Shown here: one piece after another, positions 1 through 64,000 of the stretch
Layout: each line of letters begins with the position of its first letter
Numbering within the stretch: the stretch's first letter is position 1
Origin: Polytrichum commune
Taxonomy: Eukaryota > Streptophyta > Polytrichopsida > Polytrichales > Polytrichaceae
NCBI GenBank assembly: GCA_950295325.1
Contig: OX485808.1
Coordinates: forward strand, 10,544,501-10,608,500
Length of the DNA stretch: 64,000 nucleotides
Reading direction: 5' to 3'
The notes under the pieces: model-generated
Told to the model about the DNA's origin: nothing
Seen by the model: the letters and a program-made list of their open reading frames with translations, nothing else
Databases searched by the model: none
Made by a program: the position numbers and the translations under genes

Positions 1-70
1 AACAACTCTACCGATGAGTGTATTTGTTCCTAGTCGATTGGAGGGGCTCCTTATCTGCTAATGGGGGCAT

Positions 71-717
71 TTGAAGAGGTGGTTGTTTAGCATTTTAGTT
101 TGCTATTTTATTTTGCTAATTGATGTTGACAACGACACTCAATCTGTTGTGTTTAACGATCTTAGTTTACACGACAGCTGTCACGTGAGGTGACATCGGG
201 GGCTAAGTTACGTCAATTTAGGAGTAAATGGACTCCATTAGGAGTCCATGTGTGTTGGGATGAGTAACGGACTCCATTGGGAGTCCTAGTTAGTTGTTCA
301 TCCACTCCATGGATGAACTCCACATAGGATTGGGGTTGTATGGAGAGGAAGGCCACTTGACTTGCCATTGTTGTCAAGTCAAGTCTTGTGAGTGTGTTTT
401 GAGAGAGAGAGAGAGAGCTTGTTGTTGTTTTCTCATGGCTATGGTGTAGTAGATTATGAGTAAAGCCTTTGCATTCTTTCTCCACCACTTGCACTCTTGG
501 ATTCTCCCTTCGTGGAGTGAGAGATAGCTTGACTCTTGTGTGTGAATTTCAGAGTTTCTTAAGCTTTGTAAGAAGACATTTTAGTTTCTTAAGCTTGGAG
601 AGAGAAACCCTCATCTTGAAGAGGTGGTTGTTTAGCATTTTAGTTTGCTATTTTATTTTGCTAATTGATGTTGACAACGACACTCGATCTGTTGTGTTTA
701 ACGATCTTAGTTTACAC
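71..717. repeat. LTR-like direct repeat pair (71-172 and 616-717)
   Basis: A ~102-bp segment at 71-172 recurs almost unchanged at 616-717 in the same orientation, both starting ttgaagaggtggttgtttag. The ~440 bp between contain palindromic 'ggactccattaggagtcc' motifs, a (GA)n run at about 401-418 and a cttcgtggagtgagag motif reminiscent of plant Copia LTRs. I infer a decayed LTR or a TRIM-like non-autonomous retroelement. No coding potential was recognised. Confidence 0.5.
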
Positions 718-1759
718 AACAACATGTATGTTACTTTTCTATAGAGGTGCCTTCCCTAGGACATGAAAAAAATGGCATCATGTCTTACAATGAGAGTAGA
801 TTATGATATGCTCCTACTATATTAGACAACGATTCTAAATTTGACGATTAACCCAATTGGAAGTATGGTCTATGTGATCAACTAAACAAATTCTGGTGCA
901 TGTTTTCAGGCATTTCCGTGCAACACTCACCACTCGCACGACACAATCTAACCCTAACCCTAAAACAAATTGGTGACGTGGCCGCCTGAGAGGGCAACAT
1001 TTCGGGAAGAGGCTATAAGCCTCCTCCTGGAAGAGAAAAAATAAATCTTTATTTTGATCTTTGACTTATAACTTATGCATCTCACCTCATATTGTGAATC
1101 ATGCAATCTTTGTGATTCATTGCAATTGGTAACACTCGAATAAGACAATTCCGGATCCATTCCGTGAGCCAAGACTCCATGTGCACTTGGAATTGTCCAC
1201 AATAGTGCCACATACTATAACTTACTCCGCATTCTTACATTTTGTTTTCTTTACAAATACATAAAAGAAAGCTGTTTATCACCGGCTACCGGTGGCTGTC
1301 CAAACGAAGACTGGACGTGCCGGTAACCGGCCGCAGCCGACCTCAGTCATTAAGATGCGCTCTCGTCCTGTCTCTTGTTCGACGGCTGGAGAATCGTGGC
1401 CGAAACTCTGTTATATTTGCATCTTTAAGTCTCCTCGTAGCCTCCTTCGATCCGCTCAATCACTCCACTGATGCGACAGTATAACAATCTATTCTACAAG
1501 TCAGCCTGGGTTCAAGGCTGCTAAGTTACCTTGAAGCCTTCGTAAGTTACGTAGCATGTGCTTATGTTGATACTTGATCTGCAGAGTCGACTGAGTTAGA
1601 ACGTAAACTTCATTAGTTGAGCCTGTTGCAAGAATAGCCGAAAGATTGGGAGCTAGGGAGCGGTTTATGAGTTTGAAGGAAGTGCAGAGCTTCTCTTAGG
1701 TTATCTGAACACTGCTGTGAAGTCCTCTACACAATCGGGTGGCATTATAGGGCTTCATC
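718..1759. other. Gene-free stretch upstream of the tandem array
   Basis: No supported gene. The short open frames here have no recognisable domain. A locally GC-richer patch at 1,275-1,460 contains inverted ccggtaaccgg/accggctaccggt motifs. Confidence 0.4.
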
Positions 1760-1767
1760 ATCCTGCA

Positions 1768-2306
1768 GCTCAAGGTTTGAGAAAATATATCTGTCACTCT
1801 ATTCCCCCCTTCGGAGTTTCTTTACATTGTGTACCCATTTTTGTAGGATGTCTTGTAATATACTTTTCAACTTCATTGGAGGTGTCTGTAGCTGAAATGG
1901 GGATTCAAATGTACCTCCAAATTTACCAGCTTTCGACCTCGGTCAGCATTTCATCCTTAAAGATTTGAGAGAATCTGTCTAAACTCCGTTCCTTCTTCGG
2001 AGTTTACATTGTGTACCCATTTTGTAGGATGTAGTTTTGTATGCTTCTCAATCTCAATAAATCTGTCTGTAGCTTAAATGAGGCTGAAATACCAGCTCTT
2101 GAGCTCCAGCGTCCTCCAAGGTTCGAGAAAATCTGTCGTCGCTCCTTCCTTCGGGCTTCCTTCCTTGAATCAGTGTTTACGTTGTGCACGGTCCATATTG
2201 TGAGATGTCTTGTATGCTTTTCAAGCTCATTGAAGCTGTCCGTACCTCAAATGGGGCTCAAACACCCCTCACAAAAACCAGCTCTTGAGCTCCAGCAGTT
2301 CATCGC
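1768..2306 (+). repeat. Three-unit tandem array upstream of the LEA_2 gene
   Basis: Three diverged units of about 160-190 bp begin near 1,771, 1,960 and 2,119. Each runs from an aag(g/a)tttgag-aaaatctgtc start, through tttacattgtg...ttgtaggatg and a ctcatt-gaa-ctgtctgta block, to a ccagctcttgagctccag-like end. The array ends about 520 bp before the LEA_2 start codon, so it lies in the probable promoter or 5' UTR region. The divergence suggests an old duplication. Confidence 0.75.
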
Positions 2307-2824
2307 ACAATGAGCGGGAACGGACACGGAGACTTCAAATTACTGATGTAGGATTTGTCGATTAGTTCGATACTGCACTGCATGTCTAAGGTGGACAACT
2401 TTGTCAAAATGCAAGTCAGAGTGATTGCAAATGGTTTGCCAAATTCTTTGCTGTTTCTGTAGGATCTCAAGTTAAGGGAGATTGAACTTGCACTGGCAGC
2501 TGGACAGAGCTTCACGCTGCTGATCCAGCTAAAGGTTGCAGTATTTTGCCAAACCACTCTTGTAAGGATGTTAGAGTATAGCAGTACTCGGGTTCTTTGG
2601 GTTTTCCAAAAACGACCATAATCCGACCAATCTATCCCATGCTAATCCAATGGGACCTCTTGAAGATGAAAACAAATTAAAAGGTCAGTTTGTCTCCCAT
2701 TCTGATGTTAATATTCCTCTGACTCCGAATGATACCATCACCTGCTGAGCTTACGTGGATAGGATGAGAGAATTCATCTCTGAAGCTCAAATTGTGTCTT
2801 GATAATGTTACCATTTTTTCAGCT

Positions 2825-4242
2825 ATGGGGGACAAGACTGAGCAGGAGATGGCGAAGGAGAAGATCCTGGATGTGAAACCCTCTCCAGGAGATGCTGAAG
2901 TTAAGGTACATGAACCTCTAAACCCTAAACCAGAAGCTCCTCAAACTTGCACACAATTGTACCCGTAGTTTCAAGATTCACAGTACGAATGTAGCAGAGA
3001 TAAATCTTATAATGACTGGTGGATGCAGGCCAGCCAGCCACTTTACAAGAGGCGAAGATTTCAGCTGTGCTGCAGTGCCGCATTAGGTTTCATCTTCCTG
3101 ATTGGAATCATCATCATCATTCTCGTTTTCGCTGTCTTCAAACCCAAGGATCCAGACATTAGGGTGAACGGAGTGCGACTTGCCGACCTCAACATCACCT
3201 ATGGCAATAATTCTTCTTCATCCCTTCCACAGGTTAGGTTGAAGGTCGATTTGAACATAACGGTACATAACCCCAACCGAGCAGCATTCAAGTACACCAA
3301 CAGCTCGGCGGTGCTCTACTACCAAGAGATTGAGGTTGGGCATGCTGACATTCCTGCTGGCTCATTGAGCGCCGGTGGAACTGCCACGGAGGTTGTAACA
3401 CTGGAAGTGCAAGCTAACAAGTTCCTGCAGAGCTCAAACTTCACACTCGACCTATTGGCAGGTAATCTTGGACATAATTCATAAATTTTGACATAATTTT
3501 AAGGAATTCCTTAAAATGTCTTGTATCTCAATGGGTTATCCTTGTAGTGAATGGGACTTCTCATCGGGATTTGGTCATCTATGATTTTTCAATGGTTGTT
3601 TTGCATACAATAAAGTTATCCTCTATCTCAACATCACTTATATGCAAAACAACCAACAGAAAATCATCAGGGACTAACTCCCGACAACAAGATCCATTGA
3701 GTTAAAGGATAACTCTAATATCAAAAATGTCTATCCACTTGTGGTGCATGCTTGGAGGTAGGGTTGAATTTGAAGAGCACCGTAGTGCGGTTCATTGAGG
3801 GCTAATTTCATTTTAGCACCTTTTGGCATGCCAAAATGAGTTTGACTCTCAATGAACCAAAATAGAATGTCGTTTGTTAAACCTCCACAATATCTCCCAA
3901 GCATGCGCCCAAAACCTACTGAACATAACAGGTGCTCTATGCAAAACAAACAATTCTTGACCAAAATGCATGTTGAGTCAGATCATAGCATTATTGTCTT
4001 GAAAGGAACAGTAACCTAATTTGATGAGGTCTTTGGGTTGAATCTGATACTATTCAAAGCACATCGTGTAATTTCTTTCAGGTGTGATTCCTGTCTCATC
4101 AACTACAAGGTTGAGTGGACGAGTGAACGTCCTCAACATCTACAAGCGGCATGCTGTGTCCACAACCAGGTGCAACATGTCCGTGTTTGTTGCAAATGCA
4201 ACCCTGGCAAGTTTCCAGTGTACCTACAACCTGAAAGTATGA
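2825..4242 (+). CDS. LEA_2 / NHL-like membrane protein (3 exons, 224 aa)
   Basis: Exons 2,825-2,905, 3,029-3,461 and 4,082-4,242, joined by GT-AG introns in phases 0 and 1, give one open frame of 224 codons. The N-terminus is short, polar and cytosolic-looking. A basic patch (KRRRF) and a ~22-residue Ile/Val/Leu/Phe membrane segment follow at about residues 42-64. The rest is a LEA_2 beta-sandwich domain with the family signature NPNRAAFKY and several N-glycosylation sequons, ending at LKV. Length and order fit NDR1/HIN1-like proteins, closest in my judgement to the At1g64065-type LEA_2 group; such proteins sit in the plasma membrane and are linked to stress and defence. The start is the first ATG after a ttttttcag tract, so a 5'-UTR intron may exist. 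Intron 2 carries a hairpin element. Confidence 0.88.
3535..3713. mobile_element. Hairpin MITE inside LEA_2 intron 2
   Basis: An imperfect inverted repeat of ~70-bp arms. The left arm from 3,535 (gttatcc...) runs through atgattttc and ggttgttttgcata; the right arm ending at 3,713 (...aaaggataac) is its reverse complement with about 70-75% identity. Only a ~35-bp loop separates the arms. No coding potential and no certain target duplication. It lies wholly in the intron and is presumably spliced out. Confidence 0.65.
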
Positions 4243-5456
4243 AGCCATAGAACTTCAGCCTTTTTTTTCTGCTTCAGAAATATTTTGAATGAATATCCAG
4301 GAGTTTTCAATGATCCTGGCCTTGGCCTCTCTTCTACAATGCCAACCAGTTTTGCTCTGTACAGAAAAATGCAGCGTATTGGATATATCAGGAGAGATAC
4401 ATCGTGCATCCATTTGAATGGTGCACTCATACCTTGTGTAAAAAAATAAGTGGAATCTACATTGCCAAACTAGACTTATGTCCCACAAGAGCTTTGTCTC
4501 GCACATAGGGATTTTCACGAGAGACATCTAATTTGCTAAGGAGGTTTTTTTCTCCTACATACCATGAGTAGAATTGGAAGCGCAGATGGCAGAGTGAATT
4601 TGCAACCCAATATTCCTTGTTTGGATTGAATTGGATCAAAAGAGCGTGCATAGTTCCAAGTTGAACAGTATCATCAGTGCCTTGATCAGTGACTCAGATG
4701 TATACTTGGAAGCTCTTATGATATGATATGATATGAAACCCAATTTTGTGCTTGCATAGTAATTCCCTGTATATAACCATCTTGTGGTGCAATTCGTCGC
4801 TGCTCATTCTTGGAGGCATTGTGGATCATAAAACGTTTTAATAAGGTAATCAGGTCTTTGAATGGACATTTTTCTCCCTGCATGCACTTTTTGTAGGATG
4901 TGAAACATGCAATTAGTGCTAGATAATTACCAAATCCAAATTGTGCCACTTTTCTCATAACTTTCGGAGTTCAAGTGAATATTCTTTTCATTGTCAGTGA
5001 AGATTCTCTGGGTTATTAAATGATCATATAGGTCCTCCGAATTACATTGACTATTATTTATAAAATGGTTAACAATTTTGGAGCGTGGTCCAATCTCTTT
5101 TTAACAAATGTATTTTTAGTGTCTGTTCTTAGATTGAAATACAGGTGCTTATTTAAGATCAGAGATTGAATAAGGTGCATTTACCTTATGTAGTTCATTC
5201 ACTCATAGATTTTATTCTTTACAATTTAGGTTTTATTTTTATGTAGCTATGTACCAGGTAGGTGCTAGAGTATGATATGGAAGAGCTCTGAATATAATGT
5301 GGCTATCTACAGTGTCAAATGTTTGTAAGACATGGCAGACAAGAAGATTTGGAAAGAGTATGGTCCATTATACATATCAGTGAACGAATTCAACTGTTTT
5401 ATTTCTCTTTACATAATTTACACGCTTCCATTCTTTATCATCCAAGTCATCAAGAT
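4243..5456. other. Convergent intergenic spacer (3' ends of LEA_2 and kinase genes)
   Basis: About 1.2 kb between two tail-to-tail stop codons. It is AT-rich with no recognisable coding exon; a short gatat(g) microsatellite lies near 4,718-4,735. It must hold both 3' UTRs. Confidence 0.5.
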
Positions 5457-8400
5457 TTAGAGATAACCATCAATTTCCTCTTTGTGGACAAATTCAACCG
5501 TTGATCTGCTCCCTTGTAAATTGATGTTCTGTGGTAGACTTGATTGCTTGTAGATTTGAGGTGGATGGATTTCCAATAACCTATCAACCACTTCTCGCAT
5601 TGTTGGTCGCATGCGAGGCAGGGGCTGGGTACAAGCAGTGGCCACCTTGAACATTTTGGCCATATTGGGATGATGCTGTGCACCCACTCGCGAGTCAAAA
5701 ATTTCCAGAAGATCATCCCCTTTCTCCAGTTTTGAGGAGGCCCACCTCACTATATCCCCGTCACCAAATTCAGGCTCCACTGGGCGCCTCCCAGTCACCA
5801 ATTCCATGAGAACCACACCAAAGCTGTACACGTCACTCTTCTCGTTCACTTTGAGTGTGTAGGCATACTCTGAGCGCAAAAAGATGACCACCAACTTAGG
5901 CTCAGATATTAACCCTTCAAGGTCCGATATTGTCATAATGGGCCTCAAGATGTCAAATAGAAGGGTTTATGGCTGCTTCTTGATGTTTTCAAGCTGAAAG
6001 TGTCAACGGTAACCATATCTAAAGTTAACCCATCTACCATATACATTATCCTGATGAAAGCATACAAAAATGGAGGACAAATTATAAAGAGATTTAAGCT
6101 CATGTACATGACCTAAACTCAAATACATAGGTACCACTTACATCTGTTCACTGTTGTCAAATACTGTATGACTTTATTTTCACTTCCTCCCTTCTGTGTT
6201 AAATGTGGACTCAATACCATACACCAAATAAATATTATTTCAATACATCTTGGTTTTTTGTAGCTTGATCCCTAAACCCCAAAAAAGCAAGGAGTGAGCA
6301 GAAAATGAAAGACAGAAGTAATTATTCATCCATATGATAGGGTTCATAATCTCCACATACCTGGTGCTATGTACCCATAGGACCCTGCCACAGCTGACAT
6401 GGTGACATTGTCAAGGCTCTTGGCCAAACCAAAGTCCGCGACATGCGCTTCATAGGTCTCATCTAATAAAATGTTGTTTGATTTTATGTCACGGTGCACA
6501 ATTTGAGGGACGCAGTCATGGTGCAAATATGCTAGCCCCTGTGCAAATTTAAAAAATCAATCCATAAATCAGCTTAAAACTGTAGTCAATATTGCTAGCA
6601 TGTTCCTTTTTTGTGAAATACAAGCATTCTAGAGTCATCAAATTCAGTAGTATTCTGGGTTTAGGGCTCATTCATTATTTTCTCCCTCCAAGTCCTCATA
6701 AATATTATGTGATAAGTATGACTTGAGCATAAGTTTCTGACTTACCTGAGCAGCTCCAATGGCGATTTTATAGCGCATTTCCCAGTGCAAGGTGGCATTT
6801 TGGGGGTCGTGAAGGAGGTCGCCCAAGCTGCCATTCGGCATGTATTCATACACCAACAAGTTGGACGTGAAGTCCGAACAACAGCACAAGAGCTTCACTA
6901 TGTTGCGGTGGCGGATGGCCCCCAATGTGTCCACCTGCAAAAGAATTTGGAGAAGAATTTAGATCAAAGCATACAATGATCATGCACCATTGTCTTCGAC
7001 TTTACTGGTAGCCTTGAAAGGAAAAATGAATTAGAAAACTTTGCTTTTCAGCAATGTGAAGAAAGGCGTCCTTGCCTTCTTTAGATTACAGCCTTCAAGG
7101 CAGGTACTATAGGTTTAATGCCTACTTTAGTGTGTGGGATTTGACACAAGGTAGCTTTGTATAGTCTTGAGGTCAAACTGGATGAGCTGGAACATAATCC
7201 CTCTGGAAATTGGTGAATAGGTTAAATTAGGTCTAATTCTGTTACGTATCCTAATCAGACACCTATATTTGAATGGTGTGTGGTTAGGTGTGGATCTAAG
7301 AACGGACACCAAAAATATATCATGTGTTTGCAAAAGATTGGACTATGTGCTCAACATTTGTTAATTAGGTTTTCGGGGTTCTATAGCTAACATAATTGGG
7401 AGGACCTATATGTCATCATTTAAGAAGAAAAATAATCTTCACTTGTGATACTGAATAAGATAACCATATGAGCTCCAAATATGATGAGGAAAATGGCTAT
7501 GGCATCGGTTTGGATTAGTTAATCTTGTACAAATCACGCGTTTAATATCCGAGGAGAAGTGAGTGCAGAGGTAAAAGTGCCTGCTGTCGGCCTCCTCACC
7601 TCAGCTTTGAACCCATGGTCGTGGAGATCTATTCCCTTGCCCATTCCCCACAACTTTTTGATGGCAATCACTTGACCATTTTTCAGCGTCGCCTTATACA
7701 CTTTCCCTCCTCCTCCGCTCCCAATCACATTTTCCTCCTCCAAGCATTCAGTGACATCTTTGTATGTCAATGTGGTTCGGTGGAACAATGTCATACTCCA
7801 AGGAGACAACCGCTCGCCCTCATTCATTAATCCCGGCCTGAATTTTTGTCTTTGACAGAAATACCACATTGCTAGAGTCGCTAGGGTTGCACTCGTAACT
7901 GCTATTGCGAGCACACCACCAATTATGCATATTGCCAAAGTCCGTGACATAGTGCCCTTTGAGTGCTTTGAGCTGCCAATATTGCACGAGGAAGTATTCT
8001 TGGTCTGGGAGGAAGAAATATTATTGGTGCCCACGACACATAGGTCAGGATTTCCAATGAAATTCGATGACGCAGAGGCACTTGAGAAACTTGACGCCTC
8101 AGTAAGAGTGCCAGAGAAATTGTTAAATGAGCAGTTGAAGGTGACAAAGTGCTGGAGTTTTACACTTTCCAGAGCTGTGGATAAGTCGCCACTGAGATTG
8201 TTGCTCGAAATATCGAGGTATATGAGATTTTCTAACTTTCCAACCTCAGTTGGAAAAGAGCCTGACAGCTTGTTCCTTGACAAGCCTAGATAGACTAGTT
8301 TTGTGAGGTTGCTGATTTCCATGGGAATTGGACCAGAGAATGAATTGTCATCCAGATACAAGCTTGTCACACTGGAGCCAAGATGCCCGATTTCGGCCGG

Positions 8401-11400
8401 AATTGGACCGGAGAGATTATTTTGATATGCGTGCAACCGTTCCAAGGTTGACAGGTGACCAATCTCAACGGGAAGTGGCCCTATGAAACTGTTGTTGTAT
8501 ATCTTCAAAAATCTCAGATTTTTCGCATTTGCAATAGTGGGAAAGATATTCCCTTCAAATTTGTTGTCATGGATTTCAAGCAGATTAAGTTTCGGTAATC
8601 CCCATATGCCACGCGAAATCGGCCCAGTGAACCCATTCCCAGAGATTCGGATCCGGATCAAGCTGGAGCAATTCCCATATGCCTCTGGTACGTTTCCTGT
8701 GAAGCTGTTGTTAAATAATATGAGCCTGGAAATTCATAACAGAGGCAGCTCAAGTTAGACCATTAAATGTAACACGTTTGAAACTTGTAAGAGTGCAGTA
8801 ACAACCTCCATTGCAGTATATTCATACGTTGGAATTGATCCTAAATAAGTTGATATTAGTAAAGGGCCTTAGGTGCCAACTTAGTTTGAATGGATGAAAA
8901 GGCTACATGGAGTCCTACATGACATGAAATGGATTTTATTAATTTTTCATGGGCTACCGGATTTTGAGTCAACCACACCTCAAAGAGGTGGGTCTAACAC
9001 AAAACCAGGAGACCACGTCACCTCAAATACTCACAACCTTAGATTTATTATAACTTACTGTGTAGAAGACCCACATGATTAGGATGGTAATGAGATAGCA
9101 TTCGGCTGAGAGTCCGGTTGTGTATGTCTTTGCACTACACTTGAAAGCTCATGACCACATGAAAAAACAATTTCAATTTTCCATGGTACAGCATTTGGAT
9201 GGGTTTCAAGGGCCTGCACAAAGTGATCCTAAGTTTCCCATTATTTATCTATACATATATCCAAGATGGTCAGGCATACCTCCATAGTTGTCCCCAGTAA
9301 CAAAGTGTTGATGGTAATGGCCCACTGAGCTCATTACTCGAGACATCGAATTGCATGAGGGTGCAGTTTTTCCCAAGAGTCTCCGGGACATGTCCGGTCA
9401 ACTTGTTCATGTAAAGCTTCAAATCATAGAGCTTCGTGAGGTCAACGATTCGTGGTGGAATCGCTCCTGTGAGGCTGTTGTTCTGTAAGTGAAGCACCCT
9501 CAAATGTTCTAATTTGGTCACGCCGTCTGGAATAAACCCCGTGAGTGCGTTTTCCGAAACATCCAGATCGTTGAGGGACGTAAGGTTCCAGATTTCAACA
9601 GGAATTTGACCTGTCAGCTTGTTCTTGTAGAGCTCAAGCCACTTCAGTCCCTGGAGTGCCATTAGTGACTGTGGAATGGCACCAGTCAGGTCGTTGTTTG
9701 AGAAGTCTAAGTACTTGAGCCTGGATAACTTTCCAAGCCAGGATGGTAGAGGTCCGATGAGGCGGCAACCTGCACACTCAAAGTATGTAAGTTGCTCCAA
9801 ATTTGCAAATGTCTCGGGCAGTCCACCTGCAGCCATATACAAGTAAGTCAGCGGGTGCAATTAATAAACTTGTCAATTGCCTTAATCTAATAAAATTTTG
9901 CATCTTCAAAATTCATATTCCTCCTTGGGGACACGATAAGCTGAAGGGATCAAATCAACTCCTGTACACTTTCCGATAATAAATATTCTCTGTTTTTTAA
10001 TGATGCCATGCCTGATTAGCTCAGTTTAGTTTGCAAGATGACACTTTGTGACAGGTATGGGAGAGGTACCAACTTCTACCAATTACAGGTAACACTATAT
10101 TCGTTAAAAACGAGACAAAATTGCATTTTGAGACTTCCAACCCTACTAGTGCGGAACTCAATTTCAATTACTCTAACCTCCCATACTGTTGACTGTTGCT
10201 TCATAATCTAATTACATTTTGCTGCTCTATGGAAAAACTTGTTCAAAATTGCGTCCCCTCAGAACGTCAGAAGCTCTTATTTACCTCTTACTCCACCAAA
10301 GTCTTGCTAGATGTTACAACAACAAGAGATAGCCATGATACATGAGGCGTGTCCTAAACACTCGCCAGCTTCTCCATTGTAGGAATGTCTATTGTGATGT
10401 ATTGCAAATCCAACAGGCTAGTGTTTTTCGAGTTTACTGTGTGCGATTGATTTTGAGAAATGGTTACTAGGTATGTATGTAGTCATTTACGGTACCTGGG
10501 CTGAAGGAATTCCAAGACAGGGAGAGATTCTTCATCTCCACCAAATTACCCAGCTCCACAGGAAAGCTCCCATTCACTCCACTTGCCACCACATCCAAAA
10601 CTTGAAGCTTCTGCAGGTGTCCAAAAGCACCAGGTAAACCCCCAGTGAACATGTTCAAGGAGAGGTTGAGGTACTGCAGGCTCTGTAGGGCAAAAATGCT
10701 CTCCGAGATGGGCCCAGTGAAATTGTTGGCACCTAGGTTCAGGTGCTCCAGGTTGGTACATTGTTCAATTTCCCCCGGAAGCTGGCCTGAGAAGAGGTTC
10801 TCTTGAAGCTGGAGTGAGGTGAGGAAGGGTAGCTGGCAAAGAGGAAGGTGGAGCTGTGAGCCCATCAGCTTTTTTCTGGACAGATTGATTCCTGCAGATT
10901 TTGTACAAACACCACACAAAACATTTTTAGGGTTAATGGGTCGACCTTGCACCTTCCACGGCTCGCATGCTGCCACTACTACAATATCCTGACATGAGGG
11001 ATCATTACCCCGGTTGAGATTAACTTCAAGTCTGTTTAGATCCAGCCTCGAGGTAAAGCTGGCAGGATGGAGTTAATCCTCCTCCTTCCCATTTGACCTT
11101 ACACAAGCAGAAGTCAGGCTCTCTTATCTCCAAGTGCCATAGTATGAAGAGTTTCGTGCGGTATTTGAAACTTGGAAAGAAGCGCAGTCTTAAGCTTTGT
11201 AAGCTCCTTCTTCCAGCTCATGACACCTGAAGCTACAATAGCCTTCAAGGAGTTCAATATTCCATGGAAGTTAGGGCATGCTCTATTTCAGAGGACACAA
11301 AGCATTCTGTTCTTCTATACTGCACCGTTAACAAGAATGACGTGCACAATTTTGGAGCCGCTTCTGCCATCAAGCATGAGATAGAAAATTAACAGGCAGA

Positions 11401-12271
11401 AGACAGGTTCTCGTCCTCTAACTTGTCGCATCTTCGCACACCATAGTATGAAGAAAGAGCACTGTAATTGCAACTTGGAAAGGAGAGGTCAAGCTTTGTG
11501 AGCACCTTCTGCCAGCTCATGACACCTGAAGCTACAATGACCTTTCAAGGAGTTCAATCTTCCATGGAAGTTAGGGCATACTTCTTTCAGACGACACAAG
11601 GTCTTGTGTTCTTCTACATTGAAATGTTTCAAAGAACAAGATACATAATCCTGAATCCACTTCTGCCATCAATTATGAGGTTGACCTCACACAATCAGAA
11701 GGCAGCCTCTCTTCCTTTGCCTTTTGGCATCTTCACACACCATAGTGTGAAGAAGGACCACGTGCAACTTAAAAAGAAGAAGTTAAGATTTGTGAGCTCA
11801 TGCCACCTGAACCTACAGTGACCTTGAAGGAGTTCATCCTTCCATGGATTCAAAGTTAGGGCATGCTTTCTTTCGGAGGACACAAACTATGTTGTTGCTC
11901 CTGCTCTGCTATAACTGCACCGTGATCAAGAATGAGATGCATAGATTTGGATCCGCTTCTGCCATCAATTAATTTCTCGGTACCCTAGCCATGGAACTCA
12001 ATATCTTACCTGCGACAGAACCTGCCGAGTTGCACACGACACCGGTCCAGCCACAAACAGTTTTATTACTTGTCTCACGCCAATCCACCAGGACATTTCC
12101 ATCATCAATCACCAAACTTCGAAACTCCAGCAGTAGCTGCGCTTCTGAAACTTGAGCGGCTGTAGCCACAACAACATTGCGCTCCCGAATGAAGCAGCCG
12201 GAGTTGCACAAGATGACAAGGACATTGAATAAGAGTACAGAGGCCACCCGAAGTACCGGCCACTTTGACAT
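5457..12271 (-). CDS. Class XI LRR receptor-like kinase (7 exons, 1,036 aa)
   Basis: Minus-strand exons 12,271-12,010, 10,891-10,496, 9,826-9,280, 8,725-7,600, 6,934-6,746, 6,538-6,361 and 5,869-5,457 join at GT-AG sites with matching phases into one frame. In order: signal peptide (about 1-25); LRRNT with CGWTGVVC; about 19 LRRs; a Ser-rich juxtamembrane region; TM helix about 664-691; RD-type kinase. All key residues are present: Gly-rich loop [10 protein letters not shown] (~736-745), Lys758, alpha-C Glu777, HRD 855-857, DFG 875-877 and the APE motif rebuilt across the exon 6/7 junction. The [20 protein letters not shown] block is typical of the HAESA/HSL/IKU2/RLK7/CEPR group, plasma-membrane receptors for small secreted peptides. 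The exact subfamily and ligand cannot be assigned. Six introns are more than usual for angiosperm class XI genes, which I recall as having one or two. Introns 1, 3 and 4 contain repeats. Confidence 0.93.
7190..7583 (-). repeat. Dispersed repeat family D, copy in kinase intron 4
   Basis: A ~390-bp segment shares ordered blocks with 35,105-35,495 and 36,380-36,735: gacacctatatttga, gtgtggttaggtgtgg, agattggact, catgctcaa-like, aacataattggg, gaataagata and ggagaagtg. It ends about 17 bp before the exon 4 donor. No terminal repeat was identified; a non-autonomous element is inferred. Confidence 0.65.
8860..9165. repeat. Dispersed repeat family C, copy in kinase intron 3
   Basis: This segment matches 31,018-31,275 in order and orientation, sharing blocks such as tcctacatg, gaggtgggtctaacacaaaacc, ggagaccac, ctcacaacc, gaagaccca and catgaccaca. 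It fills more than half of the 554-bp intron. The other copy joins a foldback structure, so this may be part of a larger mobile element. Confidence 0.65.
11090..11967. repeat. Three-unit tandem repeat in kinase intron 1
   Basis: Three diverged copies of a ~290-bp unit begin near 11,090, 11,385 and 11,680. Each contains caccatag-tatgaag, gctcatgacacctgaagcta, aaggagttcaat-ttccatgg, agttagggcatgc, gaggacacaa and ccgcttctgccatcaa in the same order. The array fills most of the 1,118-bp intron and ends about 40 bp before the exon 1 donor. The unit has no resemblance to exon sequence. Confidence 0.8.
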
Positions 12272-12327
12272 TACAGAAAAGGTTCAGATTAATCCGCTCG
12301 CTATTCCATGATCTCTGCAGCAACATC

Positions 12328-15300
12328 CTCCATCCTGGGAGGGTTATCTTCTGCTAATGTCCTCACTCATGACCTCCTCCATAACCATATCACCTGGAGT
12401 ATCCAAATTAGGCTAAAACCATAACCAGGGCATTACAAACCATGGATTGAACAATATCCAAGATTCTCAGTACTGCTCTCAATTAAAACTGGGTGAAGCT
12501 AAATCATGCACAACTGTACTAACCCTACCGCTCAAGAATGACAGGTCATGACTCATGACTCCATGGCCGTAACCTCGAGTTTCGTGCAGCATGATCGAGA
12601 TTAAGTGCCAGTTTGATCCCCTGGAGACTGGACCGGTCACTAATAAGACGGCACCAGGCATCAAGACAGAAAACTCGCAAACTTGGCAAAGATCAAACTC
12701 CAACAAACTACTACATAACTTACACATGCAGTTCCTTTCTTGCAGGTCAACTACACGTTGATGTGTTGGAAATTAGTTCCAGATGAGATGGTGATGTTGA
12801 AGTTAGTCACAATCTGGGCGTTGAGCTGCAGTTCCCAATTATCCCTGTAACAAATTAGCCCTCCACTTCTGATGTATTCTGGGTTGACCAAAATAGCTTG
12901 ATTTGTTTATTACAAGTATGATAGGATTCTTCGGACTTGGAAGTGCAGGCTAATTTTAAGTAAATTTAGATTGTTTGCCGGTAATGGAGGCAGTATGTAT
13001 GATGGAATCAATTAAGTTGAGGTCTTGCATTGCGCTGTTAGAGCAGCTGCTATGGATTTGCTTACATTAGGAGTGTGATTTTTTATTTTATTTTTTTTGT
13101 TTTTTGATGAGAAGGTTGGGATGGTGGTACGGAGGCTGGGGCCTAGCTAGCCGGTAGGCAACTTTGGAATCTGTGTGAGAAAGGACCTTCATAATAGACG
13201 TGCTCGTACACTACCAACCTCGTTGTGCCAGTCAATGGGTGAGGCTACTAGGCATGTTTGTTTGTTGCGTTGCATTGATACGTGGAGATTTTTGTGCATG
13301 ATCGGTCAAAATCCGAGTGTTTCCAAGTCCAACCGGCTATATGTTGTGATGTTTCAGTTCTTCTTTATTGATTTCAGGTATGTTCCATAGATTCCTCTTA
13401 AAATGGTCGATAATCTTCCTGAAGTCTTGAAATTCAACCGGTTATCTCTCAAACTCAACGTGTTCATATGTAACTAGCGGTCAGTTTTTCCTGTTCAGTG
13501 GTTGCATTGCATTGCATTAATCCGTGGACACTTTTGCACCCTATCAAGTCCATCATTGCAACACAAGTCATGGCCAATGTGATTAACTTAAACTGGGCAC
13601 TACGAGTTTTCCATGTTCTGGTGAAATCAGCGAAAAGCATTAAATGTCAAAAAATTGAGTTGGCCCTCCACATGGAAGTTTGTATAATTTGTCTCCAAAG
13701 AATAAGGCAATTGGCACAATTAAAAGGAGTCAACTAGTATTTAAGTGATTCCAGACATCCTGACCGATTCCGAACAAAAATGGCGATGGACATCATTTTC
13801 CGAATACCCTCAATATTGTGACTTCTCCGACAATTTTGTTGTTGTGTCTCATATGAAGTTTTTATTAGTTTTTTTCAATCATGCATTTATGATCATATAG
13901 TTGTACGATTGCACTATGCTTTTTGATTGTTATGCACGTGATGTGTGCATAATTTCATATTATCCGAAAGTTCGGAATTACCCAAGTACTTGTCAAGAGA
14001 AATAATTTAGAGCTTGTCAAAGGAATGGCCATTGACCGTCTATTTGATCCAAAATTGAAGGATGACTTTCATTTCAGTGAATAAATAAAAAATAAAAAAT
14101 CAATTTAAGATGTTGGCTAGTGGACCTAGGATTGTCATATGTTACGCTATACATTTTCATGATGGAAATTTCTTAATATAAAATCATGCTTACAAGTTTG
14201 AATTTTTCAATTTCTTAAATTTATTTCTCAATGTTCTCCCAAATTGTCAAGATATAAAATCAACAATACCCATTCATACGACATGGATAAATGCAATGAC
14301 AGCCACATCACAACTTGCATGGCACTACAAGCATATGCATGATGTGCAATTGACCCACTTCACAATTTTTATTTTTATTTTTAAAAAGGACTAACCTAGC
14401 CTAGCTCATATGTTGGTAGCGATGTTTGCTTAGTGTTTGACAACGAGACGATTAAGTTACTCTTTCACATGTCAACAAAATCTTGTCCCCATCCCCGTCT
14501 AGAAAGCTTCATCAAACCGTCTGCCACATGGAAGTCGGCCCTGAGATGAGGTTGCTTAGACTTCAGCTAAACTGCCATGTTAACTGCAACCCATTGTCAA
14601 AGATGTACAAAGGTCGCCGAAACTAGAGAAAATAACAGTGAGAAAGCACTGCCACTTAACGGTTGGGAAAGAGTACATAATTTCAAGAGTCCGTAGTCTC
14701 ATGCATGCGGTGGCCAGTTGATCAATTAGACAAGCATGGCCTGCAGCAGCTGCTACGCTGGGGCCTAAAAGGAGTACTACTGCTAGGCTCCGGTGTGAAA
14801 CTTTGGCATTTGTATCATCATTATCAGAAAGGGCCTCCATGGTCGATGCTTGCGAACAAATTTGACGAGGTTTTTAACTAAAGCTCGTCAACTGCGTGCG
14901 TTGTCATCATGTTGGGATCGAATCCGTTCGCAGGCGATCGACCTGTGCTCGCATCCTATCAAGCTTCATGAACGAGCATCTCGGCGGCCCTCTTTATCCC
15001 ACGGTACGACCACGGTGACGCAGATAAGGCCGCTCACAGCCTCAGACTTCAACTACAATCTGCGTGCACTTGTGGATTGGAACTCGTTGAAAAGATGGTA
15101 AAGGTGGCTGAAAGTGGGCAGCATTGGAGTGCAAAAGACTAGTCAACTGCTAGCTCCGCATAGTTTAAGAGTACTGCGGCTTTCTTATGCTTGCTATAAA
15201 GTGGCTGGTTTCAGTCTCAACCTCCTGTATGTGAGTGATGTGTTGGTAGATATGGATCTAAGTATGGGATAATTCTCTCTCAACAATATTCGTTAAATAT

Positions 15301-16417
15301 TTAGTCTAGAGAGAAATTTTTGAAGAGGTGTCATATCATTGGAAAGATGACTACACAATTCAGTCAAACCTAAAAGACATAAACATTTACGTACGGCCCC
15401 TCCCATCGTCCGTACCATCCTCAGACTCCTCCTCTATCCTCTTCCTTCCTACCTTATGCATCCCTTCGAACATCTCTTGCTTAGATATCCAATGTTAATG
15501 TAAGCTCTAGTAAGTGTCAAAATTATGATTGTCCTCCAACGGAAAAGTAGACACATGCAAGAAGCAATGAAAGAACCGCCACAAATGTATAGATTCCTAA
15601 TAGACATGTTGCACCTACTAGACTAAACATATAACATATAACGAAGTGTGCCATTAAAATCGGTGTGTTATATTGATTGGAGTGGTGTTCATTGCTTTTA
15701 TTGTAGACTAAAGTATCATATGACACCACCTTCTCTAGTTGTCACCCCACATGTGCAAGATAGTTAATGTGGGTCGATGATGGGTGAATAATGTGCGCCA
15801 CACTTAACAAGGTATTTAGAGTAGTTAACACAAGAAATACTATGTTGACAGCCGTTATATTCATTTGTTATCGAGCGCATCCTTCAATCTATTATACCGT
15901 TGGTAACTACACCTGCTGCAATGAAATGATGGATGCAATGCACAAGAAATAACCTTAAAGTCTCTTTGCATAGATGGAAGTGCAAGAGGACTTTGTTCAC
16001 ATAAAACTATGTCCATTGATCTTGATTATTTAAATCAACATCATGTCATTTTCATACAAAACCAAAAAAAACGTGCACTTGATATACTTTATGTAGAATC
16101 ATGTGAAACTACATGTATCGTCTTCTATTTCTTCTGACTCCTAAGTATCACTATCTGCTCCATTACACTCCTTTTTTAGGATCATTCACAAAGGGATGGC
16201 TATTGAGTAGTTTAAACCTATGGCAAGAGATAGTTGTTGAGGTGGCCCCTAGAACCTTTGCGACTCTCTACATATGGAGGAAGGATCAACAATATAGAGG
16301 GTGACATAGTGGCTATCATTTCTTTTGCAAACACCAAATTCAACAATGAGGTGGTTGAATAGTTAAAAAAAAATTAATATGTGATGCAATGAATGTATCT
16401 GCAAACATATAATTATT
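12328..16417. other. Gene-free region upstream of the kinase gene
   Basis: The first several hundred bases must contain the kinase promoter, but I identify no certain element. Beyond that I find short unrelated frames with no domain, an A/T-rich tract at 13,078-13,105 and one copy of repeat family E at 13,306-13,500. Nothing supports a host gene. Confidence 0.4.
13306..13500 (+). repeat. Dispersed repeat family E, uninterrupted copy
   Basis: This copy reads gtttccaagtccaaccgg..., then cattcctcttaaaatgg-like, gtcttgaaattcaaccggtt, atatgtaactagcggtcag and tgttcagtgg. It is homologous to 57,345-57,504 plus 57,888-57,920, and to 56,150-56,267 plus 56,606-56,630, which are interrupted at the same TA. 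Reverse-strand copies lie at 40,050-40,215 and 49,068-49,235. The TA at 13,475-13,476 marks the empty site. Confidence 0.7.
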
Positions 16418-16418
16418 C

Positions 16419-17136
16419 CCCCAGCAGGTGGACTCTTCATACCATGTACAAACTAAATGTGAGTGTAAGAAGGCGTATTATTTGAAGCATTTGCGTACAT
16501 AGTCTACGTAAGGGAGAGGTATCATTTTTGTCTCGTATGTACATTTAAAACGGGTATTAATTTTTTTGGAAGTAAAGGTAGGTGTACAAAAGGGGGCCCT
16601 AAAGTTTAAAGAAAAATTTGACAAGGGATGTGTTTGTTTCATCCAATTCACATTTTCATCCATTGTTGCCATATGATAGTAGTCCTCAATGACTACCTTG
16701 TTCATTTTTGTTAGGGTTTGCATTTGAGTTCTAGGCTTTCACAAATTGGAGGCTCTCAGACAACATAAGCTCCCTTGAGATTTGCTCTCTAGGTTGTGGC
16801 TAAGTTATTGTGCTCTAGTCTTTGTTTGTTTGGTGCAATTTGTTGAGTTACATAGTATCGATGAAATTTTGTTCAATGACTTTCTCATTGGAAAGTGAAA
16901 GTGTATTTTATATGTAATAAAGGCCTATTTAAGTCATGATTTATATTTTGTATATGGAGGCATTTATCACATACAATTGAAAAGCTTAGTATAAATACAT
17001 GAATCCATTTTAAGCTTGCCATTAGTACGTATACATCTGTTTTTCTCCATAAACTTCCCATGTATAGGGGTTTTAATCTCTAGAGACTCACGCACGTCAT
17101 TTAGGTATCCAATGAAGAGTCTATCCCTCCCCCCCA
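16419..17136 (+). mobile_element. TIR element family A, copy 1 (degenerate ends)
   Basis: A ~720-bp non-coding element starting ccagcaggtggactcttcat and ending in a decayed inverse near ccaatgaagagtc (17,109-17,121). It shares its interior (gtgagtgcaagaagg, cataagg-gagaggtat, aaagtttagagaaaa, gttttttctctataaac-like) with copies 2-4. No matching target duplication could be read. Confidence 0.65.
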
Positions 17137-17409
17137 AAAAAGAAGAAGTTAATCCAACTTATTTCCTAATGCAAGATTGCTTTGCAACCTTGTGAATGGG
17201 TGTACCATGATCATCCAAGGAGATAATGTGTGCTACACTTCCAAAAACATCCAAATCTCTATAAATTGTCATCTTAGCACCAAGACAACAATTTCCACAA
17301 TTTTGGATACCTTTTTTTTGGTTATTTTTCCCCAATCTAACCCCTTCAAGGGCTCTTTAAAAAATGAAATGTTTTGGATGAGGCGCCAGTCATCAACCTA
17401 AGTTACACT

Positions 17410-17850
17410 TCGAAGTGGAAACAACCCTCTCGTTGACGATATACTCATTTACAAAAACAATTGGATTCTCATAACTAGCAACAAAACACTATTAGGGCCC
17501 TAGAGAATCATCATGAACTTTGGGAGTTCGTTTTTTTTTCGTTAACATGAATTTATTGGGGTCATGTTTTGGAGTGAAAATGACCCTCTCATTGACGAGA
17601 TACCATTACAAAAAATCGGACCCCCAAAACTTGGTAAAATTTGGAAACCAACTTCAATGTGTCCAAAATGTTTTCATAATACCCCCTCTTGGCACCAAGA
17701 GGGTGTTTTCCAAATTTTTGGGCATTTTTCAAAAGCTCTAACCAGGCCTTGGGAAGCAATGGGAGTGTCATTTCTAAATACTTTTTAAACAATTAGTAAA
17801 ATCTAGAACCGACTTCGATGCGTCCAAAACGTTGGAAAACACCTTCTTAT
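17410..17850. repeat. Local direct duplications
   Basis: Two short blocks recur. An aaccctctcgttgacga-like block at about 17,422 reappears as gaccctctcattgacgaga at 17,580. A ggtaaaatttggaaaccaac block at about 17,633 reappears in altered form at about 17,797. No coding or mobile identity recognised. Confidence 0.45.
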
Positions 17851-18260
17851 GTGAAGTGGATTGCAACGTGAAAATTTTATAGATCTAATGTTTACATTGT
17901 AACCATAGAGGATCATGAATGTAATTTTATTTTCTAGGTTTTTGCCAACGTCAACAAGATCACCCAAAGACACATGCATTTGTTGCTACAGTTTTAACAC
18001 AAAAACCTTGGCAAGGATTAAATGTACAGAATACAATGGAGGATGTTGAAACATAATACCAAGTCACTCTATGCCGGTGGTAGCACTCTTGTGCGCCCAT
18101 AATGGAAAGTTTATACAATCTTCCAAGAGGAAATTATGGCCTTTTTGTTAAAGACAATGAATTGGTCACATGCTCTTGGTTCCTACTAAGGACAAGTAAT
18201 ATGTGTTTTGGTATACATATGCGTTAAGAGGGTATTTAATTGGGGGGTATTATGTGCATG

Positions 18261-18969
18261 CCCAGGGGGTGGACTCTTTATACCATGTACAACTAACGTG
18301 AGTGCAAGAAGGGGTATTAATTGAGGCCTTAGCGTACATAGTATACATAAGGTAGATGCATTATTTTCTTTAGTGCGTACATCTAAAAAGGCTACTCTTT
18401 TTATTTTTATTTTGAAGTAAACTTGGTAGATGTACAGAGGGGCCCGTAAGGGCTAGAGAAAAAATTGACAATTAAAGTGTTAGTTTTATCTAGTTCACAT
18501 TTTCATCCATTGCTATCATATGATCAAGGTCCTTAATGACTACCACGTATGTTCATGTTAACGTTTGCATTTGGGTTCTAGGTTTTTACAAATTAAAAGC
18601 TCTTAAAGCACTCATGGGCTTTCTTGAATTATGCTCTCAGGATTTTGGCTAAGTTATTGTCCTCCATCTTTGTTTGTTTGATATAATCATTGAGTTACAT
18701 GCTATGGATGAAAATATTTTTTTCATGAGGAAATGAAAATAGATTTTAAAAGGTCTATCTAATTCATAATATACATATTTTGCATATGTAGTGTAGGCAT
18801 TTATCACAATAAATTGAAAAGCTTAGTATAATACATGGGTCCATTTTATAGCATGCCATTAGTATGTATACATTAGTTTTTCTCTATAAACTTCTCGTAT
18901 GCAGGGGTTTAATTTCATAATGACCCACATACATCATATAGGTTTTTGGTGAACAGTCCACCCCCTGGG
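18261..18969 (+). mobile_element. TIR element family A, copy 2 (best ends)
   Basis: 709 bp with inverted ends cccagggggtggactct and, at the right, agtccaccccctggg. Flanks are tgtgcatg (18,253-18,260) and tgtgtatg (18,970-18,977), matching at 7 of 8 bases. An 8-bp duplication and CAGGGG-like ends suggest the hAT superfamily, though the TIR here begins CCCAGGGG. No coding potential, so it is non-autonomous. Confidence 0.75.
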
Positions 18970-19215
18970 TGTGTATGATCTTGATTTGAATGCACCCATA
19001 TTGTACATAGCACAATCCTATTGTTACTTCGATGGTACATGAGATGTAAATTTATAGCAGGCTCTAGTTGTTGCACTTTGACTGATAATTGTTGTTGTTC
19101 CAGAATATATATGTGCTTGCATCCAACAACCCGATATAACATACACAAAAGTACATACACTACAATCTAGTAGCTAAGGCTTCTATTGGAATTTGACATG
19201 TAAAGTATACATATT

Positions 19216-19232
19216 GGGGGGGGGGGGGGGGG
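19216..19232 (+). repeat. Poly-G tract (17 G)
   Basis: An uninterrupted run of 17 G ends 12 bp before the target duplication of the 8.6-kb transposon. Long G or C tracts recur elsewhere in the window and may form G-quadruplexes or reflect slippage. Confidence 0.8.
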
Positions 19233-19617
19233 ATGTTGTATCACATAGGGGCGATTGCAAGCTAAGGTGGACCAAAGTAGGCAAGACTCCATGTCCATAT
19301 TGTCCACCTATAACCTTTGTGAAGTGGCAATGCTTACCTAGCGATGCTTACCTGGCAAGGGACACTAGGCTCGGCGTCCGCTACAATTAGAATAGCTCGG
19401 TTAAGTTTAGGGTCCACTGCAATTAGAATAGCGGTAAAGTTTAGGGTTAGTGTATCGTCTCCGTCGCGCTGGGATTAGACAGGGATTAGGGAGTGTGAAT
19501 CGAGTTTGCTGGGCCCATTGATGCTTAACGTCTTGCTGGACGTATTGATGCTCAACGTCCTGCTGCACGGCGTTGTTGCAAGGAGTGGATTTTAATTGCG
19601 GCATCTGATTAGTGAAG

Positions 19618-22301
19618 ATGGCACAAGGTACTGACACTCAAACATCCAGTGAGGCTAGAAGGGTGAGAATTAAGTTAGAATGCAAGAGACCACCGTTGTG
19701 TCAACGCGTTACTGGTTATGTTGCTCCCGTTTATGCGAAGGCTCCAGATTTGTTTCCATTGAGGAGAGATAGGGGATACACAAGAAAAGAGTTCCACAAA
19801 AAGTACGGGTTAGAGGTCTTTGGATTGTCGCCGAAACAACTAAAATGTCCTGATGATTGCACAGAGCAGGATCTTATAGATTTCTTTGGACCTGTTATAA
19901 ACAAAAATGGTTTCCGGTACTTGGGTTTAGAAGATGTTGATTTGATTACAAAGATTGAGCTCAGATGGATGCAAATGCACCAGAAGTCGCAGATGCTATC
20001 CACTAGGTTGATTACGAAGGGCATGGCGAGAGGAATATTTTGCAAAGAAAAAAAGGGTCGGAAGGTGAATTGGGCTGCATATGCGGAGTGGACCAATGCA
20101 GAGCAGTGGAGACGAAGGATGAGGATCAAGAGGCCCGGAAAGGGAAAAGGGGAGGAGAGTTCTTTTTTCTCTGACGATGAAGACCTCACCGAGATTGACG
20201 ACCACGGATCTACGCAGTCGAAGATCAGTATGCAAGAATGCGGACTAGGGTTTAGGCGGGATTTGGCCGGGGTTGAGGTTTTTTCTTGTTCGGGTGGGGC
20301 TCCTGAAGTGACAGAGATTTGGAAGAGTTTTCAGAATCACGCCCTGGACGAGCTTGCAAAAGTAGAGAGCAGATTGTCTTTGGGTTTGAAAGCAAAGGAG
20401 GAGTACACATTGGCAGAGGTGCGAGCAAGGTCCCAGAAGGATTTTGTGTACAATCGGCTTGCCTCTGCTCGAGAAAAAATGGAGAAGTTACAGGCTGAAA
20501 TTGAGCAAGAGAGGGAGCGCATTGAAGCTGGTGGGAGCAATGGTACTTGTGAGGAGGGGTCTCAAATTAGTGTCATGAGCAGTAGATTGCAAGCGCAAGA
20601 ATATCTTGTTAGTGACTTTGAGGGGATGGCTGCTGAAGGAGATGCTGAGTTGGAGAAGATCAATAAAGGTGAGGAGGGTATAGTTGCTAGGGTGGTTGAA
20701 CTTCAGGTTGATTCCAAGAAGGCCGGACGCTTAAGTCGAGCTGTGGATGTTATACTCACCAGGTTAGATTCAGGGGCATGGTTGTTTAAATCCATAGCAC
20801 CGCAACCATTTAAGCACAGTAAGCCAGATGGGAAGGAATTGGTAATGTTAGAGAAGTGTTCTTTTTGTGGGTTAGGGTTTGAGCCAGTATGGGATGTGAG
20901 ACTTGCATCCTGCAAACATGGCTACCACGAGTGGTGTTGCAGGTTTCACTTTGAGAATTCAACCAAGTGTGTTGAGGAGGGCTGCAATGAGGAGATGCAC
21001 GAGGGGTGGTGGAGTGCAGTTGGTTTGGTCAAGCCAGGCACATCTGCACGTGATTTCTCAACTCCAAGGGCGATAAAGTTGCTTCTAGATTCACCACTAG
21101 GTTCTCTTTACTTTCCCATCTACATAGTGCACAGCTTTAGGTCTATATTAATGGACACTTGGACTAAAAATCCACTCCGATATTCTAAAGTCTGTATTTT
21201 CTTCTACCTTGTCATACTGAAGTGGTTTAGTACCATGCAAACGTACATAGAAGTAGACAGTAGTGTCCAACACAGCAACACAGATGTCCATGACAAGTGT
21301 ACATAGAATTTAGGTGAGTGCATAATCCCCTACCAACAGTCAATACTTGTGGTGTCTTAGTGATGCAAGACTCCATGAGTCCATGCACATGTATATAGAA
21401 GTAGACAGTAGTGAGTAATCCCCTACCAACAGTCAATACTTGTGGTGTCTTAGTGATGCAAGACTCCATGAGTCCATGCACATGTATATAGAAGTAGACA
21501 GTAGTGAGTAATCCCCTACCAACAGTCAATACTTGTGGTGTCTTAGTGATGCAAGACTCCATGAGTCCATGCACATGTATATAGAAGTAGACAGTAGTGA
21601 GTAATCCCCTACCAACAGTCAATACTTGTGGTGTCTTAGTGATGCAAGACTCCATGAGTCCATGCACATGTATATAGAAGTAGACAGTAGTGAGTAATCC
21701 CCTACCAACAGTCAATACTTGTGAACTGGTATGTTTCCATTATCCCTCATGGTCCATGAAGACCACATGAAAGTCATTAGACGTGAATGACAGGTTTGCC
21801 ACAGTCCATTCGACGCTACCAATATACCTTTGTGTGCATTTATGGTTAACTTATAATTTCAATGGATTTCCAATTATTTACGTAAGGAATCTTGCCATGC
21901 TTTCGTAGAAGAATATGTAGATTGCTGAACGCTATGTGCTTTGGTTTGCAGGTGTAGAGTTTATTGGTACCCCCATCAAAGGTCAAGCTAATCAGAGGTC
22001 GCAACCTACGAGTGTTCCACAACAAGGACCATCTTCAAATGCTTTGCCCCATTCTACTCCAACTATGGAACCAGAGCTTCCAGCCCCAATTTCAGTAGAG
22101 AAGCAATCTCCAACAAGGTCAACCAAGTCGGCTCCTTCGTCGGCAGACGTGGCATCTGTTCTCGGTGACTTGACGGGAAAAAAAAATCATTATACAAAAG
22201 GAAAAGGAGTGACAAGGGTGCAGCCGAAGGTTGATGATGAAGAGGATGAAGAAGAAGAGGAAGAAGAGGAGCAAGAAGAAGAAGAAGAAGAAGATGGATA
22301 G
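19618..22301 (+). CDS. Transposon-borne zinc-finger/coiled-coil protein (2 exons, 610 aa; in-frame TAG)
   Basis: Exon 1 is 19,618-21,100 and exon 2 is 21,952-22,301; the weak donor ag|gttctc and acceptor tttgcag|gtg join in phase 1. The start is the first in-frame ATG, two codons after a GTG. Features: a basic N-terminal half; an acidic patch SDDEDL; a long charged helix/coiled coil at about residues 240-340; a RING/PHD-like cluster at about residues 414-466 (C-x2-C, CKHGYHEWCC, C-x4-C, then H and WW); a Pro/Ser linker; a Glu-rich tail encoded by a GAA/GAG tract at about 22,236-22,294. The frame stops at TAG 22,299-22,301, but the same frame continues 89 more codons to 22,568 with basic, nuclear-localisation-like sequence. 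The last codon may therefore be a recent nonsense change. Inferred role: accessory DNA-binding or E3-like protein of the transposon. Exon 2 is predicted from splice signals only. Confidence 0.65.
21324..21723 (+). repeat. 93-bp minisatellite, 4.3 copies, in transposon intron
   Basis: Repeat starts (aatcccctaccaacagtc) lie at 21,324, 21,417, 21,510, 21,603 and 21,696, exactly 93 bp apart. The units look identical by eye. Because 93 is divisible by three it creates an artificial repetitive open frame on the minus strand. The array sits inside the predicted intron of the zinc-finger gene and is evidently young. Confidence 0.92.
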
Positions 22302-22568
22302 GAGGCAGAAGAAGGGCTAGTGGAGGAAGGAGGTCGTCCGAAGAAGGGTTTGAACTTGAAGGCTGTGGCTAAGCGCAAATCAGCTGCTGCTGATCGGGCT
22401 GGGAAAAGGTCCAAAGCCGTTGAAGCTTCCAAAGCGAAGAGCAAATCTGATGGGGCTCCAAAGCATGCCAATGTAGTTGTCAATGCAGGAAAGAGGAAGA
22501 AGACACCAGTTGTTGACATGATATCGAAGGCATCCAACACACGTGCTGGGAAGGCCCAATGCAAGTGA
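22302..22568 (+). pseudogene. C-terminal extension beyond the TAG of the zinc-finger gene
   Basis: The frame of exon 2 stays open for 89 codons after the TAG, ending at 22,566-22,568. The sequence is Lys/Arg/Ala-rich (KRKSAAADRAGKRSKAVEAS and similar) and reads like the natural nuclear-localised tail of the upstream protein. A single substitution could separate the two. It could instead be a 3' UTR that happens to be open. Confidence 0.5.
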
Positions 22569-23082
22569 TAACTTGCTTGTATGTGCAGCATGTGCAAGTG
22601 TATTTGGACTCCCTTGCAATATGTGCAAGTGTATTTGAAGTGTACATTAGAAGATTGAACCTAGGATTTTGTGTGCCTATGTAGAGAGTGATTAAGGGAC
22701 ATTGGTTTAGGACACCTAGCAGACACTCTATATGTTGTCGATGAATAACCCTTGGAAATGACAATGGTTTGAGGTAATTTGACAATTTGATTACCCTTTG
22801 CATTAATTAAGTGGAGGTGTTGTGCAATACTGGTCTTTGTATTAATTGAATTGAGTTTAGGAGTTGATATGACCTTTGTAATGGCCGGTCCTTTGTTTAG
22901 CTTTTTGTTTGTTAAGTGTTTGTTTGGCCATTGTCATTTGCTTAGCTTGCATTTTGTTATGTTTATTGTTAAGGCCCTTCTGGTGTTGTCAGGGCCTTTA
23001 TTACAAGAAAACACATCCAATCATGAAACACAACCCGGCTTTGCATCAATATACACACATAGTCATGCGAAAGCAACGGGTA

Positions 23083-23262
23083 TGCCATTTGCATAAAGTA
23101 CTTAGTTTGGCTGAAATGCCATTTGCATAAAGTACTTAGTATGGCTGAAATGCAATTTGCATAAAGTACTTAGTCTGGCTGAAATGCCATTTGCATAAAG
23201 TACTTGGTCTGGTTGAAATGCCATTTGCATAAAGTACTTAGTCTGGCTGAAATGCCATTTCC
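23083..23262 (+). repeat. 34-bp tandem repeat, 5 copies, between convergent transposon genes
   Basis: Units starting tgccatttgcataaagtact occur at 23,083, 23,117, 23,151, 23,185 and 23,219, with a sixth start at 23,253. They differ by single bases. The array lies in the ~920-bp space between the two convergent transposon gene ends, where both 3' UTRs and terminators should be. Confidence 0.9.
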
Positions 23263-23488
23263 AATTATATATTCAAATTTCAGTCAAAGCAATCGTCACT
23301 CTACCATGTGTTAATCACATAAGCTAACAACTAGTAGTCTATACATTGCAAACAACCTCCCACGATTTAACCTGTTAAACCTGTTAACAACAAACTCATC
23401 AACAGACACACGTTGCATGTCAAAAAACACAACACACAATAGACAACAAGAACAAAGAATGGTGCACTCTACACACAACAAAACACAA

Positions 23489-26400
23489 CTACTCTTCATC
23501 TACTTCAAGAGTTGCTATGACTGACATGATGCCAGCCCGAGCGTCTGCAGGTAATTCGTACACCATGTCGTTCCCTTGAACCCTGTGGTCCTTGGGAGGC
23601 ATTACAAATTTCACAGCTCTTACAAAACATGCATGCATATATACAGTATGGGAATTTCTTAGTAGCACATATGAATTTTCTGCAGTCCCCCACTTCTGGT
23701 AATACTTTCCGGCTACTACTTCGTCCCCTTCATTGAAATCGGTACCCCACTTATCAGTGAATGGAGCCTTAACAAAATGAAGGGCCTTAGTGCATATGAT
23801 GATCCAAAAATCCTCACCTTCGTCGTTACCTGCTGCTACATTGACTGCGAAAATGTCTCCAACATCAAGGGTGGCCGCTAAAAGCTCCCCTTCTGCCCCA
23901 TACGCACTACTACCATCCCACACCCGCATCATGCTTTCCCTCATGAACTCTGGATCTACAGGCTGCAAAAAGCTTGCAGTCCATTCCCCCGTCCAACTCA
24001 AATTCACACAATTAGAATAGTCATTGTCAATACAGTGGGCACAAAAGCAAGCTAATTCCTTCACCATCAACATTCCAACTTGGATTTTGTTGGTTGGCAG
24101 GATAGAATGTAGCTTCCTTGTTCCAGGAATGAAATCGCAAGAATGGGTATTATCCCTCAAAGGTTGCACCTCAGACTCTAGCACATGGTGAAAATAACGT
24201 CTCAAAGGCTTTCTATGACCCGTGTAAGACGTCTCAGGTCTCTCAGAGAGATTGGCTCTGAGGTACCCTACAACATCTCCCGCACTCTGGAGTTTCACAC
24301 CGTAAGGTTTGAGTTGCTCCCTTCTGATAAAACATTTGACAACTACACCAGCCCCATCATGGGGCCCCTTCCCATGACCTGACCCAAAGAAACTCCACAG
24401 CATAGAACATCCGTTTGTCATATTAGGATAGCGACTTATGAAGTAGAAAGGCTTCTTTGACTTAAATTGAGATGCACAACCATCTGACCACACCCAGTGT
24501 TGTTTTGGCTCAAAACCGTTCCTCTTCATATGGTCCCAGTGCAAGCCAAAACAATGTTGAACAAATTCCGAGTCATGGTGTTTGTCATCTGTAATGTAAA
24601 AATGATACTCCGTCAAAATGAAAGTATCTTCATTGTACGGGTCTAGGTCTGGGTTGTGTCTGAACGTAATATGAACCAATATACTGACCTGATAAGAGTG
24701 CCAATGCATGCTTTGCACCTCATTCTGGATCTCAAACTTGTAATTCTTTGCAAAGTCCACTACAGATACAACTGTATCCTTGGGAAATGATCGAATTCTT
24801 TTCTTGAATTGTGCATCTTCCCATCGGGCCACAAAGTTATGGGTCACAAATGCCTGCAATTTAGGCTTCAAATAATCAAAGAAGACATCAGCTGTTGTTT
24901 TTTTGTACACAAGGTTTAGTTTCTTCAGGACTTTACCTTTCTTTGAGAGGGTTTCCTCGTAAGCAAACCGTCTCCACTCGACTGGCCTACCGTCGGTTCC
25001 TTCTTCCTCGTCCTTGCACAAAGGGAGCTTCTGAATACCGCATCTACCACACTCACCATATAGGCATTTGACGTCGTGCCACTCGTCAAATTCGCCCTTT
25101 GGACAGACCACAGACTCCCACAATGGTGTCAGCCCTTCAAACTCTATTCCCGAAGCCTCGCAACTTTCGGACACCATTCCATGCTGGCACAAGTGATCTT
25201 TGGGTCTAGTCGCATGGTATTTGTTGAGAGCAATTCTCAATTCATTGAGCTCTACATGGTATATACAACAACATGTGTTGCTCTCTTTCATAGCTTTGAT
25301 GAAGAATGGCTTCAAGCTGCAGAAAGAGCGCTCGCCAACAATAACTTCTGGATGTGCTTCCTTGAATCTGATGAAGAACTGTGTCTGCAGCACATCAACC
25401 ATACAATCCCAATGTAAGTGCATTTATTCAATCACGCATCCATGCATGCAATGAACTACTATCTGTCACATTCATCTAGTCCATTTTCAGTAGAAGAATC
25501 ATGTTGTATTCCATTTTAATTGTACAATGACCACTGTCATCGACTTTTCACAAACGGGAGTCCACAGTAGAACAATATTGACTACATAAACAATTATTGA
25601 AGGACTCTAAACCTATGCCCACTATTTGCTAATGGACTTCTCACCACACTACACAACAAGTGATTCGATATGGACTCCTCACCATAAGAGAGTACAGAAC
25701 TGTCCATACAAAGACACTCTACAAAATGTATCCACATCCATGGACTAGGCTCTTATACATGCTTCTTACAAATGGACATGTAAGTTATGGCAGTCCTGAA
25801 TTTGTTATTCACAATCCATTCAACCCTATGGTGAGTGACCTTTGAGAAGCCAAAGTCCACAGATAGAGTCTCATCTACATATCCAATGAATGAATATGGA
25901 CTTCTAAACTTACATGACAACCCTAAACTGCATCAAAAATCCCTTTGCAATGTTCAATCCCTTGGTGTGGACTAATTGCGAGACAATTTATGATCTAATA
26001 CGTGAGTACTTGACACAATATACATAGTCCTTGTAAACCTCTAAACCGTAGTTCTCAATCAACGAATTCCACAATCCAGGGCCCTGTCATACACATTTCA
26101 TTGGCACTCAAGATTTTTAAAAAAGGAATTGAAGAATGCCATACCTGAGTCTCCTGCAAATAATGTGTGGCCTTCTCGTCTCGTACACTTGCCGAGATCC
26201 GCTTCCGAGTCACGTCCTTCTTATTTGGAGACACCCTTGTCTCTGAAATCCACCACTTGATTATTATCTGTTTTTCATCAAGTGCGATACCATCAACACG
26301 CTTTGTCCTAACTGACAAAGAAAACAAGAAATCTCCCGCATTGTGCAGAACCTCCCGCCTCACAACGGCCTTAGAGACGTTGCGGTGATGGATGCGCAAA

Positions 26401-26996
26401 ACCCTTGCAACTTGCCTTACTGAAGAGTCGCCCTGCTCAAGAATCGACGTGTCCAAAATGGCATGCTTTATTGCCAATTTTGATGCACTATTTGCAGTCC
26501 TCACTTCATCTAGGCGTATACTAACACCACGCAATATTTCCTGTTGTGCAACGGCTACCTTCTTCGGCAAAACATGGTCTGGAACATCGGCACACATTCG
26601 ACTATGATCGAGGACCCTCCCAATAACCGACTTTCTAGATCTAGGACCAGGGCACACATCTAAGTTCCTCCGGATACACTCTACAATAACGGAAGCAAGT
26701 CTGTTCTCTTCACGAGCAGTCATAGAGTCCTCAACGTCCCGCATTATGTCTCGCTCGATGCGCTCTACACGTTCTTCTTCTGTGTGACGAAATAGACGCT
26801 CATTCCGATCGGCTTCACCCTTTGCAAGAAAATCGCGGCTCTTTGCTTTCCGCGCATTCTGCGCAGCTAACCTTGTCAACCTTGCTTGTTGTTGTGCTGG
26901 GGAGGCAAGATGTGCATTCACAGCAAGAGATCGACGTTGTTGAGGACCTGGCCTCCTCACCCCTGCCCTTCTTTCCTTCACCTTCTGAGACCCCAT
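23489..26996 (-). CDS. DDE-type DNA transposase of the 8.6-kb element (2 exons, ~915 aa)
   Basis: Minus-strand exons 26,996-26,145 and 25,384-23,489 join in phase 0 (donor actcag|gtatgg, acceptor gtgctgcag|acacag). The ATG at 26,996 is the first in frame after a stop. The N-terminal ~130 residues are basic and Arg/Gln-rich; a helical region follows. The exon junction falls within a ...YLQETQ|TQFFIRFKEAHPEV... segment. The middle is Cys/His-rich (CCCIYH, CLYGECGRCG), likely zinc-binding. The catalytic core shows VVDFAKNY with downstream EVQSMHW (Asp ~494), VWSDGCASQFK (Asp ~585) and SGHGKGPHDG (Asp ~627), the pattern I know from a eukaryotic transposase family with SDGxxSQFK and GHGKGxxDG motifs. 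The C-terminus looks like a small beta domain. No stop or frameshift, so it may be active. Superfamily name (Sola-like) uncertain. Confidence 0.82.
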
Positions 26997-27840
26997 TAAA
27001 ACACGCGCATTCAATCCTGGGCACACCTCTTTCGCCGAAAACCGTGAAGAATACACTCAAGTCAAGTCGCAAGAAGGTCGCAATGCGGCAAGGAAAATCC
27101 AAGGCAACATCTGGGCGCAAGGAAGCTCGAAGGCGGCAGGGCGTTCGGAGCCGCAAGAGCGAACTGGGATGAGGATCCTGTGGGCTCGAACGAAGATTGA
27201 GGGATGAAATCTGAACGTGCCTCAAAATGTTCATCCTAAACGTCACATGGCCTCAGTATGACGATACCAGGAATATCCGAATATGGCTAACCCTTGTGAC
27301 TGCAATTTTGCAAACGGGCAGAAAATTCCGAATTAAACTATAGGCAACCCTAGATAAGGCCTTCTTAAGAAAATGTAGTGAAGGTTGTCTCATGAAAAAT
27401 AAAAAATAAGGGGTCAAAAGTTACACCGAAAATAGTTCAGATTTATGAGGATTCAATAGTCCATATTAGCACATATAAGTGTGTGTTCATTGAATTTTTT
27501 GAGAGGAAACTATTCTAATAGATTATCTCTATTTAAAATTGTAATCAATATTGGGGTTTACCTTCTCTAATATATAGGACATGAGTCCATACCCTATATA
27601 GCTGAGGACTGTGACAGTACATATGAAGAGATTCAAAAGTCCCCCCCTTTGGGAATACAATATTTATTTCAAATAAAACTCTACAACATGATAGTATACC
27701 AAGTTTTCAACATAAATACAAGTCCATTTCATTTAAATAACATCTCCAAACAAATTGTGGTTCCTACAAACTTCTAAGGCCTGAAATCTGTGGATTGTGA
27801 CAGTCCATAATGGTCCACCTTAGCTTGCAATCGCCCATAG

Positions 27841-29480
27841 TTTTGTACAAATCAATAGGGTGCTATGAATTTTTTTGGAGGGAGGTAAGCATGTTCTTTG
27901 GGCACCACAAATCAATCAAAATGAGTGTTTAAAAGGGGGATTTTAGAGGTGTTAATGTACATAATATATGTTATTAGTTAACATAGTATTCATGAAAACG
28001 TCACATTCACATGTGGTAGGTTTTTTCAAGGCTGACTTAGTTTCTAGTTTTTTGGAGTGCACTTGAACTTTGGAAAAAGTAGTTGGCCAAAGTGGCGTCC
28101 AAAGACCAATTCAAGATAGCCTTCTTTGTATTCGCGAAAAATGCATGTTTGACATTTTTAACATGTCATGTGATGTTTTCACGAATACCATGTTTTAATT
28201 ATAATTTGTTTTTGTCTTTAAATATAATGGCTATTGAAATTTCAAAATAGAGGTAGATGTACAAATTGCAATCCTAAAGTTTAGAGAAAAATTTGACAAT
28301 TTTTGTGCTTACAATATGACTTAAATGATCATTTGTTGATAAATCTATATGCTATCATTGCCCTAGCTTCAATGATGGATGTTGCATGGTCAAATTATCA
28401 TTATATACATCGTATGGATGGAAAACCTTCAAATATTATTTTAAAATTTGAAAGTGAAAGTGGATTGGGGGCGATGTATATAATTTGTGAGCAGACTTTG
28501 GGATAATATATTTAATCTAGAAGATGTTGGTTTTCAACTCCAAGAATATGAGGGTAATATCATCATGTCAAATATTGGTATATTTCTTAAACATCCCTTA
28601 ATTACGTTCTCATAAGTTTCATCCAATTCAAACACTCACCCCACCACTCAGTACTCCAAGACAACTTGGCACAATCCAAATACACATAGTGCAGAGCATA
28701 GGAACAAATGGGATAGTACAATCTATGCCAAGGTGGAGAAGAAATGCCAATGGGTTAAACAACAAACACATGTGTATCATGTATCTATGCAAGGTTGAAT
28801 ACATGATGGCGAACACCTTCATGTATGGAGATGTATCTTTAAACTACAACAAGGTCCTGCGCATCATACCTGCATCATATAGGGTTGCAATTATTGCCGA
28901 GCACTAATAGTCATAATATATAATCATTATGTGATGTTGGTACATTGTTGATATATAGAGTTTTATGAACTTCCAAAATATGTAGGTAATTATAGCTATT
29001 TTTGAGGTCCACTTTTTAACATCCAAGCTACACTAATAATTAAGGCTTAATCTTAGATATACAATTGTCAAGTTGATTATATGGTAATAGATCCCTTGAC
29101 AAGATGTAGAGCATGAAATTCATGATTTTAGGGTTCATTTCTCAAATGTCAAATGTCCCCTTGTATTCCATTTCTAGCCAAACTATATCTCATGTTATTA
29201 CTCACTACTCATCGCTCACATGCTAGTTTTCCTCCCTGTTGGCCATCAATTGTAATTGTTGAGGACTAGGGTCCATAACATTACTCAACTCCTTGAATGC
29301 ATTCCATGGAACTAGGTATCATATTAGAATAATTATCCTTTGGTTCCAAAAATTCTTGTCTATGGGGAGCACTCAAATTGTGTATTGCAGAGTTTTTGAC
29401 AAGCAACTATAAAATCAAACTTTTTCACTTGCAGCCTCTTTCTTTAAAAAGAGTCCATCATCTAGTTGCTTGGAGCTCGT
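27841..29480. other. AT-rich gene-free stretch with a decayed family A fragment
   Basis: No supported gene. At 28,228-28,310 a segment (gaggtagatgtacaaatt...cctaaagtttagagaaaaa) matches the interior of TIR family A, with another trace near 28,440-28,465, so an old family A copy is likely here. Confidence 0.45.
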
Positions 29481-30157
29481 CCCAAGGGGTGGACTTTTCA
29501 TACCACGTACAAACTCATGTGAGTGTAAGAAAGGGTATTATCAGTTTACATAGTACCTATACATAAGGGAGAGGTATTGTTTTCCTCTAGTGTGTACATC
29601 TAAAAAGGCTATTAAATTTTATGAATTAAAGGTAGATGTACAAAAGGGGGCCCCAAGGTTTAAAGAAAACATTGACAATGGATGTGTTAGTTTCATCCAC
29701 TTTGCATTTTCATTCATTGTTTTCATATGGTTATAGTCCTCAATGACTATCATGTGTCTTCTTGATTTGCATTTGGGTTTTAGGTTTTTTACAAACTAAA
29801 GGCTCTTGAAACTCTCATGGGTTTCCTTTAGTTTTGCTCTCTAGATTGTGGCTAAGTTATTGTGCTTTTATCTTTGTTTTGTTTGATATAATCATGAATT
29901 ACATGCTATGGATGAAAAAACATTAATGACTTTTCATTGAAAATTTGAAAGTGGAATTTGTATGATGTATAGTTTGTATATGTAGTGGAGGCATTCATCA
30001 CATTAAATTAGTATAAATACACAAGTCCATTTTTTAGCATGTTGTTAGTACGTATACATATGTTTTTCTTCATAAACTTCTCATATATAAGGGGGTTTAA
30101 TTTCATAGTGACCCATGCATGTCATTTAGGTTTCCAATGAAGAGTCCACCCCCTGGG
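29481..30157 (+). mobile_element. TIR element family A, copy 3
   Basis: 677 bp, left end cccaaggggtggactttt and right end gagtccaccccctggg, with interior blocks shared with the other copies (gtgagtgtaagaaagggtat, gtacaaaagggggcccc). Flanking 8-mers (gagctcgt and gggttggt) do not match, so the target duplication is lost or the ends are slightly off. Non-coding. Confidence 0.75.
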
Positions 30158-30165
30158 GGGTTGGT

Positions 30166-30550
30166 TTAGACTATAGTGAAGAAGTGCACCAGTCAAGAAT
30201 TTTAGAAGAATGGAGCAATATGATTGGCTATGAAATCGATTCTACACCAACCAAGGTTTACATTAAGATCAAGGTAAAGATTACAACCAAGACTTCTCCA
30301 GTGGAGAACTTCAAGCATGGATGAAAAAATGACATGGATGTCAACATGGCACACTTTTAGTTCTCCGGAGATGAAAGTTTCTTGGGCAACTCAAACCTTC
30401 GGACAAGAAACTTGCCCTCCAGAGAAATCCAACTTGATGCATTTTTAAAAATTGTTTTCCCACCTTATTCGCCTTACCAACCATTGCCTCAAATAACCTT
30501 GCTGGGCTGAGATTCTTGACTGACCGGTGTACTTCTTCACTGTAGTCTAA
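30166..30550. mobile_element. MITE with ~35-bp terminal inverted repeats
   Basis: The left end ttagactatagtgaagaagt, followed by gcaccagtcaagaat, is mirrored at the right end by attcttgactgaccggtgta followed by cttcttcactgtagtctaa. Length 385 bp, abutting family A copy 3. No coding potential; target duplication not determined. Confidence 0.7.
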
Positions 30551-30635
30551 GGGCTACTTTATCCATGAGCCAAGGGCTGTGACCACGTGATTGTGAGGAG
30601 CCTTGACCACTGACATGGTTGCCGGAATTTGCGTC

Positions 30636-31112
30636 ATACCTACCTCTTGGAGGTGGGGTTGATGTAAATTCTGGCAGACCATGAAATACCATTTCTAGTC
30701 AACCATGTAGGAATCCATGTAAACTTTTCATCCATGATAATTTCTTTGGGCCTTTAGACCTTCACCTTCTAGTGTGAAGTGAACTTGGACAGTCTCGGCC
30801 TTTTCGACCAATGAAAGATCTTAGAATGCAACGGTGACGGGCCTTCCGTCTCATGTGTGAAGTGACCCTAAGGGCCACTTCACACACGAGATTGAGAGCC
30901 CGTGACCATTACACTACAAGCACTTTCACTGAAGGAAAAGGCAGACCCGGTCCAAGTTCGCTTCACACTATGCTTAAGGGACCAAAGGAGTATGTGAATG
31001 CAAGATGAATGTAAAGTCAACATGGATTCCTACATGGCGTCGTATGGATCATGATTCATGATCACTTGGACTATTTCCAAAAATCACCTCTTGAAGGTAG
31101 GCCTAACACAAA
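30636..31112. mobile_element. Foldback element with ~230-bp arms
   Basis: The left arm (about 30,636-30,862) and right arm (about 30,884-31,112) are imperfect reverse complements. Blocks atgtaggaatccatgt, agtgtgaagtgaacttgga, gtgacgggc and tgtgtgaagtg appear inverted in the other arm. Almost no loop remains, so the transcript would form a long hairpin. Sequence past 31,018 is shared with kinase intron 3 (family C). No protein encoded. Confidence 0.7.
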
Positions 31113-31275
31113 ACCGGGAGACCACAACACTCCAAACGCTCACAACCGTTCATTTATTCTATTTTATCATGTGTGAAGACCCATACGAATAGAAATTCAT
31201 TGAAATAGCATTTAGTTGAGGGCCCGGTCACATATGACTTCACGCTGCACTTGAGGGTCCATGACCACACTACAT
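31018..31275. repeat. Dispersed repeat family C, second copy
   Basis: Homologous to 8,860-9,165; shares cctaacacaaaacc, gggagaccac, ctcacaacc, gtgtgaagacccata and ccatgaccacac in order. It overlaps the right arm of the foldback element. Confidence 0.65.
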
Positions 31276-31822
31276 GATTTTGGAGGGTGTGTTGGGACGG
31301 CCTTTCGACACTTTCTTTTGGGCTCTCACAATTTCATGGTCATGGCTCTTGCCTCGTGTGTGAAGTCGCCCTAAAACCAACCCTTAATAATGTTACGTCC
31401 GAGGTTTAGGGCAAATCATGATTGTCCAAGAAATTTGCACATGACCTAATAAGATCCCCCCCCACCCCCCCAACTCCCTTCCTAGCCTTATCCCTAGCTT
31501 CTATACCTACCGTGTCCTCCCACGAGTAACGGTGACCGGTGAGTCGTTCAACGTAACGGACGTCCGTCGGTGGTAAGTTACGTTCTTCTCTTCCGCCCCC
31601 CTCTTGCCCTTTCTGGTTAAGGGCAGGGGAGGAATCTGCTTGAAGGTGTGGAGGAAAAATCTGCTCTTTCCAAGGAGAAGAATCCCATCTACTCTGGCCG
31701 AAATTGCAAACTAGAGCTGCGTGGGCACCTCAAATGCGGAGCTTCTGGCAACCTTCTGCGTCAAGAATTACTTTAGAGCGAGGCCAAAATGCGAAGAAGG
31801 CCAAATGTGGGTTCAAGTATCT

Positions 31823-32655
31823 GTAAACCCTAAGAATGTCGGGTGAAGGTATGTCAAGTCAAATTCTTTCCGTGTAGGTGGAGTTTGATGCAATGTTTGA
31901 GGAAGTTTTGTAGCCCCAATGATTAATTTGGCTTTTTGTAGAGCAAGACAGACAAATCTTGAGCTGTATTTTGACCATGGCTAAGATCAGAGTAGTGTGG
32001 ATGTGGATAGATTACTCACAAGGTTTTCAATGTAAAATCCTAAGAATGTCGCGTGAAGGTATGTCAAGTCAAATCCGTTCCTTTCTCTCGTGTAGGTAGG
32101 GATTGGTGTAAGGTTTAGGAAGATTTGGTAGTCTCAATGAGTAATTTGGCATTTCTGTTTTGCAAGACATAAGAATGTGGCCATATAAGTTCCTGGTGTG
32201 GCCATGACTGAGATCATTATGGTATAGATGTGGATAAATTTTTAGAGAGGGGTTTAGCAGGCGGGAGGAGCACACAAGTTTGTCTTTTCTCTCGTGTAGG
32301 CAGGGTTTGATGCAAGGTTTAAGGAAGTTTTGATACCCGCAACGAGTAATCTGGCCTATATGTAGATCAACACATAAGAATGTGGCTGTATAATGTCCTC
32401 GTGTGGCCATGGCTGAGATCAGTAGAGATTGGATGTGGATAAATTGTCACAGAGGAGTTGAGCAGATGAGGGGAGCACACAAATTTGTTCCTTTTTCTTT
32501 GATAGCCTCAACGATTAATTTGGCTTCTACGTAGATCAAGACATAAGAATGTGGCCCTGTAAGGGCCTAATGTGGCCATGACTGAGATCAGTATGTATGG
32601 ATGGGGAGAAATTGTTACAGAGGACGTGAGCAGATGAGAGGAGCACACAGCGCGA
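31823..32655 (+). repeat. Four-unit tandem array upstream of the DUF1997 gene
   Basis: Four diverged units of about 160-250 bp begin near 31,823, 32,035, 32,284 and 32,490. Recurring blocks are ctcgtgtaggtagg, gtttgatgcaaggtt, cgattaatttggc, gacataagaatgtggcc, gtggccatgactgagatcag, tggatgtggataaatt and gaggagcacaca. The array ends about 140 bp before the ATG, so it makes up most of the proximal promoter/5' region. Confidence 0.8.
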
Positions 32656-32699
32656 GGAATTTGGTCGGTTGTCACGCACAAATGCTGGCTAAGTTAGTA

Positions 32700-32790
32700 C
32701 AGGGTTAGGGAAGGGTTAGGGAAGGGTTAGGGCAAGGACAGGCAAAGACAGGAAAGGAAAGGGAAAGGAAGCAAAGGATTGGAGGCAGAG
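32700..32790 (+). promoter_or_regulatory. Purine-rich leader with gggttagg repeats
   Basis: Three direct gggttagggaa-type units are followed by an unbroken purine-rich stretch (aaggaaagggaaaggaagcaaagg) up to the start codon. This probably is the 5' UTR or core promoter. It is not a telomeric array, as the unit is not TTTAGGG. Confidence 0.4.
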
Positions 32791-32798
32791 GAGCAGCA

Positions 32799-33656
32799 AT
32801 GGCGAATTTTGTCTGCCTGCCGTCCAGGACAATGGCACCTGCACTTTGTTCATCTGCCTCCTCACCTGCCCTTGCCTTCAGACCAACATGTTTGTCTTCG
32901 GCTGCCCCCTCCTCTATCCACCTGCACCAAATTCAAATCAATTCTGTTCTATTTGGGAGCCAAGCGAGGGTGAAGCGGGATCGTCCTCTACAACGGTGCA
33001 GTGTAATCACACAAGTTTCAGATGGTGCCAGCAGCGATGGAGAGGTTGCTGAGTCGATTTCAAAGGACAAAACCTCAGGGCCAAAGGCAAAGTTTCTTGC
33101 CAAGAGGACAGAAACTTATGAGCTTGAAGAGGTCGAGAAGCCACTCGCAGAGTACATGGCTCTGCCTGCAAGCCAATACTCTGTTCTGGACGCGGAGAGG
33201 ATTGAGAGAGTGGATGACACCATGTTCAAGTGCTATGCACATAGATTCAAGTTTTTTTCATTCGAGGTCGGGCCCGTGCTTTTGGTGAGGGTGGAGGAGC
33301 AGCCTGATGGCTGCTGCATCCGCCTTCTTTCTTGCACTCTTGAAGGCTCGCCACTTGTTGTTGCACAGAACGAGAAATTTTCTGCAAGCATGGTGAACAA
33401 GGTTTCGTGGAGGGAGAGTGACAAATCTCCCACCGCGCGGCAGCTTGTGTCAGATACCACACTTGAGGTTACTGTGGATATTCCCTTCCCGTTTCGTTCA
33501 ATTCCTGTGAATGCCATTGAAGGAACTGGCAACAAGGTGATGTCACAGCTGCTTAAGGTCATGCTGCCGAGGTTTTTGACGCAGCTTGGAAAGGACTACT
33601 ATGCATGGGCTTCTGGAGATTCATCCCGGAAGCCTGTTGGAACTGGGGAGCTCTAG
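32799..33656 (+). CDS. DUF1997 protein, probably plastid-targeted (285 aa, single exon)
   Basis: An intronless frame of 285 codons whose ATG sits in a good context (agcaATGgcg). The first ~70 residues are Ser/Ala/Arg-rich with few acids (APALCSSASSPALAFRP), typical of a chloroplast transit peptide. The mature part carries the DUF1997 fold, with landmark segments YMALPASQYSVLD, FKFFSFEVGPVLLVRV, a VTVDIPFPFRSIP motif and a C-terminal LLKVMLPRFLTQLGKDYYAWA. DUF1997 proteins are conserved in plants and cyanobacteria; their biochemical role is not established to my knowledge. Length matches plant homologues. No neighbour suggests a function. A tandem array lies immediately upstream. Confidence 0.9.
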   Translation: MANFVCLPSRTMAPALCSSASSPALAFRPTCLSSAAPSSIHLHQIQINSVLFGSQARVKRDRPLQRCSVITQVSDGASSDGEVAESISKDKTSGPKAKFLAKRTETYELEEVEKPLAEYMALPASQYSVLDAERIERVDDTMFKCYAHRFKFFSFEVGPVLLVRVEEQPDGCCIRLLSCTLEGSPLVVAQNEKFSASMVNKVSWRESDKSPTARQLVSDTTLEVTVDIPFPFRSIPVNAIEGTGNKVMSQLLKVMLPRFLTQLGKDYYAWASGDSSRKPVGTGEL

Positions 33657-35104
33657 GTAGCCTGAATAGCCCAAGGAGTTTCTTGTTCTGATATTTTTGG
33701 GAATGTGCAGTCTAGTGAGTTAGAAAACAGCATGTTGTAAGGTCTTCTTCCTGACCAACATATTCTTTTGCAACCCGCTAACTTGCAAAACATGGTTGCA
33801 TCTGTGCGGTTCACTGAGTTGTAAAACTTAATTGCGGCCTACGGTGTACTCAGTAACTTGACACCTACCATGATGTACAATTTGAGTTGTGAGTACCTAG
33901 TAATCGAGCATCCATTGGGGTTGCGATAATTTATACCTTGTCAAAGAATCATGAGACTTTTTCGTCCAATTTACCTTGCTTTTAATGAGTGGGGTATTAT
34001 GCAAGTCTGATCAAGAGGTTCTTCACTGTACATTAACTTTTGGATGCTCCAAGAAAGTTGAGTAACATCATCAGGTTTTTTTTCACCTTAACCAGGTTTC
34101 TCATCCATTATTAAGAAAGAAGAAAAAAAGTGTGTGTGTCTGTCCGCAACAACACTTGCACTTGAAATCTGCTGGAGATGACTGTTAAGGTTTAGTGGTA
34201 GCTCCTTGTCTCTTGCTCTTTCTCTCCTCTTGGCCTGAGAGCCTCTCTTTTCCTCTAACTCTTTTCCTGGGAGGAATGCAAACTCTGTCGGCTCTCAGAA
34301 TGTTGTGGAGATTTGAAGTTTGATGCTTGCAGTATACGTTCAAGAAATTCAAGAGCAAGGCACTGGTGTCCATGAATATGTGGAACCAGACTTTTGGGAA
34401 TATGGAGGTATGTAGCACGAGTTCCTGATTAAGTTTATAATTTCTGAATATGTGGTCCTAGAATTCAATGAAACCTTCTGTTTTATATTTTAAAGGGTTG
34501 TTTGCAGAAAGAAAAAGAGACTAGTGTTACTGAGTATAATCTGCTGTGAACCAACATGTACGGTGGTGGAAGCACTGGGAAAAAACCTTGAACATCCAAG
34601 ACTGGTGTCGTTTCATTGGCAGTGTATTGTCAAGCTCCAAGATTCAGCTGGGATATTGTTTCATCACCAATTCAGTGAACCAGTTTGTGGGGTTGGAAAC
34701 TTTTAAAAAATAAATAAAAAGTGGAGAATTTGTAGGTCATTGCTGTGAAGTTTATGTCAATGTTTACTGCTTTCTGTGTGCAGGAAATTTGGCCACCCAC
34801 CAACAACAAAATTTATATGGTCACCAAACTTCAACAGATGTCCCACTGTAGTCGATCTTTCTGCACAAGTTAACAATCGTATGGCTGGCAATGTCAAAAT
34901 GCAAGACGTCAAATATTTGATGGGGGCGACCACAGTCAGTTATCAAGTAAGCATCATCTTCAGCCTTGAAACATTTGTGTTGAACAAGACCTCTCACATC
35001 TGGACCCCATCCAGAGACAGCTCAAATTCAAACAAGACCTGAACATGTAAGGAAGTCCTTCTGTGTATGGAATTGTATGGTTCTAGATGGTTCTACTAAG
35101 GTTC
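33657..35104. other. 3' flank of the DUF1997 gene, no further gene seen
   Basis: Contains the DUF1997 3' UTR and AT-rich sequence with a (GT)n patch near 34,130-34,142. Short frames at 34,185-35,042 have no recognisable domain. Confidence 0.4.
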
Positions 35105-35495
35105 AGGGTGCGTAATTCAGTTTGTGATCTTAAATGGACTTCTATATTTGAGTGGTGTATGGTTGGGCGTAAATTATAGAATGGACACCAAAAAGACGTG
35201 TTGAAAGAGATTGGACTACATGCTCAATTTGTGAACCAATCTGGATGCAATAGTCAACATAATGGGGGGGGAGGGGGGGGGGGGGGGGGGGGGGGACATA
35301 TATGAGCATATATTAACTCACAGAATCTTCAGTTTGACAATGAATAGGATATTCATATGAGCTCTGAGAATTTTGAGGAAAGTGGCACTGGGCACGATTT
35401 GGATTTGCTAATCATCTTGCATTAATTGCTTGTTTCATATCCTACAAGAAGTGGGTAGAAAGAGAAAAGTGTCTGTTTAAGACCCACTTACATCA
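35105..35495 (+). repeat. Dispersed repeat family D, copy with 23-G and 8-G runs
   Basis: Homologous in order to 7,190-7,583 and 36,380-36,735. At the internal aacataatggg site this copy carries 8 G, one A and 23 G (35,264-35,295), where the intron copy has three G and the 36-kb copy about nine. Confidence 0.7.
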
Positions 35496-36379
35496 GAAAC
35501 TTGCCGTTGAGAATCATCTAGAACCAACTATTGCCATAGATATGGAAATCCTTACATGTTACAGCCATAACACTAGCACTTCCACACAAAAATAATTGAC
35601 CTGTATAAGCCATCAACAATGAACATCATGACATTATCCTAGGTAAACACAGAAGCTTAGGGCAGAACTGAAAGTATTATCCGCAGCCATAAATAACTTC
35701 ATGTTAAACAGGACCTTTCACATCTGGAACCATTATCTAGGCCCAGCTTGAGAAGTGGGCTATGATACTGTGTAGAACTTCCACCTCTGTAAACCATTAA
35801 CACTCAACACAGATATTTTCGATAAATACAAAAGCTTAAGAAAGAATTGTGACACACGGCATCTTTGCAAGCCCCCTTTTTCTTTGAAGACATTGAACAC
35901 ATAGAGTCAGGTGGCGAAACCTTTATCATCTTAGTGGCTTGATACTCATTCTGGATATTGTGACACATTCTCACCTGGAGGTTCTGGACTCACCATTTAT
36001 ATTGACATATCTACCACGTATAGTAAGTCCTAATCAAATTTTGGAAATGGGTCAACAAGTAAAAAAGCAACAAGGACCCAGCACAAGGATGTACATGTAG
36101 ATATTCAAACTAGAGCAGCGTATTTGGTGCCTTCTCCACTTCACTAAACTGTCAGTGAGTCTCCTGCATTCCCCAGCATCAGAAGGTTTTCTGGCCAAAT
36201 TTCTGTAGAATACTTTTAAACCTCAACTCCTTGCCTGTTGTAGGCGTGGGATCATGGGATGTGCTTAAAACAGAGGAGCTTGTTCATCTTTTGTTGGATG
36301 ATACAATCTTTGGCTCAAAGTATTATGAGGCTGTTATCAGGTGTCAGTGGTGCTGATTTAAATCAAAGGTAGATATGCC

Positions 36380-36735
36380 AAATTTGATTATTTATCTTAA
36401 TCAGACACCTATATTTGAGGGATATGTGGTTAGGTGTGGCTCCAAGAACAGATTCCTAAACGACTTGTGTCTAAAAGAGATTGGACTGCATGCTCAAAAT
36501 ATGGTAACCGTTCTAGGCTTAATAGTCAACATAATTGGGGGGGGTGTACATTACCATCCAATGAGCACAAGAATCTTCACTTTGGCAATGAATAAGATAT
36601 TCGTATGAGCTCCAAGAATGATGAGGGTAGCAACTACAACCTCGATTTGGATTTGCTAACCATCTTGTGCTAATCATATGTTTCATATTTTAGGAGAAGT
36701 GGGCGAGTCATAAAAGCAACCTTTAAGACCCATCT
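36380..36735 (+). repeat. Dispersed repeat family D, third copy
   Basis: Shares tcagacacctatatttgag, gtggttaggtgtggct, agagattggact, aacataattgggggg and gatttggatttgctaa with the other copies. A truncated relative follows at about 36,868-36,990, and a diverged one is visible at about 45,500-45,850. Confidence 0.7.
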
Positions 36736-37288
36736 ACCTTAGTTCCAATGTCATGGACTTGTGCAACCTTAGCAATATATCATGTTAATTGAACAAAACA
36801 AACTCTCCAAAGTCTGGGATGGAGGCACACTTCATACCTTTAAGTTATGAGGGCCTTATGTGGAGCTTACTCTTCTTAATTGTACACCTATATTTGAGCT
36901 GTAAATGGACAATGAAGATAATTGTGAAGATAATTGGGAAGACTTAAGTATGTGATTTTTTAATGAGAAAGAGAATCTTCACTTTGAATTGGGAATTTTT
37001 CCATGATACTCAGTTGCTAACCAGATGAAACAAATCCCAAGCTCATCTGATTTGTCTATGGAATTGGAAGTGCTCACAACAGGGCCACATAACTTACCCC
37101 ATTCTATCACTTCGGATTTATCATTGTCAGTACATGGCACTAAGAAATGTGAATCAATTCAGTCCAGAAGCATTTACTGCCTCAGACTCTTGGAATTTTC
37201 CCCCATGTTGAATTCCATTGTCATGTGACATAGCAAGAACCGCTCTTTGACACCAATGTGCCTACTAACCACTCCTGACACACAACTA

Positions 37289-38229
37289 CAGTCTAACCTT
37301 GATAATGTCACCCTTGTTAATAGAACACCTTGATATTGTCACCTAAAAGTTTGAAACCGATTTTCATAGTGTAAAACTCCCTTGTTATTATCCCTATCAC
37401 CCTTGATAATGTCACTATTTTTTTTCAAAATCCGTAGTGTAAATGTGATAATATCAAGTATGTATGGTTTGTATGGGTGGGCATGGGTTCGATATTATTG
37501 TTCATGGGTGACCATGGGCTAAAGCAAAGCATATTGGGGGTCATTGAATGAGCTCTCATTCAATGCTTTCGGCATAGTGGGATGCCTTGTGTAATTTCAA
37601 ATTTGGTACGTGTTTCGGAGTCCAAATGCTCAATTCTACATACTCGCAGGTGAAGATGATTTTGAGGTGGAATTTTCTACTGAGGAGCTTGTGCAATTAG
37701 TGCAAGATGGCGAACAGGTTCTTGATTCCATGGAAGTGGACCCATTGATTGTTGATAGCAGTGATGATGAGTCTAAAGTAGTGAAGCTAAGCAATGCACA
37801 AAAATATGCTAAAGATGTTTTGAATTTTATGGCTAGCCAAGGTTCTCAAATTTTCAGCACTCATGAGTTGTTAGAAATGGAAAAAATCCATGACAAACTC
37901 ATTAGAATTGGTGTTGCACATTTAACATCAACAAAACAATGTGACATTAGAAGCTTCTTTGTCTCTAGTGAGAGTCTTTACCTGATCTCAATGACACATT
38001 ATGATGTGCTCTTGTTGTTATTCACAATTTTGAATTAGATTTTACATTCAAAAACATTGAAGTCTCATATTTGTTATTTTTAAAAAATTGTAATTATATT
38101 TTGATTTTCTACATATTTTTTGATAATATCACATTATGCACAAAATGTGACATTATCAAGTATGTCACACCTTGTTTATATCACACTTTTTGGTGAAACG
38201 GAGGGTGTGACATTATCAAGGTTAGGGTG
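37289..38229 (+). mobile_element. pogo-like (Tc1/mariner) transposon relic with TA flanks
   Basis: The ends are mirror images: the left begins cagtctaaccttgataatgt followed by cac, and the right is gtgacattatcaaggttagg followed by gtg. Both are bounded by TA (37,287-37,288 and 38,230-38,231). Extra copies of the ttgataatgtcac motif lie inside each end. 941 bp remain, including a transposase C-terminal exon; the catalytic part is missing. Confidence 0.75.
37650..38038 (+). pseudogene. pogo-type transposase C-terminal exon fragment
   Basis: After an acceptor (tactcgcag|gtgaag) comes an acidic stretch (DSSDDES), then a helical block (NAQKYAKDVLNFMASQGSQI...ELLEMEKIHDKLI) and the terminal motif STKQCDIRSFF. 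This layout matches the end of pogo/Tigger-like transposases, which finish with a KQ-x2-I-x2-FF motif. No CENP-B DNA-binding or DDD region is present in the element, so this is a deletion derivative. Frame continues to 38,038. Confidence 0.6.
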
Positions 38230-38231
38230 TA

Positions 38232-41200
38232 CCTCAAATTTTACTTTTGACTTTGTTGTCTCTTACCTCCTAGATCATCGAACCCCATCAAGCATCTTAA
38301 AACTTTGTAGTCATTTCTATCTCTTTCTTACTCACCTATTCCTCATGTCGTCTTCACGAACCACTGGATAAAATATCATAGATGCTTGTGATTCGAAAGG
38401 AAAAGAATCTCATGTACTATATTCATGTCTGTAAAGTAGATCTTTAAAGACACAGGAATTCAAACAAACTCCTGAAATTATTCATTGAAATGTGAATAAA
38501 AACTTCCAGATGATAAAATCACGAACTTGCGTCATCGCGCTCACAAGTATTGTTGTACATGCTTTAAGTTTCAGACACCAAGACCACGTGGTAGCTCAAA
38601 AAGATGAGGCCTGGAAGATTGTAGTTGTGCGTAATCCATGTTCAAACTTCAAGCCACAATACATTAAATTTATAATGCTGTGTGGCCAGCTTCCTTCATT
38701 GTACCGTAGAATTGAGTACAAATTCTGGGTCATTGTTAAAAGCGTTTTGGGAATGGTTGATAAGAGGATTTTCACATATTCAAGCTCCATTGTAGAACAA
38801 CAAGCAGCGTCACAGTCTAGAGTAGCTTGTTTGAGATTTTTGAGAATATAACTTGAACTTATCACCGGAGTCTGCAATCTGCTGAAGTTCACTTGAATCT
38901 TTTATTGCAGACCCCACCACCTGAAGATACTATCTTGACATGCCTCAAAGATAACGAGAAAAAATATGACCGGGTCCCTAAAGCTTGCGGGGGGTAGAAG
39001 CCCAACGCAACCTTCCAGAGACATTGATTTGTGTGAGGTATTGGAAATTGGGAGTCACGGAAGCGGCCATTGTTTAGAGTGCTTTGAATCTCTTAACCGT
39101 CTCACTAGAAGGATCATAACGCCATATCTGCCAATCTAATCGCTTTCTCCTGGTCAAATACATCTAGAAGCTCCAACAACGACCTCCACCATCGGTTACT
39201 TTCACTACATAAGTTGAGCTCCCACTACCAACATATGAGTCCTGGGCAATCGACCTGCGTCGGTGAAAAGAACATGCAGATTTACCACTGTAATAAATTT
39301 ACAAACCTTCAAGTGACGCAAGACAACTACCCAAGATTCATACGCTTATAGTGTTAATTAGATTTCCCGTTCCTTCTATTATCTTATAAAACAAGTAAGA
39401 TATGTGCAGAAAAAATCAAAAACTCATCAACAACGGCATTCTGTAATACAATGTCTCGACCAATCCTGTCACTAATGCATGGCACTCTACGAAATCATTT
39501 GCTGCATGTTATCATGTTCCACAGGAATTTTTAATATCATGAACTCATGAATCTGAGGTTTACAGCGGACAGGATTCAGTTGCTAAGTCCCCTCTTTGCC
39601 ACAGGAGATCATTATTGTTATTATCATTATTTTCCTTCTGACCTAGTAGCATGATGCACAAACCCATATAAATAGTGGCGAGCTTTTTGCAATGGGCCCA
39701 GCTGAGGCCATCGAAGTGGCAGGCCATTCTGGCCGCCTCGAGGGCAGCTGCTGGTACTTGACATGCTTTCACTCGAGCAACGAACATTCCTTTTACTCGT
39801 CGACTCTCGAGAAATATGATGGTCACTATCATGAGACGAATCTCAGGGTGCCATTTCTGTACTACCTCCCTCTATAAGGGCTTCTAGAAGAAGAAAAATT
39901 GGGCATTTCGTTTTATTTTCGTAAAACACAGTTTGTGTTGTTGTTGTTGTTGTTGTACCTCAAAAAGACTCATGACTTTCTGTGAATTTTATAATAGGAC
40001 CTTCACTCCCTGCGGCCTGTAAAGAACTCTATTTCATACTTGAATGACCAGGGAGAACCGACAGTTGGTTACAGATAAACCGGTTGAGTTTGAGAAATAA
40101 CCGGTTAAAATTTGAAGTTCCCAGGAAAATTACCGACCAATTCAAAGGAATTTGCGAGAACAATCCTCGTTTTCTTATTAGGAAAACCGAAAGATGTCAA
40201 TGTGGAACTGGTTTATGTTGGAAACAATAGGATCTCGACCAATTAAGCCCACAAATCTCCATGGACTTTCAACAAGATTGCTCATAAAATGCAACCTCAA
40301 TTTGAGAACAAGCAATTGGTCACAAGAGTGCTCTATCATGTTATTATTCTACACATGTTTGTGGTCTGACCAAGGTCAAACATTGGCTTGTTGTAGACAC
40401 CACTTTAGATCAACTTTCACTTAGCTTACAATTGAACTCCACTTGAAGAGTGAGTTACTAACACCATAGTTTCGCAACACACATGAGGTTTGTTACCGGT
40501 TGCCCTGTCAAACTTTGGCTCATTTTGAAAACCACCCCTGAATCTCTTCCCTCAAAGCAAAGCCAATAAATGGTATATAAATTCTATAAAATGATACAAC
40601 AAACATCTCAAAACCATTAAAAGGTGAGCACAACAAACCTTGATGCATGTCCGGATATATTGACACTCTTTGCATGTAATCAACTAAACATCTTGGAAGC
40701 TGAAGTTGGCTTAATTAGGTACCCTCGCGCGTTTTGAAGTTTCCACATTATTGCTAATGTTTGACATTGAATTTGACAAAGTGGGCGTTGATGAGGATAA
40801 GTTGATGCATTTATGGTAACCACCCCTAATTGTGGTCCTTACCCAAAAGAAACAATCCCAATAAATTCTTGTCTAAAATATGAGTGATCGGAACATGAGA
40901 GCTTGGGGTTGGTTGTGATGGACATAGGGTCATAATTAACACTTTAAGGATTCATAATTTTTCATGAGGTGTCCAAAAAATGGCATCCTAAGATGTGATG
41001 AAATCCTCAAGTTTCAATTATTGACAACATCCAATAACTTTGAAGAGGTTAACATCCTCCTTGTAATCCTGCTAAGTTGATTATCCTTGAATTGCTCCAT
41101 TGGAACTTGGTATTTGTTGGTCAAGTTGCATTACATCTTGAGGGCACCTTGAAGATGGTTTTAATTGTTGTTGGGCCCAGCTAGTGTTTTGAGCTTGAAG

Positions 41201-41622
41201 TCTAGTTTCTATACCACTTTACATATCTACAAGTCTAAGATTTCAACTACATTACATATGATGTTTTCCAAGTTTTTGATTTTAGATACTATCTCTGAAT
41301 TTGACCTTTAAGCATGTTTCTATTCCACCTTAAGTTAAGATTTTGAGATTTTTGGATTCATGTTCTTAATTTTTTACTTCATTTATAACTACATGTTTTA
41401 CAATGATTTTGAAAATTCTACTATTTACAATAATCAAAACATTTTAAGGATGTAGTAATGATATGGATACCTTGCAGAGAGAGAGAGAGAGGCTTAAGCA
41501 TTAAGGTTTGAATTATGATTATTATGATTATAAGTATAAATTCTTTAAATAATGTCCTCTAATGTGATTGTGGAGCTTTACAGCTCACACTACCATATTA
41601 GTTACAAGGTGAGACTCAAAAT
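38232..41622. other. Gene-free region
   Basis: No supported gene. Holds a reverse copy of repeat family E (40,050-40,215) and a (GTT)n run at 39,935-39,956. A frame at 38,492-38,851 has no domain I recognise. Confidence 0.4.
40050..40215 (-). repeat. Dispersed repeat family E, reverse copy
   Basis: Reads in reverse as the 13,306-13,500 repeat (ccgacagttggttacagat, aaccggttgagtttgagaaa, aaattaccgacca, aggaatttgcgag). The TA insertion site of the family is TT here, so it is uninterrupted but not an ideal empty-site reference. Confidence 0.6.
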
Positions 41623-41878
41623 GGCGAGAGGGTATTTATCGCATACAAGCATACCTCTCAACCATCCAACATAAAAGCCCTCAACTAGTAGCAACCCATA
41701 ACCCATAGATTCCTTTTTGAAGTTGATTTGACACCTGAATTATTAGTTTCAAAGACCTTGAATTATTCTAACCCAAATTATTCCACATTAATCAACCACA
41801 AACCTAGAAGAGGTCAAGTTTTTGTGTTTGAATGGATGTGAGGTACACTCATTTATAAGAAAGGAATTCCCTCTCGCC
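41623..41878. mobile_element. MITE family G, copy 1
   Basis: 256 bp with long imperfect inverted ends: left ggcgagagggtatttatcgc and further catacctctcaaccatcc; right ends gaattccctctcgcc preceded by tggatgtgaggtacactc. It is related throughout to 50,982-51,235. Confidence 0.65.
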
Positions 41879-42724
41879 TATGAACACCCCGGGTACACAA
41901 CTCTCGTATTATATGGTCTTGATTATAATCACTTATAATGCGTTTTAGTCCAATATTGAGTGATACAATTTGCTTTAATGTAGGAAACCCTTGTAGCCCT
42001 TATAACAAGGAATCCAAAAATGTAATTATATATAGGAAATGAATATATTTTGAAGCATATAATTGCATTAAAAACCTAATTATATGATTTTTTTTAATAC
42101 ATGTACCATAGGTCAAACTACCCAACTTTTTGGACTTTTTAATAAAATTTTAAGATTGTGAATGAATTATAATTTTAATGGGAGGCAACTATTCGCGGTT
42201 TATAATTTTAATGGGAGGCTTAATAAATATGCAACCCAACTTTTTTTTCATCTCATTTTATTTAATTTGGTCTTCACCCAAATTTTTGATCATTTTAATT
42301 TGATATAATTTGATATAATTTTTACAAAAGCCGTCCTGTAAGCCGTTTTAAGTACGATGCCCCATGCGTATAATATGGGAGTTGCGTACCCAGGATGAAC
42401 ACAACATGGCCGGTGCCTTATCTTCCCATATAATCACATTACACTTGCCAACCAAGCCAAAATTGCAAATGGAGCCATACTAGATTGATGCACCAAAAAA
42501 CAATTAGCAACATAATTGTGCAGCCCCAAATGTGTTGGTCCTTCCAAGTTTCACCAGCAACAAGTGACTCTCATGCTGTGAGAAGAACATGACTTTGACA
42601 ACTTTGTACAAATTGTGAACTACCACTACAAGGATACAAGTCAACACGTCATGTGCAATTGCAACACTTGTAAATTGATCATCGTAGTACAATGTGAACC
42701 ACCACTACTATATATATAGTATTT

Positions 42725-42935
42725 TCGGTCTAATATGATCATAAGCTACTGGGTAATAGTGGAGAGGTACCCATTTTCAAATGGAGTGGTTAGCAGTTCA
42801 ATTCCCGCTATGAAATCTTCTCTCTACTTGATAGGAAAAAACTAGCTAGTTAGGAAGCCAAGAGCCTGCCCACCGCAAGGTAGGTAGTAAACCCCACCCT
42901 ACACCAAGAGGATTCTTGAGCAGGGTAGGACCAAC
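42725..42935 (+). repeat. Possible tRNA-derived SINE-like segment
   Basis: A box-A-like taatagtggagagg (about 42,753) and a box-B-like agcagttcaattcccgc (about 42,791) lie about 40 bp apart, as in a tRNA-related pol III promoter, followed by unrelated sequence. No cloverleaf can be drawn, so it is not a functional tRNA gene. Weak call. Confidence 0.25.
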
Positions 42936-42984
42936 ATGGTGAAATTCACGTCGGATTTCCCAATGTTAGTTATTTATTTATATT

Positions 42985-43360
42985 GTATTTAATGTCACCG
43001 ATTCTGTTTGTCTTGCTCAATACTAGTAGTTGTCATTTGCCCGTGTAGTGTCACCAACATTAAATGTCAACCGAACATTATTTGTCATTCCTTGTGAAAG
43101 TTTTTGGGCATTATAGATTTACAATGCTGCAATTACCGTCACTTACTAAGTGATTTTCTACCTGAATTTCAATCATCTAGTATGATAATATTTCATCATA
43201 GAATTGTGGATGAAACATATACTAGAATTTGTTTCAATTATTGGCTTGAACTTCATCCAAATTTTCAATCATCCATGACAATACTTGTAAACCAATTCAA
43301 AAGTAGTGTCATTAGAAAAGTTACCACAATCACATAAAAAACCATATGACACTAACTATG
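42985..43360 (+). mobile_element. MITE family B1, copy 1 (ends decayed)
   Basis: Interior collinear with 57,505-57,887 and reverse 63,483-63,816: cttgctcaata, gtagtgtcaccaacat, tttgtcattccttg, gtagatttacaatgctgcaa-like and gaaaagttacca. The ends retain only traces of the cactaaatatgat TIR. Confidence 0.6.
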
Positions 43361-43561
43361 GACCTCACTTTTGGACCCAAGCTTGAAGCATTCTTTCTAA
43401 AATTGGGTGGAATATTTTCTTGAATTGGGACCGGAAGATTTGGTGAGAAAGTGGTGTCACATCCGCGCCTAATTTCTAAGTTGTGGTGTTTGTTTACATA
43501 CCAAACTAAACCACACATCACTCAAAATATTAGTGTCCGACTAAGATAGGCAATCAAATTC

Positions 43562-44150
43562 TTGAGGGGGTGGACTCTTCATACCACGTACGAACTAATG
43601 TGAGTGCAATAAGGAGTATTATTTGAGGCATTACCGTACATAGTATACATAAGGGAGAGGCTTTGTTTTTCTCTCTTCATACCACGTACGAACTAATGTG
43701 AGTGCAATAAGGAGTATTATTTGAGGCATTACCGTACATAGTATACATAAGGGAGAGGCTTTGTTTTTTTCTAGTGTGTACGTTTTGAAAAGCTATTCAG
43801 AATTTTGAAGTAAATGTAGATTCACAAAAGAGGACCCTAAAGTTTAGAGAAAAAGTTGACAAGAGATGTGCTAGTTTCATCCATTATTGTCATATGGTGA
43901 TAGTTCCCAATGACTTGTATATGTAATAAAGGCCTATTTACTTCATGATTTATATATTTGTGCATGTATTGGAGGAATTTATCACATCAAACTGAAAAGC
44001 TTGGTTTAAATACATGAATCCATTTTCTAGCCTATCGTTAGTATGCATACATATGTTTTTCTCTCTATGGAATTCTCGTTTGTAGAGAATTTTATTTCAT
44101 AGTCACCAGCACACATCATTTAGGTTCCCAATGAAGACTCCACCCCCGGG
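43562..44150 (+). mobile_element. TIR element family A, copy 4 with internal duplication
   Basis: Left end ttgagggggtggactcttc and right end gaagactccacccccggg. Flanks tcaaattc (43,554-43,561) and tcgaattc (44,151-44,158) match at 7 of 8 bases, consistent with an 8-bp target duplication. An internal segment of about 100 bp (cttcataccacgtacgaact onward) is repeated in tandem near 43,577 and 43,676, nearly identical. Confidence 0.75.
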
Positions 44151-44158
44151 TCGAATTC

Positions 44159-46539
44159 GGCCCATTTACGCCATTCATCAAATTTCAAGGCCACTTACCC
44201 CCACCTCCCTCCACAATCAACCAACCCTTTCGAATGTAAAATGTACTTTAGATAAATCTGCACTTGATTTCGAGCACTCTCTCATCTCCACTAGGCTTTA
44301 TGTGAGAGAATGAGTGGAGCCCTTGTAAGTAGGTATGCAATAAGAATGTGATTAAGTGGGTGTGATAGTGGGTACACCAATAGCCCCACTTCGTACCAAG
44401 ATCCCCTCCCCCAACATGGAAATTGGTATAAACTCTAAGTGGTACTCCTTAGTGTAAGTACCACGAAATCGGAAGCAAATGTGTGCTCCCGTTATACAAC
44501 CTTATTCTCATGTACGGAACCGTAGGTGATAAGTGGGTTCAACACTAATTAATTCATTCTTTAGGAACATGCCATGTGTCAAGAAAACCTTAGCATGGAA
44601 TTGGGGGGTGGGGAGGGGTAAGCTTGGCACGGAGTCCGGTGGTAAGTGGAGTCTCCCCCCTCCCCCAAATTATGTTGACTATCAACATAACATTACTTAG
44701 ATATTTGGGTCAATTCATTATCCTTTGGAATAATGTAGTTTTATTATGTGGGCCCCAAGAACAAAGTGCAAATATTGAGTTATTGTTCATAGATACGTGC
44801 TGACACTTGGATTTTTGAGAGGGGTTATATTCCCATCATTGTTCACTAGAAACATTGTTCATGGCTCAGCAATGTTCCACTATTCGTATCAACGTCGGGT
44901 TCTTCTCATTATCTAGGTTTCTTCCCATGAGCATAAGACAGTGAAGGCCCTTGTCATGTGTTAAATATAAAATCAAATCTCAACGATGTGGCTAAGTGAA
45001 GATATGAGAACTAGAATGATCAACAAATTTTGAGCATGGAGGCCAACTTTCTCTACGTGGCCATAGCAATTCGACATTAGCTCCAAAACCAAAACCAGGA
45101 ACAATTTTGGTCTTCTTTAAACACATTTGCCGACATAGATGAATACCAACCTCATGAATCCAAATAGTATAAGATAGCAAACAAAAAGTAACCAAATAAG
45201 GCCCATCTACCTTAAGTCATGTCCACCTTATAATCTAACAAGGTAGATGGGTCAACTAGGATTCAAGTACATTCGGATTTATGCACGAATTCTGAACAAT
45301 TTCAGTCGCCAATATGACATACACTAGATCGCAAAACCTCACAAGTACGGTGGTTGGCGAACTTGGAATACAAAAATTCGAAATTGTGGTTGTGATGTTG
45401 TTGTTTTTGATACTTTTGCCCCCACAAGTGCACATCCCCTACTACTTGTCCACACGTGGTTGGTCCAAATACACTTAAACGTCATATGGTCTTAAGTGAC
45501 TCATGTTCTCAATCGGACCCCTACTACTGACCCATATGTGGCTCGATGAGCATCAGACAACAAACATCAGAAAGACACATGTTTACAAGAAATTGGACTA
45601 TGTCTTTAATATTAACAACCACTCCACACTCAACAATGAACACAATGGGGAGGAGGGCCTACGTATCATGTTAAAGAGATCCACAAACAAGCACTTCCAA
45701 TAACCGTAACTAAATAAAGGGCGGTCCGATTTTCAGTCGGCTTTTGCATATGTTTTCTTTGCTAATGCAACACGGGGTTTAGTTGGAGAACATGAAAAAA
45801 CGGACCAAATAACATGCACGTACCTTAAGTGTTACAAAAAGTCGAAACTCGAGATCCCTGACCTATGATTGAAAGCCTGCCCCCTCCATGGACGGTAGTA
45901 CCCCATGGCCACCATCTCAGCTCTGAAAAAGCTTAGCTTGCCATATCCTCTTTGCTTCCGTAATTAAGTACCACGCCGGCCCTTTCATCGTTTGGGTCAC
46001 CAACTAGTATGCTTAATAGGTCCGGTTGTTAGACGAGTGGGGGGAATTAGTGTGCCTTTCCTCACCACGCCAAAATGGGCCCTAGGTAGTCGCCACAAGT
46101 GTGTTGTGGCGTCATTAGAATCTTGTTGCGGGAAATCGAGACCTTGAAAAGGTGGTATGAAGTCACCACAAGCATATGAGTCACGGGCACTTGTCATGTG
46201 TCGTTGGAAACTTTGTCCTACATCAATGGAAAATCTGCAAATCTACCATACTGATGTATTTGCATTGTTTTGCCACCAACCCGTGACGGTGGTCTAAGAT
46301 TCGTATGCTAGTAGTGAATCCTTTCTATACAACTTTGCATGCAAAAGACGTTTGCATACTATCTCAAGTTGTTGCTTTGAACAACTCCGGAACACCTTGC
46401 TTGAAATTTTGAGAGCGGTCTTGTTATCTTGAAGATAACCTTCAACGTCGTGCGCAGTTCTCACCGTGTTGGTTTACTTCTAGAGCCAATTTTACACAAT
46501 GTATGAATCAATGAACACGGAGATCCAACAACTACACTA
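44159..46539. other. Gene-free region
   Basis: No supported gene. C- and G-rich homopolymer patches occur near 44,600-44,670. A diverged family D segment is visible at 45,500-45,850. Confidence 0.4.
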
Positions 46540-46761
46540 CACTAGATATGATATTTAGTGTGACTTACTATTTGGAATTATGCAATGTTATAAATGTCTA
46601 CTGTGCATCTCGTTTTATACCAACTATGGTCGAATTGGTTGTTTGGACACTACAGAACACTAACATCTTTACTTGGTAAAAAAAAAGTGCATTAATAGTA
46701 AAAAAAGATATGGGAACATGTAACTCCGAACAGTAAGTCACAATAAATATCATATTTAGTG
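46540..46761. mobile_element. MITE with family B-type TIRs (copy B2)
   Basis: Left end cactagatatgatatttagt and then gtgacttact; right end agtaagtcac followed by aataaatatcatatttagtg. About 30 bp of inverted repeat, 222 bp long. Left flank is TA and right flank CA, consistent with a TA target duplication with one change. Confidence 0.75.
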
Positions 46762-46763
46762 CA

Positions 46764-49523
46764 GTGAGTCCTATTACCTAGTCTAGGTGGAGATTGATGT
46801 GCAAATAATGAATGTAGGTCGCACTAGTTTTGTATTCAAAGGTGGTAATAATGAGGGTCTAAACCCCAGATCCATTCCAAAGTCTTCCTTGAGGCTTCCC
46901 ACCAACACCTTGAGTCAATGTTTAAGGATAAAAAGTAGCATAAAATTAAATTGTCACCCACATAAAAAAAATTGGAAACTTTTGAGGGGAAATAAATAAA
47001 TAAAACTAACTAGTGTGGCCAACATTCATTATTAGAGATGTCACATGGGTTGAATTTTTTAATGAAGTCTAGAGAACTACTATGGCCCACATTAATAGGA
47101 CTATTACTTGTAGTTACAAAGCAACCAATTTATTTTTATGAATTTTCAATCAAATACAATCATTAACAAATAGAAATATTTTTTCTAATGTTTTATTTCA
47201 GGTAAAATTACATGGACATAGCGTTACTTAGCCAAATACAGGGTTGCCTACCATGAAGCTACCAGAACCCCCACGATGTTTAATCGACCACATTAGGTAG
47301 CCAATCTGCACACATGTCATACGTGGAGGAGTTGTCATCAACCAAAGTTTCTACAATTTGGATTAGTATTATAACATTTTTATAAGGTAGTAACCCTTTC
47401 TAAATAGGATCCACACAGTGAGAGGCCAACAATGTTTGAGCACAACTATTCTCAGCCCTCACTAATTTCTGGCCATGAACCCTGCACAACATGCATGTAA
47501 GCATGGCCATGTGGGGCCCTCCGCAACTGCTCACCCACCACTTCAGTACAAAAACGAGGTGCATGGGTGCTCAAGCACAAGTGAACTATCTATTTAGTGG
47601 CACAAAATCAACACTGCTTAGCATGAGCACTGTTCATTTTTGTGAGGGTGGTCCAACATAAAAGGGGCACTATATATGCTCGCAAAATTGTATGCCCCAC
47701 GGGCACAATGGTCTACTCCTGAGAAATGTCATGCAATGCGTTTCCATGAAGCCTCACAACAAACTCTCCTTCTGTTGGATCCGGCTTGCTCAGACTCAAC
47801 AGAGCTCACCACAAAAAAGTTGCAACAATATCGCATGTGGATGTTGTGGTGTGGATACAAACCTCACCCCTACAGGTCTATTGTTGATTCATCTCAAAGA
47901 ATATAAAAATACTAAGTTGAGGTCTTTAAAACCAATTTCAGTGTCAAGTCAACTTAAAATAGTAACATCCGAGTTGCACACTATTTGAGGGCTTTTAAGG
48001 TACGCTTGTATACGATAACTCCCTCTCTACCAACAACATAACATTGCATGTGGATGTTGTCACCTGTAACGCACACTGCAGTAAGTTAGTTTATCTCCCA
48101 ATGCATTCTAACAGCCTATGTCTGCAACGTAATGATAACTTGGCTTTGTGGAGCTCCAGTTCCTTCCTTCTCCCACACTTGCATCAGAGTCCATAGCTTA
48201 CTCGGAGAGTAGCAAAGGATCTCCAAATCAAGCGATCTTATTGGTCAAGAGCAAAATTCTGGATGCATTGGATTCAAAGAGTTTATACTATCATGGTTGG
48301 TTGGATGACGTACAAAGTATTCCAACACAAAGAGAGCAAGTGGCGCTACTGTGGTACGACTTATTTCCCAAATCTTGGGTGTCCTCGACCACTGTTGGAT
48401 TGGTATACATGTGAATGCATGGTATCAATAATCGATATCAGTCAATGATATTGAACAAACCGCCCGTGGGTATCAGAACTATGATACCGGTCAAATCATG
48501 GGATTTGGTGGGGCCTATCTCAAAGTGAGAGAATATTTGTATCCCTGATTTATTATCTAGGTCAATACCGTTCTCCACCTTTATTCATACTAAAGCGATT
48601 TTACCTAGAGATGAAGGTTCTTGCATGGCATGTAGACCTGAATGGCATCAAAACAAAATCATCCTCAGATGTCCATTCTGTATTGGTATCAAAATATGAG
48701 AAATCCTCATTGTAGATACCAGAATGGTAACAAAAAAAAAAAGATGAAGACAGACGGCATCGCGAAATGTACTCCGTGGGCGACTAGGTCCAATCTTGAA
48801 TCCAAATATAAAACCCACTCCATGGGTGTTTTGGGTTTTGACTCCAATGTATACCCATTTGTGAAGGTGGAAAACGTAGGGAGCTTTTGTGAAACATCTT
48901 AATCATTGATTGTAGGGGATTCGACTCCAAAAACAACATCAAAAAAACCCTAAATTAACGAGTCAACCCCGAACCTTGTAGGAAACTCAGTTTTACTAGA
49001 CCCCCCCCCCCCCCCTCCTCCATGATGGGATGAGTTTACATAGACGCTATGAACCCCAACGAAAACCGACCGCTAGTTACAGATTGAAGCGGTTAAGTTT
49101 GAGAAAATCGTAACTGGTTCATGTTCGAGACTTCTGGAACATAACCGATCATTTTAGAGGAATCTGTAGAATATACCTCAAGTTATCAAAGAAAATCCGA
49201 AAGAACATGTAACCAGTTGGACTTGGAAACACTCAGATTTAATTTGGCCGATTATGCCCAAAAATCTCTCTGGCTACTGAACCTAACAAGCCGCCGCAAA
49301 CGAGAGGAAAGGAGAGGAGTAGGTACTACTACTACTACTACTATAAATCACTAAGCCACGTACGTACATAACATCTATCTACACGCGCCAACTTTGGTGA
49401 TTTAACGGCCGATCTGTACTCCATTTGCATGGTAATTCCGAGGTTTGAAGGACACTCTATCCATACACTTGTTCTACTCCTCTCCGTGTGTGCGGCTCAT
49501 GCAAATTCATGAACACGAAGAAG
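46764..49523. other. Gene-free region
   Basis: No supported gene. Contains a partial reverse copy of MITE family G (about 47,905-48,036), a poly-C tract at about 49,001-49,015, a reverse family E repeat (49,068-49,235) and a (TAC)n run at 49,323-49,343. Confidence 0.4.
49068..49235 (-). repeat. Dispersed repeat family E, reverse empty-site copy
   Basis: Reads ccgaccgctagttacagatt, then agcggttaagtttgagaaaa, ggttcatgttcgagacttct, gatcattttagaggaatctg and gttggacttggaaacactc. It is the reverse of 13,306-13,500 and keeps the uninterrupted TA at 49,074-49,075. Confidence 0.7.
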
Positions 49524-50157
49524 TCAAAATTTCGCTGCGAGCTTGTCGTAGAAGTTACGCTTACGGCGGCGGCGGATCGTAACACGTGATTTGGGAGTCG
49601 AGAGCTTGGAGGCTCTAAGTCGAAGTAAAGGAAGGAAGGAAGAGCCGCTCAACTTACAGTCGCGGGGCAGGGCTCAGATTGATGAAACCGAAGTCCAAAT
49701 TTTCGCTGTTGGAGTTGTCTTCTAATTTACGTTCACGACGGCAAATCGTAAAACGTGATTTGGGAGTTTAAGCGTTGAAGGCTCTAAGTTAAGTACAGTA
49801 AATGAGGGACAGCCGCTCGACTCGTTGTCATGGGGTAGGCTCGAATCGATGAAAATAAAGCCCAAATTTCGCTGCAAAGATGTAGCATAATCATACAGCG
49901 AATCATCAAAACGTGATTTGGGAGTTTAAGCGTTGAAGTCTCTAAGTTAAGTACAGTAAATGAGGGACAGCCGCTCGACTCGTTGTCATGGGGTAGGCTC
50001 GAATCGATGAAAATAAAGCCCAAATTTCGCTGCAAAGATGTAGCATAATCATACAGCGAATCATCAAAACGTGATTTGGGAGTTTAGCTAGCTTCGGAGG
50101 CTCTAAGTAAAGTAAGTAAGGACAAGCCGCTCAACTTGTTGTCATGGGGCAGGGTTT
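49524..50157 (+). repeat. Four-unit tandem array, ~160-170-bp unit
   Basis: Units begin near 49,524, 49,696, 49,863 and 50,021 with caaatttcgctg. Each continues with catacagcgaatc-like or ggatcgtaac, acgtgatttgggagt, ggctctaagt, acagccgctcaact and tcatggggcaggg. The third and fourth units are almost identical over 158 bp, showing recent expansion, while the first two have diverged. Confidence 0.85.
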
Positions 50158-50205
50158 TTTTTGTTTTTTTTTTCTTCCTTTCCCCCCGGGTTTTTTTTTT
50201 TTTGG
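50150..50205 (+). repeat. T-rich / homopolymer patch
   Basis: Alternating long T runs with ccccccggg and gggg blocks directly after the tandem array; low complexity, possibly an assembly-difficult site. Confidence 0.6.
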
Positions 50206-50981
50206 TTTTGGGGTTTAGGGTGAGGCAGCCCAGGTGGCCCTAGAGGATAAAAAGTGGAGGAGGCCTGAATCGAAATTTTGTGAAGCCTTTGGGGGGCTTC
50301 ACTGCAGACTGACATGGTAAAAAGCTAGCAGTACATTCCAATCAACGAGAACTAGGACTGACGTGTGGTGTGCACGACTCAACACAGCCGGCAACTTAAC
50401 TTCACTTCGGTAAGTCACTTAACTTAACGCAACTTAACGTAAGTTGCGTCATCTTTGAGCATGTGGTGAAATTTGAAATCCGGTAAAAAAAAAATTTAAA
50501 AGAAAAAATAGAGAGAGGATTTCGAATCACCCCATTCCATTCCGGCGATGGGCGATTCGAGTGTCTCATGCTTGTTGGTTGATCTAAGGTGCACTTGATA
50601 CCGTCGTACCATGGCGGTTTCGGCGTTGGTTGCATTCTTTGCGGATTTGTATAACCATTTGAAGTTCGTTGTTGTAAAGAAAACCTCATTTCTTTGTAAA
50701 GGAAAAGGAGAGAATCTTGTAGGATTTCCTATTTGTTGAAATGGTATATTGAAAATGAATCGATTATTCAACAACAATCTTTCTGAGCCAGCTTGGGGTT
50801 GTGTTCATAGTGTTGTTTCAAAAATGCCATCCACCACTTGTTGGTGCTCTTTTTAAACAACCAAAATAAAAGTTGGGTCTCAGGGAAAGTTCATTTACAC
50901 TCTCAAGCTACAGTTCCTAACTAACTTGATATGGACAACAATGAAGGAAAATTTAACTGCTAGATGTGAATGATCGATCAT

Positions 50982-51235
50982 GGGAGAGAGGGGGTTATCG
51001 CATAGCATGAACATATCTCTCATTCATTCAATATAACAGCCATGAATGAGTATGTATTTCGGAGGGTACTATTTTTAGTTGATTTAACACCGGATTTTTG
51101 TTATAAAGACCCCGAATTAGTCTAGTCCAAGGCTTCTTAAGTCATTTCAGATGAATCAACCACAAACTATAGGAGTCAAGTTTTTATATTGGATGGATGA
51201 GAGGTAAGCTCGTATGCAATGATTCCCTCTCTCCC
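50982..51235. mobile_element. MITE family G, copy 2
   Basis: 254 bp with ends gggagagagggggttatcgc and, at the right, gcaatgattccctctctccc; TIRs extend about 50 bp with mismatches. Collinear with 41,623-41,878. Target duplication unclear. Confidence 0.7.
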
Positions 51236-51420
51236 TGTTCAATCCTTCCACATCTCATTACAAAGGCACACATAGTCTTGGGCTTATATAGTCTTGAGGT
51301 GCTAGTTTGTTCCATGGAAGCAGGAGAATGTTTGAGTGCCATTGACTTGTGTAAAAAAAATCAGTAATAAAATTTCAAGATCAAGAGAGCAATTTTTGAA
51401 ATATCATGATAAACATTAAA

Positions 51421-52093
51421 ATTTGAAGTCATGCAAGAATGTGGGTCTTTGATTGACTGAGGGGCGGTTTACACTATGGACCATGAAGTCGTCCCACGGC
51501 CGTCTAAGCGATGTGATTGGACGTTGAAGTCGTCCCGGGACAACTTGGGTTTACACCAAGGAAAAAATGGCAGAGTGACCACGGAGGTTGAGGTCCACAA
51601 AATATTATTTTTTAAGCCTACTCTATCCACTGCCATGGTCCAACGGGTTTTCCGTTGGGACAAGCAAAAGAGGTGGTCCGGGAAAAAGAGCAAGGGCCCA
51701 TGTCAGAAAAATGCCGTTTTAAGCCTTTTTGGTGCATCGTCATTCTTCATGGTCCACATTCGGTTTACACCTAGTGAAGGGCCCATGAACCATGAAAACT
51801 AATATTTTAGTAACTCGGACCATGGAAGTCGTCCCATGAAGTCGTCCCACGCAAAATAGGCCTCTTACGTGGGACGACTTCATGGTCCATAGTGTAAACC
51901 GCCCCTGAGGGACAATCAGCCAACACTTTGTTAATGTTCGGATGTGTTTTTATATGAAGCACAAGTGTCCAATTCTTGGAAGTGACCCAATTCCAACATC
52001 CACCTCATAAAAAAACACATCCGCACTTTAACTAAGTGTTGGCTGAATGTCCCTCGGTCAATCAAAGACGCACATTCTTGGATGACTTCAAAT
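51421..52093. mobile_element. Outer MITE split by a nested element
   Basis: The right arm (about 51,995-52,093) is the reverse complement of the left arm, which is read in two pieces: 51,421-51,460 (atttgaagtcatgcaagaat...) and 51,909-51,957 (gggacaatcagccaacactt...). Removing the inner element restores a continuous ~90-bp left arm. Confidence 0.8.
51461..51905. mobile_element. Nested MITE, 38-bp perfect TIRs, TGA target duplication
   Basis: The left end ggggcggtttacactatgga, continuing ccatgaagtcgtcccacg, is perfectly mirrored at the right end for 38 bp. It is flanked by TGA at 51,458-51,460 and 51,906-51,908. Internal gaagtcgtccc motifs recur in both orientations. A three-base duplication recalls PIF/Harbinger, though those usually use TWA. 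Non-coding, 445 bp. Confidence 0.87.
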
Positions 52094-54990
52094 ATGTTTG
52101 TTCCGAAATGGACATGTATTTACAAACTTCAAAATGTATACTGATGATATTATTCTAAGGACTGAAAATGCAACTCATTGGTTGAGAGGGACAAAAAGAC
52201 AATGCTCAACATCACCCTCTCTAGCTTGTCTTTGAACCACTCTAGATCACACCAACACCTTGACTTTCATAAATCATATCTAAATCACATGATTTTGGAA
52301 TTTCATGAACTCAAGTTGCACCTACCAAGCACCTACTCCATACACTTTGGTGAGTTTTGCGTACTTGGTGTGATATGAGTTATGTGTGTTGTAGGGCAAT
52401 TTTACCTCAAGATAGCTCAATCACCACCAACACCAAACCCATGACCATCCGAATGAATGGGAGGGCTTCATTTCATAATGCAAACCTAGAACGTCCAAGG
52501 ATCTCTCATTCATCGACACTCTCGTAAATGAGATTTTTAAGACGTCCTCGATTTGCTCATTCACAATTAGTCCATCAATCTAAAAACACTCATGAATTGA
52601 ATAATATGCAAGCATGCACATATCTCTCCAATAGTTTTTATCATTAACTATTGTATAACATGTGCATTTTGTTCATTATACCCTTCATTTTTAATTGTCG
52701 GTTGCAAACTAAAATAAATGCACCTACCTTGTCCTTGTTATCAATTTGGTTCTTTGCTTTTTATTACAAAGTTTTCTGGTATGAAAAAATTTGATAGTCT
52801 TAAGCACAAAAAGTTTTCAATCGAGGCACCTTCTATCTGAGACCTTCTTCATGGCCAATGTAGGGTTCAAGCACTTTCACATTCAGTTTTTTACATGCTC
52901 ACCCATGTGCTCTTTTATTTAAGGTGACCTTGTGTAAAACAAAATGGGACCACCACTCATTTCTCAACCAATGAGAGATTTTAAAAAGCATTGGAAATGG
53001 TCATTCATCACTAGTGTAAAACCGGTCCTAAGTCTAGGGGTGGCAAATTGTGAGTCACTCACATTAACAATCAAAACCATGTTAGTTAGTACATTAATAT
53101 TAACATTAACATTAATAGATTTATTTTTAATGTATGATTAATCCTCAAAAAAGGAGACAAATAAATAAATAAAGACCACAACATCCACATTGGTGTTCAA
53201 TACTAACATGAACGGCAACCATTAACTTCCCCTAACCTTCATATAGTGATTTCTCGGGACTTCTCACAATGCCTATCCTCAAACTAGCAACAAATGAGCC
53301 CTAAACAATCTACATATGTCGATGATAGAAATATATAAATCTACCACTATGATAGATTTACAAATTTTCCAATGATGCAAAACCTTTTTTTTCTAGTGAC
53401 GTAGTACATTTGTCCAATATTCACATACTTGTAGTGTCACTATTTCTATGAATACTATTACCCTAGGATTTGGCTACCACCTTTGTAGAATTCTAACATG
53501 TGACCTAGAAACTAGCGTGAATCACATTCATGGCTCTAACATGGTTCCTCGGGATTAGAGCGAGTCCCATTACGTGCTATCCACAAAACAATGTTATATC
53601 TTTTGGGTTGGAACATTCTATTGAACTTGGCGATAAGGACGGGCAATGGGACGCTTTTATAGGATGTTAGCATTTTAAATGATTATGATTATTGACACTA
53701 AAGTAACTAAGCTTTCGTGTTCACAATCTTCATGCTCATAATGCTTAACTTTTGTCCTTTAGCTAATGAGAAGCACGTGTAGCACTACTTTAATAGCACC
53801 ACTTTTGAAAGAGATTCATTCTTTTGGGTAGTAGTTGCTCCTTTGGCAACTATGAAAAGGTTTAGATGTACTAAGCTACGGATCGTAGGGAATTGGGCTA
53901 GGGATTCATGGTGTCCACGGAAAACTCATCCTTTAGCTCACTAAAGTCCTACGTTACGTTAGTTTGGCCTGCACTAAAATTGTGAAGCTCATGTAAATAC
54001 TTCCACTTGAAATACCACATTGATACCACATAAAAATTGACTTTCTCCTTGATCTATGAGAAGATATTTACTATGATCATTCATAGCCGATCAACACATA
54101 GATTCTATACAAACATTTGGTAAAGATGAAATTAAGAGAAACAAGCTATCACATAAAATATGACTAGGTTTCTTCTTGATAAAGAATAATTATCATGCAT
54201 GACCAAAAAAAAATTGTACCTCTAATACAATGATGGATTTGCGTATTCTTTCATTGATGTAAGGCATGTTGTCCAGCTCCTATGTTGGTGGCAATTGTTG
54301 CTAAAAATGAATCTTGTGGTTTTGAAAAGCATATGTTTTGGTTGATTATATAAAGCTCATACTTTTCTTTTCTTGATTGTGGTTCGTTCTTGCTCAAATA
54401 GACACTGCACTCACATACTCAAAGCCTCGCCAATGGGTCTGTACAAATATGAGAAGACTCCAACGCCATCAAAATTCAAAATAAATTCTTAAACACATCT
54501 TTCACCTTCGTCCCTACCAACAGATAACCGCTGCTCTTTGTTTTGGTTTTATTATGTAAACCGATACCTTGAATAGAACCCACCTCTAAGGGAAACCAAA
54601 GCTCTTGGGCAAAGAGGCTCTTCATTCATGAGTTGCTCAGACTATGAGAGCCAACAATTATCTCTAGGTCTCCTCAAATAAATTCCAAGTAAACTATGAC
54701 TTCTAGTGTGTCTTACAAGAAGAAATATTTCAATCAAAGGCGAGCAGCATTGATACCCAACTTGTTAGATTGACTTGAATGGTTGTTATTACTGTCTTGT
54801 TGACTCTACATTCAAATTTAATATAAATTCCATGTCATCAACATTTTAACAAATATATGAAGTCCCCATAGATTAGAATATAATGTACAAATATTAGTCA
54901 TTGTTGTTACAACACTTGTTGAGGCAGCTACGTTACGACAATAACATCTTAACTCTATAAACATTGCTCCCTAATAGGTGATGTGAACAC
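52094..54990. other. Gene-free AT-rich region
   Basis: I see no gene, tandem array or terminal-repeat element that I can support here. Confidence 0.4.
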
Positions 54991-54998
54991 GTTACAAG

Positions 54999-55338
54999 CT
55001 CGGGGGGGGTAGTCATTGGTTGGAGTAGCAATATACGTGCGAACAAATGATAGGGTATTTTAAAAACATGGGGGCTAAAAATTATAAATGGACTTAAGAA
55101 TAATATAGGATATCAAAAATGGCATTGGACATCTTTAAAGTACTATAGGGTATGGAATAATAGGTAATTTGGAATAATAAGTAATGCAAGCCATTTTTCT
55201 ATTAACCCAAAGTAGAAATTTACATAATGATAGCATGTGAAAAAAAGAAGAGAATTGAAAGTAATACCCCCCTATAAAATAGTGGTTGTTCGCACCTATA
55301 TCCTTAACTTCTTAACACACTGCCCCCCCCCCCCCGAG
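54999..55338. mobile_element. hAT-like MITE with perfect 8-bp duplication GTTACAAG
   Basis: 340 bp. The left end ctcggggggggtagt and right end ...actgcccccccccccccgag are inverted. Subterminal tgcgaacaa and atagggtatt blocks are inverted too. GTTACAAG occurs immediately outside both ends (54,991-54,998 and 55,339-55,346). An exact 8-bp duplication is the hAT hallmark. The TIR is largely a G tract whose length differs between the ends. Confidence 0.87.
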
Positions 55339-55346
55339 GTTACAAG

Positions 55347-56149
55347 TACATGAATCTTAGACAAATGATCATGTGCCACTGAAAAAAACCTACATATTTA
55401 TCAAATGAAAGATTTACATATTTCTTTCATTAACACATGACGATTGCCTGGAACTCACATGCTGGTAGTGACAACCAACCATCACTACAAGAAATACAAA
55501 CTCTCTTGTAGGGACCATACTTTTTATTTCTAGATTAAAAATTCTCTAAATCGGAGTCAAAACCCCAAAATTAATCTAGTGAACTTAAATCGGAATGTAT
55601 CAACAACCAACCTACAAGGAGCAAGTTTTTACAATCACAAACAACAGGAACGCAAACTAAATTCAAAAACAAATAAATTGATGCCACCTCCATGTGAGGG
55701 AGTTTCGTGCAATTGTGAAAGTTGGGAGGGAGCCATGTGAGGTGGAAAACGACATCCTCAACGACAAACTATTCTCTCGTTTGTAGCTCCAAACGGTACT
55801 AACGTGAACTAAATCAAATAAAAGTCGATGCCACCTCACCTCCATGTGAGAGAGCTTCGTGTAATTGAGAAAGTTGGGAGGGAAGCAATGTGCAAAGAGA
55901 TTTTTGGGCACAATTGGTCAAAAACCTAGTGTTTCCAAGTTCAAATTGTTTACACACATAACACTAATCAGTTGAGTGACCAAGCTGGGTGGAGCCGGGA
56001 ATGTGTCATCTAAGGTGCTAGAATTATATCTGCTGAACGCTCGTCAACAAGTAGATTCAACTTGAAAACGAAGTGTGATTCAAATGAAACATTGTTATTG
56101 AATATTAAGTAGAATGCAACAGTTGATAGCAGTTGAATGATGTTGTGTC
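55347..56149. other. Gene-free stretch with a short direct duplication
   Basis: No supported gene. A segment near 55,680-55,735 (gatgccacctccatgtgagg...gtgaaagttgggaggga) recurs at 55,829-55,883, about 150 bp downstream. Confidence 0.5.
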
Positions 56150-56267
56150 TTATGATCTTCCGATTTTCTCTCTATTTGATTTGAAGTACATTCCATAGAG
56201 ACACCTAAAACGATGGGGTAATCTTTCAAAAAGGCTTGAACTTCAAGCGGTTCCATATCTGCAACTA

Positions 56268-56605
56268 CACTAAATAGGTAGATTAGTGTTGGAAACACTA
56301 ATAGTCGACGAAAACGCTAAATGTAAATTGTCTCTATAGTGTTAGAACACTAAATGTCAACTCTAACACTATTTGTACCAAGTAGTAACTTTAAATATTC
56401 ACATGAGCGCATTTAGTGTTAGATGATATTTTGTAAATCTTGGAATGAAGAATTGAAGGAAGAAGAATATGAGAACCTCGTAAAAGGTATAACCTGTTCA
56501 AACCCTATTCAAACACTAATTGTAACATCAGTTGAAAATTAGTGTTTTAGGTAACTATTGCATCTAACACTAATCTTCACCTAACACTAATCTACCCATT
56601 TAGTG
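56268..56605. mobile_element. MITE with family B-type TIRs (copy B3), TA duplication
   Basis: 338 bp; left end cactaaataggtagattagt continuing gtt, right end aacactaatctacccattta followed by gtg. TA flanks at 56,266-56,267 and 56,606-56,607. It sits inside a family E repeat at the position that is uninterrupted at 13,475. Additional actaa/ttagtgtt motifs repeat inside. Confidence 0.85.
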
Positions 56606-57009
56606 TAGTGGTCGGTTCCCCCCCCCCCGGTTCACGGCTTCGTTGATTTGATTGATTAGAGGCTATATTCTAATCACCTTGTTAGGCCCACATCCGATTG
56701 CGTGCACCGTACGTGAGTTAAGTACCCAGTGTCTGTGCATGCATGGCATGGCATGGGATTAGATGGCATGCTATGCTTAGTCGGTGGGTGGCCAACTAGA
56801 CCCCCAAGAACCCAAGATAAATAAACCATGTTTATTAGAGGAAAAACCACTTGGTTTCAAGCATCGCTTTATTTTGCAGTACCTAGCTAACAAATCCCCC
56901 CGTTTACGCTAATGTGTTGCAGCTCCCCCCTGCCTCCGAATCTCGCTCAGTCTTTGGTCTCGGTCTCAGGTTCAGGCTCAGGGCCCAGGCCACAAGTATC
57001 TGTTGGAGC

Positions 57010-57220
57010 CGTTAACATGACGGACTTCTTAAGCACCTGCACTGACTGCCATGCACCCTGCTTAGCGTCCACTTACCTACTCTAATCTAGGTGTTGCCAG
57101 GCTAATTGGGTACTCACTCTGCCTCATTAGCCTGCGCTAATTCCACTTTCATGGGGTTTAGCCTCGATCCTCACGAATCCCTAGGGTTTAGTTGCCTAAA
57201 GCCTGGATGATGATGATCCG
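57010..57220 (+). repeat. Diverged duplicate, copy 1 (second at 58,945-59,200)
   Basis: Shares with 58,945-59,200 the ordered blocks taacatgacgg-cttctta, cctacctaatct-like, gtgctaat-gcc, cttttcatg-gg, gcctcgat-ctcacga and gatgatgatc. Origin unknown, possibly part of a retroelement. Confidence 0.55.
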
Positions 57221-57504
57221 GGGGGGGGGGCTTTTAAGTACTGGGGGTCTCGGCATGTGATTTGGTGGAGTTAACCGGAAAAAAGTCACCAAAAGCGGGG
57301 ACCAAACCGATGTCCGTGGGGGCTTTTTTTAGGCATTGCCGGTTGGGATCCTAGTGATTCCAAGTCCGAGTCCAAGTCCAAGCAGTTGTATGTCGACATC
57401 TCTTGGATTTTCGTTCCTAATTTGAGGTGTATTCTCTAAATTCCTCTTAAATGGATGGGCAACTCTCCTGCAGTCTTCGACTTTAACCGGTTCATCTGTA
57501 ACTA

Positions 57505-57887
57505 CGCTAACTATGATACTTAGTGTTACCAATTCTAATTGTCTTGCTCAATCCTAATTGTAAACCATGGTGTAGTGTCACCAACACGAAATGTTAACCT
57601 AGCTGCGTTATTTGTCATTCCTTGTAAAGAAATTTGGGGGATTGTAGATTTACAGTGTTGCAATTACTATCATTGACCAAGCGGTTTTCCATCCAAATTT
57701 CAATCATCCATGACAATGTTTCATCACAAGTTGTTGACAAGAGAAGGCCGGGTTTTGGCCAATGGATGAACTCATCCATCATCCATGACAATATTTGTTC
57801 ACTTGCTCGTAAGGAGTGTCATCCGAAAAGTTACCATAGTGACATAAAATACCTTATGACACTATTTAGTTAATATCATATTTAGTG
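57505..57887 (+). mobile_element. MITE family B1, copy 2, inserted in a family E repeat
   Basis: 383 bp bounded by TA (57,503-57,504 and 57,888-57,889). Right end atatcatatttagtg; left end decayed (cgctaactatgatacttagt). The flanks join to give the uninterrupted family E sequence seen at 13,306-13,500 (…tctgtaacta / gttgtcggtt…tgttcagtgg). Confidence 0.8.
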
Positions 57888-58281
57888 TAGTTGTCGGTTC
57901 TCCATGTTCAGTGGTAGCAACTCAAGATTTTTTCTAAAGGAGTCTTTCATATTTGTCACTTTCAACATGGTCAAGGTTAGACATCCACCTCTTTTGAGTT
58001 GGGTACCCACCGACATATCACCCAAGATGAAAACACAGTTGATTTTATTATAGCTTGTGATGTTCTATTTCAAGACGATGTGCATCAAAAAGTAGCATCA
58101 CATGTCTTGAATGAGTGTAGGAAGAGGACCCACTTGAGAGAAATTAATTACATATCTACAAGAACAAGTTCTTACTTAGACTCCGTTTGCCCCAATAATG
58201 TTGGTGGGGACCCAACTAAAAAGAGCTGGATGTCTAGCCTTGGCCTTCCAACAATTATGTCAATGATCTCAAAACATACAT

Positions 58282-58308
58282 AGGGAGGGAGGGAGGGAGG
58301 GAGGGAGG
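58282..58308 (+). repeat. (GGGA)n microsatellite
   Basis: About seven GGGA units; a (CA)n run follows at about 58,866-58,883. Confidence 0.9.
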
Positions 58309-58944
58309 CCATTATTTTCTATTTCAAGGTAACAAGACTTTGAGATTTTTCTCTTTTGAAAATTTTCTTTTATTTGGGGACAACACAAGTAGTGAGAAAA
58401 AAAAACAAAGAGGTGCATGGATAAGTAGGTGACTAAGAATATGAGAAGACTCTCAACGATATGAAAATTAAACATGTTGGAGCCCAAAACTCAATCTAAG
58501 AAGCCGTCCAGAACCTCCGGTTAAACTCAAACAAAGGATCATTTCATTAGGGGATTTTGACCCCAATTCATACCCATTTCACTCTCATGGACCAAGTGAA
58601 AATATTCACGTCGATATAAGATGATGGGAGCTCATATAAACTACCAGATACACCTTTCAAAAATGGAAATTTCAACGTCAATTGGTGAAACTCTTCAAAG
58701 GACGACTTGAAAACTCGACAGAAAGAAAAAAGCGAAAACTTTGTTGAACAAAAAGTGGTACCATTCCCGAGATTTGTCCGTCGGTTTTCATGAACGGATG
58801 GAATCCCCCGAAAACCACTAATATTAGCACAATAATGACTGCGATAACCAAAATGGAGGAAAACAACACACACACACACACACGCACTGCTTAGAAAGTG
58901 AAAGTGAAGGTGAAGTGGTTGTGCGTGTGTTGTATGTAATTGTA

Positions 58945-59200
58945 CCCGGGGTTAATTACCATAACTTAACATGACGGGCTTCTTACTTAAGCCTGGCAGC
59001 GGCCTACCTAATCTGGATCTTGGTGGCAGGGTAATCGTGCATGTCTCCCACGGCTCATTGGCTTGCCAGTCTGCCAACCAAGCAATTAGCCCTGCCCCCC
59101 TGTGCTAATCGCCACTTTTCATGTGGTAATGTGGGATTTTGGAGCCTCGATGTTCACGAGTGTACGTGGCCTGGCCTGGAGGACGGTGGTGGTGATGATC
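58945..59200 (+). repeat. Diverged duplicate, copy 2
   Basis: Counterpart of 57,010-57,220; it leads directly into the LTR-like duplication that follows. Confidence 0.55.
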
Positions 59201-59207
59201 TTCTTCT

Positions 59208-60130
59208 TTAGTGGACACTCCCAATGGGATCGAATGTGTTGAATCGACTCTCTGTTCCAAAGGGTATGAGAGTTATCCGCAAAGCCCGTGAAATGAGGGA
59301 CGAAAATACCATGGGTTTTGATCCTTCGTTCAGGAAACTTTTCTACCGAGAGCTCGTCGTGCATTGGAGCTTCTTTGGAAAGTTGGGTGAAGGTTTTGCC
59401 CCGGACTAGATCATCTCATCATTCGGTTGGGTCCCGCCCCTTCCATGTTTCCTTCACTACCTAGTCTTCCTGCCCGCACCTGCGTGGGAACTCTTCCATG
59501 TTGGGAACCAATGTGACAATATCTGGTCACTTAAGTCATGATCTTCTTCACCGGACACTCCCCGTGGGATCAAATGTGTTGAATCGACTCTGTTCCAAAG
59601 GATATGCGTGAGGATATGAGAGTTATCCGCAAGCCCGTGAAATGAGGGAAGGAAAAACCATGGGTTTTGATCCTTCTTTGAGAAAACTTTTCATCAAGAG
59701 CTTGTCGTGCATTGGAGCTTTTTTTGAAAGTCGGGTGAAGCTTTTGCCCCGGGCTAGATCACATCTTCATTCGGCTGGGCCCCGCCCCTCCCATGCCTCC
59801 TCATTGTCCGGTTTTCCTGCCCGCACCTATGTGGGAACTCTTCCCTGTTGGGAACCAATGTGACAATACTCAGTCACTTAAGCCATTAAGCTCCTTTTGG
59901 CATGTGAAGGAACTTCATCAATTAACGTGGGAATAATGAAAGTGATGTCAACTTGAATATTTGTGATTTTGACCGGGTATTGTCACATTGGTTCCCAACG
60001 TGGAAGAGTTCCCATGCATGTGCGGGCAGGAAAACCGGGTAGTGAAGGACGCGGTGGGAGAGGCAGGGCCTAGCAGAATGAAGATGTGATCTAGCCCGGG
60101 GCGAAGCTTTTGGGATCTCTTTCCTTTCCC
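59208..60130. repeat. LTR-like direct duplication plus an inverted copy
   Basis: A ~320-330-bp segment at 59,208-59,525 recurs at 59,555-59,880: gtgttgaatcgactct, gagagttatccgcaa, ccatgggttttgatccttc, cctgcccgcacct, gttgggaaccaatgtgacaa. A third, inverted, partial copy lies at about 59,975-60,115 (tattgtcacattggttccca...). The gggaaccaatgtgaca motif resembles plant LTR boundaries. No retrotransposon coding sequence is present, so a rearranged LTR cluster is inferred. Confidence 0.65.
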
Positions 60131-60885
60131 TCAAAAAAATTAGAGAGTATAAGGGTTTAAAATAGGGTATGCGCATGGGACCTACTGCCCTAAATCTCGA
60201 ATCAACCTACGCAAGGTTAGCTTGGTCCACCCATTCTAGTAGGACAAGCAAGGAAGTTGGTTTTTAATAACCTGAGACCACACTTTGTGTATGGTAGTTT
60301 AAGCTTTCATAAAACTTGGGTGACTTTGTGTCAATTCTCATAAACTCAAGGTTTGCGACTAAACCCATGGTTTCATTTTCTTTAATTTTACAAATAAGTT
60401 TGTTGATCTAGTAGAGTTATTTGTAAAGTCTTGACATCAAACTCAGTTGTTGAGTTGGCTAAAACATGTAAGTTTGAGAGATGATGCATGAAGTCACTCA
60501 AATTTTTATTGTTAACTTACCATATTCAATGAGTGATGTCGGGTTATTAAAAACATGCTTTCTAGCTTGTTTTATTGGATGGAAGGTCCAAGCTACAGAG
60601 CCTTGCATGGGTTGATACAAGATTTTGGGTAATGGGTCTCATGGGCACACTCTATTTGAGATCTTGAAGTTCTCTCAAATTTTATGGGATGGCAAGACAC
60701 TATAACTAGAGAACCGGATCTAAATTAAGGGAATTTTACTTAATCATTGATTACCTTGAGTTCCATGATAAGCGGGTCCATGCACATAGCGCAATCTCAC
60801 TAGGACACATGTATTTATGGTGTCCATTCTTGAGCCTTGTCATATACCACTCAAATATAGGCATCCAATCAAGAAGAGGGACCAC

Positions 60886-61176
60886 GGGGCTCCCTAAATA
60901 CCCCCGACGAGCGTTGCAGGTGTCAGGTTCGGAGGCCAGGTTCGGTGGGGTTTATTTTTCTGGCCCTCCCCGTTTTAGCCACTTGGTAACTTTTTTTGGT
61001 TTTTTTTTTGCTAGATTTGGGTCCTGCGGCCCCAAATTACCCTAGGGAGCCCCTTATGAGATCAAATAAGGCCCCACCCAATTAAAAAAATAGGGGGCAT
61101 GTTTTATGCCAACCCTGCCACCCCCTCCCGAACCTAGCCTCCGAGCCACGCTCGTCGGGGGTATTTAGGCAAATCC
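60886..61176. mobile_element. MULE-like MITE with 10-bp duplication GAGGGACCAC
   Basis: A 291-bp element. Inverted ends cctaaatacccccgacgagc (60,893 on) and gctcgtcgggggtatttagg (to 61,169) match for at least 22 bp, with related Gly-Gly-Ttc-like gaggc(c/t)aggttcgg blocks further in. GAGGGACCAC flanks both sides (60,876-60,885 and 61,177-61,186). A 9-10-bp target duplication points to Mutator-like elements. Non-coding. Confidence 0.82.
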
Positions 61177-61186
61177 GAGGGACCAC

Positions 61187-63480
61187 ATAACGCCCACATA
61201 CTAAATGCCAAATAAATGTTTGTCATATAGAATCCGAAAAGGTAGGTGGCCATTTTGCATGCTTATTTTACACATAAAGAGTGGAGTTTACATGAGTGCA
61301 AAATGGAGTTCAAATTGTGGATAGTCTTCTAATAACAACAATTTCTTTGGTGTATAGTTCAATTGCGAAACAAAGCCCCCTTTCCTTACTAATAAGAGGT
61401 CCAAGGATGTTTCACCCAACTTTCCAAATAGGCTCCAACACGCAATGGGCTAATGAGTTCTTCATAGAAAGTTCTCTCAAAATAGGAGCAAACCAACGGT
61501 TTTTCTCTCCTTAACGGACTTTAAGAATAACTCTAATATACCTTACAAGTTACTTAAGATTTGCGTGTTATTTTATGGCTGGAAAGTAATGTTGTAGTGG
61601 CGTTTATCTATGCCAATTCTTTTACATCATACTATAAATTTGATGGTACTCATCACCATCCCCATGTAAACGATCTTGCATGGTACCATCTAGAAAAGAC
61701 ATCATGTATCGTTGAAGATTCTCTACATCTACCACGGTGGTGGTAAGGGGGTAACCATGTGGAACTTGAGTGGGTCTCAAAATCCTAGCCAATGTAAGAT
61801 TGCCATGTGGAAAATTTCAAGAATATTATTTACTAGAAGATGAACCAAGAAGTATCACACGTGTACTCATCCAAAAGAACATCTAGCTTCATATCGGTAT
61901 GGGATTCGAGTGATTCATGTCATCGTGTGCATAAGGGTTTGATCAATCTATGGGAACACCAAACTAGGAATTGAGGTTGGCACTAGCGCCACATGGAGTG
62001 GAAATAAGGATGTTGGGGGTTTTGAAGATGAATTTGTTGATGAAAACTAAGACCCATATGGGCGTCCTTGCATGGGGACCACTTTACAACACGACAAAGT
62101 TGTATACATGGTCGGGTTACAACTAGTGCATACATCCCAACAAAATCACATAGTACCCAAACACAAAATATTTGGGCATTGGACAAAGATGCCAATCATG
62201 AAGGACCATCCAATTCCTATAGAAGGTGACCAAATTATGTCTCATGTATTAGTCTTGCCGACAAGGATGGATGCAGGTAGTCGTGTCACATTGGAAAAGA
62301 GTGTATTACTCCAACAATGAGCCAAGGTTTTTGAGGAATGGCAAACCCTAGACATGTAATGCAAGCCAGTTATTGGTAGGCTAGAGCAAACCAAATAACC
62401 CTAAAATCAACCCGGACCAAAATGCAAGGCGCTCGGACCCCTTTACGAGGTCCCAAAAGGATGGGACAAAGGATATGCAATGGGCAAAAGGAAACAATCA
62501 TCTAGACAAATCAACAAAGATGGTATTATTGGATGGACTTTGATTGAAATCATGCCATTGATGCAAAAGTCACGTACAAAGATTGTGACAACCTCTAGAA
62601 TGTTTGGCATTCCTTTCATCTATATGGTGATGAAAAATCAACAAGAAACGAGGAGCTGTCTTGGCAGATTTGGAAGAAGAATGATTGATGAAGTGGGCAT
62701 GCAAAGATGCAAGATTAGACATCCCATCTCTTCTACAACTTGCCGCCTCAACGTAACTCCAATTGGTCACGTGACAGTCTTGTAATTGTCCACTTTAAAA
62801 TGCTAACACAATGTTGTTTTTGCTATGCATGCCACCTGTCCACTTGTACATTAAAACTTCCACATCTCTGATGCTATTGCTTTAGTGATGATTATGGGAT
62901 CGGATATATATTTTTTAAATCGATTGGTCGAGAAGAAGTGTATGGGCGATGAAAGCAGCTTATGGCTTCTAGTGAGACCACGTTGCCTGTGCTTTCTCGA
63001 CCGCCGGATCTGACCGATGTAACCCTCCTCCCCTAATCTCCTCTGTCCACTGCCTATGTTAAAGTTCCGACCTACCTACAAGGCCCGGATCCCATAAATG
63101 TTTTTAACCTTTCAATCTACATGAAAGGGATGAGTTATTGCCCCCCATACCGATTAGGCACTTGACCCTAGTGTAGTAGCTGCTACAACCATGGCCCTAA
63201 TAAACCCCATGAAAGTCTTAGATTGCATATATGTTACCCTAACATAAGGAGCTAAGTTAACACGTGGTGAAGTTACATTTGAATCTTACGTTGCACAAAC
63301 TTACAATGCAGGCAAGTTTGTACTGAAGTGAATGGATTTGTCCAAGTTATACTCAAGGCGAACTTCGAAGCTTTCAATGTCTAGCTAGTATCCTAGCTGA
63401 AAGTGAAAGATTTGGAGCTTCCTTCACCAAAAAGCTTTTTGTTTTAATAATAGGCACCCTAGGTACCCCATATCTCTCAG
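61187..63480. other. Gene-free region
   Basis: Several short frames (for example 61,561-61,746, 62,072-62,320, 62,480-62,785) have no recognisable domain and no splice partners that I could join. I see nothing supportable. Confidence 0.4.
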
Positions 63481-63482
63481 TA

Positions 63483-63816
63483 CACTAAATTATAATATGA
63501 TATTCGGTGTCATATGGTATTCTATGTCACCATGGTAATTTTTCGGATGACACTTTGCATGAGTAAGTGAACAAATGTCGTCATGGATGATGGATGAGTT
63601 CATCCGTTGGCCAAAACCCTACCTTCTCTCGTCAACAACTTGGGATGAAATAGTTTCATGGATGATTGAAAAATCGCTTAATGAGTTATAGTAATTGCAA
63701 CACCACAAATCTATAATCCCCCAAATTAATTACAAGGAATGAAAAATAATGCTTGGTTAACAAGTAGGATTGAGCAAGACAATTAGAATTGGTGACACTA
63801 AATATCATATTTAGTG
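63483..63816 (-). mobile_element. MITE family B1, copy 3 (reverse), TA duplication
   Basis: 334 bp; left end cactaaattataatatgata and right end aaatatcatatttagtg, flanked by TA on both sides (63,481-63,482 and 63,817-63,818). Its interior is the reverse of 57,505-57,887, including gatggatgagttcatcc, ttggccaaaaccc and aattagaattggtgacact. Confidence 0.85.
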
Positions 63817-64000
63817 TAGTATTGTCACATGTGTGGATTTGACGGAAGGATTTAGTACTCATATCTGGATTCCAAAGCAAGTTATTTGGTACTTAGTAAG
63901 TTAAACATCAACACATTAAGGTACGTGTGCTTAACACCATCCTCATGTACATCAGTCGTACATTTGAAGCTTTCTTCAAATGTATAAATACGGTACATAG

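Follow-up and report, generated by a model that had tools for sequence, protein, structure and literature searches.

The window analysed here, a 64,000-nucleotide stretch of contig OX485808.1 from Polytrichum commune, very probably contains a complete, autonomous-type cut-and-paste transposon from a diverse Sola-like lineage (DDD, 4-bp duplication) that carries a RING-H2-like second gene. The element has clear ends, is inserted into a dispersed repeat with duplication of 4 bp, and contains two convergent genes, both of which are conserved across the lineage. It spans positions 19249–27836 (8588 bp), and its inverted ends, which begin with GGG, are identical in 26 of 26 positions. Its features are as follows, with the evidence in brackets.

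19245–19248, no strand: left target-site duplication, ATAG (sequence and empty sites)
19249–19274, plus: left terminal inverted repeat, 26 bp (sequence comparison, genome end search)
19618–21048, plus: long 5' exon of the second gene, 477 aa, 3' edge approximate (dN/dS 0.30, RING-like matches)
21317–21781, plus: array of 93-bp tandem repeats, within what is presumably an intron of the second gene (repeat search)
21952–22568, plus: presumed 3' exon of the second gene, with an acidic and then lysine-rich tail (splice acceptor by eye)
23082–23263, no strand: 34-bp tandem repeats in the space separating the convergent genes (repeat search)
23489–25384, minus: transposase exon 2, 631 aa plus stop, carrying the D-D-D core (dN/dS 0.18)
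24356–24358, minus: third conserved acidic residue, HGKGxxDGAG (13/13 sequences)
24482–24484, minus: second conserved acidic residue, SDGCxxQFK (12/13 sequences)
24755–24757, minus: first conserved acidic residue, DFAxNY (13/13 sequences)
25385–26144, minus: transposase intron, 760 bp, GT..AG, at a conserved position (intron-position comparison)
26145–26996, minus: transposase exon 1, 284 aa (dN/dS 0.42)
27811–27836, minus: right terminal inverted repeat, 26 bp (sequence comparison, genome end search)
27837–27840, no strand: right target-site duplication, ATAG (sequence and empty sites)

When joined, the flanks of the element match at least 38 other places in the genome, this being the number found besides the window among the 40 candidates scored of a total of 135. 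We retrieved and read 14 of these 38 places, and all 14 are empty sites, with a single 4-mer at the join and an alignment free of gaps within 10 columns of it. When the 408-Mb assembly was searched with the 26-mer terminal repeat, allowing up to three mismatches, four places were listed. Two are the ends in the window, without mismatches, and the others, with one and two mismatches, are the ends of a single related element on C7; the reversed-pattern control gave no match. At this threshold the search listed no further ends of the kind that MITE derivatives of the window subfamily would carry. The first-pass annotation had described a complete DNA transposon with a 4-bp duplication and had anticipated both further copies and empty sites with one 4-mer. 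The identical ends, the ATAG on both sides and the empty sites bear this out, and further copies were indeed found, in the form of the C7 element and of 61 transposase loci.

Exact 4-bp duplications also flank 12 of 15 related pairs of ends picked by their terminal repeats only, and 18 of 21 elements in all, whereas mismatched flanks show such 4-bp agreement in 1.2% of cases. The 18 exact cases include ATAG, ATAT, TCCT, GTGG and CACA, among others. A different reading of the window copy, in which the duplication would be CATAG (5 bp) and each end would lose one base, was rejected because none of the 21 elements, nor any of the 15 pairs picked by ends only, shows 5 bp. After merging, 76 matches resolve into 61 transposase loci, a minimum for the genome; some of them are near-identical copies and are thus not independent counts. 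Another end pattern, 18 bases long, gave 96 matches as against 158 in its reversed control, and no count was drawn from it because it is too short to be specific. The C7 element, with an ATAT duplication, is the only other member of the window subfamily found, and is 89–92% identical to it in the main coding blocks; another subfamily holds 99% identical copies with different duplications. Giant forms of 15–51 kb also occur in the lineage; their ends are intact and their 4-bp duplications exact, and some carry a third shared ORF.

The predicted transposase reaches the 915 aa first proposed for it after joining two exons, although not as the single uninterrupted frame described then, because of the 760-bp intron. 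Of the 20 sequences in which exon 1 was found, all share the position of this intron's GT and 18 that of its AG. The acidic core in exon 2 has the spacing D-90-D-41-D, and its residues D212, D303 and D345 (numbering of alignment A1) are kept in 13, 12 and 13 of 13 sequences, respectively. In Pfam searches at E up to 1, no transposase family was matched by any of 13 members: twelve had no match and the thirteenth matched GGDEF only (E 0.093). A PDB search with the transposase, also at E up to 1, retrieved nothing, and single-sequence AlphaFold models of exon 2 and of its core (pLDDT 31 and 34) gave no support for a DDE/RNase H fold. Scans with the pattern from alignment A1 yielded 40 matches in viral contigs and 45 in one genome from each of 84,980 prokaryote species, none of them confirmed as a relative, and a text search of the literature found no printed motif strings.

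The name Sola-like, which was offered as a hypothesis, fits the 4-bp duplication and the D-D-D core, the likeness being one of features. Bao et al. are said to have reported in 2009 that Sola transposases are unlike other known transposases, and the outcome of our Pfam and PDB searches agrees with that trait. This same outcome, together with the lack of confirmed relatives in viral contigs and prokaryotes, could also indicate a distinct, unnamed superfamily; we regard this as unlikely, if worth bearing in mind, as we know of no Pfam model for Sola transposases either, and the DDD core, the 4-bp duplication and the known presence in a moss and a fern all fit Sola. Duplication length by itself does not define Sola, which was compared by description, and the element might then belong to another known DDE superfamily, such as Ginger or a TTAA family like piggyBac or Kolobok. 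This is very improbable, because Ginger and piggyBac have Pfam models and the Pfam searches were void but for the GGDEF match, because TTAA does not occur among the 18 exact duplications, and because the ends begin with GGG. The integrase core domain of Ginger (Pfam rve) is not matched by the transposase, and TTAA is the target of Sola3 as well as of piggyBac and Kolobok. Likewise, PIF/Harbinger, with its 3-bp duplication (PMC2213677), was considered and rejected: matching 3-mers adjoin the ends in none of the 21 elements, and matching 4-mers in 18.

The second gene had been annotated as coding for a zinc-finger/coiled-coil protein. The zinc-finger part of this label is supported by a RING-H2-like pattern of zinc ligands, C-x2-C...C-x-H-x2-H-x2-C...C-x4-C, at residues 414–456; set against the C3H2C3 ligands of RING-H2 E3 ligases at their usual spacing, C-x2-C and C-x-H-x2-H-x2-C are present and the last cysteine pair is C-x4-C. 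A profile of seven members matched solved RING domains in PDB with a best E of 9.7e-5, and six of the seven matched Pfam zf-RING_2 at E up to 1 (best 5e-4), with the window protein alone at E 0.39 and 11.5 bits, below the cut-off of 27.3. For the coiled-coil part there are weak matches besides the annotation's own statement. The dN/dS of the large exon indicates purifying selection. In the window copy, an in-frame TAG at 22299–22301 lies 88 codons ahead of the next in-frame stop and, to judge from this frame, the full-length second protein is probably no longer made. Because of this stop, and because the nearest copy differs by 8–11% in coding DNA, the window copy does not clearly appear to have moved recently, which weakens its initial description as recently mobile and possibly active.

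The convergent orientation of the two genes, already evident in the first-pass annotation, recurs at 45 of the 61 transposase loci, which have a convergent second gene within 40 kb, and within 5 kb in 26 of the cases; the second gene was divergent at no locus and on the same strand at two. Random placement produced a mean of 0.23 convergent pairs and a maximum of 3 in 500 trials. Nineteen of the 45 convergent partners are 5–32 kb distant, and one is common to two transposase loci. In seven elements the second protein co-diverges with the transposase (r = 0.997), a value reached by one of 5040 permuted orders, namely the true one. As most relatives keep the second gene facing the transposase, these data suggest that both genes work together as a pair. 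RING genes are common in plants, and the second gene could be a passenger, a host gene captured by chance and without a role in transposition. Such capture is known in Sola2 elements (Fanzor1, PMC3627910), and would agree with the 16 of 61 loci without a convergent match within 40 kb and with the 23 of 91 second-gene pieces that lie outside convergent pairs; it is nonetheless quite unlikely, since matches to the same protein, in the same convergent orientation, span subfamilies whose transposases are about 38–58% identical to that of the window, and since this protein diverges in step with the transposase in seven elements and is under purifying selection. L023 and L024, two copies of a subfamily in which no partner was detected, lack a RING motif over about 9.2 kb, and part of the unpaired loci and pieces could represent host genes or isolated pieces. 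In all, the 45 convergent loci, the dN/dS of 0.30 and the co-divergence make the second gene look like a lasting partner.

We envisage that the two-exon protein would bind the GGG-starting ends, and that its D-D-D core would cut and join them with a 4-bp stagger. Less certainly, efficient transposition or escape from host control might require the RING-H2-like partner, which could, for instance, pair with the transposase or exert a ubiquitin-ligase-type activity on it or on silencing factors. We tentatively propose, as a possibility rather than an expectation, that this is a deep plant DDD lineage dependent on both proteins, with the genes convergent throughout the radiation of the family, including its giants. 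If true, this would represent a new type of partner for cut-and-paste transposition and a ubiquitin-type control of transposition encoded within the element. Sola-type elements are sparsely described in plants, and the searches made here matched this transposase to no transposase family of Pfam and to no PDB entry. The long-lasting pairing raises the testable question of whether an element-encoded ubiquitin-ligase-like protein aids transposition or counters host silencing. The mechanism is testable, given at least 61 loci, 18 elements whose ends proved clean and whose duplications were exact, the additional empty sites of the window element, and near-identical copies in certain subfamilies.

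A transposase plus a second gene is also found in PIF/Harbinger, with a Myb-like protein, and in MuDR, with mudrA and mudrB. These are likewise autonomous elements with a lasting second gene, but their duplications are of 3 bp and about 9 bp, respectively, and their proteins are unrelated. The known Sola elements (Sola1, Sola2 and Sola3) share with the window lineage the 4-bp duplications, a DDD-type transposase (putatively so in the window lineage) and variable inverted ends (PMC10741241, PMC3627910, PMC9033089), as well as a size of 2–9 kb that can exceed 15 kb, and their sparse plant records include Physcomitrella, as Sola1 (PMC10741241, PMC9033089), and Azolla (PMC6786969); the conserved convergent RING-H2-like partner sets the window lineage apart, with no mention in the portions of the Sola literature compared. 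A parallel to the pairing is offered by the Sola2-Fanzor chimeras of social amoebae, which combine a Sola-type transposase and a second protein and show AT-rich 4-bp duplications such as ATAT, AAAT and ATTT (PMC3627910). However, their second protein is Fanzor1, located in parts of the element that vary between families (PMC3627910), whereas in the window lineage a RING-type second protein is common to many subfamilies.

The element in the window has defined ends, a duplication, an identified target and two conserved genes. Its parts, and its nearest relative in the 408-Mb assembly, are:

19249-27836 (8588 bp): the element; inverted ends identical over 26 bp, with ATAG flanking each side
26145-26996, minus strand: transposase exon 1
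23489-25384, minus strand: transposase exon 2
19618-22568, plus strand: second gene (3' exon presumed)
C7:11947223-11956395 (9173 bp): nearest relative (the C7 copy), flanked by ATAT

Allowing up to three mismatches, the 26-bp end occurred at four places among the matches listed from the assembly: the two ends in the window and, with one and two mismatches, both ends of the C7 copy. The reversed pattern, used as a control under the same threshold, retrieved no place in the assembly. Inside the element there are tandem repeats of 93-bp units (21317-21781, in a presumed intron of the second gene) and of 34-bp units (23082-23263, between the convergent genes).

The flanks of the element are part of a dispersed repeat. 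This host repeat (about 19100-19248 plus 27841-27970) is matched by 38 or more further places in the genome; the query consisted of the joined flanks with a G run shortened, and two of the 40 matches listed were the window's own flanks. We retrieved 14 of the 38 others, mostly top-scoring ones, and, as anticipated in the first-pass annotation, all 14 aligned empty sites run through the point of insertion carrying one 4-mer, gap-free within 10 columns; this is CTAG in ten sites, with variants in the other four. Because a C precedes ATAG on both sides, empty sites alone cannot tell a 4-bp from a 5-bp duplication, and the two were separated by other elements instead. Elsewhere in the window, open frames at 5457-11072 and 32709-33656 resemble, by eye only, a receptor kinase with leucine-rich repeats and a protein targeted to plastids.

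A search that used an end sequence from a related subfamily yielded facing-end pairs; flanks were read for 15 of these, picked by their ends only. Twelve of these show an exact 4-bp duplication and none a 5-bp one. Among the three failing pairs, one is an apparent inverted duplicate of another pair, breaking at the element's end; another has an altered first base, with flanks agreeing at three of four bases; and the flanks of the last are unrelated. Pooling the 15 pairs with six further elements (the window, the C7 copy and loci L014-L017) gives 4-bp duplications in 18/21 and 5-bp duplications in 0/21, the six being a biased sample because L014-L017 came from a scan demanding a 4-bp duplication. 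That scan reported such a GGG-end pair in six of 21 sequences, several of which do not include both ends. As a chance control, 1.2% of mismatched flanks coincide over 4 bp.

Nine of the 12 end-picked pairs with exact 4-bp duplications reach at least 15 kb (two of 15.7 kb, and others of 15.1, 17.3, 27.5, 32.4, 33.4, 38.8 and 50.8 kb). Giant or nested elements, with facing ends 32-51 kb apart and exact 4-bp duplications, are located at:

C1:10939948-10990729
C4:18814829-18853643
C2:62965576-62999015
C6:32746241-32778670

Within the 33.4-kb relative lies another transposase of this family, different from the first (C2:62980428), and nesting thus accounts for part of its size. A third ORF of 407 aa (C4:8189852-8191072, L056/L012) turns up repeatedly among one subgroup's 15-39 kb relatives, with 17 match pieces in the genome, including C1, C2, C3, C4, C5 and C6. 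Besides motifs of zinc-finger type it has, judged by eye, an H-x-D...H pattern resembling 2-oxoglutarate oxygenases; its Pfam matches are all to zinc fingers, and weak, with no oxygenase among them, and PDB returned a single match (E 8e-4) to an unrelated-looking chain. Several 15-39 kb relatives carry an extra internal end-like sequence adjoining this ORF (C1:24073777-24073801, with similar ones on C1-C6), as if they were composite elements. Separately, C1:24062755-24078455 and C1:24132894-24148594 are of equal length and opposite orientation, 54 kb apart and with one flank mirrored; they look like an inverted duplication breaking at the element's end.

Transposase exon 2 has at least 76 matches in the genome, merging into at least 61 loci. 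The window and 19 of 20 large loci have a match to exon 1 upstream of exon 2; L021 is the exception. The GT at the end of exon 1 occupies the same alignment position in all 20 sequences with exon 1, and the AG at the start of exon 2 does so in 18/20 (exceptions, L014 and L017). The joined window frame is of 284 + 631 = 915 aa, the length originally proposed. We aligned the window sequence of the transposase with 12 frames from 11 of the 20 loci (L011 gave two). The 13 sequences have in common D212, D303 and D345, in the contexts DFAENY, SDGCxxQFK and HGKGxxDGAG, with D303 replaced only in L022, as well as many cysteine and histidine residues. No transposase family in Pfam and no entry in PDB matched, and single-sequence structure models were of too poor quality for use.

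The second gene is convergent to the transposase and encodes a RING-H2-like finger at the end of its long exon. A seven-member profile of its product matches solved RING domains in PDB (best, RNF165, E 9.7e-5), and with an E cut-off of 1 Pfam zf-RING_2 is found in six of the seven members, the best at 5e-4 and the window protein only at 0.39. The zinc finger of the first-pass annotation is borne out, while its coiled coil has only weak matches besides that initial view. The spacing C-x2-C, C-x-H-x2-H-x2-C, C-x4-C occurs in 10 of 21 sequences (the window and 20 loci). For eight of the other 11 (L007, L009-L012, L019, L020 and L022) the finger matches of the partner fall outside the retrieved piece; L021, L023 and L024 have no second-gene partner within 40 kb.

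The pairing of both genes is old. A convergent second-gene match lies within 40 kb of 45 of the 61 transposase loci (26 of them within 5 kb); divergent matches occur at none of the 61, and same-strand matches at two of the remaining 16. Random placement produced a mean of 0.23 convergent pairs and a maximum of three in 500 trials. The distance matrices of the two genes correlate at 0.997 over seven elements; out of 5040 permutations, the true order was the one that attained this value. Between the window and C7 copies, dN/dS is 0.42 for transposase exon 1, 0.18 for exon 2 and 0.30 for the second gene, with dS of 0.22-0.23. Their main coding blocks are 89-92% identical, whereas the rest aligns mostly as short pieces of ca. 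77-94%, an exception being the right-hand 540 bp (90%); both genes were therefore under selection during the lineage's mobile phase. Convergent pairs include 68 of 91 second-gene pieces; the other 23 may be host genes, solitary leftovers or the partners of transposases that escaped detection. Unpaired second-gene-like frames, some exceeding 500 aa, occur for instance at C7:458748-460109, C6:129007-130362 and C4:55506130-55507438, with no transposase match nearby.

Both transposase exons are open in the window copy. Its second gene is interrupted by an in-frame TAG (22299-22301) that is absent from the open frame of the C7 copy and would cost 88 tail residues while sparing the finger. In the C7 copy, one stop interrupts exon 2 of the transposase. 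The window element had been considered recently mobile, but for its subfamily we found no sign of this beyond clean ends and duplication, the nearest relative being at 89-92%. Another subfamily includes three copies ca. 99% identical over 8.5 kb with different duplications (AAGT, TTAT and GAAT), indicating that the wider family moved recently. Of the three, L015 carries a stop within exon 2 of its transposase and L017 is without the usual splice acceptor.

In its mode of action, the element resembles a cut-and-paste transposon with two genes, in which a D-D-D enzyme would bind the ends, cut them and join them; a role for the RING-type partner is more speculative. The literature searched, of partial coverage, gave no description of a RING partner for Sola, which is not proof of absence. 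We tentatively file the element near Sola on three grounds: its 4-bp duplication, a putative DDD core and the failure of any other family to match. As far as the accounts consulted describe them, Sola elements have 4-bp duplications and a DDD core, with Physcomitrella named as a carrier (PMC10741241); Physcomitrella Sola1 is listed (PMC9033089), Sola is reported from Azolla (PMC6786969), and Sola2 shows AT-rich 4-bp duplications and second proteins (PMC3627910).
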